NCBI RefSeq assembly: GCF_031200575.1
Contig: NZ_CP133597.1
Coordinates: forward strand, 1,178,001-1,242,000
DNA: 64,000 nt
Origin: Ferroplasma sp.
Lineage (GTDB): Archaea; Thermoplasmatota; Thermoplasmata; Thermoplasmatales; Thermoplasmataceae
Direction of reading: 5' to 3'
In this document: in pieces, positions 1 through 64,000 of the stretch
How positions within the stretch are numbered: position 1 is the stretch's first letter
How the letters are laid out: every line of letters starts with the position of its first letter
Made by a program: the position numbers and the translations under genes
Notes under the pieces: model-generated
Database searches by the model: none
What the model saw: the letters and a program-made list of their open reading frames with translations, nothing else
What the model was told of the DNA's origin: nothing

Positions 1-969
1 GACCGGTATGTTAAAACAGATGCATCATCTGGCATGGCAATAAAACCCAGATTGCTTAATTTTTTTAATATCAGTGAGTATAAAAGGGTTTTAAAAATCC
101 TAAAAAAGGAAAATCCGGGCATTTTAATGGCATATAATAACTCAACGTTAACATGGTTAATTATGTGGCGGTATAAAATTTACTGCAGAACAAGAAAGGT
201 AAAGACAAGATTAATATTGAAACTGGACAATGACGGTTCAGATCTTATAGGCATGAATGGGATAAGAAAAATAGCTATAAGATCATATTATAGGGTATTA
301 TCACATATATTTAACGATATAATTACAGAAACATCATGCGGATATGAAGTTTTCCATAATTTGCCTGGAGTTAAAAAAAAATTAAGGGTTGTACCAAATA
401 CGGTTTTTGATGATTTCCTAAAACACAATAATAAGGAGAGGGATAAAACTATTATCGCAGTATCCAGGATTACACCAGTAAAGGGTTTAGACATTCTGAT
501 AAAATCATTTAAGTTGATTGCAGAAAGGTATCCCGATTGGAATCTAAAAATTATAGGAGCTGTTGGTGATGTGGAATACTTTTCGTCACTTAAGGAAACA
601 TCAGGACCATCCTTTCTTGGTAAAAGAATAGTGTTCACAGGAGAGAAAACCAGGGAAGAATTAATAGATATATATGGCAAGGCTTCAATTTACTGCCTGT
701 TTTCTGAACATGAAAGCTTTGCAATAAGCAGACTGGAAGCCATAGCCATGGGACTTTATGTTATAACCACGCCTGCAGGGTGTGCGAATGACCTTATAAA
801 ATATGGGGTACATATAATAGAAGATAATACTCCAGAATGCGGATCCAAATACATAGAAGAGGGAATAAAAGCAATAGAATCCGGCTTTTTTAAGGAGAAT
901 ATCATAAAAATACCATCCTACAAGGACATAGCAGGGGAAATAGCCGATAATACAGTTAGGGTTGGATGA
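1..969 (+). CDS. GT4 family glycosyltransferase, 5' end outside window
   Basis: Family 4 glycosyltransferase that would transfer a sugar from a nucleotide donor to a growing surface glycan at the cytoplasmic membrane face. The reading frame is open to base 1, so the true start lies upstream; the first internal ATG is at 34. Seen: the second Rossmann domain begins around ISRITPVKGLDILIKSF, followed by the GT4 donor-site pattern E-x7-E in HESFAISRLEAIAMG. The first domain is only partly present. The stop TGA is at 967-969, and the next gene (GDP-mannose dehydratase) has its own promoter. Donor and acceptor cannot be told from sequence. Family assignment is secure. Confidence 0.9.
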   Translation, partial: DRYVKTDASSGMAIKPRLLNFFNISEYKRVLKILKKENPGILMAYNNSTLTWLIMWRYKIYCRTRKVKTRLILKLDNDGSDLIGMNGIRKIAIRSYYRVLSHIFNDIITETSCGYEVFHNLPGVKKKLRVVPNTVFDDFLKHNNKERDKTIIAVSRITPVKGLDILIKSFKLIAERYPDWNLKIIGAVGDVEYFSSLKETSGPSFLGKRIVFTGEKTREELIDIYGKASIYCLFSEHESFAISRLEAIAMGLYVITTPAGCANDLIKYGVHIIEDNTPECGSKYIEEGIKAIESGFFKENIIKIPSYKDIAGEIADNTVRVG

Positions 970-991
970 TTTAAACTGGTGTATAATAAAC

Positions 992-1004
992 AATATTTTT
1001 AATA
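992..1004 (+). promoter_or_regulatory. TATA box for the gmd gene
   Basis: The T/A-rich block tttttaatatttg is centred about 27 bases before the ATG at 1026 and no Shine-Dalgarno motif follows it. This is the spacing of an archaeal leaderless promoter and supports that start. Confidence 0.6.
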
Positions 1005-1025
1005 TTTGTAACTAATCCCTGATAT

Positions 1026-2081
1026 ATGAAATCTGCACTTATTACAGGCATTACAGGCCAGGACGGTGCTTACCTGGCAAAACTGCTTTTAGAGAAAAAC
1101 TACAAGGTCTATGGATTATACAGAAGATTAAGCACTCCAAATTTCTGGAGGCTTCAGTCCCTAGGAATATATGACAAAATCAATTTAATTTCTGGAGACC
1201 TGAGTGATTTATCCTCCATACTGAATGCGTTCAGGGCATCAGAGCCGGATGAGGTTTACCATCTGGCTGCACAGAGCTTTGTAGAGGCATCCTTTGAGTC
1301 CCCACTGGCAACTGCAGAGGTAACAGGATTGTCAACGACTAGGATTCTTGAGGCTGTGAAGCAGTATAGCCAGAATATCAAGGTATACTATGCAGGTACC
1401 AGTGAAATGTTCGGTTCGTCCTATAATGATAAAGCATTAAATGAAAATGATGTTTTCCAGCCCATGAGCCCCTATGCAGCAGCCAAGCTATACGGCTACT
1501 GGATATCAAGGATATACAGGGAGGGCTATGGATTATTCATCTCTTCTGGAATTTTATTTAACCATGAATCTGAAATAAGGGGATTGGAATTTGTTACCAG
1601 GAAGATTGTCAATGAGGTTGCAAAGATACACTATGGATTGGAGAAGAAGATAAAGCTTGGCAATATCAGTGCCAAGAGGGACTGGGGATATGCTCCTGAG
1701 TATGTTGATGCCATGCACAGGATGCTCCAGTCAGATAAGCCCGATGACTACGTCATAGCCACAGACGAGACACACACAGTGGAGGAGTTTCTGAAGTACG
1801 CATTTGAATACATAGGCATGGACTACCATGAGTATCTTGAAATTGATAAGAGGTTTGTAAGGCCATTAGATGTTCCTGCATTAAGAGGCGATTACTCAAA
1901 AGCCAGAAAGGAACTCAAATGGGAGCCGAAAACAAAATTCCCTGAACTTGTAAAATTGATGATGAAGGCAGAACTTGAGAGGTGGGATATGTATTTAAAG
2001 GGGGAGCAATTTCCGTGGGATGTGCCCAATTATCCCAATGAGAATAACTTATTAAAAACCTATAGGGGTAATGTAAAATGA
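1026..2081 (+). CDS. gmd: GDP-mannose 4,6-dehydratase
   Basis: Extended short-chain dehydrogenase that converts GDP-mannose to GDP-4-keto-6-deoxymannose, the common precursor of perosamine, rhamnose and fucose. Seen: NADP-binding glycine motif GITGQDG at residues 8-14, RR at 33-34 after strand two, catalytic T125/E127 in GTSEMFG, and Y150-x3-K154 in SPYAAAK. The 351-residue length is normal for Gmd. The start at 1026 is supported by the TATA box. The stop overlaps the next start as ATGA, so gmd is translationally coupled to a perosamine-type aminotransferase, which defines the likely pathway. Confidence 0.93.
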   Translation: MKSALITGITGQDGAYLAKLLLEKNYKVYGLYRRLSTPNFWRLQSLGIYDKINLISGDLSDLSSILNAFRASEPDEVYHLAAQSFVEASFESPLATAEVTGLSTTRILEAVKQYSQNIKVYYAGTSEMFGSSYNDKALNENDVFQPMSPYAAAKLYGYWISRIYREGYGLFISSGILFNHESEIRGLEFVTRKIVNEVAKIHYGLEKKIKLGNISAKRDWGYAPEYVDAMHRMLQSDKPDDYVIATDETHTVEEFLKYAFEYIGMDYHEYLEIDKRFVRPLDVPALRGDYSKARKELKWEPKTKFPELVKLMMKAELERWDMYLKGEQFPWDVPNYPNENNLLKTYRGNVK

Positions 2082-3169
2082 TACCTGTATCAGAGCCAGA
2101 CATAGGAGAAAAGGAAATAGAATACGTGGATGACGCAGTGAGGTCAGGATGGGTAAGCTCACACGGGAAATACATAGATGAGTTTGAGAAAAAATTCTCT
2201 GAATTCATAGGAACAGAATACGGATTAACAGTATCCAATGGAACAACAGCACTGCATTTAGCATTATCTGCCCTGGGAATTAAGGAAGGTGATGAGGTGA
2301 TAGTCCCTGACCTAACCTTCATTAGCCCTGTTAATGCAGTGCTGTACTGCAATGCAACGCCGGTATTATGCGATATTGATAAGAAAAACTGGTGCATAGA
2401 TGCTGATAAGATAGAGGGATTAATTACTCCTAGAACAAGGGCAATCATTGTTGTCCATCTATACGGCAATGCAGCTGATATGGATAAAATCATGGAGATA
2501 GCTGATAGGCATAAATTATACGTTGTGGAGGATACAGCTGAATCACTGGGAACAACTTACAAAGGAAAGAAATTAGGTTCCATAGGGACTATAGGATGCT
2601 TCTCCTTCTATGGCAATAAGACTATGACAACAGGAGAGGGAGGATTCTGCACGACTAATAATAAGGAATTATATAATAAAATGTCAATGCTCAGGGACCA
2701 TGGAATGACTTCCAAGAAAAGATACTGGCATGAATTCATAGGGTACAATTACAGGATGACAAACCTGCAGGCGGCACTGGGTGTTGCACAGCTAGAAAGA
2801 ATCAATTACTTTATAGAGAGAAAGCATGAAATCGGGAAAATATACATAGAGAAACTAAAGGATAAAGTGACACTGCATCCTGAGGGCAAAGCTTACAATG
2901 GAACTTACTGGCTGTATTCCATATTAATGAAGGATGAAAAGGAGAGGGATGACTTAATGGATTTCCTCTACAGCAACGGAATAGATACAAGAAGATTCTT
3001 TTATCCGGTGCATTCAATGCCACCATATGAAAAGTATAGCAGGGGAAATTATCCTGTAAGCACTGACATAGCTAATAGAGGAATAAATCTACCCAGCAGT
3101 GTTAAGCTGAAGGATGGGGAAGTTGAGCATGTATGCAGTAAGATTATCGAGTTCCTTGATTCTGAATAA
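2078..3169 (+). CDS. per: GDP-perosamine synthase-like DegT/DnrJ/EryC1/StrS aminotransferase
   Basis: PLP-dependent sugar aminotransferase. Seen: PLP-stacking D152 in EDTAES, the Schiff-base lysine K181 in FYGNKTMTTGEGG, and a substrate loop GYNYRMTNLQAALG. The GNKTxTTGEGG context and the 363-residue length resemble Per/RfbE enzymes, which use glutamate to aminate GDP-4-keto-6-deoxymannose at C4. The four-base overlap with gmd, which makes exactly that substrate, strongly supports GDP-perosamine as product. Amination of another 4-ketosugar remains possible. It is followed by a convergent glycosyltransferase 13 bases away. Confidence 0.85.
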   Translation: MIPVSEPDIGEKEIEYVDDAVRSGWVSSHGKYIDEFEKKFSEFIGTEYGLTVSNGTTALHLALSALGIKEGDEVIVPDLTFISPVNAVLYCNATPVLCDIDKKNWCIDADKIEGLITPRTRAIIVVHLYGNAADMDKIMEIADRHKLYVVEDTAESLGTTYKGKKLGSIGTIGCFSFYGNKTMTTGEGGFCTTNNKELYNKMSMLRDHGMTSKKRYWHEFIGYNYRMTNLQAALGVAQLERINYFIERKHEIGKIYIEKLKDKVTLHPEGKAYNGTYWLYSILMKDEKERDDLMDFLYSNGIDTRRFFYPVHSMPPYEKYSRGNYPVSTDIANRGINLPSSVKLKDGEVEHVCSKIIEFLDSE

Positions 3170-3182
3170 TATTTATTAATCA

Positions 3183-4169
3183 TTATTTAGCATGATAAAA
3201 TATCTTCATTGCTTTCAATTTTATAAATACGGGCATTGCTGATAATATTATATATCCAGATTCATGGATTAAGTCTATACTCAGAGCTAGAAATTTGCTC
3301 CCTAAATTTACCTTATATGTTCTGCTTAAAGACCAGAAATTATATGCCAGTTTTAAATTTATGATTCTAAGTTCGATATAATTTTCATAGGCACTACCAT
3401 TTACTATAGTTTTTATAATATCAAACATGGAAATTCCTGAGGAAAATGCCTCCATGAATGTTTCCCTTAATTTATCCACAGTGGCATTATAGGATGTGCT
3501 TACATTGCCACTGTATATTCTATAATGTGTCAGTACCTTATCATCCAGCATAAGATCCATTTTGGACATAAGAGACAGGGCAAAGATAAAAGAGTCTGGC
3601 CTTACATTGAAATCATAGTTTTCCTGATATTCTGAGAGAATAATTTTTCTTATGGCTATGGAGCTGCTATTGAAATCAGGCCTGATTTTCAGCATAAGTT
3701 TCAGGTTTTTATTCCTTTTAAAGAAGGAAGCCTTTTCTTTATTCTCAATATATAGGGTTTCAAATTCAGGCGTTTTATAATTCCTATTTATTTTAGGATT
3801 CCCATTTTCATCAATGGTATCAAAATTATTGTGGTAGTATCCTAAATCTTTATTGGCCTTAAAAATGTCAGATACGTATTTGATTTTCCCCGGATAGAAA
3901 ATATCATCATCATCCATAAATGTCAGTATTTCACCAGATGCAACCTTACAGGCGGTTTTTATGTAATCACTCTGTTTGTTTTTATCTAAAAGATCGGCGT
4001 ACACAATATTGTTATCATCCAGAAATTTTTCTATCTTAGGATCCTTGTAACTCTTTATCAGTATAATTTCTGAATCTGTTCCTGAACTTTCCTTTATGAG
4101 AAAATTAACTGCTTTCTCCACGAAATCAGGTCTTTTGAAATCAAAAATTATTATCGAGGAATAAACCAT
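3183..4169 (-). CDS. GT2 family glycosyltransferase
   Basis: GT-A fold glycosyltransferase, soluble or membrane-associated. Seen: an N-terminal strand SSIIIFDFKRPDFVEKAV, then the acidic metal/donor motif FMDDDDIFYPGK at about residues 85-92. YYHNNFDTIDENG and a FNSSSIAIRK segment are shared with two other GT2 genes in this window (29905-30795 and the broken gene 50822-52997), so the three are paralogues. The start ATG at 4169 has a T/A-rich box about 25 bases upstream on the minus strand. Sugar specificity unknown. Convergent with the per gene. Confidence 0.85.
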   Translation of the reverse strand: MVYSSIIIFDFKRPDFVEKAVNFLIKESSGTDSEIILIKSYKDPKIEKFLDDNNIVYADLLDKNKQSDYIKTACKVASGEILTFMDDDDIFYPGKIKYVSDIFKANKDLGYYHNNFDTIDENGNPKINRNYKTPEFETLYIENKEKASFFKRNKNLKLMLKIRPDFNSSSIAIRKIILSEYQENYDFNVRPDSFIFALSLMSKMDLMLDDKVLTHYRIYSGNVSTSYNATVDKLRETFMEAFSSGISMFDIIKTIVNGSAYENYIELRIINLKLAYNFWSLSRTYKVNLGSKFLALSIDLIHESGYIILSAMPVFIKLKAMKIFYHAK

Positions 4170-4223
4170 TACGCGGTAAACTGAACACCTCTTAAAAATA
4201 TTTGTATTTGAGACTATGCATGA

Positions 4224-5744
4224 TTAAAGTCTGGCTATCAGCCTTCTGAGCACTGAAAACCTTGATGGTATAATGGATATAATAAATTCCATCTCAGGAG
4301 CACCTATTAATTTCATGAATTTTACTTCCATAATGTATATTACAATTCCACCCAGTATGAGCCCTACCTCGGAAAATATGTTATAAGGAACAAAGAATTG
4401 TAATGTGAATATTACTGTGAAAAGAATAATTGATGAACCCCATATTTTAAGCACAGTTCTTATATCATAATTGGATATTCTAAGTTTTCTTGCATATGCA
4501 TATATTATGGCAAAATTCACAGTTGTCATGGAAGAATAGGCTATACCTGCACCTATTATATTTAAATGAGGTATAAGCACTATTGATAATATAATGTTAG
4601 ACAGCAGGGAGGCACCAGAAGATAATATGAATATCCTGCTTTTCTGGACACTTTTAACAGCCGATGCCAGTATTACAGTTCCTATGAACAATGAGGTGAC
4701 AAACATGATAATTATGAGAGGGATATAGGCTATTACATAGGCTGGCCCTGCGAATATGTATAATGTGATTCTAGAGATTGCAGCTATACCCATGGCACCG
4801 GGTATATAAATCATTGATGATATATTAAGCAGCATTTTTACAGTATCCCTGAATCCGGTTCTGTCATCAAGGGAAAAGTACCCGGATAGCTTCGGTATCA
4901 GGAGGTTGGATATGGGCATGGTGAGCACAGCTGCAACACTGGCTATCACAAGCGCATAGTTGTATATTCCCAGATATGAAAGATTGATAAAATATGAAAC
5001 TATTATTCTATCCATATATGTTCCGCTGGTGGTCATTATGGATGAAAAAAACAATGGGAGCGAATATACCACCATTGTGGCAAAGGGCTCTATTCTTTCA
5101 GTTTTATTGCTGTCTCCCAGAAGGCAGTAGGACTTAGACAGCAAGGAGATATAAATTCCTGCATTAATAAAATCTGCAATTGATATGCCTATGATTACAT
5201 ATATGGCTGTCCTGAATATGAATAAAAGTCCTATTGGTATAATATAAGATGATATATTAACAAAGAGGTATCCCATTGAGTATTGCCTGTAACGTTTTAA
5301 ACCGAGAAGCATGGATGAAAATATATTCATGAGTATTGCCCCGGCTATGGCAATCCCTGATATTCTTATAAAATCGACATAATAAAGTGAGTGGAACAGC
5401 ACCATGGCAATATAGGGGGCAATAGCGTATACCACGGTATATGCCATTACAGCCGAAATAATGGCAAACACTCCTGTTTTTTTTATCAGTGATTTAACGT
5501 TTCCATAGTTATTTCTGGAGAGATGGAAGGCAACAAAGTGCTCAATGCCGGCTGAAAATCCTATTACAAAAAATACAGAAAAAATGCTTATAATAGCGTA
5601 TATAAGAGATATAGAACCCACCAGGGTTGTTGACAATAAATGTGCTATAATAAAATAAAATAATGTTGAAAAAATAAACATGGAAATTACTGCTGAATAC
5701 TGTAATGCTATTCCTGACTCAAAGGACTCTGATTTATCACTCAA
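4224..5744 (-). CDS. Wzx-type polysaccharide flippase (MOP superfamily)
   Basis: Polytopic membrane protein of 506 residues with about 14 hydrophobic helices spread over the whole length, the architecture of the oligosaccharide/lipid flippases that move lipid-linked glycans across the cytoplasmic membrane. Seen: N-terminal helix SAVISMFIFSTLFYFIIAHL, a charged loop around residues 205-220 between the two halves, and a helical C-terminal half ending SRFSVLRRLIARL. The start codon is TTG at 5744; a minus-strand T/A box at 5766-5776 gives leaderless spacing of about 25. Its place inside the glycosyltransferase cluster supports a role in exporting the assembled glycan. Confidence 0.85.
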   Translation of the reverse strand: MSDKSESFESGIALQYSAVISMFIFSTLFYFIIAHLLSTTLVGSISLIYAIISIFSVFFVIGFSAGIEHFVAFHLSRNNYGNVKSLIKKTGVFAIISAVMAYTVVYAIAPYIAMVLFHSLYYVDFIRISGIAIAGAILMNIFSSMLLGLKRYRQYSMGYLFVNISSYIIPIGLLFIFRTAIYVIIGISIADFINAGIYISLLSKSYCLLGDSNKTERIEPFATMVVYSLPLFFSSIMTTSGTYMDRIIVSYFINLSYLGIYNYALVIASVAAVLTMPISNLLIPKLSGYFSLDDRTGFRDTVKMLLNISSMIYIPGAMGIAAISRITLYIFAGPAYVIAYIPLIIIMFVTSLFIGTVILASAVKSVQKSRIFILSSGASLLSNIILSIVLIPHLNIIGAGIAYSSMTTVNFAIIYAYARKLRISNYDIRTVLKIWGSSIILFTVIFTLQFFVPYNIFSEVGLILGGIVIYIMEVKFMKLIGAPEMEFIISIIPSRFSVLRRLIARL

Positions 5745-5765
5745 TGCCCATGAATGGATGATTAA

Positions 5766-5801
5766 TTTAAAAAACTATTGTATATAAGAAATTTATATAA
5801 A
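5766..5801. promoter_or_regulatory. Divergent promoter pair for the flippase and a GT2 gene
   Basis: Two T/A boxes lie in the 75-base gap. One at 5766-5776 is about 25 bases before the TTG start at 5744 (minus strand). The other, atttatataaat at 5790-5801, is about 25 bases before the ATG at 5820 (plus strand). Both fit leaderless transcripts. Confidence 0.6.
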
Positions 5802-5819
5802 TGAAACATATACTGCAAT

Positions 5820-6605
5820 ATGCTATTTATCTACGGAACTGTTTATAATTCCAGAAATAGGGTTTTATCCTCACTGGATTCAATTATGAAGATTAATATT
5901 GAAAAGAGGATTTTTATCATAGACAATTATTCCACAGATGGAACCTATGAACTTCTATGTGATAATGCAGATAAATACAACTTAATGGTAAGACAGGAAA
6001 AGTGCACAAGGGGCTGGGGCAGGCATCTTGCCATTGAAATGGCGGAGCAATACGCTAAGGAAAATGATATGTTCTTCTTTATAGACCTTGATACTGTTTA
6101 CAATAATAATTTTGTTAGCTTAATTGAATTCGGATACAATAACATGGATAAAAATTCTGTTTTTCTGGATAACCATCTGTGCTATTATGAGGCAAACCAT
6201 AATGTTCAATGGAAAGATTTAACCGCTGCTGAGGACGTTGAGAGGGAGGCAAGGTTCATATCACTGGGCTATAAATTAACATACCCAGACCATGAAATCA
6301 CATATGAGGAGAATGAAAAGGTTTCATTTGACCGTGAGAAAAGATATGCGCATGGCAGGGAGTACTATAGGAGAAAAGTACTATCCTACCAGGATTATAT
6401 AAGGGGTGCAGGCTGCAATAATATGAGGAATATGGTGTTTTATATACGAAATGCAAGAGTCAGGAAAAGGTTCTATCTAGCCTATGCTTTGATATATTTA
6501 TATGTTAAGATGTTTAAAGAAATCTATAATTATTACGATAATTCAGAAAAAACAAATATCGAATTGATAAGGGAAAAATCTGTATTTATTCCGGTAAGCA
6601 TATAA
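5820..6605 (+). CDS. GT2-like glycosyltransferase
   Basis: GT-A glycosyltransferase of 261 residues. Seen: IDNYSTDGTYELL at about 34-46, equivalent to the VDNxSxDGT nucleotide-binding turn, and the metal-binding FFFIDLDTVYNN with D89-x-D91. The C-terminal half is basic and Tyr-rich, with ARVRKRFYLAYALIYLYVKM likely contacting the membrane. No true transmembrane bundle is seen. The start is fixed by a TATA box 25 bases upstream. Donor and acceptor unknown. Confidence 0.8.
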   Translation: MLFIYGTVYNSRNRVLSSLDSIMKINIEKRIFIIDNYSTDGTYELLCDNADKYNLMVRQEKCTRGWGRHLAIEMAEQYAKENDMFFFIDLDTVYNNNFVSLIEFGYNNMDKNSVFLDNHLCYYEANHNVQWKDLTAAEDVEREARFISLGYKLTYPDHEITYEENEKVSFDREKRYAHGREYYRRKVLSYQDYIRGAGCNNMRNMVFYIRNARVRKRFYLAYALIYLYVKMFKEIYNYYDNSEKTNIELIREKSVFIPVSI

Positions 6606-6692
6606 TTAGTAAATACCCATTAGAAGTAATACTAAATTAGTCATTATTATATTACCAACAATTAAATATTTGTGTATAATTATTGCTCAATA

Positions 6693-8375
6693 ATGGGTAA
6701 GAACATTCCTAGCAAATTAAGAGATTTAATTGTAAAAAAGCCGTATAATACTATTGCTTTCCTTATCTCGGTTTCATTTGCCATTCTATTCTCAATCTTT
6801 TCAGTCATACAGTACTATGCAGTAGGTACATCAGCCTACGATCTTGGCATTAATGCCCAGGAGCTATGGGGCTTTATCCATACAGGGAACTTTTTCACTC
6901 CACTATTAGATGAAAACGCATTTGTACAGCATTTTACTATTTTTAAATTTATTCAAGTTCCACTCTATTATATATTTCCCTCGCCTATAACATTAATGGT
7001 TTTTGAGGATGTATTTATCGCCATTGCAGGATATCTTATATATTTAATATCCAATGAAATTTTTAAAATTAGAATTAATTCTGAGAAGAAAATTTTTATG
7101 ATTTCACTAATTTTACTAATTTCATATGAAATATCTCCCTATGTTGAAAGCCTTGTTTCATTTCCATTTCACAATATGGCATTTCTCCCTTTTTTCTTTT
7201 TATTAGCCTTTTATGCTTTTATTACCAGCAGGAGGATTTTACAGATAATTTCCATTCTATTTATAATATCGTTACATGCCAACTTTGTGTATATAGTTGC
7301 AGTATTGCTTGTATACGAGTTTTTGTATCTTCATACATACAATGGAGTAAAAATAAAAATATGGCTATCCAGAGCATCCAAACCAGGCGGAACAAAAGAC
7401 TTTATTATATTGGTCATTTCAATAGTATTGCTTTACGGTTACGTTGTAATGGCCGGAATAATTAAGTTACACATAGCAGGGATATCATCCTATTCCCTCA
7501 CACCGTCGACTGGAGAATCTGGCTCTCCGGTTGGCTCACCTTTGGCGCTAATAGGCCTGGCATTCCATAATCCACAGGAATTAATATCTATAATTAATGT
7601 AAATAAAGGCGAGAAGATGTTTTATATTAAATTTATGTATGAAAGTACTGGTTATATAGCCATATTTTCACCCTTATCGTTTATAATGGATTTACCATAC
7701 ATCTTATATGCCCTACCCTCATCCTATTCCTCATATTACCAGATAGGATACCAGTACTCTGCCTTGATTATAGGTGCAGTGTACATCTCCACAATAATGG
7801 GTTGTTATAATATAATAAGGCTCTATGATTATTTTAAGGGTAATTTTAATGAGAAAAGTGCCATGAATATAAATAAATACTGGAGCGGTAATAGAGGGGA
7901 AAAAAGAATTATGGCCATATGCACCGTTATTGTAATAGCGATAATTATTGCAATGGTGCCATATGGCCTGTTCTCACCGCCACATATTCAACAATCACCC
8001 TATCATGACCCGATGAACGATATATTTGAAGAGCATATTTCAGCTGTGCCAGAATACTTAACGCATTTCTCCGATCAGATTCCCCAAAGTTCATATATAC
8101 TAACTGAAAACACATTGATGCCTTATTTCAGCAATCATTTAAATGTATACGCCTCGCCATACACACCCGGGTACTATAATAATCTTTCCAGATTTCAGTA
8201 CATTGTTCTTCAGAATAATTCAGCATGGGCAAACATTAATGGAAATCATTCTCTGGAGGTCATAATGAAACAAGTGCTTCATAACGGGACTTTTTCTGTA
8301 ATTGATAAAAATAGCCCTGATGGCATTGTCATTCTAAAAAACAATAATATAAAAGCATCACAAATCCGAAAATAA
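6693..8375 (+). CDS. DUF2079 polytopic membrane protein, GT-C-like candidate
   Basis: About 560 residues with ten or more predicted membrane helices, then a soluble extracytoplasmic C-terminal domain after residue ~430 (PYGLFSPPHIQQSPYHDPMND onward). Seen: AYDLGINAQELWGF in the first external loop, where DUF2079 proteins carry a conserved acidic residue. I infer, without proof, a GT-C type lipid-linked-sugar transferase because of this loop acid and the genomic setting. The ATG at 6693 is preferred; an in-frame GTG at 6672 would add seven residues. A second member lies at 14393-16033. Confidence 0.75.
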   Translation: MGKNIPSKLRDLIVKKPYNTIAFLISVSFAILFSIFSVIQYYAVGTSAYDLGINAQELWGFIHTGNFFTPLLDENAFVQHFTIFKFIQVPLYYIFPSPITLMVFEDVFIAIAGYLIYLISNEIFKIRINSEKKIFMISLILLISYEISPYVESLVSFPFHNMAFLPFFFLLAFYAFITSRRILQIISILFIISLHANFVYIVAVLLVYEFLYLHTYNGVKIKIWLSRASKPGGTKDFIILVISIVLLYGYVVMAGIIKLHIAGISSYSLTPSTGESGSPVGSPLALIGLAFHNPQELISIINVNKGEKMFYIKFMYESTGYIAIFSPLSFIMDLPYILYALPSSYSSYYQIGYQYSALIIGAVYISTIMGCYNIIRLYDYFKGNFNEKSAMNINKYWSGNRGEKRIMAICTVIVIAIIIAMVPYGLFSPPHIQQSPYHDPMNDIFEEHISAVPEYLTHFSDQIPQSSYILTENTLMPYFSNHLNVYASPYTPGYYNNLSRFQYIVLQNNSAWANINGNHSLEVIMKQVLHNGTFSVIDKNSPDGIVILKNNNIKASQIRK

Positions 8376-8442
8376 TTCAAAACAAAATTAATTGGAAACA
8401 ATAATTTTTATAATAGTTTTTTATTGAGAGTCGAAAGAGTTG

Positions 8443-9669
8443 ATGAAATTATTAATCCTTTACCATTCAAATATACTACCACCAAAACCCGGAGCAGATG
8501 AACATATATATACCACTGCAAAACTGCTATCAGGAACATATAATGTGACAGTTTTAACATGGGGATCAGGGATATCAAAAAGATTAGAAGACACGAACTT
8601 AAAAATAATTCATATGGGAAGTGATTCTGAGGCTGTAGCAACGGTCAAGTATGGAAAAATCCCTGGTTTTATAATGGATATATTATCTTACACAGGAATT
8701 CGGTATATCCCATTCTTACGTAAGGCCAGAGGCCCGAGTATAAAACAATTTAAGAGGTTAAATTTAGGATTTTTTGACATAGCAATAAGAATTTCCTACA
8801 ACAATAATAGAATTCTGAAATACTTGGAAAAGTTTCAGGGAACAAAAATAATAGAATTCGCACTGGTTAGTGGATTACCACACTACCTGAATAATAAAAA
8901 TAAGTGGCTTGTGTATACAAATAATTCATCGGCTTTATCCAGTGAGATCTTAGATATTGTACATAAAATTATGAGTAGGATGGTGTTCTGGTTCTACGTT
9001 TCTTCTCTATCATCGCATAATGTTATAGCCGTAAGCGAATATGACAAGTTAGTCCTGGAAAAAATTAAAAATTTCAAGGTTGAATACATTCCACCACTGC
9101 ACAACTTTGGGGATCGTTTAGATATTCATTCAGATCAGAATTCCATTCTATTCTTTTCAGGCAATGATTTATCTGCAAGAATAGCAACAGAGTATATACT
9201 TTTTATATCTAGAAAACTAAAAAATTATAATTTTTATATCACAGGCTTTATACCCAATATAAATGATAAAAGTAGTATATCTTCCAATATGCATCTATGT
9301 GGTTTTTTGGAAGATAAAGAATTTCATGAATTAATAGGCAGAAGCAATATTATTATAATGCCACTTATTTCAGGAACTGGAAACCAAACTAAGGTGACAG
9401 AGGCAATGCACTGGGGTAAGCCAATAATAACAACTTCTGCTATAGCCTGTGAATTCTAGGGAATACAAAACGGAATACATATGCTTGTCGAAGATGATCC
9501 TTATGAATTTATAAATAAAATCAAATTATTGATGGAGAATGTACAACTGAGGTCAGATATATCAGAGAATGTTAGAAAATATTACAATGAACACCTTAGT
9601 CCAGAGAGTGCTTTAAATATGCATTTAGAATACTTAAAAGAAATCGAAAAGGATGAAAGTACTAATTAA
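8443..9669 (+). pseudogene. GT4 glycosyltransferase interrupted by an in-frame TAG
   Basis: Reading from ATG 8443 gives a GT4 protein whose C-terminal donor motif is present (SGTGNQTKVTEAMHWGKPIITT). A TAG at 9457-9459 stops it just after IACEF. The same frame continues without a break as GIQNGIHMLVEDDPYEFINKI to a TAA at 9669, which is the expected end of such enzymes (NG-x-LVxDDP-x-EF). A CAG to TAG transition, restoring EFQGIQNG, is the simplest explanation. The product may be 339 residues without its last helices, or a little full-length protein may be made by readthrough. Family sure, functional state uncertain. Confidence 0.8.
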
Positions 9670-9731
9670 AATATAGCAAAAACACCCACAGCAGAAAGCA
9701 CTAAACAGTTAAAGGCTGCAATAGCATAATT

Positions 9732-11639
9732 TTATAATCCATTAAATGGGAATTTGTTCCTATTGGAATCCCTGTAATATATTAAAATCTCCCTTGAATA
9801 CAAGATAACAGTTTTTGAATAATTACTTACAACTTTTGATTCGCCTGACTTTCTATCCCTCATTTCAACAGGTATTTCTCTGATTTTTCTATTTTTGCTG
9901 TTGAATATTAAAATGTAGAGCAATGCCTTATAGAAATATTTGTATGATTTTAAATCAGTTAACATTTTTCTTTCGCAGAGAAAGTATCCAGATAATGGAT
10001 CGTTAATTTTTCTTGTGAAGGGAAACATTGAATGCGCGATTATTGTGGCTATTCTACTAATTACCTCTCTTTTAGAATCCCATTGAATCTTTGAACCTAT
10101 TATATACCTTGAACCGATTATAATTGAATATCCCTGATTAAATTTATCAACGAAATCTTTTATATATTCAACTGGATGCTGAAGGTCACAATCCATAATA
10201 AGAATATATGGATTTATTGCGCTTTTGGCACCTGCTATCTGTGCATCCAGCGTACCCATTTTCTTGGTTCTTTTTATAAGATTTATATTAATCTTATGAT
10301 TTGATTCCTTATATTGTTCCACTATTTCCTGGGTGCCGTCTGTACTACCATCATCCACTATAACTATCTCGTCTATATTTTTAATTTTATTTAATTCAAT
10401 GGTACGGTGCACCTGATCCAGCCATTCCTTTATGTTTCCTGCTTCATTCAGTGAAGCAGTTACAATACTTATCTTCTTATCTGAAGGCGGCAGCGTATTT
10501 AATATTTTCTTTAATCCCATCTGGCTATTGTTCTTTTCAATGAAATCAAGGCTTTTGGAGTGTATATATGCCTTCATTTCTGCATAATATTCGGGATTTG
10601 ATTCTTTTATTTTTCTATAATAATTTACAAATTCGGTTAATTTGACTATATTTGGTTTTTTAACAAGAATGATATTATTGTCTAAATCCTGTGAGAGAGT
10701 TGAACTTGAATAGAAGTTAGTTGATAGGAGAGGAAGACCGGAGAGCGGTGCCTCAAAATATGCGCTGCTAAGTGGTTCATAATTTGAAAGATTTATCATT
10801 ATATCAGGCTTTGTTAAAAGTTCACACCTAGACTTTTCATCAGAATCTGTAAACACATTAACATTGCTGTATTTAGATATGGATTTTAAAAAGGCATTTC
10901 TCCTTTTTCTACTCTCAATAAACCAGAAATTTACAGATTTAAAAGATTTTATCATTTTTTTAATCAGGCTATGCCATCTATAGGATGAAATATTATCGTA
11001 ACAGACCACAGTAAATCCCGAATTTTTTCCAGTATTGTATATTTGATTATTCAGATTATATTGAGGCATATTGAATATCATATTTTCTGGGATACCCAGT
11101 TTTGTATAGAAATTGTACTGATAATCGTTCTGCACCTGAACCCTGACGTCCAGTCTGTTTATATGCTTAAATATAATTATGTTAAATAATTTAACAAAGG
11201 GTTTTTCTATCCCCCTCCTGCTTAAATACTCAAAGTATGTTCCATGATTTCCCAGAATAATTATAGGTTTTTTATTATGTAAGTAGAAATACCGGGTCAT
11301 TTTTGAAAACATAACGTCAGGATTTGCGAAATAGTACAGATCATAGTCTATAAACTTTCTATAAATAAGGTCGAATGAAAACAAACCGATAAGGCCTACT
11401 GATATTCCATTACTGAGACCTAATACAGATTTTTTTGCAAATAAATCAAAATTGAAGGCGTTTGTGTTTATTGTATATCCTGATCCCTTAAGTTTAATAT
11501 TATCGCCCATGGGATATGCTGGTGTAAAAATTGTGACATCATACCCAAGTTGTTCAAGAGTTTCAGCAATTTGTTTTATATTCTTTTCCGCCAATCCATT
11601 TTTACCCAAGTTAGATGAGCCTATAATAGCTGCTTTCAT
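9732..11639 (-). CDS. Two-domain glycosyltransferase: GT4 fused to a GT2 DPM1-like domain
   Basis: Protein of 635 residues with two transferase domains. Residues ~1-385 are GT4-like: it starts MKAAIIGSSNLGKNG, has a GHGT-type HGTYFEYLSRRG segment and the E-x7-E motif in NYEPLSSAYFEAPLSG. Residues ~393-635 form a GT2 domain like dolichyl-phosphate mannosyltransferase, with IVTASLNEAGN, VDDGSTDGT and the DCDLQHP DxD motif. It ends without the membrane helices of longer DPM-type enzymes. The start at 11639 is chosen because the domain begins there; the frame extends upstream to 11687. It may make a polyprenyl-phosphate sugar and also add a sugar. Substrates unknown. Confidence 0.85.
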   Translation of the reverse strand: MKAAIIGSSNLGKNGLAEKNIKQIAETLEQLGYDVTIFTPAYPMGDNIKLKGSGYTINTNAFNFDLFAKKSVLGLSNGISVGLIGLFSFDLIYRKFIDYDLYYFANPDVMFSKMTRYFYLHNKKPIIILGNHGTYFEYLSRRGIEKPFVKLFNIIIFKHINRLDVRVQVQNDYQYNFYTKLGIPENMIFNMPQYNLNNQIYNTGKNSGFTVVCYDNISSYRWHSLIKKMIKSFKSVNFWFIESRKRRNAFLKSISKYSNVNVFTDSDEKSRCELLTKPDIMINLSNYEPLSSAYFEAPLSGLPLLSTNFYSSSTLSQDLDNNIILVKKPNIVKLTEFVNYYRKIKESNPEYYAEMKAYIHSKSLDFIEKNNSQMGLKKILNTLPPSDKKISIVTASLNEAGNIKEWLDQVHRTIELNKIKNIDEIVIVDDGSTDGTQEIVEQYKESNHKININLIKRTKKMGTLDAQIAGAKSAINPYILIMDCDLQHPVEYIKDFVDKFNQGYSIIIGSRYIIGSKIQWDSKREVISRIATIIAHSMFPFTRKINDPLSGYFLCERKMLTDLKSYKYFYKALLYILIFNSKNRKIREIPVEMRDRKSGESKVVSNYSKTVILYSREILIYYRDSNRNKFPFNGL

Positions 11640-11942
11640 ACAATTAGTTGTGAATGAAAAATGGCTATATATAGGTTTGTAGTGCATAAGATTATTCTTT
11701 CGATTCAGTATTCGAAAAATATTATCTTTGAGATGCCATTATGAGAGCTATTTATATTTTACATGACCGGTAAAATTGTAAAAATGATAGAATAATAGCA
11801 ATTAGAAGGTAAAATCACCAAATAGAAGGAAATACTATATATGAAATTACATAATTATTGAATATTTTATTGATAAATGTTGGTTAGTCAACTAAATATT
11901 TATTAGATTATAATTCATGGCGTCAAGAGATTGTGAGTATAA

Positions 11943-13034
11943 ATGAAAATAACAATGATGCATGACGGGGGACCAATTAGTGGAATATCCACATATTTTT
12001 ATAATATTTTTCAGAATATGAAATTTCATAACGAAGATGCAGCCTTATACCAGTATATATTATGGAAATCAAAGATTACGCCCCCGGATGGTATAGCTGT
12101 AATTAATGAGCCAAGAAATATTCCAAGCTCTGTATTCATTCAAAAAGCTATAACAGTCACAGACCTTTATTTTGGTCATAACTGGCATCAATTTAGAAAA
12201 ATAAAAACTGGAGATTTTACAATTCTATCAAATCCAGCCCTTCTTAAATTAACAAAATACATCCATAACTGCGGGGTAATCGCTCACGACCTTTATTATC
12301 TATATAACAACAACGATTCAAAGCTTTTTAATATTTATTTCAGAAAACAGTATAAAATGTTCAACCAACCTGATTTTATTCTTTCAAACTCTGAATTCAC
12401 CAGGAATGATATGATTGAAAGATTAAACATTGTTCCTGATAAAATAACAACTGTTTATCCTTATATTAACGGCAAAATATTTTACCCTGGAGAGAGTACT
12501 TTCAGGAATACACTCGGAGTTGATAATAAAAAATTAATACTGAATGTGGCAGGTGAAAAGCCCAATAAGAATATTGAAACTGTTATAAGATTGATGTCAA
12601 AGCTTCCAGACAATTATGTTCTGATAAGGGTGGGCAGGAGCACTTCATCAATGAAGTTAATACATGATTTACATTTGGAAAAACGGGTTATATTTAAAGA
12701 AAACATAAAAGAGGCAGAACTTGCAGATATTTATAGAGGTTCTGATATGTTTGTTTTTCCCTCATTATTGGAAGGCTTTGGGCTTCCCATTGTAGAGGCC
12801 ATGTCCTCTGGTGTGCCTGTGCTTGGCTCAAACAGCGGCTCATTACCGGAGGTTATCGGAAATTCAGGCATTGTTTCTGATCCATATGACATTGACTTCA
12901 TGGCGGACCGCATACAATCCATAGTCGAGGACTATAAGGAATATGATAAATACAGGCAACTGGGCATAGAGAGGGGTAAATTATTTAATATGGAAACTCA
13001 ATATAAGCAGATTATGTCGGCGCTGAATAAATGA
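11943..13034 (+). CDS. GT4 family glycosyltransferase
   Basis: Retaining GT-B glycosyltransferase of 363 residues. Seen: a glycine-rich N-terminal loop HDGGPISGISTY, a strand ending VIAHDLYYLYN, the second domain from LILNVAGEKPNKNIE, and the donor-site motif EGFGLPIVEAMSSGVPVLGS (E-x7-E). It resembles the GT4 proteins at 13314-14372 and 27097-28131, so these look like one duplicated subfamily. The gene stands alone; a gap of about 280 bases follows before the next gene. Confidence 0.88.
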   Translation: MKITMMHDGGPISGISTYFYNIFQNMKFHNEDAALYQYILWKSKITPPDGIAVINEPRNIPSSVFIQKAITVTDLYFGHNWHQFRKIKTGDFTILSNPALLKLTKYIHNCGVIAHDLYYLYNNNDSKLFNIYFRKQYKMFNQPDFILSNSEFTRNDMIERLNIVPDKITTVYPYINGKIFYPGESTFRNTLGVDNKKLILNVAGEKPNKNIETVIRLMSKLPDNYVLIRVGRSTSSMKLIHDLHLEKRVIFKENIKEAELADIYRGSDMFVFPSLLEGFGLPIVEAMSSGVPVLGSNSGSLPEVIGNSGIVSDPYDIDFMADRIQSIVEDYKEYDKYRQLGIERGKLFNMETQYKQIMSALNK

Positions 13035-13281
13035 TTTGTAGGTATTTATTCTGTAAATTATTAAATCAATAATTAAATTCACAAAGCTGATTTTAATGCA
13101 TTTTCATTTATCTGGGAGAATTTAGTGAATAATGCACAAAACAGAAAGTTATTTCTTAAAACTACATTATCTATTATTATAGGGAAGAACTATATAATAT
13201 GAGTATTGAATAGCAAATAAATCTACATATTATATCTGGGTATTTTTATTATGGACATGAATAGTTAAGCTACTCCTAAAA

Positions 13282-13293
13282 TAAATTTTTAAT
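13282..13293 (+). promoter_or_regulatory. TATA box for GT4 gene at 13314
   Basis: aaatttttaatc is centred about 26 bases before the ATG at 13314 with no Shine-Dalgarno site, consistent with a leaderless start. The rest of the 13035-13313 gap shows no gene or repeat. Confidence 0.55.
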
Positions 13294-13313
13294 CAACTTC
13301 TGCATACCATGCT

Positions 13314-14372
13314 ATGATCACTTACATTACAGTCGATTCCACCGTTACAGGTGTTGGCAAATACGCTTACGATGTATACAACCTATTAAAACCGGAAAGT
13401 GAAATTATACAGATAATTTTTAATAAAAAATTCATGGATAAATATTACAGTACACCTGTAATGGGAACAAAATATACGGCTCTGAATTATTTTATGTCTA
13501 AAACAATCTATAGAGATATAATAAAAGATGTGAATTCCAGGGACAATATAATACATATTACATCACAGACAATGAAGCCCATATTCAAAGCAAAAAATAT
13601 GGTTGTTACCATTCATGATGTCATAGCCATGCAGAAAAATATCGCATCTAACTCAATAATGGAGAAAATAAAGAATATTTATCTGAGGCAATATCTTCAT
13701 GAGTACATTAAATACGAAAACATTATAACAATATCCAATTATGTAAAATCGATGATTCTTGAAAATTTTAATATTAATAAGAATAATATTACTGTAATTT
13801 CCCCATATGTTTCCAATAACTTTAATCATATTATGGATAAACATATGTTGAGGAAAAAACATGGATTGCCTGAAAATAAAAAACTGATACTTTCTGTTTC
13901 CTCAAATCAACCACGAAAAAACCTAGGAATGGTAAAAAAGGTAATGGAAGGGCTGGGAACTGATTATAAACTTGTAAGGATAGGGTCTCAGGTAGGTGAT
14001 TCCATAACATTTCACAATGTTTCACAGGAGACGGTAAACGAGATATATAATGCCTGTGATATACTTTATTTTCCAACTCTTATGGAGGGATTTGGGTATC
14101 CTGTTGTTGAGGCTTTTAAAACCGGACTGCCTGTTGTATCATCTGATATAGAAGTAATAAGGGAAGTAGCATCAGATGCGGCCATACTGGTAAACCCGAA
14201 TGATTTAGACCAGAATATCAAAGCAGTAAAGAATGCACTGGATAATAAGGAAAATTTAATAAAAAAGGGATATTCAGTATCAGATAGATATAGTCCTGAA
14301 GTTATTAGAAATAAACTTATAAGATATTATAACGGTATAATGGAAGATGCTGTTAGAGATAAAACTAATTAA
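13314..14372 (+). CDS. GT4 family glycosyltransferase
   Basis: GT-B enzyme of 352 residues. Seen: N-terminal VTGVGKYAYDVY, interdomain VVTIHDVIAM, second domain LILSVSSNQPRKNLGMVKK with the phosphate-contacting RK pair, and the E-x7-E donor motif in EGFGYPVVEAFKTGLPVVSSD. The closest relative within the window is the gene at 27097. The stop at 14372 is only 20 bases before the next start, so this gene and the DUF2079 protein probably share a transcript. Confidence 0.88.
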   Translation: MITYITVDSTVTGVGKYAYDVYNLLKPESEIIQIIFNKKFMDKYYSTPVMGTKYTALNYFMSKTIYRDIIKDVNSRDNIIHITSQTMKPIFKAKNMVVTIHDVIAMQKNIASNSIMEKIKNIYLRQYLHEYIKYENIITISNYVKSMILENFNINKNNITVISPYVSNNFNHIMDKHMLRKKHGLPENKKLILSVSSNQPRKNLGMVKKVMEGLGTDYKLVRIGSQVGDSITFHNVSQETVNEIYNACDILYFPTLMEGFGYPVVEAFKTGLPVVSSDIEVIREVASDAAILVNPNDLDQNIKAVKNALDNKENLIKKGYSVSDRYSPEVIRNKLIRYYNGIMEDAVRDKTN

Positions 14373-14392
14373 TAAGTGTGTTATAGCAGTTC

Positions 14393-16033
14393 ATGCAGAA
14401 ACAAACAAAAATAGATATAATTATCTTATCTGCATTCACTATACTATTCTCAATTTTATCCTCAATAATTTCCTACTTAAAATATATCAGCTTTAATGAC
14501 AGTGTTTACGATTTGGGTGTTTCATCTGCCCTTATTAAGAATGCCCTTACATCTCCTGTTGCCTATCATAAACTTATATATTTTCTAATATTTCCTGTTT
14601 ATCATTTCTTTCCCTCACAGGTTGGTTTAATGGTTTTTCAAGACTTCTTCATATGTGCTGGAAGCATTCCACTGTATTTCATATCCAGAAGGGTAATAGA
14701 CGACAGGAAATATTCAGTAATTATATCACTATTATGGCTACTATATTTTCCACTGTCAGGTGTACAGTGGTTTGATTTCCACTTTATGGCACTTTTCCCC
14801 ACTTTATTTCTTGCAGGATTTGCATTTTTTGTATATGGAAAATATAGGGAATCTTTAATCCTTATGTTTCTGGCAGGAATAACCGATCTGCTGGCCCCGT
14901 TTATACTTATTTTTCTTGTAATAATATTGATTATTAAGAAGTCAAAGGTTCCAAAATATTATTTATATTCCATAATATTCACGGTTGCCGCCATAATTAT
15001 CCTTGTCTTTACGCAATATCCGTCCTATATACTGGGGCTCCTAAACCTATATTCACTATACGCAAACCCTGCAATTTTATACGCATCGTTGAATAGGAAA
15101 ATTTTATATTTTGTACTTGCTGGCATACCTCTGGGACTGATATCCTTTACTGTACCGGAGGCACTCCTTATAGTTCCCTATATTGGCCTTGTATTTGTAC
15201 ATAATTATACTCCATATTTTCAGCCGGTATTGTATCAGTATCCTGCCTTAATTGCCTCTGGAATGTTTATTTCATTTATTTACGGCTTAAAACGGATTTC
15301 ATCCGGCAAATTAAAAGTAAAAATTAAACACATAATGCCGGCTGTAGTTGCAATTACAGTTATAACATGGCTCCTCTTTACACCCTATGGAAATTTAATC
15401 ACAAATAATAACTCCGGAATTCAGTACGCAAATGAAATATCAATGGGGAATTATGATACGCATTCTGCTATTACATACACCCTGGAGGATGGGGAGTTAA
15501 ACTCAATGATAGTCAAAATTCCGGAAGGTTCTTCTGTTGCCATACAGAATAATATGCCGCAGCTGGTACAATCATACAATTACGTGTTGCCATGCAACGG
15601 GTATAATGGGTCCCCACAGTATATAATCACCGACCCATACTCGGTGTGGTTTTACAATGTGGGCATAGCGCCAAATACATACACTAATACCCTGACATTT
15701 GTCAATGAAAAATTAAGCTCCGGTAACTATGGAATACTATACGAGGAATCAGGCATGATTTTAATGGAGAGGGGATATGCAGGAAAACCAATTAAATTTA
15801 TTCCTTATAAAGCAAGTGCCAGGAACAATTCAATTATTAATTTTATTCCTCCGGGGAATTATTCGATTCAGTCTAATGTAAACATAACACTTATTAGCAG
15901 TAGTGAAACGTATAATATAGTTCCGGACAATGGCCATGCATATTTTCAAATAACAAAATACATCACAGGTGTAAGGGTAGAATTTAATTCGAATATGAGT
16001 GTTGCATTTATCCAGAAAAATTACATTATTTAG
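14393..16033 (+). CDS. DUF2079 polytopic membrane protein, GT-C-like candidate
   Basis: Protein of 546 residues with about ten hydrophobic segments in the first 340 residues and an extracytoplasmic C-terminal domain rich in Asn, Ser and Tyr. Seen: NDSVYDLGVSSALI in the first loop, matching AYDLGINAQ of the homologue at 6693, and WFDFHFMALFPTLFLAG downstream, matching SFPFHNMAFLPFFFLLA. It lies 20 bases after a GT4 gene and is probably co-transcribed with it. A lipid-linked-sugar transferase role is inferred from topology and context only. The stop is TAG. Confidence 0.75.
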   Translation: MQKQTKIDIIILSAFTILFSILSSIISYLKYISFNDSVYDLGVSSALIKNALTSPVAYHKLIYFLIFPVYHFFPSQVGLMVFQDFFICAGSIPLYFISRRVIDDRKYSVIISLLWLLYFPLSGVQWFDFHFMALFPTLFLAGFAFFVYGKYRESLILMFLAGITDLLAPFILIFLVIILIIKKSKVPKYYLYSIIFTVAAIIILVFTQYPSYILGLLNLYSLYANPAILYASLNRKILYFVLAGIPLGLISFTVPEALLIVPYIGLVFVHNYTPYFQPVLYQYPALIASGMFISFIYGLKRISSGKLKVKIKHIMPAVVAITVITWLLFTPYGNLITNNNSGIQYANEISMGNYDTHSAITYTLEDGELNSMIVKIPEGSSVAIQNNMPQLVQSYNYVLPCNGYNGSPQYIITDPYSVWFYNVGIAPNTYTNTLTFVNEKLSSGNYGILYEESGMILMERGYAGKPIKFIPYKASARNNSIINFIPPGNYSIQSNVNITLISSSETYNIVPDNGHAYFQITKYITGVRVEFNSNMSVAFIQKNYII

Positions 16034-16198
16034 TATTTATTCTCTAATGATTGTATGCACAACCAAACATGCAGTACAAATGGCTGATATAAGACACTTT
16101 ACAAATATAAAATCATCATGTAATTTTTTATATACCGTTAAAAGATATATCAGACAACGTCCTACAAATACAGTAAAATCAATGTTTTTATGCCAATG

Positions 16199-16212
16199 TT
16201 TATATATAACAG
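16199..16212 (+). promoter_or_regulatory. TATA box deciding the start of the Alg5-like GT2 gene
   Basis: tttatatataac is centred about 28 bases before the ATG at 16234 and argues for that start over the in-frame TTG at 16225. The 16034-16198 stretch before it holds no supportable gene. Confidence 0.6.
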
Positions 16213-16233
16213 TGGGTTTTCTGCTTGAATATA

Positions 16234-17022
16234 ATGGAACATGGCAAAAATTCAGGAAGTTCTGAAAAATACGAAACAGGCATATCTTTAATTATACCTG
16301 CATATCATGAGAAAAACAGAATCATGCAGAGTTTAAATAAATACATACCCGTTCTTGAATCCACAGGTTTGAAATATGAAATTATAGTTGTGATTGATGG
16401 GGAGGATGGAACACAGAATATATTGGGCGGGATTAAAAATTTAAGTTATTACAAGCCAGTAATAAGGCTCGGTAAGGGTGGTGCTGTCAAGAAAGGCTTT
16501 TCACTTGCAAAATATAGCTATATAGGGTATATAGACGCAGACGGAAGTCTGGACGCAAAGGATTTTAAAAATTTGCTTTCAAGCATAAAGAATAATTGCT
16601 GCACAATAGCATCAAGATATCTGAATAATAGCAAATGGATCAATAAAGAGCCATTATTTAACAGAATATCCAGTAGGGGATTCAACCTCCTTGTCAATGC
16701 GTTCTTCAGGCTAAATGTTAAGGATACACAGTGTGGTGCAAAATTTTTCAATAAAAAGATTATAGATAAGATACTTCCAGCCGTAACTGTCAGGAACAGG
16801 ACATTCGATGTTTCTATACTGTACCATGTAAAGAGATCAGGATTCAAGATCAGTGAAATGCCTGTAACATGGAATCATGATAATAATTCAAACATGCCCA
16901 TAAAGGCAGCGATAATACCCATGTTCATGACAATAGTTGCAATAAAGCTCATGAATTCAAGAATTAAAGAATATGTTCCAAAGTTTTTTTATAAAGTTGT
17001 TTCAAAATTCAATTTTTATTGA
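16234..17022 (+). CDS. GT2 glycosyltransferase, dolichyl-phosphate glucosyltransferase-like
   Basis: GT-A enzyme of 262 residues. Seen: SLIIPAYHEKNRI, VVIDGEDGTQN, GKGGAVKKGF, the metal motif YIDADGSLDAKDF, and the CGAKFF plus RTFDVSILY segments typical of the polyprenyl-phosphate hexosyltransferase branch that includes Alg5. It lacks a C-terminal helix bundle. Known members charge a lipid phosphate with glucose or mannose to feed GT-C transferases, which would fit the DUF2079 gene just upstream. Its end overlaps the convergent epimerase gene by seven bases. Confidence 0.85.
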   Translation: MEHGKNSGSSEKYETGISLIIPAYHEKNRIMQSLNKYIPVLESTGLKYEIIVVIDGEDGTQNILGGIKNLSYYKPVIRLGKGGAVKKGFSLAKYSYIGYIDADGSLDAKDFKNLLSSIKNNCCTIASRYLNNSKWINKEPLFNRISSRGFNLLVNAFFRLNVKDTQCGAKFFNKKIIDKILPAVTVRNRTFDVSILYHVKRSGFKISEMPVTWNHDNNSNMPIKAAIIPMFMTIVAIKLMNSRIKEYVPKFFYKVVSKFNFY

Positions 17023-17909
17023 TCCAGCATCGCCCTGACACCTGACCTGATATTATATTCCGGGGCAAAGCCTAAATCAGCCTTTGCCTTTTCAATGTTA
17101 GCTTCAGTAAACATCTGGTAACTGGAAAACGGGTTTTTCTCATATTTTGGGTTAATGCTTGAACCCATTTCCTCACTGATGATTTTATAGATTGTATTGA
17201 AATCAGTGGATACCCCGGTTCCAATATTATAGGCTTCCCCTGTTTTTCCCTTTTCCATTGCAAGAACAGATGCCCTTGCATTGTCCTTTATGTAAATGAA
17301 ATCCCTTCTCTGGGTGCCGTCGCCGAATATTACCGGGGTTTTTTTATTCTTTAAGTCTTCTATGAACTTGTGGAATATACTTGAATATGCACCCTTGCTG
17401 TTCTCGCCTGTTCCGTATGTATTGAAATATCTTAAATAAACAGAATCCAGATGCCTCAAGAGTGAAAATGACCTTGCAGTAATTTCATTTGTATACTTTG
17501 TCACTGCATACAGGTTGGGATATGCATCTGTAACCATATTCTCTTTTACAGGGACATCTATATTGCCATATACTGCTGATGATGATGCCAAAATAACCTT
17601 TTTAACATTGTTTTTATATGCAGATTTCAGTATATTATATGTTCCCATTACGTTGATTTCATAGCCATTTGAATCTATATCTTCAAATTCTGGTGGTGAT
17701 GTGACAGCAGCTAGATTAAAAACATAATCAGCACCTTTCATGGAACTATAAAGTTTCTCATAATCAGATATGCTTCCTATGACATGTTCATTTGCATCAT
17801 TATCCTTTTCTGCAATATCATATGAAATGGTGTAATGGCCTTTTTTATTCAATAATTCTATGATATTTCTCCCTATAAATCCAGAACCTCCTATTACCAG
17901 TGATTTCAT
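17016..17909 (-). CDS. NAD-dependent sugar epimerase/dehydratase (GalE/WbpP-like)
   Basis: Extended SDR enzyme of 297 residues. Seen: N-terminal GGSGFIG NAD loop, DYVFNLAA, SSSAVYG and the catalytic Y-x3-K in NLYAVTKYTNE. The QRRDFIYIKD segment is common in UDP-sugar 4-epimerases. It probably interconverts UDP-glucose/galactose or the N-acetyl forms. The start ATG at 17909 has a minus-strand T/A box about 28 bases upstream. It faces a GT2 gene tail to tail. Confidence 0.85.
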   Translation of the reverse strand: MKSLVIGGSGFIGRNIIELLNKKGHYTISYDIAEKDNDANEHVIGSISDYEKLYSSMKGADYVFNLAAVTSPPEFEDIDSNGYEINVMGTYNILKSAYKNNVKKVILASSSAVYGNIDVPVKENMVTDAYPNLYAVTKYTNEITARSFSLLRHLDSVYLRYFNTYGTGENSKGAYSSIFHKFIEDLKNKKTPVIFGDGTQRRDFIYIKDNARASVLAMEKGKTGEAYNIGTGVSTDFNTIYKIISEEMGSSINPKYEKNPFSSYQMFTEANIEKAKADLGFAPEYNIRSGVRAMLDQ

Positions 17910-18107
17910 AACTTGGAATGATAAATGTGCATATATTTTTTTGCTGAGGTTTTTTTAACGTCCCGGATTTAAAAATCAGGTGCTTTTTTTACCATTTCAT
18001 GAAATTAAATATATTTTTAATAGAAATCATATAATTACTGTCTATTAACCAAGAATTTTTTAAAGAACAAACGTTATCTTCATTCGTATAACAAAGAATA
18101 AAAATAA

Positions 18108-19028
18108 TTAGTAATTATAATACTTTATCAGTTTGTCAATTCCCTCGTCCAGGGATATCCTTGCCTTAAAGCCTATCATCTCCTCAGTCTTCCTTATATC
18201 TGCCTTTGTGTAGTAGACGTATGTGTCCTTCATGGGGTTCTCAATGTACTCGGGCTTTATGTCCTTGTTTAGATGCTTATTTAATATCTTTACCAGTTCA
18301 TTCAGTGTATAGTTCTTTCCTGTTCCAACATTGTACACATTGAATTTCTTATTGTTCTCTGCTGCAAGGATTAGTGCATTGACTAAATCCTCTATGAATA
18401 CAAAATCCCTCTTCTGCTCACCGTCTCCATATAGCACAGGGCTAATGTTGTCATGCATTGCCCAGAGGAACTGGGATACTAAGTTTGCATATATCTTCTT
18501 TGACCTCTCATTATAGCCATACACGGAGAAGAACCTCATGCCCGATACGCTCATATCATATAGGTTGCAGTATAAGTTCGCTATCCTCTCCATTGCTATC
18601 CTTGCCTCGGTGTAGTAGTCCGATACCTTGGGTATGGCATCCTCCTTCTGCTCCTCTATTCCATTGTATATGGATGATGTGGATGCATACACTATGGGTA
18701 CTCTCTTTGGCTTTGCATACTCTAACACTGTTATCAAATCATCTATGGCATTTGCCATTAGGTGTGGATTGTTCTTGTACATGGGTGAAGAAGAGTATAT
18801 TCCAATATGAAATATGTAATCAGGATTTATCTCATAGTCATTTATATTCTTGACCTTATCCTTTATGAATTCTATCCTTCCTATTGAATCATCTAAATTA
18901 TGAACTGACCCTGTCTGAAGGTCGTCAAGCGCATACACATGATTCTCTTTTGATAACGTGTTTACCAAATTGGATCCAATGAACCCTGCACCGCCTGTAA
19001 CTAAAATTTCCTTATTCCTGATTGACAT
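18108..19028 (-). CDS. SDR-family sugar epimerase with Y-x3-R in place of Y-x3-K
   Basis: Extended SDR of 306 residues. Seen: TGGAGFIGSN at 11-20, DYIFHIG, ASTSSIYNG and EQKRDFVFIEDLVNALILA. The active-site pair reads Y139-TEA-R143 (DYYTEARIAMER), so the lysine that normally orients NAD and lowers the tyrosine pKa is arginine. It may still be active, or be a subfamily with shifted chemistry. Base composition (more C in wobble positions) differs from the very AT-rich genes next to it. A minus-strand T/A box about 28 bases before the ATG supports the start. A gap of about 200 bases separates it from the previous epimerase. Confidence 0.8.
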   Translation of the reverse strand: MSIRNKEILVTGGAGFIGSNLVNTLSKENHVYALDDLQTGSVHNLDDSIGRIEFIKDKVKNINDYEINPDYIFHIGIYSSSPMYKNNPHLMANAIDDLITVLEYAKPKRVPIVYASTSSIYNGIEEQKEDAIPKVSDYYTEARIAMERIANLYCNLYDMSVSGMRFFSVYGYNERSKKIYANLVSQFLWAMHDNISPVLYGDGEQKRDFVFIEDLVNALILAAENNKKFNVYNVGTGKNYTLNELVKILNKHLNKDIKPEYIENPMKDTYVYYTKADIRKTEEMIGFKARISLDEGIDKLIKYYNY

Positions 19029-19078
19029 GGAGGGTAATCCAATGTTTGTATAAATAAGTTTACTAGATAAAAAGTGAA

Positions 19079-19091
19079 TTTTATAAACTTA
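19079..19091 (+). promoter_or_regulatory. TATA box for GT4 gene at 19109
   Basis: ttttataaactta is centred about 25 bases before the ATG at 19109, fitting a leaderless transcript. Confidence 0.6.
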
Positions 19092-19108
19092 ATAGTTATA
19101 ATGATTAA

Positions 19109-20179
19109 ATGAGAGTTTTATGGTTTGCCCACCGTGATATCAAACATCCAAAAGCCGGGGGAGCAGAAAGGACAATTTATGAGGTGGGAAAAAGATTGAC
19201 TAAATTAAATATAGACGTTCATTTAGTTACAGTAAATCCTGGCAATTTATTAAATTATGAGAATGTTGATGGAATAAAAACATATAGGATAAAAGGAAAC
19301 ATTAAAGCCCATCTAAGTGTTAAAAAAATGGTTAAAAAAATTGACCCTGATGTAATAATAGACGATATGGATCATGCCATTCCGTGGTGCTCCTCATGGT
19401 TTACCCATAAAAAAGTAATAGTATTTTTTAGGCATTTACATGCAAGGTCTTTACCAGGGCAGGTAAATATTTTTTTAGCTAAAATAATTACGCTTATTGA
19501 AAAAATGTATCCGTTTATATATAGAAATAATACATTTATAACAGAATCAGATACATCAGAAAACGATTTAATTCATTTAGGAATAAAAAGAGAAAATATA
19601 ATAAGAATACCTCCTGGTGTTGATTTAAATTTATTTCATCCCGGAGAGAAAATAAAAAATATACAGTTATTATATTTTGGCGGCCTTAGAAAATATAAGA
19701 GGCCAGAGTATGCTATAAAGGTTTATGAGGAATTACATAATGAAATACACAATTTAAAATTGGTTGTAACCGGCAACGGGCCAATGTTAAATAAACTTAA
19801 AGAAGATATAAAAAGTAAGAATTATAATATTGATTTTTTGGGTAAAATAAATTATAATAAACTATCAAAAATAATAAGTGAATCATGGGTTAATCTTCAT
19901 TTTTCAGTTACAGAAGGCTGGGGATTGTCAATACTGGAATCATCTGCATCAGGAACACCAAGTGTTGCCTTTAGAGTTCCCGGTGTTGTAGATACAATCA
20001 AAAATAATTTTAACGGTTTTTTAGTCGAGGATATTAGTGACTTTAAGGATAAAATATTGTATATTATTAAAAATGAGGATTTATTTATTAAAAATTCCAG
20101 AAAATTTGCAGAAAACTTTACATGGGATAAAACGGCTGAAATGTGGTATAAATTACTATGTAACGAAACCATACAATAA
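19109..20179 (+). CDS. GT4 family glycosyltransferase
   Basis: GT-B enzyme of 356 residues. Seen: AHRDIKHPKAGGAERTIYEV, the N-terminal glycine-rich acceptor loop, then VDLNLFHPGEK, the domain-2 start LLYFGGLRKYKRPEYAIK, and the donor motif EGWGLSILESSASGTPSVAF. Very AT-rich with poly-Lys/Ile codon bias, like the genes at 20209, 27097, 29905 and 31785, suggesting a separate origin from the gmd/per genes. The next gene follows after 29 bases but has its own T/A box. Confidence 0.88.
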   Translation: MRVLWFAHRDIKHPKAGGAERTIYEVGKRLTKLNIDVHLVTVNPGNLLNYENVDGIKTYRIKGNIKAHLSVKKMVKKIDPDVIIDDMDHAIPWCSSWFTHKKVIVFFRHLHARSLPGQVNIFLAKIITLIEKMYPFIYRNNTFITESDTSENDLIHLGIKRENIIRIPPGVDLNLFHPGEKIKNIQLLYFGGLRKYKRPEYAIKVYEELHNEIHNLKLVVTGNGPMLNKLKEDIKSKNYNIDFLGKINYNKLSKIISESWVNLHFSVTEGWGLSILESSASGTPSVAFRVPGVVDTIKNNFNGFLVEDISDFKDKILYIIKNEDLFIKNSRKFAENFTWDKTAEMWYKLLCNETIQ

Positions 20180-20208
20180 TTTTTATAACCAATTAAAATC
20201 AACAATAA

Positions 20209-21036
20209 ATGATTTCAATCGAGATGATAACCAAAAATGATAATAATATTAATAAATCCATAAATGCAATTTTAAATCAGGAATTTAAGGATCTTGAAAT
20301 TATTATAGTAGATTCTTCAATAGAAGATCATTATAAGGACTATGAAAGTATAAGTTGCATAAAATATATTCATGATGTTAATTCAAATTTTTTGAATGCA
20401 AGGTTTAATGCCAACAAGGTTGCTGGTGGAGACTATGTTTTATTATTAGATAGCACCAGAATCCTTGATAAGGATGTTTTAGCAAACTTAATAAATTTAG
20501 GTGAAAATAAAGATATGGTAATAATTCCTGAAATAAATAAATCTAAGTCAAAAATTTTAAATTATAATAAATGGGGAAAAATAGATATTAACTACGTTTT
20601 ATCAAACTGCAACCCTGTTAACGGTATTTTTTTACCTAGATTTTATAAGAAAAATATATTGGACGACGCATTCAACAGAGTTTTAAATAATATAAATAAA
20701 AATGAAATTAATAACATATGCTCGCTTGAAGATAGAATGTTGTATCTTGAGGCTTTAAAAATAAGTAATAAAATTGGCGTTTGTAAAAGTTACTTAATAC
20801 ATAGAGAATCAGAGTCATTAATGAATTATATTAAAAAATATTACAGATATGGTAAATGCAATTATTATGTATTTTCTAGAATATCACGTTATTCATATTT
20901 AGGTGACCCACGTGTAAAGATAGAGAATAAAGGAACTAGTATACATAAAAATTCTTTAAAAAATAAAATTTTATTTTTTATAAAGACTATTTCTTTTATT
21001 TTGGGATTTTTAAGTGCTAAATTTAAACATCAATAA
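20209..21036 (+). CDS. GT2-like glycosyltransferase with altered DxD
   Basis: Protein of 275 residues resembling GT2. Seen: SIEMITKNDNNINKSINAIL and IIIVDSSIEDHY at the N-terminus, AGGDYVLLLDSTRIL where the DxD normally lies (here D-S-T), then a basic C-terminal tail ending in the hydrophobic IKTISFILGFLSAKF. The loss of the second aspartate may mean changed metal use or reduced activity. tttttataacc about 24 bases upstream supports the ATG at 20209. Function beyond the fold is unknown. Confidence 0.65.
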   Translation: MISIEMITKNDNNINKSINAILNQEFKDLEIIIVDSSIEDHYKDYESISCIKYIHDVNSNFLNARFNANKVAGGDYVLLLDSTRILDKDVLANLINLGENKDMVIIPEINKSKSKILNYNKWGKIDINYVLSNCNPVNGIFLPRFYKKNILDDAFNRVLNNINKNEINNICSLEDRMLYLEALKISNKIGVCKSYLIHRESESLMNYIKKYYRYGKCNYYVFSRISRYSYLGDPRVKIENKGTSIHKNSLKNKILFFIKTISFILGFLSAKFKHQ

Positions 21037-21349
21037 AATTTTAATATTTAAGATATATCATATTTCCTTTAGCAACCAATAGATGCCGAGCAGTATCAAC
21101 AAAATTAAAATGCTGATATGACCAAACAACATATACTATTAACTATGTATATAATTGATAAAAATGTTTTGTGTAGAGAAAAGAAGATGGAGTATATACA
21201 GACTTATCATTGACATACTCGAGCTTTAATTATAATTTCTAGTTATTGAATTCCACTACATTAGCATACTGATTAATTACAATCTCATTGTAACTTTAGC
21301 AGTTGGTTATATAATAACACGGATCATTAGAGAATAATCAAACTTATAG
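21037..21349. other. Non-coding gap
   Basis: About 310 AT-rich bases between the GT2-like gene and the first insertion-sequence end. I see no credible gene, RNA or repeat here. Confidence 0.5.
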
Positions 21350-21549
21350 GTTGTGTACCATATTTTGTGTAAATATAAACCCCCTGTTACCAATGAAATG
21401 ATCATTAAATAACAGGGAGGAATACCTCTTCTGAACTCAAGGAGGTAATAAAATATGGAATATGACAATATAAACATATCGAATGTTGAGGAAGTAATAG
21501 AAGAGACAGTGATGTTGGATAGTGATTCTTAAACAAAAATCTTTCCATT

Positions 21550-22488
21550 TCATGAGACATTTATTATCGACCTCTTATAATAATTAATCTTTCTTCTTCT
21601 GTAACTATCTTTCAAATTCTTTAAAAATCCTCTGTAATATTCCCTGAAACTACTATCATTATTCCATTTACCTAAAAACTGCAAAGGTGAATAGTAATCA
21701 AGGGTAGAATGTGGCCTTATATTATTATAATCATAGAATGCATTCTCTATCATTATTTTACCTTCATTATAATTATTGATTTCATTGATCCATATATAAT
21801 CAGTTTTAATTGAATTATGGAAGCTTTCAATATCACCATTTTCCTCTGGTGTTTCCCTTTCTATGTATTCATGGTTAATTCCCATTATTTTAAGATAATT
21901 ATTGAACTCTTTAGATATGTACTGGGGACCATTATCTGTCCTCAATGTAATATTGTCAGGTACTATGCCATTGAATTTCCTTATAATAGCATCATCTATT
22001 GCATTTATTGCATCCTTAGCTGTGCATGATGTATTATAATTATAGCCATACCATTCCTTGGAGAATACATCCTTAATACACATTAAATAGGTCATTCCAT
22101 TGTTTGTTGGAATATAAGTAATATCTGTTTCAATCAGCATTTCAGGTCTATCAGCTTTTAATAATTTCAATCCCCTTCTATTCTTATGGTTATGCAATGG
22201 TAAAGTTAGATTATTATTCTTCATTATTTTATAAACTGTTTTCTTAGCTATATTTATACCTGAATTCCTTAATAATGCCCATATCCTGTTATAGCCATAG
22301 GTTATTCTTTCCTTGCATAGTTCTATTATTTTATCTATAATATTATTATCAATCCTTGTTATACGCCTATTATCTTCAATGTTTTCATGCTTTATTCTGT
22401 AATAGTATGTTATCCTGTTGATTCCAGAATAATAGCATGCTTTTTTTACTTCAATTCCATTATTAGTCATCTCATTCACCGAACTCAC
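21550..22488 (-). CDS. IS3-family transposase OrfB (DDE integrase)
   Basis: Integrase of 312 residues. Seen: HTH_21-like N-terminus CYYSGINRITYYYRIKHENIED, then an rve core with the first Asp in ETDITYIPTN, the second in LRTDNGPQYIS, and the Glu in ENGDIESFHNSIK at the 35-residue spacing. It ends with the WINEINNYNEG and YYSPLQFLGKW segments seen in all copies here. The start is GTG at 22488, placed directly behind GAGGAGG, so it is probably translated independently of OrfA rather than by frameshifting. Confidence 0.88.
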   Translation of the reverse strand: MSSVNEMTNNGIEVKKACYYSGINRITYYYRIKHENIEDNRRITRIDNNIIDKIIELCKERITYGYNRIWALLRNSGINIAKKTVYKIMKNNNLTLPLHNHKNRRGLKLLKADRPEMLIETDITYIPTNNGMTYLMCIKDVFSKEWYGYNYNTSCTAKDAINAIDDAIIRKFNGIVPDNITLRTDNGPQYISKEFNNYLKIMGINHEYIERETPEENGDIESFHNSIKTDYIWINEINNYNEGKIMIENAFYDYNNIRPHSTLDYYSPLQFLGKWNNDSSFREYYRGFLKNLKDSYRRRKINYYKRSIINVS

Positions 22489-22498
22489 CTTTTCCTCC

Positions 22499-22768
22499 TC
22501 ATATAATTTTTTTTAAAATTTCATTTGCTATTGTCATTTCGCCTATTATTGCCTTCAGGCTTTCATTCTCTTTCATTAAAGACTTGTCAGGATCCTTTCC
22601 TTCTAAGCCCTTTCTCCCACCTTCCAGGAACTGCTCCTTCCATTTATAAAATAACGATACTGCTATTCCATGCTCCCTGCATATCTCTGCTATTGCAATG
22701 TCAGGATTCTGGAATGGCTCCATTATAATATTGTATTTCTCCTCAGCTGTATATAATCGTCCCGGCAT
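22499..22768 (-). CDS. IS3-family OrfA, helix-turn-helix protein
   Basis: Transposase DNA-binding subunit of 89 residues: YTAEEKYNIIMEPFQ, then IAEICREHGIAVSLFYKWKEQF (HTH_Tnp_1), and a leucine-zipper-like tail with regularly spaced hydrophobics, ENESLKAIIGEMTIANEIL. It ends 10 bases before the OrfB start; the stop overlaps the OrfB Shine-Dalgarno region. It acts with OrfB to bind the element ends. Confidence 0.85.
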   Translation of the reverse strand: MPGRLYTAEEKYNIIMEPFQNPDIAIAEICREHGIAVSLFYKWKEQFLEGGRKGLEGKDPDKSLMKENESLKAIIGEMTIANEILKKII

Positions 22769-23136
22769 TTACATTACCTCCCTTATATATTTATATAAAT
22801 TATTCGTTATATATCTCTTTAGCTTTGTATAAGTTTAAACTATCCATAACCACTAGGGCAGTTATTGAGATTCTATGATTATCCTTCCAAGATTAGAAAT
22901 TCACTTAAATCAACCAATGAAATAGAAAGGTTGAATGGGGAAATAAGAAGGAGGATAAAAGTAGTATCATCATTCCCTGATGAGGATTCTGCAATGAAGA
23001 TATTCTATCTGAAATCAATAGAGTTCAATTCCAGGCATGCATTCAGGAAGATGAACAGATACTATAAATGCAATGACGAGATTAAAGAGATGTTCAACAA
23101 GAGGTACCCTTTATAAATACACATAATATGGTACAC

Positions 23137-23964
23137 GATCTGAAAATTGTCAAATTGGATATATAATATTTGTATATAAATATTTAATTAATAAAGTAAA
23201 ATAAGCATTGAGGATTTAATAGTACCATTATACTCCAGTGATCTATCAACAAGGAAGGTAACAGAAATATTAAGGGATATATTCAATAACCAATATCCAT
23301 AATCAAACAGTTTATACAATATTAAAAAACAATATAAGGTATATTAAAAAGGAAAAGGAAGAAACAATTAATCTCGATGAACTTCATTTCAAGAAATTAG
23401 AAGACTTATCAATGAAGAAAACAACCAATGTGAATAAACTTGCAGGCAATGTTAAAGCGCATTGTGATTCGTCAAATTTAATATTCCAGAGAGGCATAAA
23501 AGAATGTTAAGTACAGGTTTTTATAGGAGGAGAAATATACATTTAGCATCATTTTTTGTGCAACATCTGAAATTACTACAAAATTGCATGCTATTATATT
23601 CAACCTAACAGTATCATCACATAACCTGTTTCAGGCGTACTAGATGTTCTCAGCTTTTACTATTTTTCTGGTATGGAGAATGTCTAATCCATCTTCCTGT
23701 TCACGGAATAAAATTATTTATGTTCGTTCCTGCTTTACTGTTCATGTTCTACTTTATAATCAATTACACCGCTTTATTTATCGTTATAACATGAATATCA
23801 TCGAATACATAGCCTTAGATTATATAAGGGTCATAGTGAAAATTTACAAAAATTTAAGGTGATTTCTAACAGTATTAACAAGATTCTGTGATGCCCAAGA
23901 ATAATTAGAAAGACACCACAACTATAGTAAAATAATTTAAATAGGACTTTTATATCAATATTTA
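23137..23964. other. Decayed insertion-sequence debris, no intact gene
   Basis: Bases 23221-23310 read VPLYSSDLSTRKVTEILRDI in one frame, a short transposase-like N-terminal fragment of uncertain family. It is followed by an IS110 C-terminal relic (23311-23533). From 23534 to about 23930 nothing recognisable is seen. A T/A box aatttaaata at 23933-23942 is about 27 bases before the TTG start of the next gene. Confidence 0.45.
23311..23533 (+). mobile_element. IS110 right-end relic (copy H)
   Basis: Aligns by eye with the 3' ends of the other IS110 copies: ...LDELHFKKLEDLSMKK..., then SSNLIFQRGIKEC and a TAA. The right end is GGTTTTTATAGGA, against GGTTTTTCATAGGA elsewhere. The protein part is degenerate and the 5' three quarters are gone. 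The right flank contains AAATATAC (see findings). Confidence 0.65.
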
Positions 23965-26900
23965 TTGATTAAAATCAAACTTGCTGACAAAACATCATTA
24001 AAAAAATGGTTCAAATATTATTATATTGATATAATCATAATTTTTATTATACCTTTAGTCTCATTATGGGGATTTCTATTCTTTCCAGGCTATTATTTTT
24101 ACGCCGATCAGGGATGGCCTCTATCAAACTACGTTTACGCAAACGGGATATTATCCTTAAATTCTTTAAGCGGCTTTAGTTTTTCTAGATTGGTAATCGA
24201 TTGGCCATATTATATAATAACGCTATTCACCAAGAACGTGGAAATAACTGAAAGAATATTCATTTATTATACATTTGTCCTTTACACCTTTTTTGCATAT
24301 ATACTGGCATCTATGATAACATCAAAATTATTAAAAACTAATAATAAATATGAAATTAAATTAATCAAATTTATCATCGTTTTGTTCATATTTTCAAATT
24401 TTACGGCTTTGAATTTAAATGCAGATGGTGGAAGTTATTCTGATGGGTTAAATATAATATTTATCGCTATGATACTATTCGCTTTTATTGCATGGAAAAA
24501 TATGCGCCTTGCATTTCTGCTCTCTACGTTACTCCTTGCAGTATCCATTCTGGTAGAGCCAGATTATACAACATTTTACATATTATCTATACTGGGCGGG
24601 AGTATAATCTCAGGAATAGTTAACAGGGACTTTATCTATAGATTCAAATATGCATTGCTTTCTATATTTTCTATCATTATTCCGGCGTTATTCATTATAT
24701 ATGGTATGTATATAACGTCAAGTACTGTATCTACCATCTCAACTTTTGGGGCCCTAAGGGTTTATAATTATGGAACAATAGCTTTTTTTAGTGGCAACAT
24801 AAAACCTCTATATCCGCTTATACTTATAGGTCATTTATGGTCAACCATAGTCTATGCACCGCCCAATATTTTACTGTATGGTAATAAGATAAGCAGTGTT
24901 AAGGCTTTAATGTATCCATCGCAGTTGCTGCTTCCATCTGGAGTTGTAACCACCCTCTGGTTATTTACATTAATTATGATACCTGTTTTATCATTGATAT
25001 CAATAATTTTTAAACAATCAAGAAAAGTAGCATTCCCGGTAATCATACTATTTTTAATATTTTATATTATGTCTCTTGTATACTATATTAAACCCTTATA
25101 TGACCTAGAATACTATTTAACAACTCTTCCATTAATTGGGGGTTCTATAGGAACCACACTTTCACTTCCAGGCCATGTAATAAATGTAATGGCAGGGATG
25201 TATTATATTCTGCTTTCGGTAACATTGATAGAACTATTTAATAAAGCCAGAGGATTCTCTCCGACAATAAAATACAATGAAGAAGCTAATGACTCAGAAA
25301 GAAGAAATAAACTAAATATTGTTATAAAAAATATTTCTGTTAATAAAAAACAGGTAAAGGTTATTATTGTAATTTTTATAACTTTTGTAATATTATTCTC
25401 TGGATGGCAGGCATTTGATGGAACATTTTATCCGGCAAGAGCACCGGATTCTACCTATGGAAATCATGTAGCTAATATAGGTGGATTTACACCAATACAA
25501 GTGAACAGCAGTGTTATATATGCTTATAATTTAATATCGTCCCAGAAATCGGATTTCAACATATTATGGATAGGCGGACCTGAATACAATAACAGGGTTT
25601 ACGAATCCCCACATCCCACTACTAGCATTCCTGATCTATCTTATATAACATCCAATAATATGACCTATGATTTTTACTATAATTTATTGGATTCAAACAC
25701 ACAATATGTTGTTATTTCAAATCAGGATATAGTAAAAAATGCTGCAAATATTTATGAGGATACATTCTCGGATGCTGGCTTCAATAACTTTTCCAAAGCA
25801 AAGGCATTTATGGACAACGTACCGGGATTAGAGGAGATATATAATAAAAATTCGGTTATAATCTACCAGGTTAATGGATTTTCAAGCATGTATAATTCAA
25901 ACATGCTGATACACTGTAATGTTAGCAATCCTGACTATTCAGCGTTGCCGTATCTTTTTAAGACTATGGGCTATAACACTTCACTAACAAATAGTGATAA
26001 TGGGATTACCATTTTATTCAATAATAATACGGGTAATGATGTTGACACTCCAGCCTATCTGGCATCCCACCTTATTAAAATAAATAACAGTAAATCTTTT
26101 AACTTAAATTCTAGTGAATCCATTAGAGGTGCCGGGCACAATTATGGCACAGGACTTTATAATAATTATACATTAACCTTATGGAGCAATAATGAAACGT
26201 ATTATAATTATAGCAATAGTATTACAAATATTCATATGACCGGTGGTTATGGTTCAGGAACAAGCATATCGTATAATGGTTCTTTCAATAATGGGCCCGG
26301 AGGATTTTATGATAATAACAATTATATAAAATTAAATGTCACATTTTATGCAAAATCAAGCGTTAATGGAAGAGATACAATTCTATTTATGGGAGAACCT
26401 AAAACCAATATAAATACAGACAATGTCTATTATGGTATAAGTTTTAACGTTACCAATACCTATAAAAAATATACTTTTTCATACACATTTACCAGCGCTA
26501 AACAATATTTGAATTTCAGGTTATATGATTATAACCCCGGAACATTTTATGTAAAAAATCTCAGCACCGAATATACAGTACTCCCAAGCATTGTAGAAAA
26601 TTCTTCAATGCCATTTGGCAACTACGTTGTTTTAAACAATACATTATTGAAAGGAGGAAACAAAACAGCATTAATATTTATGAAAAACAACACCAGTAAT
26701 AATTTTGAGTGGCTAAAATTCAATTATTCTAAAGGCCTTTATATAAAAAATAAAACTGATGTTGCCGCACTTGTACTTTTAAACAATGAAAGTATTTTGG
26801 AGCAGAAAAATACATCTTATATAGTTTCCATAGACCCAAGCCTTAGGGATTATGAATTAAAATATAACAATAAGTACTACAAACCCATTCCCGGAATTTA

Positions 26901-27072
26901 TGGAGACAGCATATACATATTACCAGGGAATATAAGCTCTCTGAATAATGCCAAGATAATTGTTAAAGGAGAGGCATTAATGGATGCATTCTATATAGGC
27001 ATCATATTTTATTTGATAGCATTAACCTATTTCATGATAGATATATATAGAAAAAATAGAGGAAATTTTTAA
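23965..27072 (+). CDS. Very large polytopic membrane protein with extracellular domain, GT-C-like candidate
   Basis: Protein of 1035 residues. Residues ~20-480 hold about a dozen membrane helices. The first external loop carries YYFYADQGWPLSNYV, where an acidic residue sits as in GT-C glycosyltransferases. Residues ~490-1000 form a hydrophilic Asn/Ser/Tyr-rich ectodomain with many N-x-S/T sites (NNYTL, NETYYNYSNS, NNTLL), and a final helix DAFYIGIIFYLIALTYFMID anchors the C-terminus. No family name is certain. Size, topology and neighbours suggest a surface-glycan polymerase or lipid-sugar dependent transferase, but this is inference. Start TTG 23965 fits the upstream T/A box. Confidence 0.6.
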   Translation: MIKIKLADKTSLKKWFKYYYIDIIIIFIIPLVSLWGFLFFPGYYFYADQGWPLSNYVYANGILSLNSLSGFSFSRLVIDWPYYIITLFTKNVEITERIFIYYTFVLYTFFAYILASMITSKLLKTNNKYEIKLIKFIIVLFIFSNFTALNLNADGGSYSDGLNIIFIAMILFAFIAWKNMRLAFLLSTLLLAVSILVEPDYTTFYILSILGGSIISGIVNRDFIYRFKYALLSIFSIIIPALFIIYGMYITSSTVSTISTFGALRVYNYGTIAFFSGNIKPLYPLILIGHLWSTIVYAPPNILLYGNKISSVKALMYPSQLLLPSGVVTTLWLFTLIMIPVLSLISIIFKQSRKVAFPVIILFLIFYIMSLVYYIKPLYDLEYYLTTLPLIGGSIGTTLSLPGHVINVMAGMYYILLSVTLIELFNKARGFSPTIKYNEEANDSERRNKLNIVIKNISVNKKQVKVIIVIFITFVILFSGWQAFDGTFYPARAPDSTYGNHVANIGGFTPIQVNSSVIYAYNLISSQKSDFNILWIGGPEYNNRVYESPHPTTSIPDLSYITSNNMTYDFYYNLLDSNTQYVVISNQDIVKNAANIYEDTFSDAGFNNFSKAKAFMDNVPGLEEIYNKNSVIIYQVNGFSSMYNSNMLIHCNVSNPDYSALPYLFKTMGYNTSLTNSDNGITILFNNNTGNDVDTPAYLASHLIKINNSKSFNLNSSESIRGAGHNYGTGLYNNYTLTLWSNNETYYNYSNSITNIHMTGGYGSGTSISYNGSFNNGPGGFYDNNNYIKLNVTFYAKSSVNGRDTILFMGEPKTNINTDNVYYGISFNVTNTYKKYTFSYTFTSAKQYLNFRLYDYNPGTFYVKNLSTEYTVLPSIVENSSMPFGNYVVLNNTLLKGGNKTALIFMKNNTSNNFEWLKFNYSKGLYIKNKTDVAALVLLNNESILEQKNTSYIVSIDPSLRDYELKYNNKYYKPIPGIYGDSIYILPGNISSLNNAKIIVKGEALMDAFYIGIIFYLIALTYFMIDIYRKNRGNF

Positions 27073-27078
27073 TATTTA
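27066..27078 (+). promoter_or_regulatory. TATA box for GT4 gene at 27097
   Basis: tttttaatattta overlaps the end of the upstream gene and is centred about 25 bases before the ATG at 27097, so the GT4 gene can be transcribed on its own. Confidence 0.5.
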
Positions 27079-27096
27079 CTTTCAATTAAGTAAAAA

Positions 27097-28131
27097 ATGG
27101 ATAAACATATTTTTCTATTGAACGATCAAACAAAGTATACAGGCATTAGCAATGTAACTATGGATATACATAGCTCTGTTGATAATACAACAATAATATC
27201 TCTAATTATGAATAGTAAAAAATCAAAAAAAGATTTTTATGGTGAAGGTTATTACGGATTAAAGGCATCAAATATACAGTTATGGCCAATTAATGCGTAT
27301 TTTCAAAAATATATTTATAAAAATATATACAATGAAATTTCATTGAATAACAATTATATAATACATTATTTAAATATGTCCATATATCCGGTTATAAATG
27401 TAAATTCAATAATAACAATACATGACCTTTTTGCGGTTAATAAAAAATCTAATAAAAATAAAATATATTCATCTATAATACAGAGAAATTTAAAAAAATA
27501 TAAAAAATTTAATTTTGTTCACACCGTAAGTAATACTGTAAAAAAATGTTGTGAGACTTATGGTTTTGATGGGAAAATAGTTACTATTTATCCTCCTGTT
27601 ACTAAAGGAATATATAAAATGAACAACAAAAATGAATTAAGGAAAAAATATAATATACCAATAGATAAAAAGGTTATAATTAATGTTTCTAATAATTTCG
27701 AATATAAAAATACAAATATGTTAAAACCCATAATGGAAAAACTTGGTAATGATTATTATCTAATACATGTAGGTTCTGATATTAATACTGGAAGAGTATT
27801 CAAAAATATTGATGTTATCATACTAAATGAATTATATAATTTATCAGACATTGCCTTATTACCGTCATCGAGAGAAGGATTTGGGATTCCATATGTAGAA
27901 GCAATGGCCACGGGATTACCAGTTGTTGCTTCAGATATTGATATTGCAAGGGAGATATGTGGTGGTGCCGGTATATTTTCAGAAATTAATGTAAACTCTT
28001 TTGTAAATAGCATAAGAAATATTGAGCATGATAAATATCCAAAAAAATCTTTAGAAAGATGTAGAATATTCAACCATAACGAATTTAAATCTAATATTAT
28101 TAAGTTATATTCTACTCTATTATTGAAATAA
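27097..28131 (+). CDS. GT4 family glycosyltransferase
   Basis: GT-B enzyme of 344 residues. Seen: TGISNVTMDIH loop, IITIHDLFAVNKKS, HTVSNTVKKCCETYG, domain 2 from KVIINVSNNFEYKNTNM, and donor motif EGFGIPYVEAMATGLPVVASDID (E-x7-E). Clearly paralogous to the proteins at 11943 and 13314. Extremely AT-rich, with long runs of Lys, Asn and Ile codons. Located 25 bases after the giant membrane protein; specificity unknown. Confidence 0.88.
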   Translation: MDKHIFLLNDQTKYTGISNVTMDIHSSVDNTTIISLIMNSKKSKKDFYGEGYYGLKASNIQLWPINAYFQKYIYKNIYNEISLNNNYIIHYLNMSIYPVINVNSIITIHDLFAVNKKSNKNKIYSSIIQRNLKKYKKFNFVHTVSNTVKKCCETYGFDGKIVTIYPPVTKGIYKMNNKNELRKKYNIPIDKKVIINVSNNFEYKNTNMLKPIMEKLGNDYYLIHVGSDINTGRVFKNIDVIILNELYNLSDIALLPSSREGFGIPYVEAMATGLPVVASDIDIAREICGGAGIFSEINVNSFVNSIRNIEHDKYPKKSLERCRIFNHNEFKSNIIKLYSTLLLK

Positions 28132-28230
28132 TGTAATTAGTTTGCTGTAAAATTAAAATGATCCTACATCATTCATATTTGAAGACGTGAAAAAATGCGT
28201 GACTAACTAGAAATCATAGAGTGTGGGGCA

Positions 28231-28395
28231 CTATTTCTCGTCCTTTGTTATTATTAAATAAACTCTCCTGCCAAGGAATTCCTTGGGGCAATCCACCTTT
28301 GCTCCCGATCCGAACTTCGTGACCTTTCTCTCTATGACACCATAGATTCCTTTTATTGTGAACTCTGTTGTCTCCTCAATCTTTACATTGTTCAT
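28231..28395 (-). CDS. Small transposon-encoded DUF2080-like protein
   Basis: Frame of 54 residues from ATG 28395 to TAG 28231. It starts MNNVKIEETTEF, then GIYGVIERKVTKFGSGAKVD and CPKEFLGRRVYLIITKDEK. The pattern 'xVTKFGxxAKVDxPKExxGRRVxxII' is that of the DUF2080 putative transposon-encoded proteins of archaea, probably an AbrB/SpoVT-like DNA-binding fold. It is divergent from the transposase with only about 34 bases between the two starts, so it could repress or assist that transposase. Confidence 0.75.
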   Translation of the reverse strand: MNNVKIEETTEFTIKGIYGVIERKVTKFGSGAKVDCPKEFLGRRVYLIITKDEK

Positions 28396-28400
28396 AGTAA

Positions 28401-28420
28401 TGTATATATATTATATATAT
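28401..28420. promoter_or_regulatory. Shared divergent T/A promoter of the DUF2080 element
   Basis: An alternating TA block lies between the ATG at 28430 (plus) and the ATG at 28395 (minus), close enough to serve either as a TATA box. Confidence 0.45.
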
Positions 28421-28429
28421 AACTATCTA

Positions 28430-29470
28430 ATGGAAAAGGTTGCCGGCGATTATATAAATTACAAGCTGGAGGAAATAAACAGTATTATTGGAAGGCAGTA
28501 TGCCCTGGAACATCTAAGGGAGGAAAGAGACTGGAAAAACTATGAGAAGGAGTTCTCAGATAGAATAAAGACAGCAATGAGGGAACTTGAACCACTGGTC
28601 AGCGAAGCAGTATCGGCAATGCATAGAGCACCAGGGCCAGGGCATCCACACACTCTATCACTGGAACAGAGGGTCAGGGTATTAGTGATCAGGCAGCTTG
28701 TTGGCAAGTCCAACAGGATGTTCGCCAACATGTCTGTAATATTCTCCATGGTCTCGGGGATCGACGTATCATACAAAGTCATTGAGAGGCTATATTCTGA
28801 TCATGAGGTAATTCCTGCCATACATAATCTCCATGTACTGATATTAGGGAAAAAAGATATCAATAACTCAAATGCAGCAGGTGATGGCACAGGCTATGGC
28901 CTTACTGTCAAGAAGAACTATGAATCATACGCACAGAAGCTGAAGGACCTTGCCAAGGAGAGTCCTGAAAACAGGAAGGAAAAGGGCAACGACATGAAAG
29001 CAGATGGCCATAAGAAGAGGCCCTTTACATATTCATTCAATATAATGGACATTGAAACAGGATTATACATAGCCAGAGGAGCATCCATGAAATCTGAGAG
29101 GCACGCATATGATAGGGCAATAGGGATGCCTGGAACCATATATATTGAAATCGCCTCAATCAGGCTGGACAGGTACTATTAATTCGCATCATACAGGGAT
29201 AAATCTGGCAATACAAAGGTTTACGTTATGCCAAAGAAGAATTCAACACTTAATGGATCGAAGAAATGGAAGGATGCTATGAGGGAATTTGTTGAGAATA
29301 CTGTTCCATATCTGGAAGAATACCATCAGAGAAGCAATTCAGAATCAGGATTTGCAGCTGATAAGAAGATGCTCGGATGGAATGTGGCACAGAAAAGGAA
29401 TGACAGAATATACAGTGCACTGTTCTGCACAGGCACATGGCATAATCTGCTCAATATGGGTAGATTATAG
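28430..29470 (+). pseudogene. Transposase of the DUF2080-linked element, split by TAA
   Basis: From ATG 28430 the frame reads MEKVAGDYINYKLEE, then HTLSLEQRVRVLVIRQLVGKS (helix-turn-helix-like) and AAGDGTGYGLTVKKNYESYA (first catalytic Asp region). It stops at TAA 29180-29182 after RLDRYY and continues in the same frame as FASYRDKSGNTKVYVMPKKN, then RSNSESGFAADKKMLGW (likely the acidic C-terminal catalytic region) to 29470. A TCA to TAA change explains it. The family is an archaeal DDE group I cannot name with certainty (ISNCY/ISA1214-like). Confidence 0.7.
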
Positions 29471-29501
29471 AATAATAGTATCCCTCACACTCTCTTAGGA
29501 G

Positions 29502-29708
29502 AATAATGATGATGCTATTCCATGGTTCGTGAATAGAGTTCTGCTACTGTAATGTTTGAATTCTGGAATGCTTCCATTACAATACTGTATTTCTAATCTG
29601 ATATGTATATTCTTCCAGGCACTTGCATTGCCTTCTTTTTGTATTTATATAAATTCGTCATTATATTTATCTATTTAGAGTTGTTTAACTTTAAACCATC
29701 CATAACCA
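29502..29708 (-). mobile_element. IS3 end relic
   Basis: Degenerate match to the OrfA start and right terminus of IS3 copy A: aataatgatgatgctattcc near its start and ccataacca at its end. OrfA codons carry frameshifts and no gene is readable. Bases 29709-29870 beyond it hold nothing I recognise. Confidence 0.65.
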
Positions 29709-29875
29709 ATATCAGCATACATGAATATGAAAAGGACAAGTACTGAACATTTATATTGGATTAAACGCTAGGGAATTCACATTACTACCTGATCTAGGCC
29801 ATAATGGGTTATGGTTAAAATCATTATATAAGGAACTGAATTTGGTATAACAGAATAAAATTCCAAGGACATAAT

Positions 29876-29886
29876 AGTTAAATATA
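29876..29886 (+). promoter_or_regulatory. TATA box for GT2 gene at 29905
   Basis: gttaaatatac is centred about 24 bases before the ATG at 29905, leaderless spacing. Confidence 0.55.
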
Positions 29887-29904
29887 CAAATAAAATGTGA
29901 ACAT

Positions 29905-30795
29905 ATGAAAAATGAATCTCGTTTTATATCTGTAATAATTACAATTTATAAAAGATTAGAATTTTATAATGATGCAATTCAAAGCGTGATAGATCAGTCT
30001 TTAGCAAAAGATGAATATGAAATTATTGTAGTTCATTATATTGACATAGAACAAAAATTTAATAATATTAAATATATAAAATGTGGAGACGTAACTATTG
30101 GAGAACAACTGTCAATAGGTGTTGGAAATTCCAAAGGGAATATTATCGTGTTTCTGGATGATGATGATGTGTTTACACAAAGCAAACTTCAAGCTGTTTA
30201 CAATGCATTTAGTGATAAAAAATTGGTTTATCTCCATAACAATCATAAAAATATTGATCAATTTGATAAAATAATTAATTATAATAAATATGGATCTCCC
30301 TGTTTTAATATGTCTTCAATATCTGTTAGAAAGGATATTTTGAATTTAATACATTTAAAACAATTGGAAATATTACAGGACACTTTTATGTATTTCTCTG
30401 CGATTGAATTTAAGGGAAAGATTAAAATTTCAAATCAAGTATTAACTTTATATAGAATACATGATAAAAATGTAAGTATAAGCAAAGATTTAGTTGAAAG
30501 CATTCACATAAATATTTCATTTAGAAATCAATATATAAAGTTTTTAAATCAGTTCAAAACCAAAAAAGTGATAAATAAAATAAAAACTGAAATAACATTC
30601 TGGAATATTGTTTTGTTTATAAATGATTCATTTGAAAAGTCAAATATTGATATTTTTTGGTTTTTATTTTTTGGCCGGATGAATACTATAAAAAAGATAA
30701 AAGCATCAATAGCATTCATACTTTATAAACATAATATATTTAGAAGGTTTATTAAACAAATTATAAATGGCAAAACAAAAAGAATATTTCCTTGA
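29905..30795 (+). CDS. GT2 family glycosyltransferase
   Basis: GT-A enzyme of 296 residues. Seen: RFISVIITIYKRLEFYNDAIQ, YEIIVVHY, the metal motif NIIVFLDDDDVFTQSKL, then YLHNNHKNID and FNMSSISVRKDIL. It is a paralogue of the GT2 genes at 3183-4169 and 50822-52997, sharing the D-rich DxD and the YxHN and SxISxRK segments. The C-terminus is basic, with hydrophobic stretches likely to touch the membrane. Very AT-rich. Followed 63 bases later by an IS3 remnant. Confidence 0.85.
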   Translation: MKNESRFISVIITIYKRLEFYNDAIQSVIDQSLAKDEYEIIVVHYIDIEQKFNNIKYIKCGDVTIGEQLSIGVGNSKGNIIVFLDDDDVFTQSKLQAVYNAFSDKKLVYLHNNHKNIDQFDKIINYNKYGSPCFNMSSISVRKDILNLIHLKQLEILQDTFMYFSAIEFKGKIKISNQVLTLYRIHDKNVSISKDLVESIHINISFRNQYIKFLNQFKTKKVINKIKTEITFWNIVLFINDSFEKSNIDIFWFLFFGRMNTIKKIKASIAFILYKHNIFRRFIKQIINGKTKRIFP

Positions 30796-30857
30796 TATTT
30801 ATTCCATTATCTTTTTTTCAATATCAACATAAGGATTTTTCGCTATATTATGCCGTA

Positions 30858-31745
30858 TGATCTGACCCATATTTTTGTACACTTTTTCATCCATTCTAAG
30901 AGACACTTGACATCACCTTCTTATTTTTTATATACCTGTTACGCCGGCTTTTCTTTAACTTTTCCAGATATAGTTTATACTCTTTTCTGAAATCCATATC
31001 ATTTTTATATTTATTTTCAAATTCAGATGGGGGATAATAATCCAATGTGGAATGTGGCCTTATATTGTTATAATCATAGAATGCATTCTCTATTATTTCC
31101 TTTCCTTCATTGAAATTATTGATTTCATTGATCCATATATAATCAGTCTTTATTGAATTGTGGAATGATTCAATATCGCCATTCTCTGCTGGTGTTTCTT
31201 TTTCTGTGTATTCATGTTTTATGTTCATGTGTTTTAAGATTTTATTGAACTTATCTGATATGAACTGTGGGCCATTGTCTGTCCTCAGTGTAAAATTCTC
31301 AGGCATGGTATTTCTGAAATGCCTGATAATTGAGTCCATTACTGCATTGATTATCATCTGCTATGCATGATGTATTATAGTTATAGCCATACCATGCCTT
31401 TGAATAAACATCCTTCAGGCATATCAGGCATGTCATTCCTGCACCTGTGGATATGTAATATCTCTTTCTGCTACCATATCGGGCCTATTTCCTGACTATC
31501 TCTGTTTTGCACCTTCAAAGAATTCATCCTTCCATCTGTAAAACAGTGATGGTGCTATATTATATCTCCTGCATATCTCTGCTATGGTTTCATTGCTGGT
31601 AAGCGACTCCATTATAATATTGAATTTTTCCTCACCTGTTCTTATATTCCTCATTATAACGCACCCCTGTTGATGCTGTAATAATATTCTACAATATTTA
31701 TATATTCCTTTTCATAACTGTCGAAATTATTAATGGGACATACCA
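30858..31745 (-). mobile_element. IS3-family element, type 2, copy B (internally deleted)
   Basis: Ends are TGATCTGACCCAT at 30858 and, read inward, TGGTATGTCCCAT at 31745, the same as copy D and different from copies A and C. Within it the C-terminal half of OrfB (30896 to about 31370: LRTDNGPQFIS, ENGDIESFHNS) is readable. The middle, from about 31360 to 31500, is frameshifted and shortened, and OrfA survives only as fragments around 31500-31655. At 888 bp it is too short to be active. No target duplication seen. Confidence 0.75.
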
Positions 31746-31784
31746 TTGAAATATCATGATAGTTAAAATAATGGAAATTATTAT

Positions 31785-32804
31785 ATGACATTTATATATC
31801 ATCTAACAGTGTTTAAATTTAAACTAGGATTTATATTAATAGTCGAATCTGGAGATCTTGAAAATAAGGCATTACTATGTGCATTAAGTATAAAACGTAT
31901 TTATAATAACGAATGTAGAGTAATAATTATTAAACCAAGAAGTGGGCAACCCATATCTAAAAATATACTTGATCAATTTGGTAAAATAGGTGCGGAATTT
32001 TTTGATGCTGATTTAAATATAGACTGGAAAGATCATCCTATGATGAACGAACCCTATGCAGCTTGTTATGGTGAAAAAATATTAGAAAGTGAATGTGAGT
32101 ATGTAATTTATTTAGATTCCGATTCAATATTATTAAAACCTATAGATTTTAGCATTTTTAATAATATGCAAAAAATTGGAATAAGACCCGCGGATGTACG
32201 AAATATAGGCAATTTATATGGTGAAGATTTCAATGAAATTTGGAATTATATATTTACAGTCATGAACATTGATAAAAGTAATTTATGGAATATTAAAACA
32301 ACAATTACTAAAGAGAAAATTTATCCATATTTTAATTCCGGATTTATAGTAGAAAAACAAGGGACGAAATTATTTGATTTGTGGGCTGAAAAAAGCAGTT
32401 CTCTTGCCAAAGATGAGAATTTTAGAAATATATTAAAAGGTAATAAATTAGCTGATTGGGCTTTGGATCAAATAATATTAGCCAGCGTTCTTATGGCCTC
32501 ATACGGGAAGGATAGAATAAAAATATTACCTTACAACTATAATTTCCCTTTTAATTTTTATTTTTTTGGTAGATTGTTTACAAAAAATAAGATTTTTAGA
32601 GTTAAAATAGATGATATTATACATTTACATTATCATCATAGGTTTTACTCACAATTTTCTATAATTTGTTTTGCAAAAACAGAATATTATAGGTTTCTGA
32701 AAAATTACATACCGCTTCCAATAAACTATATAGGTAAAATTAAAAATTCTAGTACATATTTATTCATTCATATGCTAATTGAGCTATATTTTCCAAAAAC
32801 ATAA
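31785..32804 (+). CDS. Putative GT-A glycosyltransferase (GT8-like)
   Basis: Protein of 339 residues. Seen: KLGFILIVESGDLENKALLCALSIKRIY, a central YVIYLDSDSILLKPIDF with the D-S-D metal motif typical of GT8-like sugar transferases, NSGFIVEKQGTKLFDLW, and ADWALDQIILASVL, resembling the NDQ acceptor loop of such enzymes. ATG 31785 lies only 40 bases after IS3 copy B, so the natural start may have been altered by that insertion. Very AT-rich. Sugar unknown. Confidence 0.65.
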   Translation: MTFIYHLTVFKFKLGFILIVESGDLENKALLCALSIKRIYNNECRVIIIKPRSGQPISKNILDQFGKIGAEFFDADLNIDWKDHPMMNEPYAACYGEKILESECEYVIYLDSDSILLKPIDFSIFNNMQKIGIRPADVRNIGNLYGEDFNEIWNYIFTVMNIDKSNLWNIKTTITKEKIYPYFNSGFIVEKQGTKLFDLWAEKSSSLAKDENFRNILKGNKLADWALDQIILASVLMASYGKDRIKILPYNYNFPFNFYFFGRLFTKNKIFRVKIDDIIHLHYHHRFYSQFSIICFAKTEYYRFLKNYIPLPINYIGKIKNSSTYLFIHMLIELYFPKT

Positions 32805-32814
32805 ATTATATTAA

Positions 32815-34120
32815 GGTACTGTAATGTAATTAAATACCTATTTTAACCCGCTCATATTATATATGATATAGGACACATCAATCCTGAAAGGAGAGAAAGA
32901 CTTGTAAACGATGTCAAAGAGCGAGATGACAGAATCTCCGGAACCATGAGTGAATTGTCGAAGCGGCTCTGGGCAGGCAATGAATGCCTTTCCATAGGGT
33001 CATGGCGGCATTGCCATCATATCCATAGCAACAGGTATGGCAAGGAATCCAGTGGTCAAAAGCAGAAATGAGGTGATTGCCGGGAAGAAACTGGACAGAA
33101 GAATCAGGGATAAGGGAGCAGGACGCAAGAGATCCGTTGATATGAACCCGGGATTGAAAGAGAACCTGCAGGAAATAGTTGCCCAGTTTACGAGAGGCTA
33201 CCCCATGTCATCACTTCTCTGGACGAGCAAGAGTCTCAGAAATCTATCAAAAGAGTTGAAGAGGAATGGATATCACGTAAGCTACAGGACTGTGAGTATC
33301 ATGCTTCACGACATGGGATACAGCCTCAAGAGCAACAAGAAATCAAACGAAGGAAGAAGTGAACCGGATCGTGATGAACAGTTCCGGTACATAAGCGATA
33401 CTGCAATGGAATTCATGAAGGAGAACCAGCCCGTCATATCCGTGGACACAAAGAAGAAGGAACTGATCGGCAATTTCAAGAACAACGGAAAGGAATGAAA
33501 ACCGGAGGGTGAATACGATCATGTCAACGTGTACGATTTCCCTGCTGATGCAGATGCAAAAGCTGTACCGTATGGTGTGTATGACATGAAGAGGAACGAG
33601 GGATGGGTCAATGTGGGCATCGATTATGATACTGCTGTGTTCGCGGTGGAATCCATAGGGTGATGTTGGAAATTCATGGGCAGGGAGAGATACCCTGATG
33701 CAAGGAAACTGCTGATCACGGCAGATGGCGGCGGATCCAATGGATCAAGAGTAAAGATGTGGAAGATAGAACTGCAGAAGCTCGCCAATGAATTCAATCT
33801 CATCATAAACGTATGTCATTTCCCTCTGGGCATGAGCAAGTGGAACAAGGTTGAGCACAGGTTATTCTCGTTCATAACGAAGAACTGGAGAGGGAAACCT
33901 CTCACGTCGTTCCAGGTTGTGGTGACTCTCATAGCCAATACGAGCACGGAGAAAGGCTTAACCGTTAAGTGCGGACTGGATAAGGGAATCTATGAAAAGG
34001 GGATAGTAGTAACTGATGAGGAACTTTCTAAAATCAACATAAAAAGGGACAAATTTCATGGAGAACGGAATTACACGATCAGCCTAAGTCATATTAATTA
34101 AGTTATATAATTACAATGCC
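32815..34120 (+). mobile_element. ISAzo13-family element, degenerate
   Basis: Ends GGTACTGTAAT at 32815 and, inverted, GGCATTGTAAT at 34120, with a possible 3-bp target duplication TAA (32812-32814 and 34121-34123). GC content is clearly higher than in the flanks, pointing to a different source genome. It contains one broken transposase gene. Confidence 0.75.
32893..34101 (+). pseudogene. ISAzo13-family transposase, one frameshift and two TGA stops
   Basis: Reads NPERRERLVNDVKERDDRIS, then ELSKRLWAGNECLSIG. A one-base insertion in GGG near 32998 shifts the frame to HGGIAIISIATGMARNPVVK. The next parts are the DNA-binding region, then VISVDTKKKELIGNFKNNGKE with TGA at 33496-33498. YGVYDMKRNEGWVNVGIDYD, TGA at 33661-33663, and LLITADGGGSNGSR plus SKWNKVEHRLFSFI (catalytic Asp and Glu regions) follow in frame. 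Both TGAs stand where relatives carry Trp, so TGG to TGA is likely. Inactive. Confidence 0.8.
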
Positions 34121-35439
34121 TAAGGTGTGTTTAGGAAATTATTTAATTCGTTTCCAAGATGCATATAGATTGATTCCATTAAACAGGTTTGTATATTCAA
34201 ATTTTTTTCAAAATCTAAATTGTTGTTTAAATATTTGAATTCTTCTACATTTAGATTGCCATCTATTGATAGTTTATATCCATCTTTAAATATAGCTATT
34301 CTAGACGTTTCTTTTCTTTTAGGATATTTTAGGGCATTATCATACATGATTCCAAAAGATTCAGAAAAAGCAATTGGATTATTATTTATAAATGCTTCAT
34401 TCTTTGTAATTTTCACGATCATATCAAATATATTAATTGTAGATATCACATCATTAATTTCTCGTCTTTCATTAGCTATTCCCTTAACTATCAGAGGAAC
34501 TTTTATCAAATCATCAGTCAACAATGTTCCGTGTCCGTAGAAGTCTTCTGTTATAGACTGCCCATGGTCTGATGTAAAAATTATATATGTTTTATCATAA
34601 ATTTCATTTTGTTTTAAGAATTCTATCACATTCCCAATATAAGTATCTAAAAAATTAGCTTGTTGATAATATTTTTTAGAAATTTTATTTAGAACTTTTA
34701 ACCTGTTCTTCTTTAAAAATACTAAATTCTCGACAGAATTTGGTTCATGAGAGTTATTAATGCTTATATAAGGATCATGCATTTCCATAAAATTTATAAA
34801 TAAAAAGAAGGGAGTTCCAATACTAATATTTGCAATATTATTTACTATGTTAAACCCACCTTTATTATATGGGCTTTTAACCCTCTTAGGAATACTAAAG
34901 CTATTGTATTTCTGTAATTTATATAATTTGATTAAATCTATTGAATTTTTCAATCCATTTGCTGAAAAATAATCTACCATTGCCTTAATTTTACTTTCTT
35001 TAAATTCTATATTCTTCAATTCTTTTTTAAGCAAATCATAATAATAATTTACCGGGCAATAGGTAAATAAATTAAATCCGCGATCAAAACCACTTCCAGG
35101 GATTAAATTAGGATTGGCCGATATACCATAAGTATTATAATGTGATTTAAGAAGAACCTCGGCAATTGTCTCATATTTCACATCGTTCATCTTTCCCATC
35201 AGGGCAAATCCTTTTTTGTCAAAAGTTTCGTGCAATCCATGTTCTATTCCATATTTTCCAGTAAATATAGATGCATGTGAAGGAATAGTCCACGGCGATG
35301 GCGATATGGCATTGTTATATACCATAGAATCCCCTGCAAGTGCATCTATATTCGGTGTGCTCACATTTTTGTTATAGATGCCTATTGCATCCCTTCTCAT
35401 TGTGTCTGCAACTATCAAAATTATATTTGGCTTATCCAT
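34120..35439 (-). CDS. Sulfatase/alkaline-phosphatase superfamily hydrolase or transferase
   Basis: Protein of 439 residues starting NIILIVADTMRRDAIG (metal Asp pair), with active-site segment SPSPWTIPSHASIFTGKYG and later IIFTSDHGQSITE, the second metal site. The nucleophile position of the CxPxR sulfatase motif is occupied by Thr (WTIPSH), so formylglycine chemistry is not expected. Some relatives cleave or transfer phospho- or sulfo-groups on glycans. No signal peptide, so cytoplasmic as read. Start ATG lies one base after the stop of the CysD-like gene: coupled operon. Its stop codon coincides with the ISAzo13 junction. Confidence 0.75.
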   Translation of the reverse strand: MDKPNIILIVADTMRRDAIGIYNKNVSTPNIDALAGDSMVYNNAISPSPWTIPSHASIFTGKYGIEHGLHETFDKKGFALMGKMNDVKYETIAEVLLKSHYNTYGISANPNLIPGSGFDRGFNLFTYCPVNYYYDLLKKELKNIEFKESKIKAMVDYFSANGLKNSIDLIKLYKLQKYNSFSIPKRVKSPYNKGGFNIVNNIANISIGTPFFLFINFMEMHDPYISINNSHEPNSVENLVFLKKNRLKVLNKISKKYYQQANFLDTYIGNVIEFLKQNEIYDKTYIIFTSDHGQSITEDFYGHGTLLTDDLIKVPLIVKGIANERREINDVISTINIFDMIVKITKNEAFINNNPIAFSESFGIMYDNALKYPKRKETSRIAIFKDGYKLSIDGNLNVEEFKYLNNNLDFEKNLNIQTCLMESIYMHLGNELNNFLNTP

Positions 35440-35440
35440 A

Positions 35441-36247
35441 TTACATGTATCCGAATTTTCTCAGCCTTTCCATCATCTTTTCCTTGTCCTGTGCCCTTCC
35501 TGCCCTTTCTTCTGTATTGTCCAAGTCTTGTTCCCATGCAGGCCTGTCACTCATCTTCTTTGAATCGTATTTGCCGTCAATTGACCTGTATCCCTTGTAG
35601 TATAATGGATGCACAGGAAGCTTATATTCAAACATATAATTCCATATATCCCTCTCAGTGAATAATATTACAGGCTGCACCCTGAAATGTTCAGGGTCTT
35701 TCCTTATTGAAATAAATGTTTCTACAGACCTTGCCTCATTCTCATCCCAGCGAACCCCGGTATACAATGCATCAAACCTGTATTTTATAATAAGTTCATT
35801 AAATGGTACTGTTTTTAATAAATGGTTCCCCTCAAATGTATCCAGGGAATAATCAATATATTTTTTATTTATATCAAAATTAATCTTTTTCAATTCGTTT
35901 TTATTATTTTCATTCAGGTCATCAATCAGCGCCTTTCCATCCGTTACTTTTGAAATGAAATCATCATTCCTTGCATACAGTACCCTAAAATTCCAGTCGT
36001 CTGATATCTTTTTTACCATATCGTATGTGTCATCATAGTGCTGTCCATGGTCTATCAGTATTGCAGGAGGCATTTTCATATTTTTAGATTCAAATACCTC
36101 TTTCACTAGGTTCAATAGTACAGTTGAATCTTTTCCTGCACTCCATACAATTGCGGGTCTTTTAAATGTATTTATTGAATCATCTATAACAGTTTTTGCA
36201 ATTTTTATTTTGGCATTTAATGACAAGTACTTCTCTTCTCGCTTCAT
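35441..36247 (-). CDS. PP-loop protein of the PAPS reductase/CysD family
   Basis: About 268 residues. Seen: PP-loop AIVWSAGKDSTVLLNLVKE near residues 31-49, then ILIDHGQHYDDTYD, YTGVRWDENEARS, a C-terminal RDIWNYMFEYKLPVHPLYYKG and a closing ERAGRAQDKEKMMERLRKFGYM similar to the tail of sulfate adenylyltransferase subunit 2. It binds ATP and acts on sulfate or adenylyl-sulfate, but no CysN/C partner is in the window. Start 36247 is preferred because a minus-strand TATA box (36264-36277) sits 24 bases upstream; the frame runs to 36301. Coupled to the sulfatase-like gene. Confidence 0.72.
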   Translation of the reverse strand: MKREEKYLSLNAKIKIAKTVIDDSINTFKRPAIVWSAGKDSTVLLNLVKEVFESKNMKMPPAILIDHGQHYDDTYDMVKKISDDWNFRVLYARNDDFISKVTDGKALIDDLNENNKNELKKINFDINKKYIDYSLDTFEGNHLLKTVPFNELIIKYRFDALYTGVRWDENEARSVETFISIRKDPEHFRVQPVILFTERDIWNYMFEYKLPVHPLYYKGYRSIDGKYDSKKMSDRPAWEQDLDNTEERAGRAQDKEKMMERLRKFGYM

Positions 36248-36263
36248 CGAAAAACTAATCATA

Positions 36264-36277
36264 ATTTTATATTTAAA
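36264..36277 (-). promoter_or_regulatory. TATA box deciding the CysD-like start
   Basis: ctttaaatataaaa on the minus strand is centred about 24 bases before the ATG at 36247. Confidence 0.55.
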
Positions 36278-36517
36278 GGTTTGCAATAAGCTTGAGTGCA
36301 TGGTGAGAGTAATTAGTTCTCATTGGGGCTTCTTATTCGTATATCATTATATGCTCGCCTATCATCTTTTGAAAGTGGCAGATGTCTCCTTTCATAATTA
36401 TTTTTTTAAGGTCAATTCCTCCCCTAAGGAATATCTGTATCTAATTATAGTAGATTACTAACATTATTATATTTATACCAGCTACATCTTTATGGTAAAA
36501 CAGAAATGCTTCACAAA

Positions 36518-37273
36518 TTACATGCACTGTTAACATCCTATGGAATAATAATAAAAGCTACAGACCCGTTCGGTAAGAAGGGATTAAGGGAGATAGAGGG
36601 TAATTACAGCAATCTCAGTTATTCCGATAAAATAGTGTTAAGATCACTGTTAAATGACATATCACTTATAAAAGAAAGGGAAAGGGAAATAGAAGCAGAG
36701 ATATCATCAAGAGCAGATAACAGCAATGACATAAAATTATTAATGACAATTCCCGGAATAAACTTCTACACAGCATCAGGAATATTATCGGAAATAGGAA
36801 CAATAAGCAGATTCGAGAACAAGCTCAAGTTTGCTTCCTATACAGGACCTATACTATCTGAGCATTCATCTGGTGAAAAAAAGGTAATGGGCGATATAAC
36901 AAAGCATGGACCACCATTATTAAGATTCTTTTTGGTTGAAACGGTGCATTCACTGATAAAGTTTACAAAGAAGTTCAGATCCAAGTATCTCAGCATAGTA
37001 AGAAGATTAGGGAAGAAGAGGTCAATAATAGCAAGGATACTGGCAGAAACAATTTATATAATGTTAAAAAACAATGTAAGATACAGTGAAAAGGAAAGAA
37101 GTGAAACAGCCAATCCTGATGAGTTATACTTTAAAAGGTTTGAAGAACTGTTAATGAAGAAGATAAACAACATGAGAAGAATCGCTAACAATGCCAATAC
37201 GCAGAGGGATTCAGCAAATTTAATATACCGGGGAAGCAAAAAAGATTGTTAAGTATAGGTTTTTCATAGGAGA
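36518..37273 (+). mobile_element. IS110 3' fragment (copy G)
   Basis: Homology to the other IS110 copies begins abruptly at about 36518 (HALLTSYGIIIKATDPFG) and runs to the right end GGTTTTTCATAGGA at 37273. The transposase C-domain is in one open frame to TAA 37252: TIPGINFYTASGILSEIG, ASYTGPILSEHSSGEKK with the candidate catalytic Ser, and KKRSIIARILAETIY. The RuvC-like N-terminal domain and the whole 5' non-coding region are missing, so it cannot make its own guide RNA. Bases 36302-36517 hold no gene. Confidence 0.8.
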
Positions 37274-37605
37274 TCATGAGGGAAACTGTTTTGAAGGATT
37301 TTTAAGACAATAGGTGAATGTTCTAGGGCTATAAAGGAGATTCTAATTATCAAAAAGAACTACAAATCGAGGTTATTTTCAGGATAAATGCAAAAGTATT
37401 GTTAATTATAAACTTACTTACCAGTTTCCAATATTAATATATTTCTTTTCGATTCTCCACTAACTGATTAATATTTTATCCATAATCCATGGTAATTATT
37501 ATCACAGAAAGTCAAATTACCAATCAATTGATACGAAATAAAGAATAAATAATGGAAATATCAGAAATTCTTAAATAAAAGTTTATAATATTTACTGGCA
37601 AGGGC

Positions 37606-37636
37606 GTAAGGCATTCCCCATTCGGGGATGCCGTAC
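37606..37636. repeat. Hairpin downstream of the IS4 transposase
   Basis: GTAAGGCATTCCCC-ATTC-GGGGATGCCGTAC: a stem of about 12 pairs with one bulged base and one mismatch. It lies 14 bases beyond the transposase stop. It may end the transposase transcript or block read-in from outside. Confidence 0.5.
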
Positions 37637-37649
37637 TGATTTATTTTAG

Positions 37650-38661
37650 CTATATTTTGGATAGATCAAGATGGTAAATATTATTGAAGTATCTTATAAA
37701 CCCATGCCTTATTCCCCTGATGATTTCAGGGAATGAAACCATAATTCCAATGGATTCCATTATCATGTTTACAATGATATATGCAATCATATAGGAGAAT
37801 ACCTGTATTATCATCCCATTCAATGATTTTGATAATAGGCGATCTATCTTTAACTGTGATTTCACTCTCTTGAATAATTCCTCTATGTTCCTTCTTAAAT
37901 TGTATGCATAGTAGATATATCTATCAGGTAAATTCATTATGTCTGTAATATACCTGTACTCAGAACCATCAACATTCACCCTTACAATCCTTAAATTCAA
38001 TTCATTACTCATTTCAATCATTTCATGGCCATTGACTCTCCCTGATTCAGTGTATACAGCATTTCTCCTTATCCTGGAAACAAATAATATAGTCCTATCA
38101 GCAAGCTCCCTGAACCTGTCTAAGTTATAGTAGCCCAAATCAAATACTAAAATGGATGAGTATAATATTTTACTATCCATGTCTTCTATAATATTATCAA
38201 ATAATGATGAATCATTTACATTTGCAGATGATATGTGTGCATTCAGTGGAACTGTAAATGGGAATACTACTGCAGGGACATGTATCTTCATTCCATCTGA
38301 TATTCCCTTATAGCTGCCTGAACCATTCATTAATGTTTTAATGAATGTTGAGTCTATAGCAAGAACACGCATGTATTTGCTGTATACCCTGTAGTCATGT
38401 GCCCTGATGTATGGATCTAATAATTTATAGAAAAGCTGGATAAATGGCATGTACGGTTTTATTTCTATTAAGCTTCGACAGCCATGACCTGCTTATTCCA
38501 TTGTCAATGGAAGTATCGGTTAAATCACAACCATGCAGTGCACTGTAAATTATGGCATATACATGGTCAATGAATTTAATCCTCTTTGAGTTTATATCAA
38601 GATTCATTGATTCTGATATTTCATTTGCTGGTTTATTCAGTATATCCTTCACTGTTTTCAT
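37650..38661 (-). pseudogene. IS4-family DDE transposase, frameshifted
   Basis: The N-terminal frame begins at 38661 (MKTVKDILNKPANEISESMN) and includes GCDLTDTSIDNGISRSWLSK. It leaves frame near 38440-38455, where the second frame starts MPFIQLFYKLLDPYIRAHDY. The core is then intact: VLAIDSTFIKTLMNG (first Asp), LVFDLGYYNLDRF (second Asp), and YNLRRNIEELFKRVKSQLKI, a Y-x2-R-x3-E-x6-K signature of IS4. A single base change in length would restore one ~330-residue protein. Confidence 0.82.
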
Positions 38662-38771
38662 AATAATTGAAAATTAAATTATCCTGTAAATATGACATGG
38701 TAGGATAAGGGTTAAGTATTGGAAACTGGTAAGAAACTTATTATTTTTCTTGTTTAAAATATATAAACATT

Positions 38772-39746
38772 CTAAAATCTATTAAATAAATCTATGTTAT
38801 CAAGATATCCAGACCACCATTCTCTGTTATTTTCATACCAATTAATTGTTTTTTTCAGTCCATTATCTATGTCTATTTTAGGCTTAAAACCCAATTTCAT
38901 TACTTTTGATGAATCCATTGAATATCTAAGGTCATTTCCTGGCCGATCATTTACATAATTTATCAGTGATTCTGGTTTATCCATAAATTTAAGGATTTTT
39001 CTAACAATGTCAATATTTGATAATTCTATTTCTGATCCGATATTATATATTTCCCCATTTTTTCCATGTATTAAAATATTTAATATTCCATTTACATTAT
39101 CTTCAACATATAACCAGTCTCTTGTATTTTCTCCATTTCCATATAATGGTATTTTCCTATTTAAAATCGAATATATTATTGTTTTTGGTATCAACTTCTC
39201 TGGATGCTGGTAAGGTCCGTAATTATTTGAGCTCCTTGTAATGCATACTGGTATTTTGTATGTTTTATAATATGACATTATTAAAAGGTCTGCAGAGGCC
39301 TTTGTTGCACTGTAAGGATTATTCGAATTAAGGCATGAATTCTCGCTGAAGGTTGTATTTATTGCATTACCGTAAACCTCATCTGTGGATATGTGAATAA
39401 ATTTTTCAATATTTTTATTTTCTTTAATATAATTTAAAATATTGTAGACACCATATATATTAGAATTCAAAAAATCATCTGCGTTTATAATTGAACGGTC
39501 AACATGGGATTCTGCTGCAAAATTTACAATATAGTCCATATTATTAATGGCACTTTTAACATCGTTTTTATTGTATAAATCGCCTTTTATAAATTTTATG
39601 TTTTCCTTTTCTAAATTCTTAATGTTGGATGCATATGTCAATTTATCAAAAACTGTAATATTATAATCACTGCTTTTTAATAGGTGTTTAACAAAGTTTG
39701 TGCCTATAAAACCATATCCTCCTGTTATCAAAATATTTTTAGACAT
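38772..39746 (-). CDS. rfbB: dTDP-glucose 4,6-dehydratase
   Basis: Extended SDR of 324 residues that converts dTDP-glucose to dTDP-4-keto-6-deoxyglucose. Seen: TGGYGFIGTNFV, VNFAAESHVDRSI, the catalytic STDEVYG and Y-x3-K in NPYSATKASADLL, SNNYGPYQHPEKLIP and LYGNGENTRDWLYVED, all hallmarks of RfbB. The start MSKNILITGG at 39746 is preferred over the longer frame (39767), since a minus-strand T/A box lies about 28 bases upstream. Divergent from rfbA; together they supply the FdtA/FdtB-like pathway at 45.5-47.0 kb. Confidence 0.92.
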   Translation of the reverse strand: MSKNILITGGYGFIGTNFVKHLLKSSDYNITVFDKLTYASNIKNLEKENIKFIKGDLYNKNDVKSAINNMDYIVNFAAESHVDRSIINADDFLNSNIYGVYNILNYIKENKNIEKFIHISTDEVYGNAINTTFSENSCLNSNNPYSATKASADLLIMSYYKTYKIPVCITRSSNNYGPYQHPEKLIPKTIIYSILNRKIPLYGNGENTRDWLYVEDNVNGILNILIHGKNGEIYNIGSEIELSNIDIVRKILKFMDKPESLINYVNDRPGNDLRYSMDSSKVMKLGFKPKIDIDNGLKKTINWYENNREWWSGYLDNIDLFNRF

Positions 39747-39784
39747 ATTCTTAAATATATATTTCATATAAAATGTTTAGCCAA

Positions 39785-39797
39785 AATTTAAATTATG
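39785..39797 (+). promoter_or_regulatory. TATA box deciding the rfbA start
   Basis: aaatttaaattat is centred about 26 bases before ATG 39816, favouring that start over ATG 39795. Confidence 0.6.
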
Positions 39798-39815
39798 AAT
39801 GCCAATTATGTCTAT

Positions 39816-40538
39816 ATGAAAGGTATAATACTTGCCGGTGGTACAGGTACAAGGTTGAAAGCTCTGACAAAGGTTACAAATAAGCATCTATTGCCTATAT
39901 ATGATAAACCTATGATATATTTTCCCATTAATACTTTAAAAAGTGCAGCTATTGATTCCATACTAGTAGTTACAGATAAAAGAAGGACAAGTGATTTTCT
40001 ATTGCTGCTTGGAAGTGGAAGTGATTTCGATGTAAGGTTTACATATGCCTTGCAAGAAAGTGCTAAAGGTATCGCCGATGCTTTGAGTAAAGCTAAGGAT
40101 TTTGTATATATCGATGATATGACTGTTGTACTTGGTGACAACATAATTTTTGGGAATGTAAAAGAATTAAGAGAACCATTGCGTAAAAGTTGTAGGATAT
40201 TTTTAAAAAAAGTGGAAGACCCAGAAAGATTTGGAATAGCGTATATTGAGAATGGAAGGATTACAAAGATCGTTGAAAAACCAAAAAAAATCACATCAAA
40301 TCTTGCCATCATAGGTTTGTATCAATATAAAAGTAATGTTTTTGATATAATTAACAAAGTACAACCGTCCAAAAGAGGCGAAATGGAAATCACAGATGTG
40401 AATAAGTACTTTCTGGACAATGATGATATTGAATATAGAATAATTGATAATGAGTGGATAGATGCTGGAACTATCGAATCATTATTCACAGCTAGCGAAA
40501 TGGAAAAAACTTTTGTAAGTAAAGTTAAATATTCATAA
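39816..40538 (+). CDS. rfbA: Glucose-1-phosphate thymidylyltransferase
   Basis: Nucleotidyltransferase of 240 residues that makes dTDP-glucose from dTTP and glucose-1-phosphate. Seen: MKGIILAGGTGTRLKALTKV, KHLLPIYDKPMIYFPI, metal-site VVLGDNIIFG, DPERFGIAYIENGRI, IVEKPKK and the GEMEITDVNKYFL acceptor segment, then WIDAGTIESLFTAS. All core motifs are present, and the enzyme is of the short type without a C-terminal extension. ATG 39816 is chosen from the TATA box and the conserved N-terminus. An IS110 element starts 22 bases after its stop. Confidence 0.9.
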   Translation: MKGIILAGGTGTRLKALTKVTNKHLLPIYDKPMIYFPINTLKSAAIDSILVVTDKRRTSDFLLLLGSGSDFDVRFTYALQESAKGIADALSKAKDFVYIDDMTVVLGDNIIFGNVKELREPLRKSCRIFLKKVEDPERFGIAYIENGRITKIVEKPKKITSNLAIIGLYQYKSNVFDIINKVQPSKRGEMEITDVNKYFLDNDDIEYRIIDNEWIDAGTIESLFTASEMEKTFVSKVKYS

Positions 40539-40580
40539 TATCATATAGATATTATTTAGAAATCATGAAAAACCTTATTT

Positions 40581-40752
40581 AGCCTCAGCTATATGACGAT
40601 ATAGCTGTGAGAATCGGAGGCGGTTGTTGGTATATTTGACCTTCGAGGCCGTTAATTAGAATACCCGCCCTTCGACTCGATTTCATACCTTATTAATATC
40701 TAATAAGGTGAATAGGAGTTTGTCGAGTCTACGATTCAGAATCTCACAGAAC
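40581..40752 (+). ncRNA. Candidate IS110 bridge (seek) RNA, copy F
   Basis: Three structural units as in the IS621 bridge RNA. (1) 5' hairpin CAGCTATAT-GACG-ATATAGCTG, 40586-40607. (2) Target-binding loop closed by GGCGG (40619-40623) and CCGCC (40665-40669). (3) Donor-binding loop closed by GACTCGA (40674-40680) and TCGAGTC (40723-40729), with inner hairpin ACCTTATTA/TAATAAGGT (40687-40709). TGAGA at 40608-40612 and TCTCA at 40742-40746 could close the whole. Guide TAATTAGA (40653-40660) matches the left insertion flank TATTTAGA (40553-40560) at 7 of 8. Donor guides TTTCAT and ATAGGA match the element's own ends. The RNA limits are estimates. Confidence 0.8.
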
Positions 40753-42219
40753 CACTAAGAGGTGATTAAATGGTAATTGGTTTGGATGTACATAAACGTT
40801 CCGTATATGCTACGGCTATGGAGGATAACGGTACTATTATTGTCCAGAGGAATATGGAGAATAATATGGAGACAGTGAATGGGTTTTTATCTGATTACAG
40901 GGATCATGATATTGTAATAGAATCATCTACATCAGGCAAGTATCTCTCTAAGGAATTATTAAAATTAAACTATAAGATACATTTGATAAATCCTGCAAAG
41001 GTTCCTGAAATAGCAAACAATTATAAGAAGACAGACAGGGAGGATTCATTCCAGCTTGCAGATGTATTCAGGAAGGGTGGAATGAAGGAGATATACATTA
41101 CATCAGGGGAAATAGAAAATACCAGGTCATTGGTTAGATACAGGCATTCCCTGGGGGAAGAGATAACCTTGAAGAAGAATAAGGTACATGCACTGTTAAC
41201 ATCCTATGGAATAATAATAAAAGCTACAGACCCGTTCGGTAAGAAGGGATTAAAAGAAATAGAGAATAATTATAATAATCTTAATTATTCTGATAAAATA
41301 GTACTGAGATCACTGTTAAATGACATATCATACATTAAGGATATGGAAAAGGAAATAGAAACAGAAATATTGATGTTGGATAGTGATTCTTAAACAAAAA
41401 TCTTTCCATTTCATGAGACATTTATTATCGACCTCTTATAATAATTAATCTTTCTTCTTCTGTAACTATCTTTCAAATTCTTTAAAAATCCTCTGTAATA
41501 TTCCCTGAAACTACTATCATTATTCCATTTACCTAAAAACTGCAAAGGTGAATAGTAATCAAGGGTAGAATGTGGCCTTATATTATTATAATCATAGAAT
41601 GCATTCTCTATCATTATTTTACCTTCATTATAATTATTGATTTCATTGATCCATATATAATCAGTTTTAATTGAATTATGGAAGCTTTCAATATCACCAT
41701 TTTCCTCTGGTGTTTCCCTTTCTATGTATTCATGGTTAATTCCCATTATTTTAAGATAATTATTGAACTCTTTAGATATGTACTGGGGACCATTATCTGT
41801 TCTTAATGTAATATTATCAGGTATTATACCATTGAATTTCCTTATAATAGCATCATCTATTGCATTTATTGCATCCTTAGCTGTGCATGATGTATTATAA
41901 TTATAGCCATACCATTCCTTGGAGAATACATCCTTAATACACATTAAATAGGTCATTCCATTGTTTGTTGGAATATAAGTAATATCTGTTTCAATCAGCA
42001 TTTCAGGCTTATCAGCTCTTAGTAGTTTCAGTTCCTTTCTGTTCTTATGATCGTGCACTGGAAGTGTCATATTATTATCCTTCATTATTTTATATACAGT
42101 TTTTCTGGCTATTCTTATGCCTGAATTCCTTAATAATGCCCAGATTGTAAACGCCGGTTGATTTTTGTGCATTTTCGCCGGAATAAAATTGACCCGTATC
42201 GCCAGTTTAATTTTGACCC

Positions 42220-43440
42220 ATGCGTTATACAAAACAGTGGTCAGAATTGTATGGTTTTGAGGTGTGGAGAATGATTCGCAATATGAAGAATGATGGAATG
42301 AGCATAAGATCAATAGCAAAGGAGATGGGAATATCCAGGAACAGTGTCAGGAAGTATCTCAAGGGTGAACCTGTGAAGAAAAATAAAAAGAAAAAAGCAT
42401 CTAAGCTTGATCCTAACAGGGATACAGTAAAGGAACTCATTGAAAGAGACAATCTTTCTGCTGTCAGGATACTGGAAGAGATAAGGAAGAAGGGATACAA
42501 TGGTGGCTACACAATACTGAAAGAATACTGCCACGATATCAGGAAGAATAGGCCAATACAGGCAGTGTACCGCTATGAAACTGGACCGGGAAATCAATCA
42601 CAGGTAGACTTTGGTGAATTTGGACATATAGAATATGATGGCAAATCAAGGAAATTATATGCATTCTCAATGATACTGGGATATTCAAGGATGAGGTATG
42701 CTGAATTCACCACTGACATATCCACAGAGAATACCATAAAAATGCATTTAAATGCATTTGAATACTTTGGCGGTTTCACAGACACAATATTATATGACAA
42801 TATGAAGCAGGTTGTACTTGAAAGAAAGGCCAATACACAAGAATCACATTTCAATGAGAAATTCATGGACTTTGCAGATTATTATGGGATAATAATGAGG
42901 CTATGCTATCCATACAGGCCGCAGACAAAGGGAAAGATTGAGAACACAATCAAATATCTTCGATACAACTTCTTCAATGGAAGAACATTCACAGATCTAA
43001 ATGACATAAACATCCAGTGCCATGAATGGCTGAAGAGAGTTAATTCACAGGTACATGGAACAACACATGAAATACCTGCAGAGAGGAAAAAGAGGGAAAA
43101 CCTCAATTCAATATCAGCTGTGCCAGGATACTTTACACATAAAAAGGAAACCAGAAAGGTATCGAGGGAATGCTATGTTTCCTATAAGGGAAACAGGTAT
43201 TCGGTGCCATGGAAATATGCAGGCAGGGAATGCGGTGTTATGGAGAATTCAGGGAAGATAATAATTGAAATTGATTCAGCAACAGTTGCAGAACATGGCA
43301 TACTCAATGGAACCGGCAGGATATCAAGAAAGAAGGAACATTTTGATGGATTGTTAAAAGCAATAAGGGATGAGAATAAGAATACATATTCCAGCATTGT
43401 TGAGAAACGTGACCTGAAAAGGTATGAGGATGTGATGTAA
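42220..43440 (+). CDS. istA: IS21 transposase IstA
   Basis: DDE transposase of 406 residues. Seen: N-terminal helix-turn-helix MSIRSIAKEMGISRNSVRKY, an rve core beginning SQVDFGEFGHIEYDGK (first Asp), DTILYDNMKQVV (second Asp), and PQTKGKIENTIKYLR (Glu), then a C-terminal beta domain (YVSYKGNRYSVPWKYAG). ATG 42220 starts 75 bases inside the left end. The stop TAA shares its last A with the istB ATG (TAATG), so the two are coupled. It cuts and joins the element ends with IstB. Confidence 0.92.
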   Translation: MRYTKQWSELYGFEVWRMIRNMKNDGMSIRSIAKEMGISRNSVRKYLKGEPVKKNKKKKASKLDPNRDTVKELIERDNLSAVRILEEIRKKGYNGGYTILKEYCHDIRKNRPIQAVYRYETGPGNQSQVDFGEFGHIEYDGKSRKLYAFSMILGYSRMRYAEFTTDISTENTIKMHLNAFEYFGGFTDTILYDNMKQVVLERKANTQESHFNEKFMDFADYYGIIMRLCYPYRPQTKGKIENTIKYLRYNFFNGRTFTDLNDINIQCHEWLKRVNSQVHGTTHEIPAERKKRENLNSISAVPGYFTHKKETRKVSRECYVSYKGNRYSVPWKYAGRECGVMENSGKIIIEIDSATVAEHGILNGTGRISRKKEHFDGLLKAIRDENKNTYSSIVEKRDLKRYEDVM

Positions 43441-44198
43441 TGGGTCCATATGAAAGGGTTCATGAATGCCTTTTAAAACTCGGTATGGCAACGATGGAAA
43501 GCACTATAGATTCATACCTTGAAGCATCAAAAAATAGGCCTGTAATGGAAATACTTGACCATTTATTATCGGAGGAGTTGAAGCACAAAACATCAAAGAA
43601 GACGGAGAACATGCTTAACTGGTCAGGTTTCCCATTCAGGAAAACAATAGATGATTTTGATTTCTCATTCCAGCCATCAATAGATCGAATGGTGATTGAT
43701 GAACTGATGACACTAAGGTTTATACACAATACAGAGAATGTTGTATTCTTAGGTCCACCCGGTGTAGGAAAGACACATCTATCCATTGCACTGGGAATGA
43801 GGTCAATCATGTCTGATATTCCTGCATATTACATATCTGCAGTGAAACTGGTGCAGACACTAAAGAAGGATTATGATTTGAAGCGCTTAGAATACAGGAT
43901 AAAGACATATTCACGCTTTAAATTAATGATAGTGGACGAGATAGGATATCTTCCATTGACAAGGGAAGAATCCAACCTGTTCTTCCAGTTTGTATCATCC
44001 AGGTATGAAAGAAAGTCAACAATCTACACATCCAACAAATCTTTCTCAGAGTGGGGGGAGGTTCTCGGGGATCAGGTCATGGCTGCAGCAGTGCTCGATA
44101 GAATACTGCACCACTGCACAGTTGTCAATATAAAAGGCGAATCCTACAGGATTAAGGACAGGAAGAGGAATTCTTTCCAAAAAGATAAAAGGGAGTGA
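43440..44198 (+). CDS. istB: IS21 helper ATPase IstB
   Basis: AAA+ ATPase of 252 residues, DnaC/DnaA-like, that loads target DNA for IstA. Seen: Walker A VVFLGPPGVGKTHLSIALG at about 100-118, Walker B LMIVDEIGYLPL, and sensor-like STIYTSNKSFSEW, then DRILHHCTVVNIKGESYR at the C-terminus. Full length for the family. Starts on the last base of the istA stop. Confidence 0.92.
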   Translation: MGPYERVHECLLKLGMATMESTIDSYLEASKNRPVMEILDHLLSEELKHKTSKKTENMLNWSGFPFRKTIDDFDFSFQPSIDRMVIDELMTLRFIHNTENVVFLGPPGVGKTHLSIALGMRSIMSDIPAYYISAVKLVQTLKKDYDLKRLEYRIKTYSRFKLMIVDEIGYLPLTREESNLFFQFVSSRYERKSTIYTSNKSFSEWGEVLGDQVMAAAVLDRILHHCTVVNIKGESYRIKDRKRNSFQKDKRE

Positions 44199-44494
44199 TA
44201 AAATGAGGAAAAGTATATATAAAGTGGGTCAATTCCAAACCGACGTTTTTGCACAGATCCTGACCGGCGTTTACACAGATCCTGTTATATCCATATGTTA
44301 CTCTTTCTCTGCATAGCTCTATTATTTTATTAATGGTACTGTTATCAATCCTTGCTGAAGATCTTCTATCCTCAATGTTTTCATGCTTCTTCCTGTAATA
44401 GTATGTTATTCTGTTGATTCCGGAATAATAGCATGCATTGCTTATTTTCATTCCATTATTATACATCTCATCCACTGAACTTACCTTTTCCTCC

Positions 44495-44761
44495 TCATAT
44501 AATTTTTTTTAAAATTTCATTTGCTATTGTCATTTCGCCTATTATTGCCTTCAGGCTTTCATTCTCTTTCATTAAAGACTTGTCAGGATCCTTTCCTTCT
44601 AAGCCCTTTCTCCCACCTTCCAGGAACTGCTCCTTCCATTTATAGAACATTGATACTGGTATTCCATGCTCCCTGCATATCTCTGCTATAGTTTCATTGC
44701 TGTTAAGCGACTCAATTATAATATTGAATTTTTCCTCGCCTGTATATAATCGTCCCGGCAT
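44495..44761 (-). CDS. IS3-family OrfA (copy C)
   Basis: HTH protein of 88 residues, YTGEEKFNIIIESLNSNETI then AEICREHGIPVSMFYKWKEQF, nearly identical to OrfA of copy D except for the first residues, where copy C has the copy-A end. It is intact, but its OrfB partner is interrupted by the IS21. Confidence 0.82.
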   Translation of the reverse strand: MPGRLYTGEEKFNIIIESLNSNETIAEICREHGIPVSMFYKWKEQFLEGGRKGLEGKDPDKSLMKENESLKAIIGEMTIANEILKKII

Positions 44762-45349
44762 TTACATTACCTCCCTTATATAATTATATAAATTATCCGT
44801 TATATATATCTCTTTAGCTTTGTATAAGTTTAAACTATCCATAACCAAGGAATATTATCAGAAATAGGAACAATAAATAGATTTTATAACAAGCTTAAGT
44901 TCGCCTCATACACTGGACTAATACCAGGTGAATACTCATCAGGTGAAAAAAAGGTAATGGGACATATAACAAAGCATGGTCCATCATTATTAAGATTCTT
45001 TTTAGTTGAAACAGCACATTCATTAATAAAGTATACAAAGAAGTTCAAATCTAAATATCTGAGCATAGTACGAAGATTAGGGAAGAAGAGGTCAATAATA
45101 GCAATAGCAAGGATACTAGCAGAAACAATCTATGCAATGTTAAAAAACAATGTAAGATACATTGAAAGGGAAAGAACTGAAACAGTCAATACTGATGAAT
45201 TATACTTTAAAAGGCTTGAAGAACTGTCATTAAAGAAAATAAACAACATGAGAAGAATTGCTAAAAATGGTAATGTGCATGACGATTCAGCAAATTTAAT
45301 ATATCATAGAGGCATAAAAGATTGTTAAGTATAGGTTTTTCATAGGAGG

Positions 45350-45545
45350 AGTTGCATACAACTGTATTGTAATGGCCAATAAAATAACTGGAATCTCAGG
45401 GAGGAAAATAATGTACATCGTGAGTTGACGTATGTTTGGACACCCTAAGATATTATTATTTGTTTTTATTTAATCAATGCAGTCCTTCCCTTTATCATCT
45501 ATTCCATAACTAAGTATTTATACTTATAGGCTATTGTGGAGTACC
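45350..45545. promoter_or_regulatory. Spacer with TATA box deciding the fdtA start
   Basis: Mostly featureless. tatttatactta at about 45515-45526 is centred about 26 bases before ATG 45546, favouring that start over the in-frame TTG at 45534. Confidence 0.55.
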
Positions 45546-45962
45546 ATGAGTCCTCATGAAAAGGTCATTAAATATTTTTCTGCACCTCATATAGATGAAA
45601 GGGGGATATTAACAGTTATTACGGATAATATTCCAATAGATAACTTTGAAATCAAGCGCGTATATTATGTAAAAACATCAAAAAAAAATGTTATCAGAGG
45701 TGGACATGCACATTATAGACAAACTCAGATTTTATTTAACATTTCGGGAAGATTAGAAATAGAACTTTATAATAGTATAGAGAACAAAAAATTATTATTA
45801 ACAGAATATGAGGGAATAATTATAAGTCCTTTAATATGGATTAATATCAGGAGTTTAACTAATAACTCTCTTTACATGGTCTTAGCAGATGGGGAGTATA
45901 ATGAGAATGAGTATATAAGAGATAAGGATAAATTTATGGAGCTGATTTCAAGTGATAATTAA
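45546..45962 (+). CDS. fdtA: dTDP-4-keto-6-deoxyhexose 3,4-ketoisomerase, FdtA/QdtA-like cupin
   Basis: Single-domain cupin of 138 residues. Seen: HIDERGILTVITDNIPIDNFEIKRVYYV, the catalytic-histidine segment VIRGGHAHYRQTQILF (the RGxHAH motif of FdtA/QdtA/WxcM), ELYNSIENKKLLL, and PLIWINIRSL. These enzymes move the keto group from C4 to C3 of dTDP-4-keto-6-deoxyglucose. It overlaps the following aminotransferase by 11 bases, as expected for the FdtA-FdtB pair. Whether the Fuc3N or Qui3N series is made cannot be read from the sequence. Confidence 0.85.
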   Translation: MSPHEKVIKYFSAPHIDERGILTVITDNIPIDNFEIKRVYYVKTSKKNVIRGGHAHYRQTQILFNISGRLEIELYNSIENKKLLLTEYEGIIISPLIWINIRSLTNNSLYMVLADGEYNENEYIRDKDKFMELISSDN

Positions 45963-47046
45963 GTTTCAAAATTTTAATAGGCTTTATAATGATTTAAAGC
46001 TTGAATTGGATACTAGTTATTTTGAAACAATGTCTTCGGGCTACTATATTCTTGGAAGTAAACTAAAAGAATTTGAGAATAATTTTTCTAAGTTTGTTGA
46101 ATCCAAATATTGCATTGGTGTGGCATCCGGTTTGGATGCTTTAACCATCGCCTTAAAATCGTTGAACTTAGAAAAAGGAAGTGAGGTTATAGTACCGGCA
46201 AATACATATATAGCTACGTTTATTGCCATTATCAGAGCTGGTTATGTTCCTATACCGGTAGATGCAGACATAAGGACACTACAGATAGATGCCAATTTGA
46301 TACCACATAAAATTACGGAGAAAACACGTGTAATCATGCCCGTGCATTTATATTACCAGACTCCAGATATGGATGTTATCAATGAAATCGCAAAAGAAAA
46401 TAATTTAAGGGTTATTACAGATGCAGCACAAGGCCACGGGGCAAAATATAAAGGTAAAGTTGTAGGCTCACTTGCAGAGGCTGAATGTTTTAGCTTTTAC
46501 CCAACAAAAAATTTGGGTGCTATTGGCGATGCTGGATGTATTGCTACAGATAATGATAATATTAATTATAATTCGAAATTGCTGAGGAACTATGGTGAGA
46601 AGGAGAATTATGTAAGCTATTTAATTGGTTATAATTCTAGGCTAGATGAAATTCAGGCAGGTTTCTTAAACGCAAAGCTAAAATATCTCAATAAATGGAA
46701 TGAAAGGCGTAGGTATATAGCTGATAGATATTTAAATGAAATACATAATAAAAGAATCGTTTTGCCAGAGATAGCAGATTATGCAACCCCAAACTGGTAT
46801 ATCTTCCCCATATTTTCTGAACAAAGGGAACGTATAAAATCGGAACTTCAAAAAAAAGGTATTATGTCCATAATACATTATCCTGTGCCACCTTACTTGC
46901 AACCTGCATTAAAATATTTGAAGTATGATATCAATTCCCTAGTAAACAGTTCTAAAATTGCAGACACAGAATTAAGTATTCCAATAGACCCGTATTTAAA
47001 TGAAGATGAGATTAGTTATGTTATTGATTCTATAAATAATATATAA
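45952..47046 (+). CDS. fdtB: dTDP-3-amino-3,6-dideoxyhexose transaminase, FdtB/QdtB-like
   Basis: DegT-family PLP enzyme of 364 residues. Seen: GVASGLDALTIALKSL, ANTYIATFIAIIRAG, PVHLYYQTPDM, PLP-binding D157 in ITDAAQGHGAKY, the Schiff-base K186 in SFYPTKNLGAIGDAG, and LRNYGEKENYVSYLIGYNSRLDE... for the substrate pocket. FYPTKNLGAxGDAG is the FdtB/QdtB/DesV signature, distinct from the per gene here. GTG start inside the fdtA coding end gives coupling. Product: dTDP-3-amino sugar. No N-acetyltransferase is visible next to it. Confidence 0.86.
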   Translation: MIIKFQNFNRLYNDLKLELDTSYFETMSSGYYILGSKLKEFENNFSKFVESKYCIGVASGLDALTIALKSLNLEKGSEVIVPANTYIATFIAIIRAGYVPIPVDADIRTLQIDANLIPHKITEKTRVIMPVHLYYQTPDMDVINEIAKENNLRVITDAAQGHGAKYKGKVVGSLAEAECFSFYPTKNLGAIGDAGCIATDNDNINYNSKLLRNYGEKENYVSYLIGYNSRLDEIQAGFLNAKLKYLNKWNERRRYIADRYLNEIHNKRIVLPEIADYATPNWYIFPIFSEQRERIKSELQKKGIMSIIHYPVPPYLQPALKYLKYDINSLVNSSKIADTELSIPIDPYLNEDEISYVIDSINNI

Positions 47047-47094
47047 TGAAGTATCATTATCCTATAAATAGAAAGAAGGGCTTGAAAAGAGAAG
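47046..47094 (+). other. Possible 5' stub of a gene cut by IS3 copy D
   Basis: The fdtB stop overlaps an ATG (TAATG) that opens MKYHYPINRKKGLKRE before the IS3 end at 47095. This could be the start of the gene whose body resumes at 49825, but the frames do not join without assuming a lost or duplicated base, so it is only a suggestion. Confidence 0.25.
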
Positions 47095-47673
47095 TGATCT
47101 GACCCATATTTTTTTGTACACTTTTTTATCCATTCTAAGAGACACTTGACATCACCTTCTTATTTTTTATATACCTGTTACGCTGGCTTTTCTTTAACTT
47201 TTCCAGATATAGTTTATACTCTTTTCTGAAATTCACATCATTTTTATATTTATTTTCAAATTCAGATGGGGAATAATAATCCAATGTGGAATGCGACCTT
47301 ATGTTGTTGTAATCATAGAATGCGTTCTCTATTATTATTTTGCCATCGCTGAAATTATTGATTTCATTGATCCATATGTAATCAGTCTTAATTTAATTAT
47401 GAAAACTTTCAATATCACCATTTTCTTCAGGTGTTTCCTTTTCTATGTATTCATGGTTAATTCCCATTATTTTAAGATAGTTATTGAACTTCTTAGAGAT
47501 ATACTGTGGACCGTTATCTGTCCTCAATGTAATATTATCAGGTACTATGCCATTGAGCTTCCTTATTATTGAATCACCCATTGCACTGATTGCATCCCTA
47601 GCAGTGCATGATATATTATAGTTATAGCCATACCATTCCTTAGAAAATACATCCTCCTATGAAAAACCTATAC

Positions 47674-48840
47674 CTAACAATCTTTTATGCCTCCATTGTA
47701 TTTTAAATTTGCTGAATCATCTACTGTATTGTTATTGTCTTTTAATGATGTATATTCCATAGTCCTTCTTTTCCTTATTGCAAGGCTTTCCAATCTATCA
47801 AAATAGGCATAATCAATATTTTTAGACCTGTTTTATCTCTCTCATAGTCAATGTAACCTGTTTTATTTTTAAGCATGGTAAATATTGTTTCTGCTAATAT
47901 TATTGCTATTATTGACCTCTTCTTTCCCAATCTTCTTACAATGCTGAGATACTTGGATCTGAACTTCTTTGTATATTTTATTACAATATGCGATATTTCT
48001 GTTAGGAAGAACCTCAATATTGACGGTGCGTGCTTTGTTATATGGCCTTTTACTACCCTCTCACCTGAAGAGTATTCCTTAGGTATTAAACCGGTATATG
48101 ATGCAAACTTCTCCCTGTTCTTAAATCTTGAGATATCCCCTATTTCAGAGTATATTCCACATGCAGAGTGATAATTGATTCCTGGAATTGTCATCAATAA
48201 TTTTATATTGCTATTGTTTACAGCTATCTTTGATAATTCTACTTCTATTTTCCTTTCCCTTATTTTTATAAATGATATATCATTTAATAATGATCTTAAA
48301 ACTATTCTATCAGAATAATTAAGATTGCTGTAATTATTCTCTATTTCCTTTAATCCCTTCTTACCGAACGGGTCTGTAGCTTTTATTATTACTCCGTATG
48401 ATGTTAACAATGCATGTATTTTATTCTTCTTTAAAGTTAACTCTTCTCCAAGTGAATGCCTGTATCTAACCAATGATCTGATATTCTCTGTTTCCCCTGA
48501 TGGAATGTATACCTCATAATGCATTCAATCTAAATAATTCTGCAAGTTCTAAGGAATCCTCCTTATCTGTTTTCTTGTAATTATTTGATATTTCAGGAAC
48601 CTTTGCAGGATTAATCAGATGTATCTTATAGTTTAGTTTTAATAATTCCTTACAAAGATATTTACCGGATGTTGATGATTCTATTACTATATCATGGTCC
48701 TTGTAAACTGATAAAAACCCATTGACTGTCTCCATATTATTTTCCATATTTCTCTGGGAAATAATATTACCATTATCCTCCATTACCGTAGCATATACGG
48801 AACGTTTATGCACATCCAAGCCTATTACCATATTAATCAC
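47674..48840 (-). pseudogene. IS110 transposase, copy E, two frameshifts
   Basis: Starts MINMVIGLDVHKRSVYATVM (in-frame ATG also three codons later), with ESSTSGKYL and KKTDKEDSLELAEL in the first frame. A frameshift near 48515-48525 moves to VYIPSGETENIRSLVRY. The C-domain is readable (TIPGINYHSACGIYSEIG, FASYTGLIPKEYSSGERVV, KKRSIIAIILAETIF). A second shift in an A-run near 47820 moves to DYAYFDRLESLAIRKRR and the natural end GGIKDC with TAG at 47674. Both lesions look recent because the rest is well preserved. Confidence 0.85.
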
Positions 48841-48849
48841 CTCTTAGTG

Positions 48850-49021
48850 GTTCTGTGAGATTCAGAATCGAAGACTCGACAAACTCCTATTCACCTTATT
48901 AAATAATAATAAGGTATTAAATCGAGTCAAAGGGCGGTTATCCTTTATGACGGCCTCGAATGCCAATGTATTCGAAAACCGCCTCAGATTCTCACAGCTA
49001 TATCGTCATATAGCTGAGGCT
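48850..49021 (-). ncRNA. Candidate IS110 bridge (seek) RNA, copy E
   Basis: Same architecture as the copy F RNA: 5' hairpin at 48995-49016, target loop closed by GGCGGTT/AACCGCC, donor loop with hairpin ACCTTATTA/TAATAAGGT. In element orientation the second target-loop strand CATAAAGG is identical to the left flank (plus-strand copies 48941-48949 and 49041-49049 share TCCTTTATG, 9 of 9). The first strand AATACAT (48966-48972 complement) is complementary to the right flank ATGTATT (47646-47652 complement), 7 of 7. Donor guide ATAGGA equals the right end; TTTAAT matches the left end at 5 of 6. Confidence 0.85.
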
Positions 49022-49469
49022 AAATAAGGTTTTTCATGATTCCTTTATGCACATTAAATAGGTCATTCCGTTATTAGTAGGTATATATGTTATATCTGTT
49101 TCAATCAGCATCTCTGGCCTGTCAGCCCTTAACAGTTTCAGTTCCTTTCTGTTCTTATGGCTATGCACTGGAAGTGTTAAATTGTTGTTCTTCATTATCT
49201 TGTATACTGTTTTCCTGGCTATTCTTATGCCTGAATTCCTTAATAATGCCCAGATCCTGTTATATCCATATGTTACTCTTTCTCTGCATAGCTCTATTAT
49301 TTTATTAATGGTACTGTTATCAATCCTTGCTGAAGATCTTCTATCCTCAATGTTTTCATGCTTCTTCCTGTAATAGTATGTTATTCTGTTGATTCCGGAA
49401 TAATAGCATGCATTGCTTATTTTCATTCCATTATTATACATCTCATCCACTGAACTTACCTTTTCCTCC

Positions 49470-49733
49470 TCATATAATTTTTTTTAAAATTTCATTTGCT
49501 ATTGTCATTTCGCCTATTATTGCCTTCAGGCTTTCATTCTCTTTCATTAAAGACTTGTCAGGATCCTTTCCTTCTAAGCCCTTTCTCCCACCTTCCAGGA
49601 ACTGCTCCTTCCATTTATAGAACATTGATACTGGTATTCCATGCTCCCTGCATATCTCTGCTATAGTTTCATTGCTGTTAAGCGACTCAATTATAATATT
49701 GAATTTTTCCTCACCTGTTCTTATATTCCTCAT
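49470..49733 (-). CDS. IS3-family OrfA (copy D)
   Basis: HTH protein of 87 residues beginning MRNIRTGEEKFNIIIESLNS, otherwise matching OrfA of copy C, ending ...MTIANEILKKII. The first codons belong to the type 2 end. Intact, but the partner OrfB is broken. Confidence 0.8.
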   Translation of the reverse strand: MRNIRTGEEKFNIIIESLNSNETIAEICREHGIPVSMFYKWKEQFLEGGRKGLEGKDPDKSLMKENESLKAIIGEMTIANEILKKII

Positions 49734-49824
49734 TATAACGCACCCCTGTTGATACTGTAATAATATTCTACAATATTTATATATTCCTTTTCATAACTGT
49801 CCAAATTATTAATGGGACATACCA

Positions 49825-50792
49825 AATCTATTAGTAGAGTCTCTTTATAAAATATTCGAAAATGACGATATCAGATCAGACAGATGTGAATCATTGATTA
49901 CATACAAAAATTATATATCTGGATTGGATGAACATACAGAAAATAGAATAAAATTCAATGTGGATGCCAAGTTGTTTTTTCAAATCTTGAGCCATTTATA
50001 AAGAAATTGAAACTCATAGAAAACGTCAATGCTATGGATGTTAAATTCAGAAGCAGGTCCGATGTATACAATTATATAGAGTCCATAAATAATAATGAAT
50101 TATACAATAACCTGGAATTGAAAAGTACGGTAAAGGCTTTGGCTGACCTAATATACATACTGGATAAGGCTGAACTTTTACAGGAATATGTGTTTGAAAA
50201 TAATATTAAAACTGTCTATATATTATTTGATAAAGACCATTACAATTCCATTGAAAAGCATTTAAAGGCGCATAATATAAAAATACAGGATGTCCTTGAA
50301 CTGTACAGGCAGGAGATAAAGCTGGTTAAAATCGCAACGGAACCCATTGATATGGACTCAGATGTACATTTTTTCATTAAAAATATCGTTCCCATAACCA
50401 TGTACGGTGATGAGAAACAGAATTTCCTGGCAAATCTTGAAAAGAGGCCAAATAAAGAAGAGAGTGGAGAATAGCTGGGTTTCCTCAAATTCAGCACAGG
50501 CCGTAAAAAATATTCACAGTACCTGGAATGGAAGGTCCCACGGTTCAGGTCTGTAATGGAAATGACCGTGCTTATTATATCATTATTCTCCATATCCTTT
50601 GATCTGGCGGCCAATCACGTTATAACCCCTATTACAGCCTTATCCTTATTCTTCGGCAGCATTATATTTATTGATGGTACCCCCGGCTTCATTGAGTACT
50701 ATTCAAGGAAGCAGATCAACACTTCACTTTACAATAAAATCATAGAATGGTATAATAAGATAAATTCTGAAAAAGATGGCAATAACCAGTAA
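49825..50792 (+). pseudogene. Unknown membrane-anchored protein gene, truncated, frameshifted and with a TAG
   Basis: The frame is open from the IS3 boundary (NLLVESLYKIFENDDIRSDR) and loses one T in the T6 run at 49975-49980. It resumes SNLEPFIKKLKLIENVNAMD to TAG 50472-50474, and continues in the same frame as LGFLKFSTGRKKYSQYLEWK to two hydrophobic segments (VLIISLFSISFDLAANHVI and ITALSLFFGSIIFIDG) and TAA 50792. So a soluble alpha-helical domain followed by a two-helix membrane hairpin was probably one protein. No family recognised. The start was removed by IS3 copy D. Confidence 0.55.
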
Positions 50793-50804
50793 AATTTTTA
50801 AATT
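50793..50804 (+). promoter_or_regulatory. TATA box of the IS256-disrupted GT2 gene
   Basis: atttttaaatta is centred about 24 bases before the GTG at 50822, the start of the GT2 gene that was later split. Confidence 0.5.
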
Positions 50805-50863
50805 ATTTGCAATATTACTCAGTGAAAATAACGGTCATAATTACAGCATATGACAGAAAAAAA

Positions 50864-52125
50864 GATAATGTAATACATTTACTGTAAATTCAAATGGCCC
50901 TTTACCATTATCCTTAATCAACCTCCATATTTATGTATTTCCTTAACAGCCATTCCTCATTGATGTCCATTGCTATTGAAACAACCAGCCTTAGCAGTGA
51001 ATCACTATCTGGAAATGCACCTATCTTTCTTGTCCTTCTCTTCAATTCCTTATTGAATCTCTCTGTTACATTGTTTGTATGCAGCTTTCTTTGATGAGAT
51101 TTAGGGAATGATGTGTATGAGTACAGTGGATCATACCATTTATAGAACATGTCAATGGACCTGTTTAGCTTCATCTTCTCCATTCTATCTATTGCTATCT
51201 TAAACAGTGATTCATCCATTAGGGCCTCCGACACTATTTTTGATATATCCTCCCACTGGTCCTTATTCATTGTCTTTTTTAAATTCTTCAGGAAATGGAA
51301 ATGGCAGTACTGCCACAGTGAACCGGGGAATGACTCTGTTACTGCCTTCCTTATTCCTGAATGGCCATCTGATATTACCAATTGAACTCCTGCCAATCCC
51401 CTTTCCTGTAACTTGAAGAAGAAGCTGCTCCAGTCCATCCCATCCTCGGAATTATATACATCCATTGACAGTATCTGCCTTACTCCCTTGCTGTTTACAC
51501 CTATTGATACGTATAATGCCATTGATTTGTATCTGCCATTTTTCCTGACCTTGAAGTATGCAGCATCTATGTACAGGTATTTTATCTGTTCTTCAATCCT
51601 TGTTTCCATGAATTCCTTAACCTTAGTATCAAGCTCCTTATTCAGTGATGATACGTACTCAGGTGATACATTTACACCTAAATTATTTATTATATTGTTA
51701 ACAGACCTGGTTGACACACCATTGATATATGATTCTGCTATTACAGAGTTCAAGGCCTTTTCCACAGTGGAGTACTTGTCAAATACAGTGGTTGTGAATG
51801 ATCCTGATCTTAGATCAGGCTTATCCAGTATTAGCTCACCATCCACAGTCTTTAATTTCCTCTTCTTGGTTCCATTCCTGAATCCTGTTCTTCCATCAGT
51901 TCTCTCATAGGATTCTGCATTCAGCTGCTCAATCAGCTCCTCATTCATTACGTCGTTTAAGAACCATGTAACGAACTTTTTCTTTCCCTCTGTTCTATCC
52001 TCTATGAAAACCTTTATTAGTTCTTCTTTACTTATTAATTGACTCTTTGTCTTTGTCATTTTGTTTACCTCATTATGATATTGCAAAGAGTCATTTTAAA
52101 TTTACAGCAAAAAAATTACATTATC
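50864..52125 (-). mobile_element. IS256-family element, intact, 8-bp target duplication
   Basis: Length 1262 bp with long imperfect inverted repeats, GATAATGTAAT followed a few bases on by CTGTAAATT at both ends. Target duplication GAAAAAAA (50856-50863 and 52126-52133). Carries one open transposase gene. Different from the IS256 relics at 21350 and 58189, whose ends are GTGTACCATATT. Confidence 0.9.
50914..52059 (-). CDS. IS256-family (Mutator-type) transposase
   Basis: Transposase of 381 residues from MTKTKSQLISKEELIK (the frame extends nine residues upstream). Seen: GRTGFRNGTKKRKLKTVDGE, KYLYIDAAYFKVRKNG (first Asp), VQLVISDGHSGIRKAV (second Asp), the W-x-C-x-F-H signature LWQYCHFHFLKNLKK, and the C-terminal Glu in NNVTERFNKELKRRTRKIGAFPD. 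All catalytic elements are intact, so the element may be active. Confidence 0.92.
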   Translation of the reverse strand: MTKTKSQLISKEELIKVFIEDRTEGKKKFVTWFLNDVMNEELIEQLNAESYERTDGRTGFRNGTKKRKLKTVDGELILDKPDLRSGSFTTTVFDKYSTVEKALNSVIAESYINGVSTRSVNNIINNLGVNVSPEYVSSLNKELDTKVKEFMETRIEEQIKYLYIDAAYFKVRKNGRYKSMALYVSIGVNSKGVRQILSMDVYNSEDGMDWSSFFFKLQERGLAGVQLVISDGHSGIRKAVTESFPGSLWQYCHFHFLKNLKKTMNKDQWEDISKIVSEALMDESLFKIAIDRMEKMKLNRSIDMFYKWYDPLYSYTSFPKSHQRKLHTNNVTERFNKELKRRTRKIGAFPDSDSLLRLVVSIAMDINEEWLLRKYINMEVD

Positions 52126-53116
52126 GAAAAAAATTTATTTTAAATGCAGTTAAAAGTGTTTTAAGCCAGAAGATACCAGAAAGTAACTATGAGTTGATTG
52201 TCATCAAAAACTATAATGATAAAATGATTGATAGTTTTCTGGATAAAAATGGGATAAAAAATATTTACAGCCATGATAAATCACTGGGTGGCAAAATAAA
52301 TCAGGCAATTAAAATTTCCACCGGGGAAATAATTGCTTTCCTTGAAGATGATGACGCCTTCCTTGAGGGCAAATTGGAATATGTATATTCTTTATTTATA
52401 AAGAATCAAAATCTTGTATATTACCACAATCAGTATAAGCCGGTCAACGAGAAATATGAACCCATAGTATACAGGAATAATTTCCCGGACTTTAATATGT
52501 CATGCATTTCCATAAGAAAAGATATAATAGAATCTAATAAGATTGCTGGGCTAACGGATTCCCTTGATACATTTATGTATTTAAGTGCAGTTGAATCAGG
52601 AAAACGTATTTTAGCAGATAAACAAAAGTTAACTATTTATATGGTTCATAACAGTGCCAGCAATAATTTTTCTCCTGATATAAATGATTTTAATGCCTCC
52701 AGGTTGGAATATATAAACAAGGTGATTGAAACTTATAATACATTCACTGGTTTTTTTACGACTAAAAATGCTCAGAAATATCTTGAAGCCCAGATCACCT
52801 ATTATGGAATATTAAGATTTATCTATAATCATCAATATATCACTGTTAATATAATAAATTTTTTAATCTACAGCAAAAATGGATTCAGAAATAAAGCAAA
52901 ACATATCCTGATATATTTATTTTTAAGATTATCAAAAAGGCGTTACAGAAAATATATTCAAAACAGGATTTACAAAGAATCTCTGAGGATCATATAAAAT
53001 TATTCTATCACGAAGAATACATTTCATGGAGAATCCCATTCAATACAAAGCCATAAAAACCATATGCGACAATAACCCTGACAAACACTTAATATATTCT
53101 TACTCTATCTACACCT

Positions 53117-53308
53117 ATGTCAGTTAATAATATTACAGTGTGCCCGCACTGCAACCTGGATATGGAATTGAAGATGGCTCCCTATGAAAAAGATGGAGTA
53201 ACAGTAGGAGACTTCGAGGCGTATGTATGCCCCAACTGTGGAAGAATATTCTACACAAATAAGGGCTATGAAGAATTGAATAAATTTACCATGAAAAAGA
53301 AAAACTAA
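53117..53308 (+). CDS. Small zinc-ribbon protein
   Basis: Protein of 63 residues with two CPxC pairs, TVCPHCNLDMELKM near the N-terminus and YVCPNCGRIFYTNKGYEEL near residue 38, spaced to fold one zinc ribbon. Likely a nucleic-acid or protein binder; no defined function. A T/A box cttaatatattc lies about 25 bases before the ATG. It stands just outside the glycan island and 54 bases before the acyl-CoA dehydrogenase gene. Confidence 0.7.
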   Translation: MSVNNITVCPHCNLDMELKMAPYEKDGVTVGDFEAYVCPNCGRIFYTNKGYEELNKFTMKKKN

Positions 53309-53362
53309 AGGTTTTACTCCAAAATTTTATATATTCTCTGAAAATTAAATGCCGGTGTTATT

Positions 53363-54310
53363 TTGATAGAAAAAATAGGCATAATAGGAGCAGGAGCAAT
53401 GGGTTCATCCATAGCAGAGGTTTTTGCATACAACGGATATACCGTTTACCTCAAGGACCAGAATTTAGATTATGTAAATAAGGGAATAAATCATGCCAGA
53501 AAGGTTTTGGAGGACTTCCAGAACTATGCAAACTCACTTCCTGAAAAGGAAATAAAAAGAATAGAAAAGAATGGCATTGAGCTCAATGAACAGCAGAAGA
53601 GCACAATTGAAAAAAACCTGTTAAAGAAAATAGACATTGATAAAATTATTTCCAGGATACATCCCGTAGAATCCTATGATGACCTTGCCCAGTGCGGCAT
53701 TATTATAGAGGCTGTGTTTGAAAGGCAGGATATTAAGAACGACCTTTTCAAAGAATTATCGAAATCTATCGGTGAAAATACAATAGTTGCATCAAATACA
53801 TCATCATTGAGCATAACCGAAATGGCATCAAATTATAAATACCCGGAAAATGCAGTGATAGTACATTTCTTCAATCCGCCGTATACAATGCCACTGGTAG
53901 AAATCGTGCCGGCGATACAGACATCTGAGAAGACTGTGGAGGCTGCATATGAACTTATCTCAGGATTAAGAAACCACAGGGAAACAATGGTTCCTGTAAA
54001 GGCAAAGGAGAGGTCGGGATTCATAGTAAACAGGATACTCATAGAGGTAATCAATGAGGCTATAAAAATAGTTGATGAGGGAATAGCCGATGAAAAATCT
54101 GTGGATATAGCAATGAAGAAGGGTGCAGGATTCCCAATGGGGCCCTTTGAGCTCGGAGACTATGTTGGCCTTGACATAGTATATGATGTCCTGAAATCAT
54201 TCAATAAGGCATACGGTGATGCTTACATACCGCCTGAAAGGCTCAAGAATATGGTTATAGCCGGATACCTCGGCAGAAAGACGGGAAAGGGCTTTTACAT
54301 TTATAAATAA
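53363..54310 (+). CDS. 3-hydroxyacyl-CoA dehydrogenase
   Basis: NAD-dependent enzyme of 315 residues for the beta-oxidation step L-3-hydroxyacyl-CoA to 3-ketoacyl-CoA. Seen: KIGIIGAGAMGSSIAEVF (NAD loop), IIEAVFERQDIK, the catalytic ASNTSSLSITEMA and VHFFNPPYTMPLVEIV (active-site His), then the C-terminal dimer domain with KERSGFIVNRIL and PMGPFELGDYVGLD. Starts with TTG at 53363; no ATG is available in frame before the NAD loop. No enoyl-CoA hydratase domain is fused. Confidence 0.9.
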   Translation: MIEKIGIIGAGAMGSSIAEVFAYNGYTVYLKDQNLDYVNKGINHARKVLEDFQNYANSLPEKEIKRIEKNGIELNEQQKSTIEKNLLKKIDIDKIISRIHPVESYDDLAQCGIIIEAVFERQDIKNDLFKELSKSIGENTIVASNTSSLSITEMASNYKYPENAVIVHFFNPPYTMPLVEIVPAIQTSEKTVEAAYELISGLRNHRETMVPVKAKERSGFIVNRILIEVINEAIKIVDEGIADEKSVDIAMKKGAGFPMGPFELGDYVGLDIVYDVLKSFNKAYGDAYIPPERLKNMVIAGYLGRKTGKGFYIYK

Positions 54311-54377
54311 ATTTATTATTTTATATAACAAAATTCTCACATAGCAAAGATAATATTATACACAAAGATTTACTTTT

Positions 54378-55043
54378 ATGGCAAAATTATTGTTATTTGA
54401 TATTGATGGAACATTAATGGAGGAATCCCCAACACATACTGCATCATTCAATTATGTATGCAGCTCTATTTACGGTGTCACAACGGATATAGATTCTTTT
54501 CCAAGGCATGGAATGACCGATACAGGAATACTGTATGGTCTCTTAAAAAAGGAAAATGTTGAGGATGACCAGATAAGGAATGGAATGAAAAAAGCCTTCT
54601 CGGCAATGGCTGAATACGTTTCTGCGAATCTGAAACCTGACGACTACAAGCTCCTGGAAAACGTTGGCCATATCCTTGAAAGGCTTCATAATACCACATA
54701 CAGTTTGGGAATTCTTACAGGAAATCTACAGGCAATAGCCTCTCTCAGGCTTGAGAAGGCTGGCATATCATCATACTTTGTGACCGGTGGCTATGGAGAT
54801 GACAGCAGGGTAAGATCAGAACTTGTAAACTATGCCATAGAAAGATTTGGTAAATCCATTGAAAGGGAGGATATCTACCTAATAGGGGATACACCGCTGG
54901 ATATAAGAGCTGCAAGGGATGCATCTGTGAATGCAATAGCAGTGGCAACCGGAGTGTACAAAGCCTCTGATTTAACAGGGTCAGACCTTGTGTTTAATAA
55001 TTTCAAGGAAGAAAAAAAATTAATGGATTTTTTAAAAATTTAG
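54378..55043 (+). CDS. HAD-superfamily phosphatase
   Basis: HAD hydrolase of 221 residues. Seen: motif I LLFDIDGTLMEESP (nucleophile Asp and general acid), motif II LGILTGN, and motif IV IYLIGDTPLDIRAARDA. The cap insertion after motif I (residues ~15-80) is helical, as in phosphoglycolate phosphatase-like enzymes. Substrate unknown. T/A box about 23 bases upstream of the ATG. Its last four bases overlap the convergent MFS gene. Confidence 0.85.
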   Translation: MAKLLLFDIDGTLMEESPTHTASFNYVCSSIYGVTTDIDSFPRHGMTDTGILYGLLKKENVEDDQIRNGMKKAFSAMAEYVSANLKPDDYKLLENVGHILERLHNTTYSLGILTGNLQAIASLRLEKAGISSYFVTGGYGDDSRVRSELVNYAIERFGKSIEREDIYLIGDTPLDIRAARDASVNAIAVATGVYKASDLTGSDLVFNNFKEEKKLMDFLKI

Positions 55044-56434
55044 GTATCATTGGAGGCTTTCTCCAGGCTTTCCCTCTTTAATTCAGGGCCGAGCACAACC
55101 TCTGCTATCCCTCCTATAATCAGAACAATTCCTGTAACAACAAAGACGTACAGTAATCCATAATTAAGGAGGGCCAGAAGCACAAATGGACCAATTATCC
55201 CGCCGAGCCTTCCAAAGCCTATTGCGGTTCCAAGTCCTGAACCCCTTGCCCTTGTGGGAAACATTTCACCTATCTGGGGATACAGCAGTGCTGCGGCTGC
55301 GTATGTGAAGAAGTACATTAAAGATAAAATGGCAATGAATACCACAAAATCTATGGAATGCACCACAACACCAAGAATTATTGCAACAACCCCTGCAACT
55401 ATGTATGTTATCATTATTACAGGCCTTCTACCTATTATATCCAGAAGGTATGCCCAGACCAGAACACCCAGGACACCTGCTCCGAGAACCACACTTAAAA
55501 TAAGCCCGGTATCCTTTGATGGTATAAGGTATATCTTCGTAAATATCAGTGGTATAATCGAGAAGGCGGCATAATAGGGCCAGGTTTCACAGAAATTGAG
55601 TATCCATGATAAAGCAATTCTTTTCTTATATTTCCTGAATATAACGCTGAATCCCTCAGTTGCTGGCACCTTCCCCTCATCAACCGGAATATTTACAGTG
55701 TCCTTCACATCTGATAATTTTCCCTTTTATTTTTTTACCTCTGCCTCGATACCATCCACTATATCCTCGGCATCCTTCACCCTTCCCTTTCTCAGGAGGT
55801 AACGCACTGATTCCGGGAGATCAAGCCTGGCAACGAAGATAAATCCTGCTAAGACAAATGCTGTGAGGAATGCTATCCTCCATCCAAAGCTTACTGGAAG
55901 GTATGATATCGCAAAGAATGAAACAAAGCCCGCTATGAATGTCCCGAAATCAAACATAACACCGTTGCCCGTTCCCACTGAAAAGCCCCTGTTTTTAGAT
56001 GGTGAGAACTCCTCCAATGCTGCTATGGCAGATCCAAGCTCACCGCCAATTCCGAAACCAGCTATGGCCCTTGATGCAGCCAGCATCGGATAATCCACAG
56101 AAACCGCTGAAAGAAGTGACCCTCCGGCAATAATTGCCATTGTTATTATAAATAGCTGCTTCCTTCCCCTCACATCTGCCATGGAGCCTAAATAGATTCC
56201 ACCGACCATTTCACCAACCAGGAATATGGGTGTAAGTGCCACCGCCTCCTCACTGGTAAGACTAAAAAGCTTTTCCACTGTTGATAGAGTAGAACCACCA
56301 ACAGAAAGGACAAAACCCTCAAGCAGCATCCCACCGGCTAATATGAGCCAGACCTTCCAGTGCCATGCACTCCATGGTAGGCGGTCCAGCCGCGGTGGTA
56401 GGCTTGTTGTAATTTCAGTATTCTTCTTTGCCAT
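55040..56434 (-). pseudogene. Sugar-type MFS transporter split by an in-frame TAA
   Basis: Starts MAKKNTEITTSLPPRLDRLP at 56434. The first half has about six helices and the MFS loop GSMADVRGRKQLF, with GFGIGGELGSAIAALEEFSP and PESVRYLLRKGRVKDA before the central loop. A TAA at 55727-55729 falls right after the A7 run coding EVKK. The same frame continues KGKLSDVKDTVNIPVDEG to the second six helices, with DIIGRRPVIMITY and PTRARGSGLGTAIGFGRLGG, ending at 55040. Lesion in the loop between halves. Two separate polypeptides could in principle assemble. A 4-base overlap with the HAD gene. Confidence 0.75.
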
Positions 56435-56589
56435 AATAATTTAACTGCTATTTGTATATAAACATTTGTATGTAACTACTCATACATGGATTTGATTAGT
56501 ATTATTTCTTTCACTCATTCAGAGTGGTAATAAAAACCCTCTTTAAAATACGAGTTACATCTATGCAGTTATTTTATTAATTATAATTA

Positions 56590-56599
56590 AAGATATATA
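56590..56599 (+). promoter_or_regulatory. TATA box for the winged-helix regulator
   Basis: agatatatag is centred about 26 bases before the ATG at 56621. Confidence 0.5.
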
Positions 56600-56620
56600 G
56601 AAAATGGTATTGTAAAAATC

Positions 56621-56953
56621 ATGAAACAGAACGTTGCAAATGCCTGTATGATATATGATAATGGAAAAACAATATGCATTGACCCATCACTGCCATTGTT
56701 CCGCTTAATAGGAAAAAGATATACAATGTTTATTCTAGGTGTAATAGGAAATAATAAAACAAGAAAAAATTTTAATGATATTGTTAAATCAATTCCGGGT
56801 GCCAGCAGGACTATTATTGCAACACGGATTAAGGACCTTATAGCGGCAGGTATAATTAAAAGATGTGTTAACGAAATTGTATACTATGAACTAACTGAAT
56901 TAGGCTATAAAATAAGGAATGGAATAATTTGCTTTTTGAATGAAGTAGAATAA
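56621..56953 (+). CDS. HxlR-type winged-helix transcriptional regulator
   Basis: Protein of 110 residues: a short Cys-containing N-terminus (NACMIYDNGKTICIDPS), then LFRLIGKRYTMFILGVIGNN, helix-turn-helix FNDIVKSIPGASRTIIATRIKDLIAAG, and wing segment VYYELTELGYKIR. This order is typical of HxlR/MarR-like dimeric repressors. Two cysteines at about 8 and 20 could sense redox or metal. It is divergent from the MFS gene, which is a natural candidate target. A decayed copy lies at 58504. Confidence 0.78.
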   Translation: MKQNVANACMIYDNGKTICIDPSLPLFRLIGKRYTMFILGVIGNNKTRKNFNDIVKSIPGASRTIIATRIKDLIAAGIIKRCVNEIVYYELTELGYKIRNGIICFLNEVE

Positions 56954-57090
56954 ATTTTAGCATAGACATTACACATAAAGATCTGTGGTAATAGCAAGGC
57001 AGATAATCTAATCTTATTGCAGTTTAATTGGTATTTATGCCAGAAAAATATTTGTTGAAAGAGAATATCATGGAGTATGGACACATAAGT

Positions 57091-58104
57091 TTAAGCATTG
57101 TTCAAATAAATCTCATTTATATATTTCATATCCTCCTCCTTTAAACTGACATTTATAGCCTCTAAATTATCCGCAAGGTGTTGTATTTTTGTTATCCCTA
57201 GAAGGGGAATTACCCTTATTCCCAATTTTTCTGACATTTTTAGAAGCCATGCTATAGAAAGTTGTGATAACGTTACCCCCTTATTATCTGCTAATTCTTT
57301 CAGCGGCTTTACCTTTATCTCTGTTCTTTCTATCTCCTTTTTGAGCTCGGGATAATAAGTTATCCTTGAGCTTTTATCATAGTCCTGTAAATATTTTCCT
57401 GTAAGGATTCCCTGGTCCAGTGGTGTATATGCCAACAGTCCAAGACCGTATTTTCTTGCATAAATTAATTTGTTATCCTCTATATTGCGGTTCAGTATAT
57501 TATAGGGTTCCTGAATTGTGGAGAAGAAATTCAGGTTATATCTTTCAGATAGATGCATGAAGTCACTTATATCAGTCGCATTAACATTGCTCATACCAAT
57601 ATATCTTGAGTAATCTAGATCTACAATATGGCTCATAGTTTTCAGGGTCTCTATTAGCGGAACTTCATTATCTGACCAGTGAAATTGATATAGATCGACA
57701 TAATCTGTATTTAATCTATTCAGGGATTCTTTTATCTGGCTCATTATATGTTTTCTCGATAACCCTGATGAATTGATATATCCCGCCATAGGTCCCCTAA
57801 CCTTTGTGGAAATAACAAGCGACTCCCGTTCATAATTCTTTATTATTTTGCCAAGAATTTTTTCAGAGTTCCCAGTGCATTCAATACAATCCTCGTTATG
57901 CTCCACCCTGCCATGGTAAATGTTTGCAGTATCATAAAAATTTATTCCAGAGTCGTATGCCTTTTTGAAAATCCTAGCAAATGTCTCATTATCAACATAT
58001 TCAATTCCCTGCTCATTGTATCTGCCAGAACCTGGCAAATGCCATGTGCCTATTCCAATAACTGAAACTTTAACTCCAGTATTGCCTAAATTTACGTATT
58101 TCAT
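57091..58104 (-). CDS. Aldo/keto reductase
   Basis: TIM-barrel NADPH oxidoreductase of 337 residues, AKR11/12-like. Seen: LGNTGVKVSVIGIGTWHLPG, GINFYDTANIYHGRVEH (catalytic Asp and Tyr), VISTKVRGP (Lys), DLYQFHWSDNEVP (His), and the cofactor segment LLGITKIQHLADNLEAI. All four catalytic residues are present. The minus-strand TATA box 25 bases before 58104 supports the start. Physiological substrate unknown; reduces an aldehyde or ketone, perhaps of a sugar. Confidence 0.88.
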   Translation of the reverse strand: MKYVNLGNTGVKVSVIGIGTWHLPGSGRYNEQGIEYVDNETFARIFKKAYDSGINFYDTANIYHGRVEHNEDCIECTGNSEKILGKIIKNYERESLVISTKVRGPMAGYINSSGLSRKHIMSQIKESLNRLNTDYVDLYQFHWSDNEVPLIETLKTMSHIVDLDYSRYIGMSNVNATDISDFMHLSERYNLNFFSTIQEPYNILNRNIEDNKLIYARKYGLGLLAYTPLDQGILTGKYLQDYDKSSRITYYPELKKEIERTEIKVKPLKELADNKGVTLSQLSIAWLLKMSEKLGIRVIPLLGITKIQHLADNLEAINVSLKEEDMKYINEIYLNNA

Positions 58105-58188
58105 GGAGAATTTATAATTTAAGAGTATATAGTATTAATCATAAGCTAATTACTATTGTCTTGTTTATTTGATAGGCGGAAATATGCC

Positions 58189-58308
58189 GGTTGTGTACCA
58201 TATTATGTGTAAATATAAACCCCCTGTTAATAATGAAATGATCATTAAATAACATGGAGAAATACCTCTTTTGAAGCAAGGAGGTAATAAAATATGGAAT
58301 ATGACAAC
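58189..58308 (+). mobile_element. Left-end relic of the GTGTACC-type IS256 element
   Basis: Near-identical to the left end at 21350-21475: GGTTGTGTACCATATT, the palindromic atgatcatt, a GGAGGT Shine-Dalgarno, and ATGGAATATGACAA before diverging. The rest of the element is absent. The region 58309-58500 contains nothing else recognisable. Confidence 0.75.
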
Positions 58309-58503
58309 AGTTATCAAACATCAGCGCATTATCGCACTACATTTAGAATCGTTATTGTTTAACTTCATCTTTATAATATTAGGCTTATATTTGACAGAAA
58401 TTGGGAAACAATGAGAATGATTTAAAATATCAATCATAGATATCTGTATTCCCACTTGGTGAAACTGTGCAAATAATATATATTAAATTGCATTAATTAG
58501 TAC

Positions 58504-58832
58504 ATGGATAGCAATATTGAAAATGCATGCATGATTTACTAAGGTGAAAAACGGTGTGCATAGACCCTTCACTTCCAATTTTCCGATTAATGGGAAACGA
58601 TACACAATGCTGGTTCTTGAGGTATGGGCAACAATACCACTAGAAAAATTTCACTGATATTGTTAAATCAATTCCGGGGTCAAACAGGACAATCATAGCA
58701 AAAAGGATTGAGGAACTTATGCAGTCAGGAATAGCTAAAAGATGGCAGATTGATATTATAAGCTATGGGTTGAGAGAATTTTGTTATAAAATAGGAAAAG
58801 GAATAATTTGCTTCCTTGAGCAGATTGAATGA
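58504..58832 (+). pseudogene. Decayed duplicate of the HxlR-type regulator
   Basis: ATG 58504 opens MDSNIENACMIY, matching the N-terminus of the gene at 56621, then frameshifts and stops break it. Recognisable pieces in shifting frames include CIDPSLPIFRLMG, TDIVKSIPGSNRTIIAKRIEEL and KIGKGIICFLEQIE, ending at TGA 58832. It is a dead paralogue from a local duplication; an IS256 relic lies between the two copies. Confidence 0.75.
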
Positions 58833-58934
58833 ATGTCAGTGATAAGTAAAATTAAGTAGTTTACAATTCATAAAAATTTTTAATTAATTATAAAAATATA
58901 TAATTATAAATTTAAAACTAAAAATATAAAAAAT

Positions 58935-60380
58935 TTATACAATTATAGGTTTGTACATTCCCTGTTCGTATTCCTGGGCAACAGTGTAATTGTAATTGCT
59001 CAGCAGGTATGAGTACATTGATGAGTTGGCTGTTGCAAGGGCGCTCGCAATCGTGGTATAATTCTGTGAATGACCGCTGGTTATAATAGTTGTCCAGGCT
59101 GAATCCATCAATGTCTGCCATTCTCCTATCCATGGCACCGGATCCCTTATGAATACACCCTCGCTTATGGCCTTCAATGATACATTTAATACAGAGTTGT
59201 TTCCACTCAGGTCTGTTGTATTCATACCTACAGTACTTGTATCAACTGATCCCGGCCATTGGTAGTCCATCATAGTGTATTTATTCGCTGCTAGTCCCTT
59301 GTATGTTGCCCAGTATGATGTTTTGTACTCAGGGCTGAAATACTTGCTTAAATTATATATGTAATACATTGCACTTACATCGTTGGTAGAGTTGAATGTC
59401 ACCGGGTTTCCTCCAAACTGCACAAAGAACTGGTATAATTCCGTTGCAGTGCTGGCTCCTCCATGTCCCTGGAAGTTGATCATTCCCCTGCCATACTTTT
59501 TATCCAGTATTTTTGCGTCATTTAGTAATGCTGTGTAATTCTGCGGCTCCTGGTTTATGCCGGCTGCCTTAAGTGCTGTCTGGTCTATCCACACAAGAGG
59601 CGTATTTATGATTTCTGTTATGAATGGTATGGAACCTGCGAATATTTTGCCCTCGTAGTTGGTCAGGTTAACTATGGATGGAATTACGTTATTTGGCATC
59701 AGTGTTTGTACCCCTCCAGATACAGTACTGTTTATATTCATCAGGTATGAATGGCCGTTGTATGAACCGTATGCAAGGATTCCCACATCAAGGTTATCTA
59801 TGCTTGTGACCACTGGCCCAACATGCCCGGATGCCACATCAGATTCTATATCAGACACTATGGAAGTTGCAGTCTCGTCTACTGCAGTTACCTTTATGTT
59901 GCTATATTTAGCATTGAATGCGCTTACCACACCCTTATAGTATGCCGAGAAATCTGAGGGAGATACGCTGGTGAAATATGTTATATCAACCTGTGTAGAA
60001 CCTGTATAGAAATGAGTTATACTTTCGCTTGTATTGCTGCTGCTTATGGGTATAAAGCCGGTGGCGCTCTCGCCTGCGAATTCAACATGTGGGGATAGCA
60101 TGTACTGCACGAATTGGTCCATTGCCTGTACATCACTTGTAGTCAATCCGGTTGTATTAGCCTCAGCAATAACGCATCCTCCCAGTAAGTGGTCTGAATT
60201 TACCGGGCCGCTTGGTCCCGGATATGTCTGCAGCGTCTGTTCTGATACTTTCTTAGGCAATAAGTGCGGCAGTTCTATTGCAATAACTGCGCCTACCACA
60301 GCTATCACAATTATAACTGCAATCACCTTCACCCAAAAGTTATTTTTAGGTTTTAATGATCCGTCTTGTGGATTTTTCAT
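58935..60380 (-). CDS. Sugar ABC transporter substrate-binding protein, membrane-anchored
   Basis: Family 1 solute-binding protein of 481 residues. Residues ~17-39 (WVKVIAVIIVIAVVGAVIAI) form a single signal-anchor helix, leaving the binding domain outside. Seen: YYKGVVSAFNAKYSNIKVTAV, IPFITEIINTPLVWIDQTALKAAG, IKAISEGVFIRDPVPWIGEWQ, a layout typical of maltose/trehalose-type binders. ATG 60380 is chosen for a TATA box at 60398-60409, 24 bases upstream. Divergent from the permease-ATPase operon it serves. Confidence 0.85.
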   Translation of the reverse strand: MKNPQDGSLKPKNNFWVKVIAVIIVIAVVGAVIAIELPHLLPKKVSEQTLQTYPGPSGPVNSDHLLGGCVIAEANTTGLTTSDVQAMDQFVQYMLSPHVEFAGESATGFIPISSSNTSESITHFYTGSTQVDITYFTSVSPSDFSAYYKGVVSAFNAKYSNIKVTAVDETATSIVSDIESDVASGHVGPVVTSIDNLDVGILAYGSYNGHSYLMNINSTVSGGVQTLMPNNVIPSIVNLTNYEGKIFAGSIPFITEIINTPLVWIDQTALKAAGINQEPQNYTALLNDAKILDKKYGRGMINFQGHGGASTATELYQFFVQFGGNPVTFNSTNDVSAMYYIYNLSKYFSPEYKTSYWATYKGLAANKYTMMDYQWPGSVDTSTVGMNTTDLSGNNSVLNVSLKAISEGVFIRDPVPWIGEWQTLMDSAWTTIITSGHSQNYTTIASALATANSSMYSYLLSNYNYTVAQEYEQGMYKPIIV

Positions 60381-60513
60381 GAGATACCATAACATGGATA
60401 TATATAAATTTTTGCAACATCTAATATATTAATGCCTCAGAACATGAGCATTTTCATACTATGCTATTTATAGGAGATGCCAAAGTTTAAGTATTTCTTA
60501 TAAATCGGTTCTT

Positions 60514-61359
60514 ATGTTTATGCATAGATATAGGAATTATAGATACATGGTCTATGTGCTGCCTGCATTGGCATATGTTGCAGTACTTTCCTTTTTCCCT
60601 GCGGCTTCCGTTGTTTTTTACAGCTTTAAAACGCCCAGGGGCGTTTATTCTATCTCAAATTATGAGGCAATAAGCAAGGCAGGTCTTTTGACTTCAATAG
60701 GAAATACGGTTATTGTAAGCTTTGGTGCCCTGCTGATTCAGCTTTTTTTCGCCATATTAATTGCTAATATCCTGATCAAGTCACTTAAGGGAAACAAACT
60801 ATTTTCTACAATATTCATACTTCCATACGGGATATCCACAGTCGTTTCAGCGTTTATATTTTCCCTCATATTTAGCCCTGTTGGCGGGTTTGCAAATTCA
60901 ACCCTTTACTCCCTCGGAATTCATAGTGTTGACTGGTATTCCACCAAATACTCTTCAATGGGGGTTGTAATGTTTGCAGATTTCTGGAAAAACACACCAC
61001 TTGTGGCGCTTATACTCATGGGCGGAATGTCCACCATACCACCAAGCCTCAATGAGGCGGCCAGCGTTGACGGTGCAGGTTCCCTCAGGAGGTTTATACA
61101 TATTACCCTTCCCAATCTGGCACCATTTATTGCAATCGCCCTGCTCATAAGAGGTGTTAGTGAATTTAATATATTTGCCCTGCCACTGATACTGATAGGG
61201 TATCACCCATCCCTGATAAACACGCTTGTCTATGAGTACTTTATATATTCTTCCACAACATACTATTCCTATGCTGCAGCTTCAGTTCTCCTTGCCATAA
61301 TAGTTGTATTTGCCTTTATAATAATAAAATTTGGAGGTGCAAAACAGTATGAAAAATAA
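60514..61359 (+). CDS. Sugar ABC transporter permease, MalF-type
   Basis: Inner-membrane permease of 281 residues with six helices. Seen: YVLPALAYVAVLSFFPAASVVFYSF and the EAA coupling loop EAASVDGAGSLRRFIHITLPNLAP near residue 185, which contacts the ATPase. Lacks the long periplasmic loop of E. coli MalF, as is usual in archaea. First of three overlapping genes. Confidence 0.9.
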   Translation: MFMHRYRNYRYMVYVLPALAYVAVLSFFPAASVVFYSFKTPRGVYSISNYEAISKAGLLTSIGNTVIVSFGALLIQLFFAILIANILIKSLKGNKLFSTIFILPYGISTVVSAFIFSLIFSPVGGFANSTLYSLGIHSVDWYSTKYSSMGVVMFADFWKNTPLVALILMGGMSTIPPSLNEAASVDGAGSLRRFIHITLPNLAPFIAIALLIRGVSEFNIFALPLILIGYHPSLINTLVYEYFIYSSTTYYSYAAASVLLAIIVVFAFIIIKFGGAKQYEK

Positions 61360-62161
61360 AAATATGCCATCATATATAATTGCAATAATTCTGGCAGTTA
61401 TTTTCATCTACCCGCTCTATATATTGATACTCATAGCATTTGAGCCCATAAGCCTGACATTTGACAGGCTGTATCCTTACCAGCTGCCCTTTATATTCAC
61501 ACTTAAAAACTTTGAGGCTTCCATTAAGGATCTTTCCCTGATAAAACCCGTAATAAGAAGTATTATTGTCGCATTTACCGTAGGTATCCTGGCCATTGCC
61601 CTTGCAACCCCTGCAGGTTATGGACTGAACAAACTTGCAGCAAGGTTTTCCAATAAAATCATTATGCTAATGTTTGTTGTAAATATGATGCCTGCAATAG
61701 TAATAGCCATACCTATTTCAGTATATTTCATTAAGGTGGGACTCTATAATAATATATTTGGTATAGCGCTGGCCCAGGAACTTGTGGTCCTGCCCATATC
61801 TGTATTCATAATGCTTGGTGGCTTCCGTGCACTACCGCAGGATATCGAAAACCAGGCAATGGTTGATGGCGCATCCATATTTCATTCATTCAGAAACGTA
61901 ATACTGCCGCTGATAAAAATACCATTGCTCATATCATTTTTGCTGGCATGGATGACCTCATGGGATGAATTTACATATGCTGTGATAATATCCCCGGTTA
62001 ATCCAACATTCCCGGTTAGCCTTTATGACTATGTAAGCCGGGGAGAGCCTTTCATAGCCTCAAGCTTTGCATTGCTGGTTACCATTCCGGTAATTGTAAT
62101 AGTTGTGGTACTGCAGAAATATCTAAAGGGAGAATATTTAAGTGGAGGGATGAAAATATGA
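61349..62161 (+). CDS. Sugar ABC transporter permease, MalG-type
   Basis: Six-helix permease of 270 residues. Seen: EAA-type loop ENQAMVDGASIFHSFRNVILP and the C-terminal helix VTIPVIVIVVVLQKYLKGEYLSGGMK typical of MalG-type subunits. ATG 61349 sits about 10 bases after GGAGGTG (61333-61339), inside the previous gene's end (11-base overlap); the frame upstream to 61331 has no better start. Confidence 0.9.
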   Translation: MKNKNMPSYIIAIILAVIFIYPLYILILIAFEPISLTFDRLYPYQLPFIFTLKNFEASIKDLSLIKPVIRSIIVAFTVGILAIALATPAGYGLNKLAARFSNKIIMLMFVVNMMPAIVIAIPISVYFIKVGLYNNIFGIALAQELVVLPISVFIMLGGFRALPQDIENQAMVDGASIFHSFRNVILPLIKIPLLISFLLAWMTSWDEFTYAVIISPVNPTFPVSLYDYVSRGEPFIASSFALLVTIPVIVIVVVLQKYLKGEYLSGGMKI

Positions 62162-63183
62162 AATATAAACTGGAACTTGTAGACCTTGAAAAATCCTTTT
62201 CGAATAAAAAGGTGCTGGATAAATTGAATTTAAAAGTGATAGACGGTGAATTCTTAGTAGTCCTTGGGCCATCCGGCGAGGGTAAATCAACCCTCTTGAG
62301 GACAATAGTCGGAATAGAAAACCTGGACAGCGGAAAAATAATTGTGAATGGAACTGATGTAACATTCAAGCCACCAAATAAGCGTAATATAGCCATGGTT
62401 TTCCAGAATTATGCGTTATACCCAAATATGACTGCATACGAAAACATAGCATTTCCCTTGAAAATGGCCAGGACAGACAGGAACAGTATCAGATCAAAGG
62501 TAGACCAGGTAGCCAAATTGCTCAATATAGAGCCACAGCTCAATATTAACGTAACCAGACTCAGCGGGGGACAGCAGCAGAGGGTTGCCATAGCCAGGGC
62601 ACTGGTAAGGGACCCTGCACTGTTCCTTCTGGATGAGCCATTAAGCAATCTCGATGCCAGGGTAAGGTACACATCAAGACAGGAATTGAAGAGGCTGCAG
62701 AAAGAGCTTAGCCATACATTTGTCTATGTTACCCATGACCAAGTAGAGGCTTCGAATCTGGCAGATCGCGTTGCCGTGCTCCATAACGGTGTCATAGAGC
62801 AGATAGGCCCCTACAATGAACTTTATGAAAAACCGAATACACAGTGGGTAGGTGATTTCATCGGCACATACCCCATGAATTTCATACCCGGTGATTTAAT
62901 GGGATACCCTGATAGTACGATAGGCTTCAGGACAAGATGGGTATCTGAGGGGAACGATATAACCGCTAAGGTTACATTAATAGAAAATTCTGAAGGAAAT
63001 TATTTCGTACACTGCAAAACCGGTGATAGCGATATTGTAATCAGAACGGATACAAAATACAATGTGGATGATACCATTTCATTCGGGCTGGAAAGATTCA
63101 ATATTTATAAGAATGGTGTGCTCGAGGAAATTAAATCTGGAAACAGTGTTGCCAGTTCAGGGATAAACGACGTGGACAATTAG
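62158..63183 (+). CDS. Sugar ABC transporter ATPase, MalK/UgpC-type
   Basis: ATPase of 341 residues. Seen: Walker A LGPSGEGKSTLLRT at 36-49, Q-loop MVFQNYALYPNMTAYEN, signature RLSGGQQQRVAIARAL, Walker B LFLLDEPLSNLDAR, H-switch VYVTHDQVEAS, then a C-terminal TOBE-like domain (~240-341) shorter than in MalK. Overlaps malG by ATGA behind GGAGGG. Powers the importer with the divergent binding protein. Confidence 0.93.
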   Translation: MKYKLELVDLEKSFSNKKVLDKLNLKVIDGEFLVVLGPSGEGKSTLLRTIVGIENLDSGKIIVNGTDVTFKPPNKRNIAMVFQNYALYPNMTAYENIAFPLKMARTDRNSIRSKVDQVAKLLNIEPQLNINVTRLSGGQQQRVAIARALVRDPALFLLDEPLSNLDARVRYTSRQELKRLQKELSHTFVYVTHDQVEASNLADRVAVLHNGVIEQIGPYNELYEKPNTQWVGDFIGTYPMNFIPGDLMGYPDSTIGFRTRWVSEGNDITAKVTLIENSEGNYFVHCKTGDSDIVIRTDTKYNVDDTISFGLERFNIYKNGVLEEIKSGNSVASSGINDVDN

Positions 63184-64000
63184 GATTTATTATCCAGTAC
63201 TCCTATAAAGGCTCCTGTACTCCACGCCTGAGGCATGCAGGGAGGAACCTCGAGCATCTCCATATTTATTATATTATTATTCAGATCCACCGAATAGTAT
63301 TCATAGGGATATTTTACAGATGATATGGCATTTAAAATATAACTCTCTAATAATTCTGCCTCTTCATTAAAACCTGAGTGCCTCAGTCCATGTAATATTA
63401 TCCAGTTATCATGTGGCCATATGCTTCCTGACTGGTACTTATAGGGATCAAAGCATTTGCTTTCTGATGATATTGTCCTTATTCCCCATGGTGTTGCCAT
63501 ATCATCCTGGAAAATCCTTTTGACCATGCTTTTTTTCCTGTTTCTGCTTACAATTTCTGTAAGGAGGAGATGCCCTGCACTGGAGGATACTGTATCAATT
63601 CTTTCCCTGTCCTTACCGGAAAAAAAGACTGCAGGGGAATAATACTCCTGATCCTCCATCCAGAAATATGGATCAATATAATTCTCCATGAAATTAAGGC
63701 GGTCTGCTATGACTTTTGCAACTGGATTTCCAGGAAATAACTCATTGTATATTTTCAGGCTTTGGTAAAAATATCCCTGAACCTCGATAAGCGCAATATC
63801 TCCTGATAATTTTCCGTATATGCCCCACGATCCGTCCATCCATCCCTGGGTTGCCAGCCTGTTTTCTATTTCTGAGGCATTATATGTCAGAAACCCGGTT
63901 TTTTGTGATTTTTTAATCATCATGGAAACTGCCCTATCCATGTAAGCCCGGATATAATTCAAAAAGTCACTGTCATTCGTATTTTTTATATATAATTCAC
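63180..64000 (-). CDS. Glucosidase/glycogen-debranching-like (alpha/alpha)6 glycoside hydrolase, 5' end outside window
   Basis: The frame is open through base 64000, so only the C-terminal ~270 residues are seen. Key parts: NRLATQGWMDGSWGIYGKLSG, ALIEVQGYFYQSLKIYNELFPG, TPWGIRTISSESKCFDPYKYQSGSIWPHDNW, where the SGSIWPHDN block is the catalytic/sugar-binding signature of amylo-1,6-glucosidase-like enzymes, and PQAWSTGAFIG. Probably hydrolyses the oligosaccharide imported by the neighbouring ABC system. It ends on the ATPase gene's last bases. No signal peptide can be judged. Confidence 0.8.
   Translation of the reverse strand, partial: ELYIKNTNDSDFLNYIRAYMDRAVSMMIKKSQKTGFLTYNASEIENRLATQGWMDGSWGIYGKLSGDIALIEVQGYFYQSLKIYNELFPGNPVAKVIADRLNFMENYIDPYFWMEDQEYYSPAVFFSGKDRERIDTVSSSAGHLLLTEIVSRNRKKSMVKRIFQDDMATPWGIRTISSESKCFDPYKYQSGSIWPHDNWIILHGLRHSGFNEEAELLESYILNAISSVKYPYEYYSVDLNNNIINMEMLEVPPCMPQAWSTGAFIGVLDNKS

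What the first reader, a model, noticed from the sequence alone, without database searches (positions are those of the whole stretch)
40561..40761. Programmable bridge-RNA system: IS110 non-coding region whose variable loop matches its own insertion site
Two IS110 copies (F at 40561, E at 47655-49041) carry a 201-base region before the transposase, alignable without gaps by eye. In 31 positions inside one internal loop 16 differ; in the other 170 only 7 differ. In each copy the second strand of that loop equals the bases just left of the element: CATAAAGG in E (8 of 8) and TAATTAGA vs TATTTAGA in F (7 of 8). In E the first strand AATACAT is complementary to the right flank ATGTATT (7 of 7). 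A second loop has strands TTTCAT and ATAGGA that match the element's own left and right ends. The order 5' hairpin, target loop, donor loop is that of the IS621 bridge RNA. This would be a guide-RNA directed recombinase in a Thermoplasmatales-like archaeon.
Basis: partly seen in the sequence, partly recalled or inferred. Interest (0 to 1): 0.95.

Follow-up and report, generated by a model that had tools for sequence, protein, structure and literature searches.

The report
Archaeal IS110 element with bridge RNA
Two dead copies of a jumping gene in an acid-loving archaeon still carry the folded RNA that would steer it to its target; relatives show that the RNA's two guide strands really match the insertion sites, and that one sister lineage carries the whole cassette flipped between its ends.

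Summary
F and E carry the same ~200-base non-coding region upstream of an IS110-family transposase; 16 of their 23 differences lie in one loop. The fold is conserved with compensatory changes (20 of 29 pairs), and permutation tests tie the loop strands to the flanks. The transposase model matches the bridge-RNA recombinases IS621 and ISCro4.

Corrections. Inside each loop the strand order is the reverse of IS621: the first strand pairs with the right flank's top strand, the second equals the left flank. That is the published IS1111 order. The ends are also IS1111-like (10-bp subterminal repeats, 7-bp left and 3-bp right extensions), yet the RNA lies upstream of the gene as in IS110. F's right flank does not match its guide. 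Both window copies are dead and no intact copy was found in this genome; sister species have intact ones.

Unexpected: a sister clade (B2) has the same RNA and repeats but mirror-image ends and IS621 polarity, as expected if the interior was inverted between the subterminal repeats. Bridge RNAs are known; I found no description of this mixture or flip.

The parts
40558..40559 (+). F: AG core dinucleotide at the left junction (left target TTATTT lies at 40552-40557)
   Evidence: sequence; register set by the relatives
40560..40574 (+). F left end: AAATC plus subterminal inverted repeat ATGAAAAACC (with the AG core a 7-bp extension, as in IS1111)
   Evidence: matches GGTTTTTCAT-AGG at the right end
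40562..40769 (+). F non-coding region, predicted bridge RNA
   Evidence: 7 copies in the genome; conserved fold; model R1 hit E = 7e-37
40586..40607 (+). F 5' hairpin CAGCTATA-TGACGA-TATAGCTG
   Evidence: helix 1, all 6 pairs with double changes
40619..40669 (+). F target-binding loop: outer stem 40619-40627/40661-40669, inner hairpin 40637-40651
   Evidence: helices 2 and 3
40628..40636 (+). F target guide 1 (TGGTATATT), should pair with the right flank; F's own right flank does not match it
40652..40661 (+). F target guide 2 (TTAATTAGAA), equals left flank TTATTTAGAA 9/10
   Evidence: permutation p = 5e-5 over 22 copies
40674..40729 (+). F donor-binding loop: stem GACTCGA 40674-40680 / TCGAGTC 40723-40729; donor guide GATTT 40679-40683 (complement of left end AAATC); inner hairpin 40687-40709; donor guide ATAGGAG 40712-40718 (equals right end)
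   Evidence: differences between groups follow the ends
40770..41393 (+). F transposase, 5' part (about residues 1-206), then interrupted by IS3-family and IS21-family genes
44843..45322 (+). F transposase, 3' part
45334..45348 (+). F right end: subterminal repeat GGTTTTTCAT, extension AGG, core AG; followed by the right flank GAGTTGCATAC
48833..49040 (-). E non-coding region, predicted bridge RNA
   Evidence: 90% identical to F; model R1 hit E = 3e-33
48966..48974 (-). E target guide 1 (CGAATACAT); AATACAT complements right flank ATGTATT at 47646-47652, 7/7
48939..48950 (-). E target guide 2 (TCATAAAGGATA); CATAAAGGA equals left flank 49041-49049, 9/9
48884..48923 (-). E donor loop: GATTT 48919-48923 and ATAGGAG 48884-48890
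47775..48840 (-). E transposase, frameshifted into two frames (48514-48840 and 47775-48524)
47654..47668 (-). E right end: GGTTTTTCAT 47659-47668, AGG 47656-47658, core AG 47654-47655

Best explanation
Shown in sequence: F and E are decayed copies of an archaeal IS110-family insertion sequence. The region upstream of the transposase gene would be transcribed into an RNA with a 5' hairpin, a target loop and a donor loop. [quoted passage not shown] the donor loop reads the joined ends of the element the same way. Inferred from IS621, ISCro4, ISEc11 and ISEc21: the DEDD/Ser recombinase binds this RNA, uses it to bring a circular copy of the element and the target together, and exchanges strands at a shared AG (CT on the other strand) core. 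The order of the two guide strands relative to the gene depends only on how the interior lies between the subterminal inverted repeats: group A (the window copies), B1 and class-level relatives have one orientation, sister clade B2 the other, most simply through an inversion of the interior between the repeats, which leaves the RNA still matched to its ends and to new targets.
For: Transposase: PF01548 and PF02371 over cut-off; NCBIfam 'IS110 family RNA-guided transposase' 234 bits; invariant D6, E51, D89, D92 and S256-G257; model matches IS621 and ISCro4, E about 2e-13. RNA: 91% of cells paired, 20/29 pairs with double changes, covariation score 0.49 vs 0.20 shuffled. Guides against flanks: group A second strand~left z = 4.6-5.2 (n = 22), first strand~right p = 0.007 (n = 7); B1 both z > 4.6 (n = 12); B2 only in the opposite polarity (p = 0.008 right, 0.09 left, n = 6). 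Donor loop follows the ends group by group: A GATTT/ATAGGAG with AAATC and AGG-AG; B1 GACAT/ATAGAAG with ATGTC and AGA-AG; B2 GACAC/ATAGTAG with right end GACAC-CT and left end CT-ACT. Class-level G228 copy: both target guides 7/7 and a donor-loop change (ACAGGAG vs ACGGGAG) that follows its right end. IS621 locus read by the same method gives the published order.
Against: No RNA, no protein, no recombination was observed. All window copies are dead. F's right flank does not match its guide. Right-flank registers vary by 0-3 bases between copies. In the enlarged B1 set a wrong-polarity control gave a weak signal (p = 0.02). Copies share ancestry, so permutation p-values are not exact. The B2 left-flank test alone is not significant (p = 0.09).
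Confidence: 0.92

Rival explanations
1. The region is a structured 5' leader or regulatory element of the transposase mRNA, and the loop/flank matches are chance or shared low-complexity A+T sequence.
For: The region lies directly upstream of the gene; guides and flanks are A+T-rich; RNA from it has not been seen.
Against: Own-guide matches exceed permuted guides in three groups, vanish in slid registers and in the wrong polarity in the main tests; donor loop changes follow the ends between groups; G+C-rich class-level relatives show 7/7 matches on both sides.
Confidence: 0.05
2. The B2 polarity arose not by inversion of the interior but by acquisition of new ends, or by replacement of the guides one by one.
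For: B2 left ends are variable (CT-ACT, ACTACT, CT-ACTATT), and only one origin of B2 is sampled.
Against: B2 donor loop is homologous in sequence to that of B1 (GACAC/ATAGTAG vs GACAT/ATAGAAG) and pairs with the same two end sequences on swapped sides; a single inversion between the repeats explains ends, donor loop and target loop at once.
Confidence: 0.25
3. These elements are ordinary members of the IS1111 group whose RNA moved upstream, as in the published exception ISMtsp17.
For: Subterminal repeats of 9-14 bp, 7-bp/3-bp extensions and guide order are those of IS1111 (PMC11187229).
Against: The transposases (376-390 aa) do not join IS4321/IS5075 in the tree but form a separate clade with other archaeal class-level copies; a sister clade has the opposite polarity. 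The deep branches of the tree are long and the root weak.
Confidence: 0.2

Closest known systems
IS621 bridge RNA and recombinase (IS110 group; Durrant 2024 PMC11208160, Hiraizumi 2024 PMC11208158)
   Same: Upstream non-coding region; 5' hairpin, target loop, donor loop in that order; core CT (= AG on the other strand) inside the guides; DEDD RuvC-like plus Ser Tnp domain; predicted fold matches.
   Different: Strand order inside both loops is reversed in groups A, B1 and C (same in B2); 9-14 bp subterminal repeats instead of 2-3 bp; transposase longer (376-390 vs 326 aa) and only about 22% identical in the structural alignment.
IS1111 group with seekRNA (ISEc11, ISPa11, ISKpn4; Siddiquee 2024 PMC11187229)
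   Same: Top-strand complement comes before bottom-strand complement; subterminal repeats; 7-bp left and 3-bp right extensions.
   Different: RNA region upstream, not downstream, of the gene; transposase outside the IS4321/IS5075 branch and longer than the 330-350 aa stated for IS1111.
ISEc21 (IS110 group, seekRNA upstream; PMC11187229)
   Same: Upstream non-coding region; transposase of intermediate length; target inside an IS3-family transposase gene, as for E here (a different site).
   Different: Bottom-strand match comes first; subterminal repeats absent or short in that group.
Exceptions ISMtsp17, ISHvo10, ISAcp5 noted in PMC11187229
   Same: Show that RNA position and repeats can be mixed.
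   Different: Single cases with position only; guide polarity and an inverted sister clade were not described in the text read.

Membership tests
IS110/IS1111 superfamily | N-terminal DEDD RuvC-like domain (PF01548) | tested here: met
   82 bits, cut-off 29; D6, E51, D89, D92 invariant
IS110/IS1111 superfamily | C-terminal Transposase_20 domain with G--P----SG motif (PF02371) | tested here: met
   79 bits, cut-off 21; GLIPSEHSSG, S256 invariant
IS110/IS1111 superfamily | Structured non-coding RNA with target and donor loops | tested here: met
   Covariation; no Rfam family matches
IS110/IS1111 superfamily | Guides match the target halves and the joined ends | tested here: met
IS110/IS1111 superfamily | Precise insertion with only a short shared core | tested here: met
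   E against intact IS3 homologue: AATACATCC.TTATGCACATT vs AATACATCCTTAATACACATT, same length once the shared CCT is counted once; one case only
IS110/IS1111 superfamily | Circular intermediate, RNA bound to recombinase, RNA-guided recombination | not testable with these tools
   Needs experiment
IS1111 group | Subterminal inverted repeats of 7-17 bp with 7-bp left and 3-bp right extensions | tested here: met
   ATGAAAAACC/GGTTTTTCAT, AGAAATC and AGG; 9-14 bp in relatives
IS1111 group | Top-strand complement before bottom-strand complement | tested here: met
   Groups A, B1 and C; B2 is opposite
IS1111 group | RNA region downstream of the gene | tested here: not met
   Upstream in all copies; right non-coding end only a few bases
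IS1111 group | Transposase in the IS1111 clade | tested here: inconclusive
   Outside IS4321/IS5075 in the tree, but few references and long branches
IS110 group | RNA region upstream of the gene | tested here: met
IS110 group | Bottom-strand match first (IS621 order) | tested here: not met
   Window group: wrong-polarity test z = -0.4; met only in B2
IS110 group | Subterminal repeats absent or 2-3 bp | tested here: not met
   10 bp, perfect

The most novel reading that the evidence does not exclude
In bridge-RNA elements the guide-strand polarity and the position of the RNA are independent, switchable characters: an archaeal clade with the RNA upstream and long subterminal repeats holds both polarities, and the switch happens by inversion of the interior between the subterminal inverted repeats, which leaves the RNA fully functional. 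The IS110/IS1111 difference in guide order would then be an orientation isomer rather than a different mechanism.
Probability: 0.55. Interest if true: 0.68.

Novelty: new variant of a known kind. Interest (0 to 1): 0.55.

Why it matters
Siddiquee et al. (PMC11187229) suggested from the reversed guide order that IS1111 and IS110 may select targets by different mechanics; Durrant et al. (PMC11208160) suggested that the RNA moved from one end to the other. The archaeal elements here have IS1111-like ends and guide order with an IS110-like RNA position, and a close sister clade has the opposite order with homologous RNA. That makes it directly testable whether polarity is only the orientation of the cassette between its ends. 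It also gives bridge-RNA recombinase candidates from acidophilic archaea, with intact copies in sister species and about 100 naturally varying target loops to learn guide rules from.

Tried and rejected
Rfam scan of 38000-52000: nothing relevant. Reading the first loop strand as the left guide (IS621 order): rejected for groups A and B1. Reading F's right flank as matched to F's guide: rejected (at best 3/9); considered that F is a recombinant whose right end came from a copy with guide AGTTGCATAAC. A sister-species copy, L096, has the same guide and shares about 97 bases of F's right flank but not its left flank, so a local rearrangement is equally possible; left open. Reading the donor strand as TTTCAT: replaced by GATTT, because AAATC/GATTT, ATGTC/GACAT and TGGAC/GTCCA change together between groups. 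Archaeal promoter at the joined ends: looked at by eye, not convincing, not claimed. Class-level transposases G332 and G101 were searched for repeats without a clear result. Literature searches for archaeal bridge RNAs or an inverted polarity clade found nothing beyond the 2024 papers; the library lacks many subscription journals, and ISfinder could not be queried.

Full report
Check of the observation. F (left end 40558-40574, non-coding region 40562-40769) and E (minus strand, 48833-49040) were read directly. Over 201 bases they differ at 23 positions, 16 of them in the two strands of one internal loop. The left-flank matches (E 9/9, F 8/9 over nine bases) and E's right-flank match (7/7) are real. 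F's right flank does not match. Intact IS3 homologues of E's target site show a precise insertion with only a shared CCT/AGG.

More copies. The own genome (1.86 Mb, one contig) holds seven copies of the region; the genus holds more than twenty further ones, some with an intact 384-aa transposase. More distant copies at 40-49% transposase identity occur through the order; a covariance model made from 25 regions finds about 100 in 43 of 117 genomes of the order. Named relatives are 'Thermoplasmata archaeon' metagenome assemblies. No intact transposase of this group was found in the own genome, so the window copies are fossils: F is split by IS3- and IS21-family genes, E is frameshifted.

The protein. 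Pfam PF01548 and PF02371 are both over cut-off; NCBIfam calls it 'IS110 family RNA-guided transposase'. The residues corresponding to DEDD and the catalytic Ser are invariant in 16 relatives (assignment by motif). An AlphaFold2 model (mean pLDDT 80) matches IS621 and ISCro4 in complex with bridge RNA (E about 2e-13 to 2.5e-12, TM-score normalised by target 0.63-0.69), far ahead of box C/D Nop5 and TasH structures.

The RNA. The consensus of 25 regions has a 5' hairpin, a target loop with an inner hairpin, and a donor loop with an inner hairpin. 91% of cells pair; 20 of 29 pairs have changes on both sides; the covariation score is 0.49 against 0.20 in shuffles and 0.07-0.12 in slid structures. 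The outer stem of the donor loop varies too little, and aligns too poorly in B2, to be tested well.

Guides against flanks. In group A (close relatives, 22 copies) the second strand matches the left flank: 70 of 132 positions against 46.5 for permuted guides, p = 5e-5; the score drops to 39-46 in slid registers. The first strand matches the right flank, p = 0.007-0.014 with only seven right ends. In B1 (12 copies) both hold with z > 4.6, and 29 unique left flanks give z = 4.7. The opposite assignment gives nothing in A or B1 in the main test, though one wrong-polarity control in the enlarged B1 set was weakly positive (p = 0.02). Single cases are striking: L119 AGCCATCAT 9/9; L237 7/7 on both sides.

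Polarity. In IS621 the left guide comes first (PMC11208158); the same reading of an IS621 locus here gives that order. In the window group the right guide comes first, which Siddiquee et al. report for IS1111 (PMC11187229). The ends agree: a 10-bp subterminal repeat, a 7-bp extension at left and 3-bp at right, all IS1111 traits, while the RNA region lies upstream as in IS110.

The flipped sister clade. Group B2 (L127-L129, L131, L132, L134) has the same upstream RNA but its ends are the mirror image: CT-ACT-ATGAAAGAAG at left, CTTCTTTCAT-GACAC-CT at right, against AG-ATGTC-ATGAAAAAAG and CTTTTTTCAT-AGA-AG in B1. Its guides match only in the IS621 order (right p = 0.008, left p = 0.09, n = 6), e.g. 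L134 CCTTGTGTGCG 11/11. The donor loop keeps homologous strands that now pair with swapped ends. In the transposase tree B2 is sister to A+B1, and class-level copies with the A/B1 polarity (G182, G228, G308) lie outside. One inversion of the interior between the subterminal repeats explains ends, donor loop and target loop together. The direction of the change and the inversion itself are inferred; the references for IS110 and IS1111 sit on long branches, so I do not assign the clade to either group.

Known and new. RNA guidance of IS110 and IS1111, the reversed guide order between them, and exceptions in RNA position are published (PMC11208160, PMC11208158, PMC11187229). I found no description of bridge RNAs in this archaeal lineage, of the mixture upstream RNA + long repeats + IS1111 order, or of close relatives with opposite polarity; the library is incomplete and ISfinder was not available.

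What is shown and what is inferred. Shown: the element's anatomy, conserved fold, guide/flank and guide/end correspondence, and the two polarities. Inferred: transcription, binding by the recombinase, circular intermediate, strand exchange at the AG core, and the inversion event.

Noticed in passing
window 36500-37246 (+): A further partial transposase of the same group (residues 135-374) without its non-coding region; a more decayed remnant lies near 23187-23429.
   Followed up: no
L116 1664-2035 and L118 1920-2291 (G032:C58, G029:C3): A B1 and a B2 element lie head to head and share a single AG/CT core dinucleotide; the same arrangement occurs in two genomes.
   Followed up: partly
window 41394-44475 and 47156-49733: IS3-family and IS110 copies repeatedly interrupt each other: E lies in an IS3 copy; F and sibling copies L013 and L110 are broken by the same IS3 end (TTAAACAAAAATCTTTCC).
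   Followed up: partly
G070:C83, G073:C28, G019:C12, G030:C56, G067:C34, G024:C33 and C45: Several contigs end just after the target loop (model positions 5-89), perhaps because everything downstream is repeated identically in copies with different target loops.
   Followed up: no
G000:C1:1667033-1667485 and 1463177-1463630: The own genome holds a second IS110 transposase group.
   Followed up: no
window 45347-45448 and L096: F and an intact copy in a sister species (L096) share the same target guides and about 97 bases of right flank, which neither guide matches, but have different left flanks; rearrangement or recombination between copies.
   Followed up: partly
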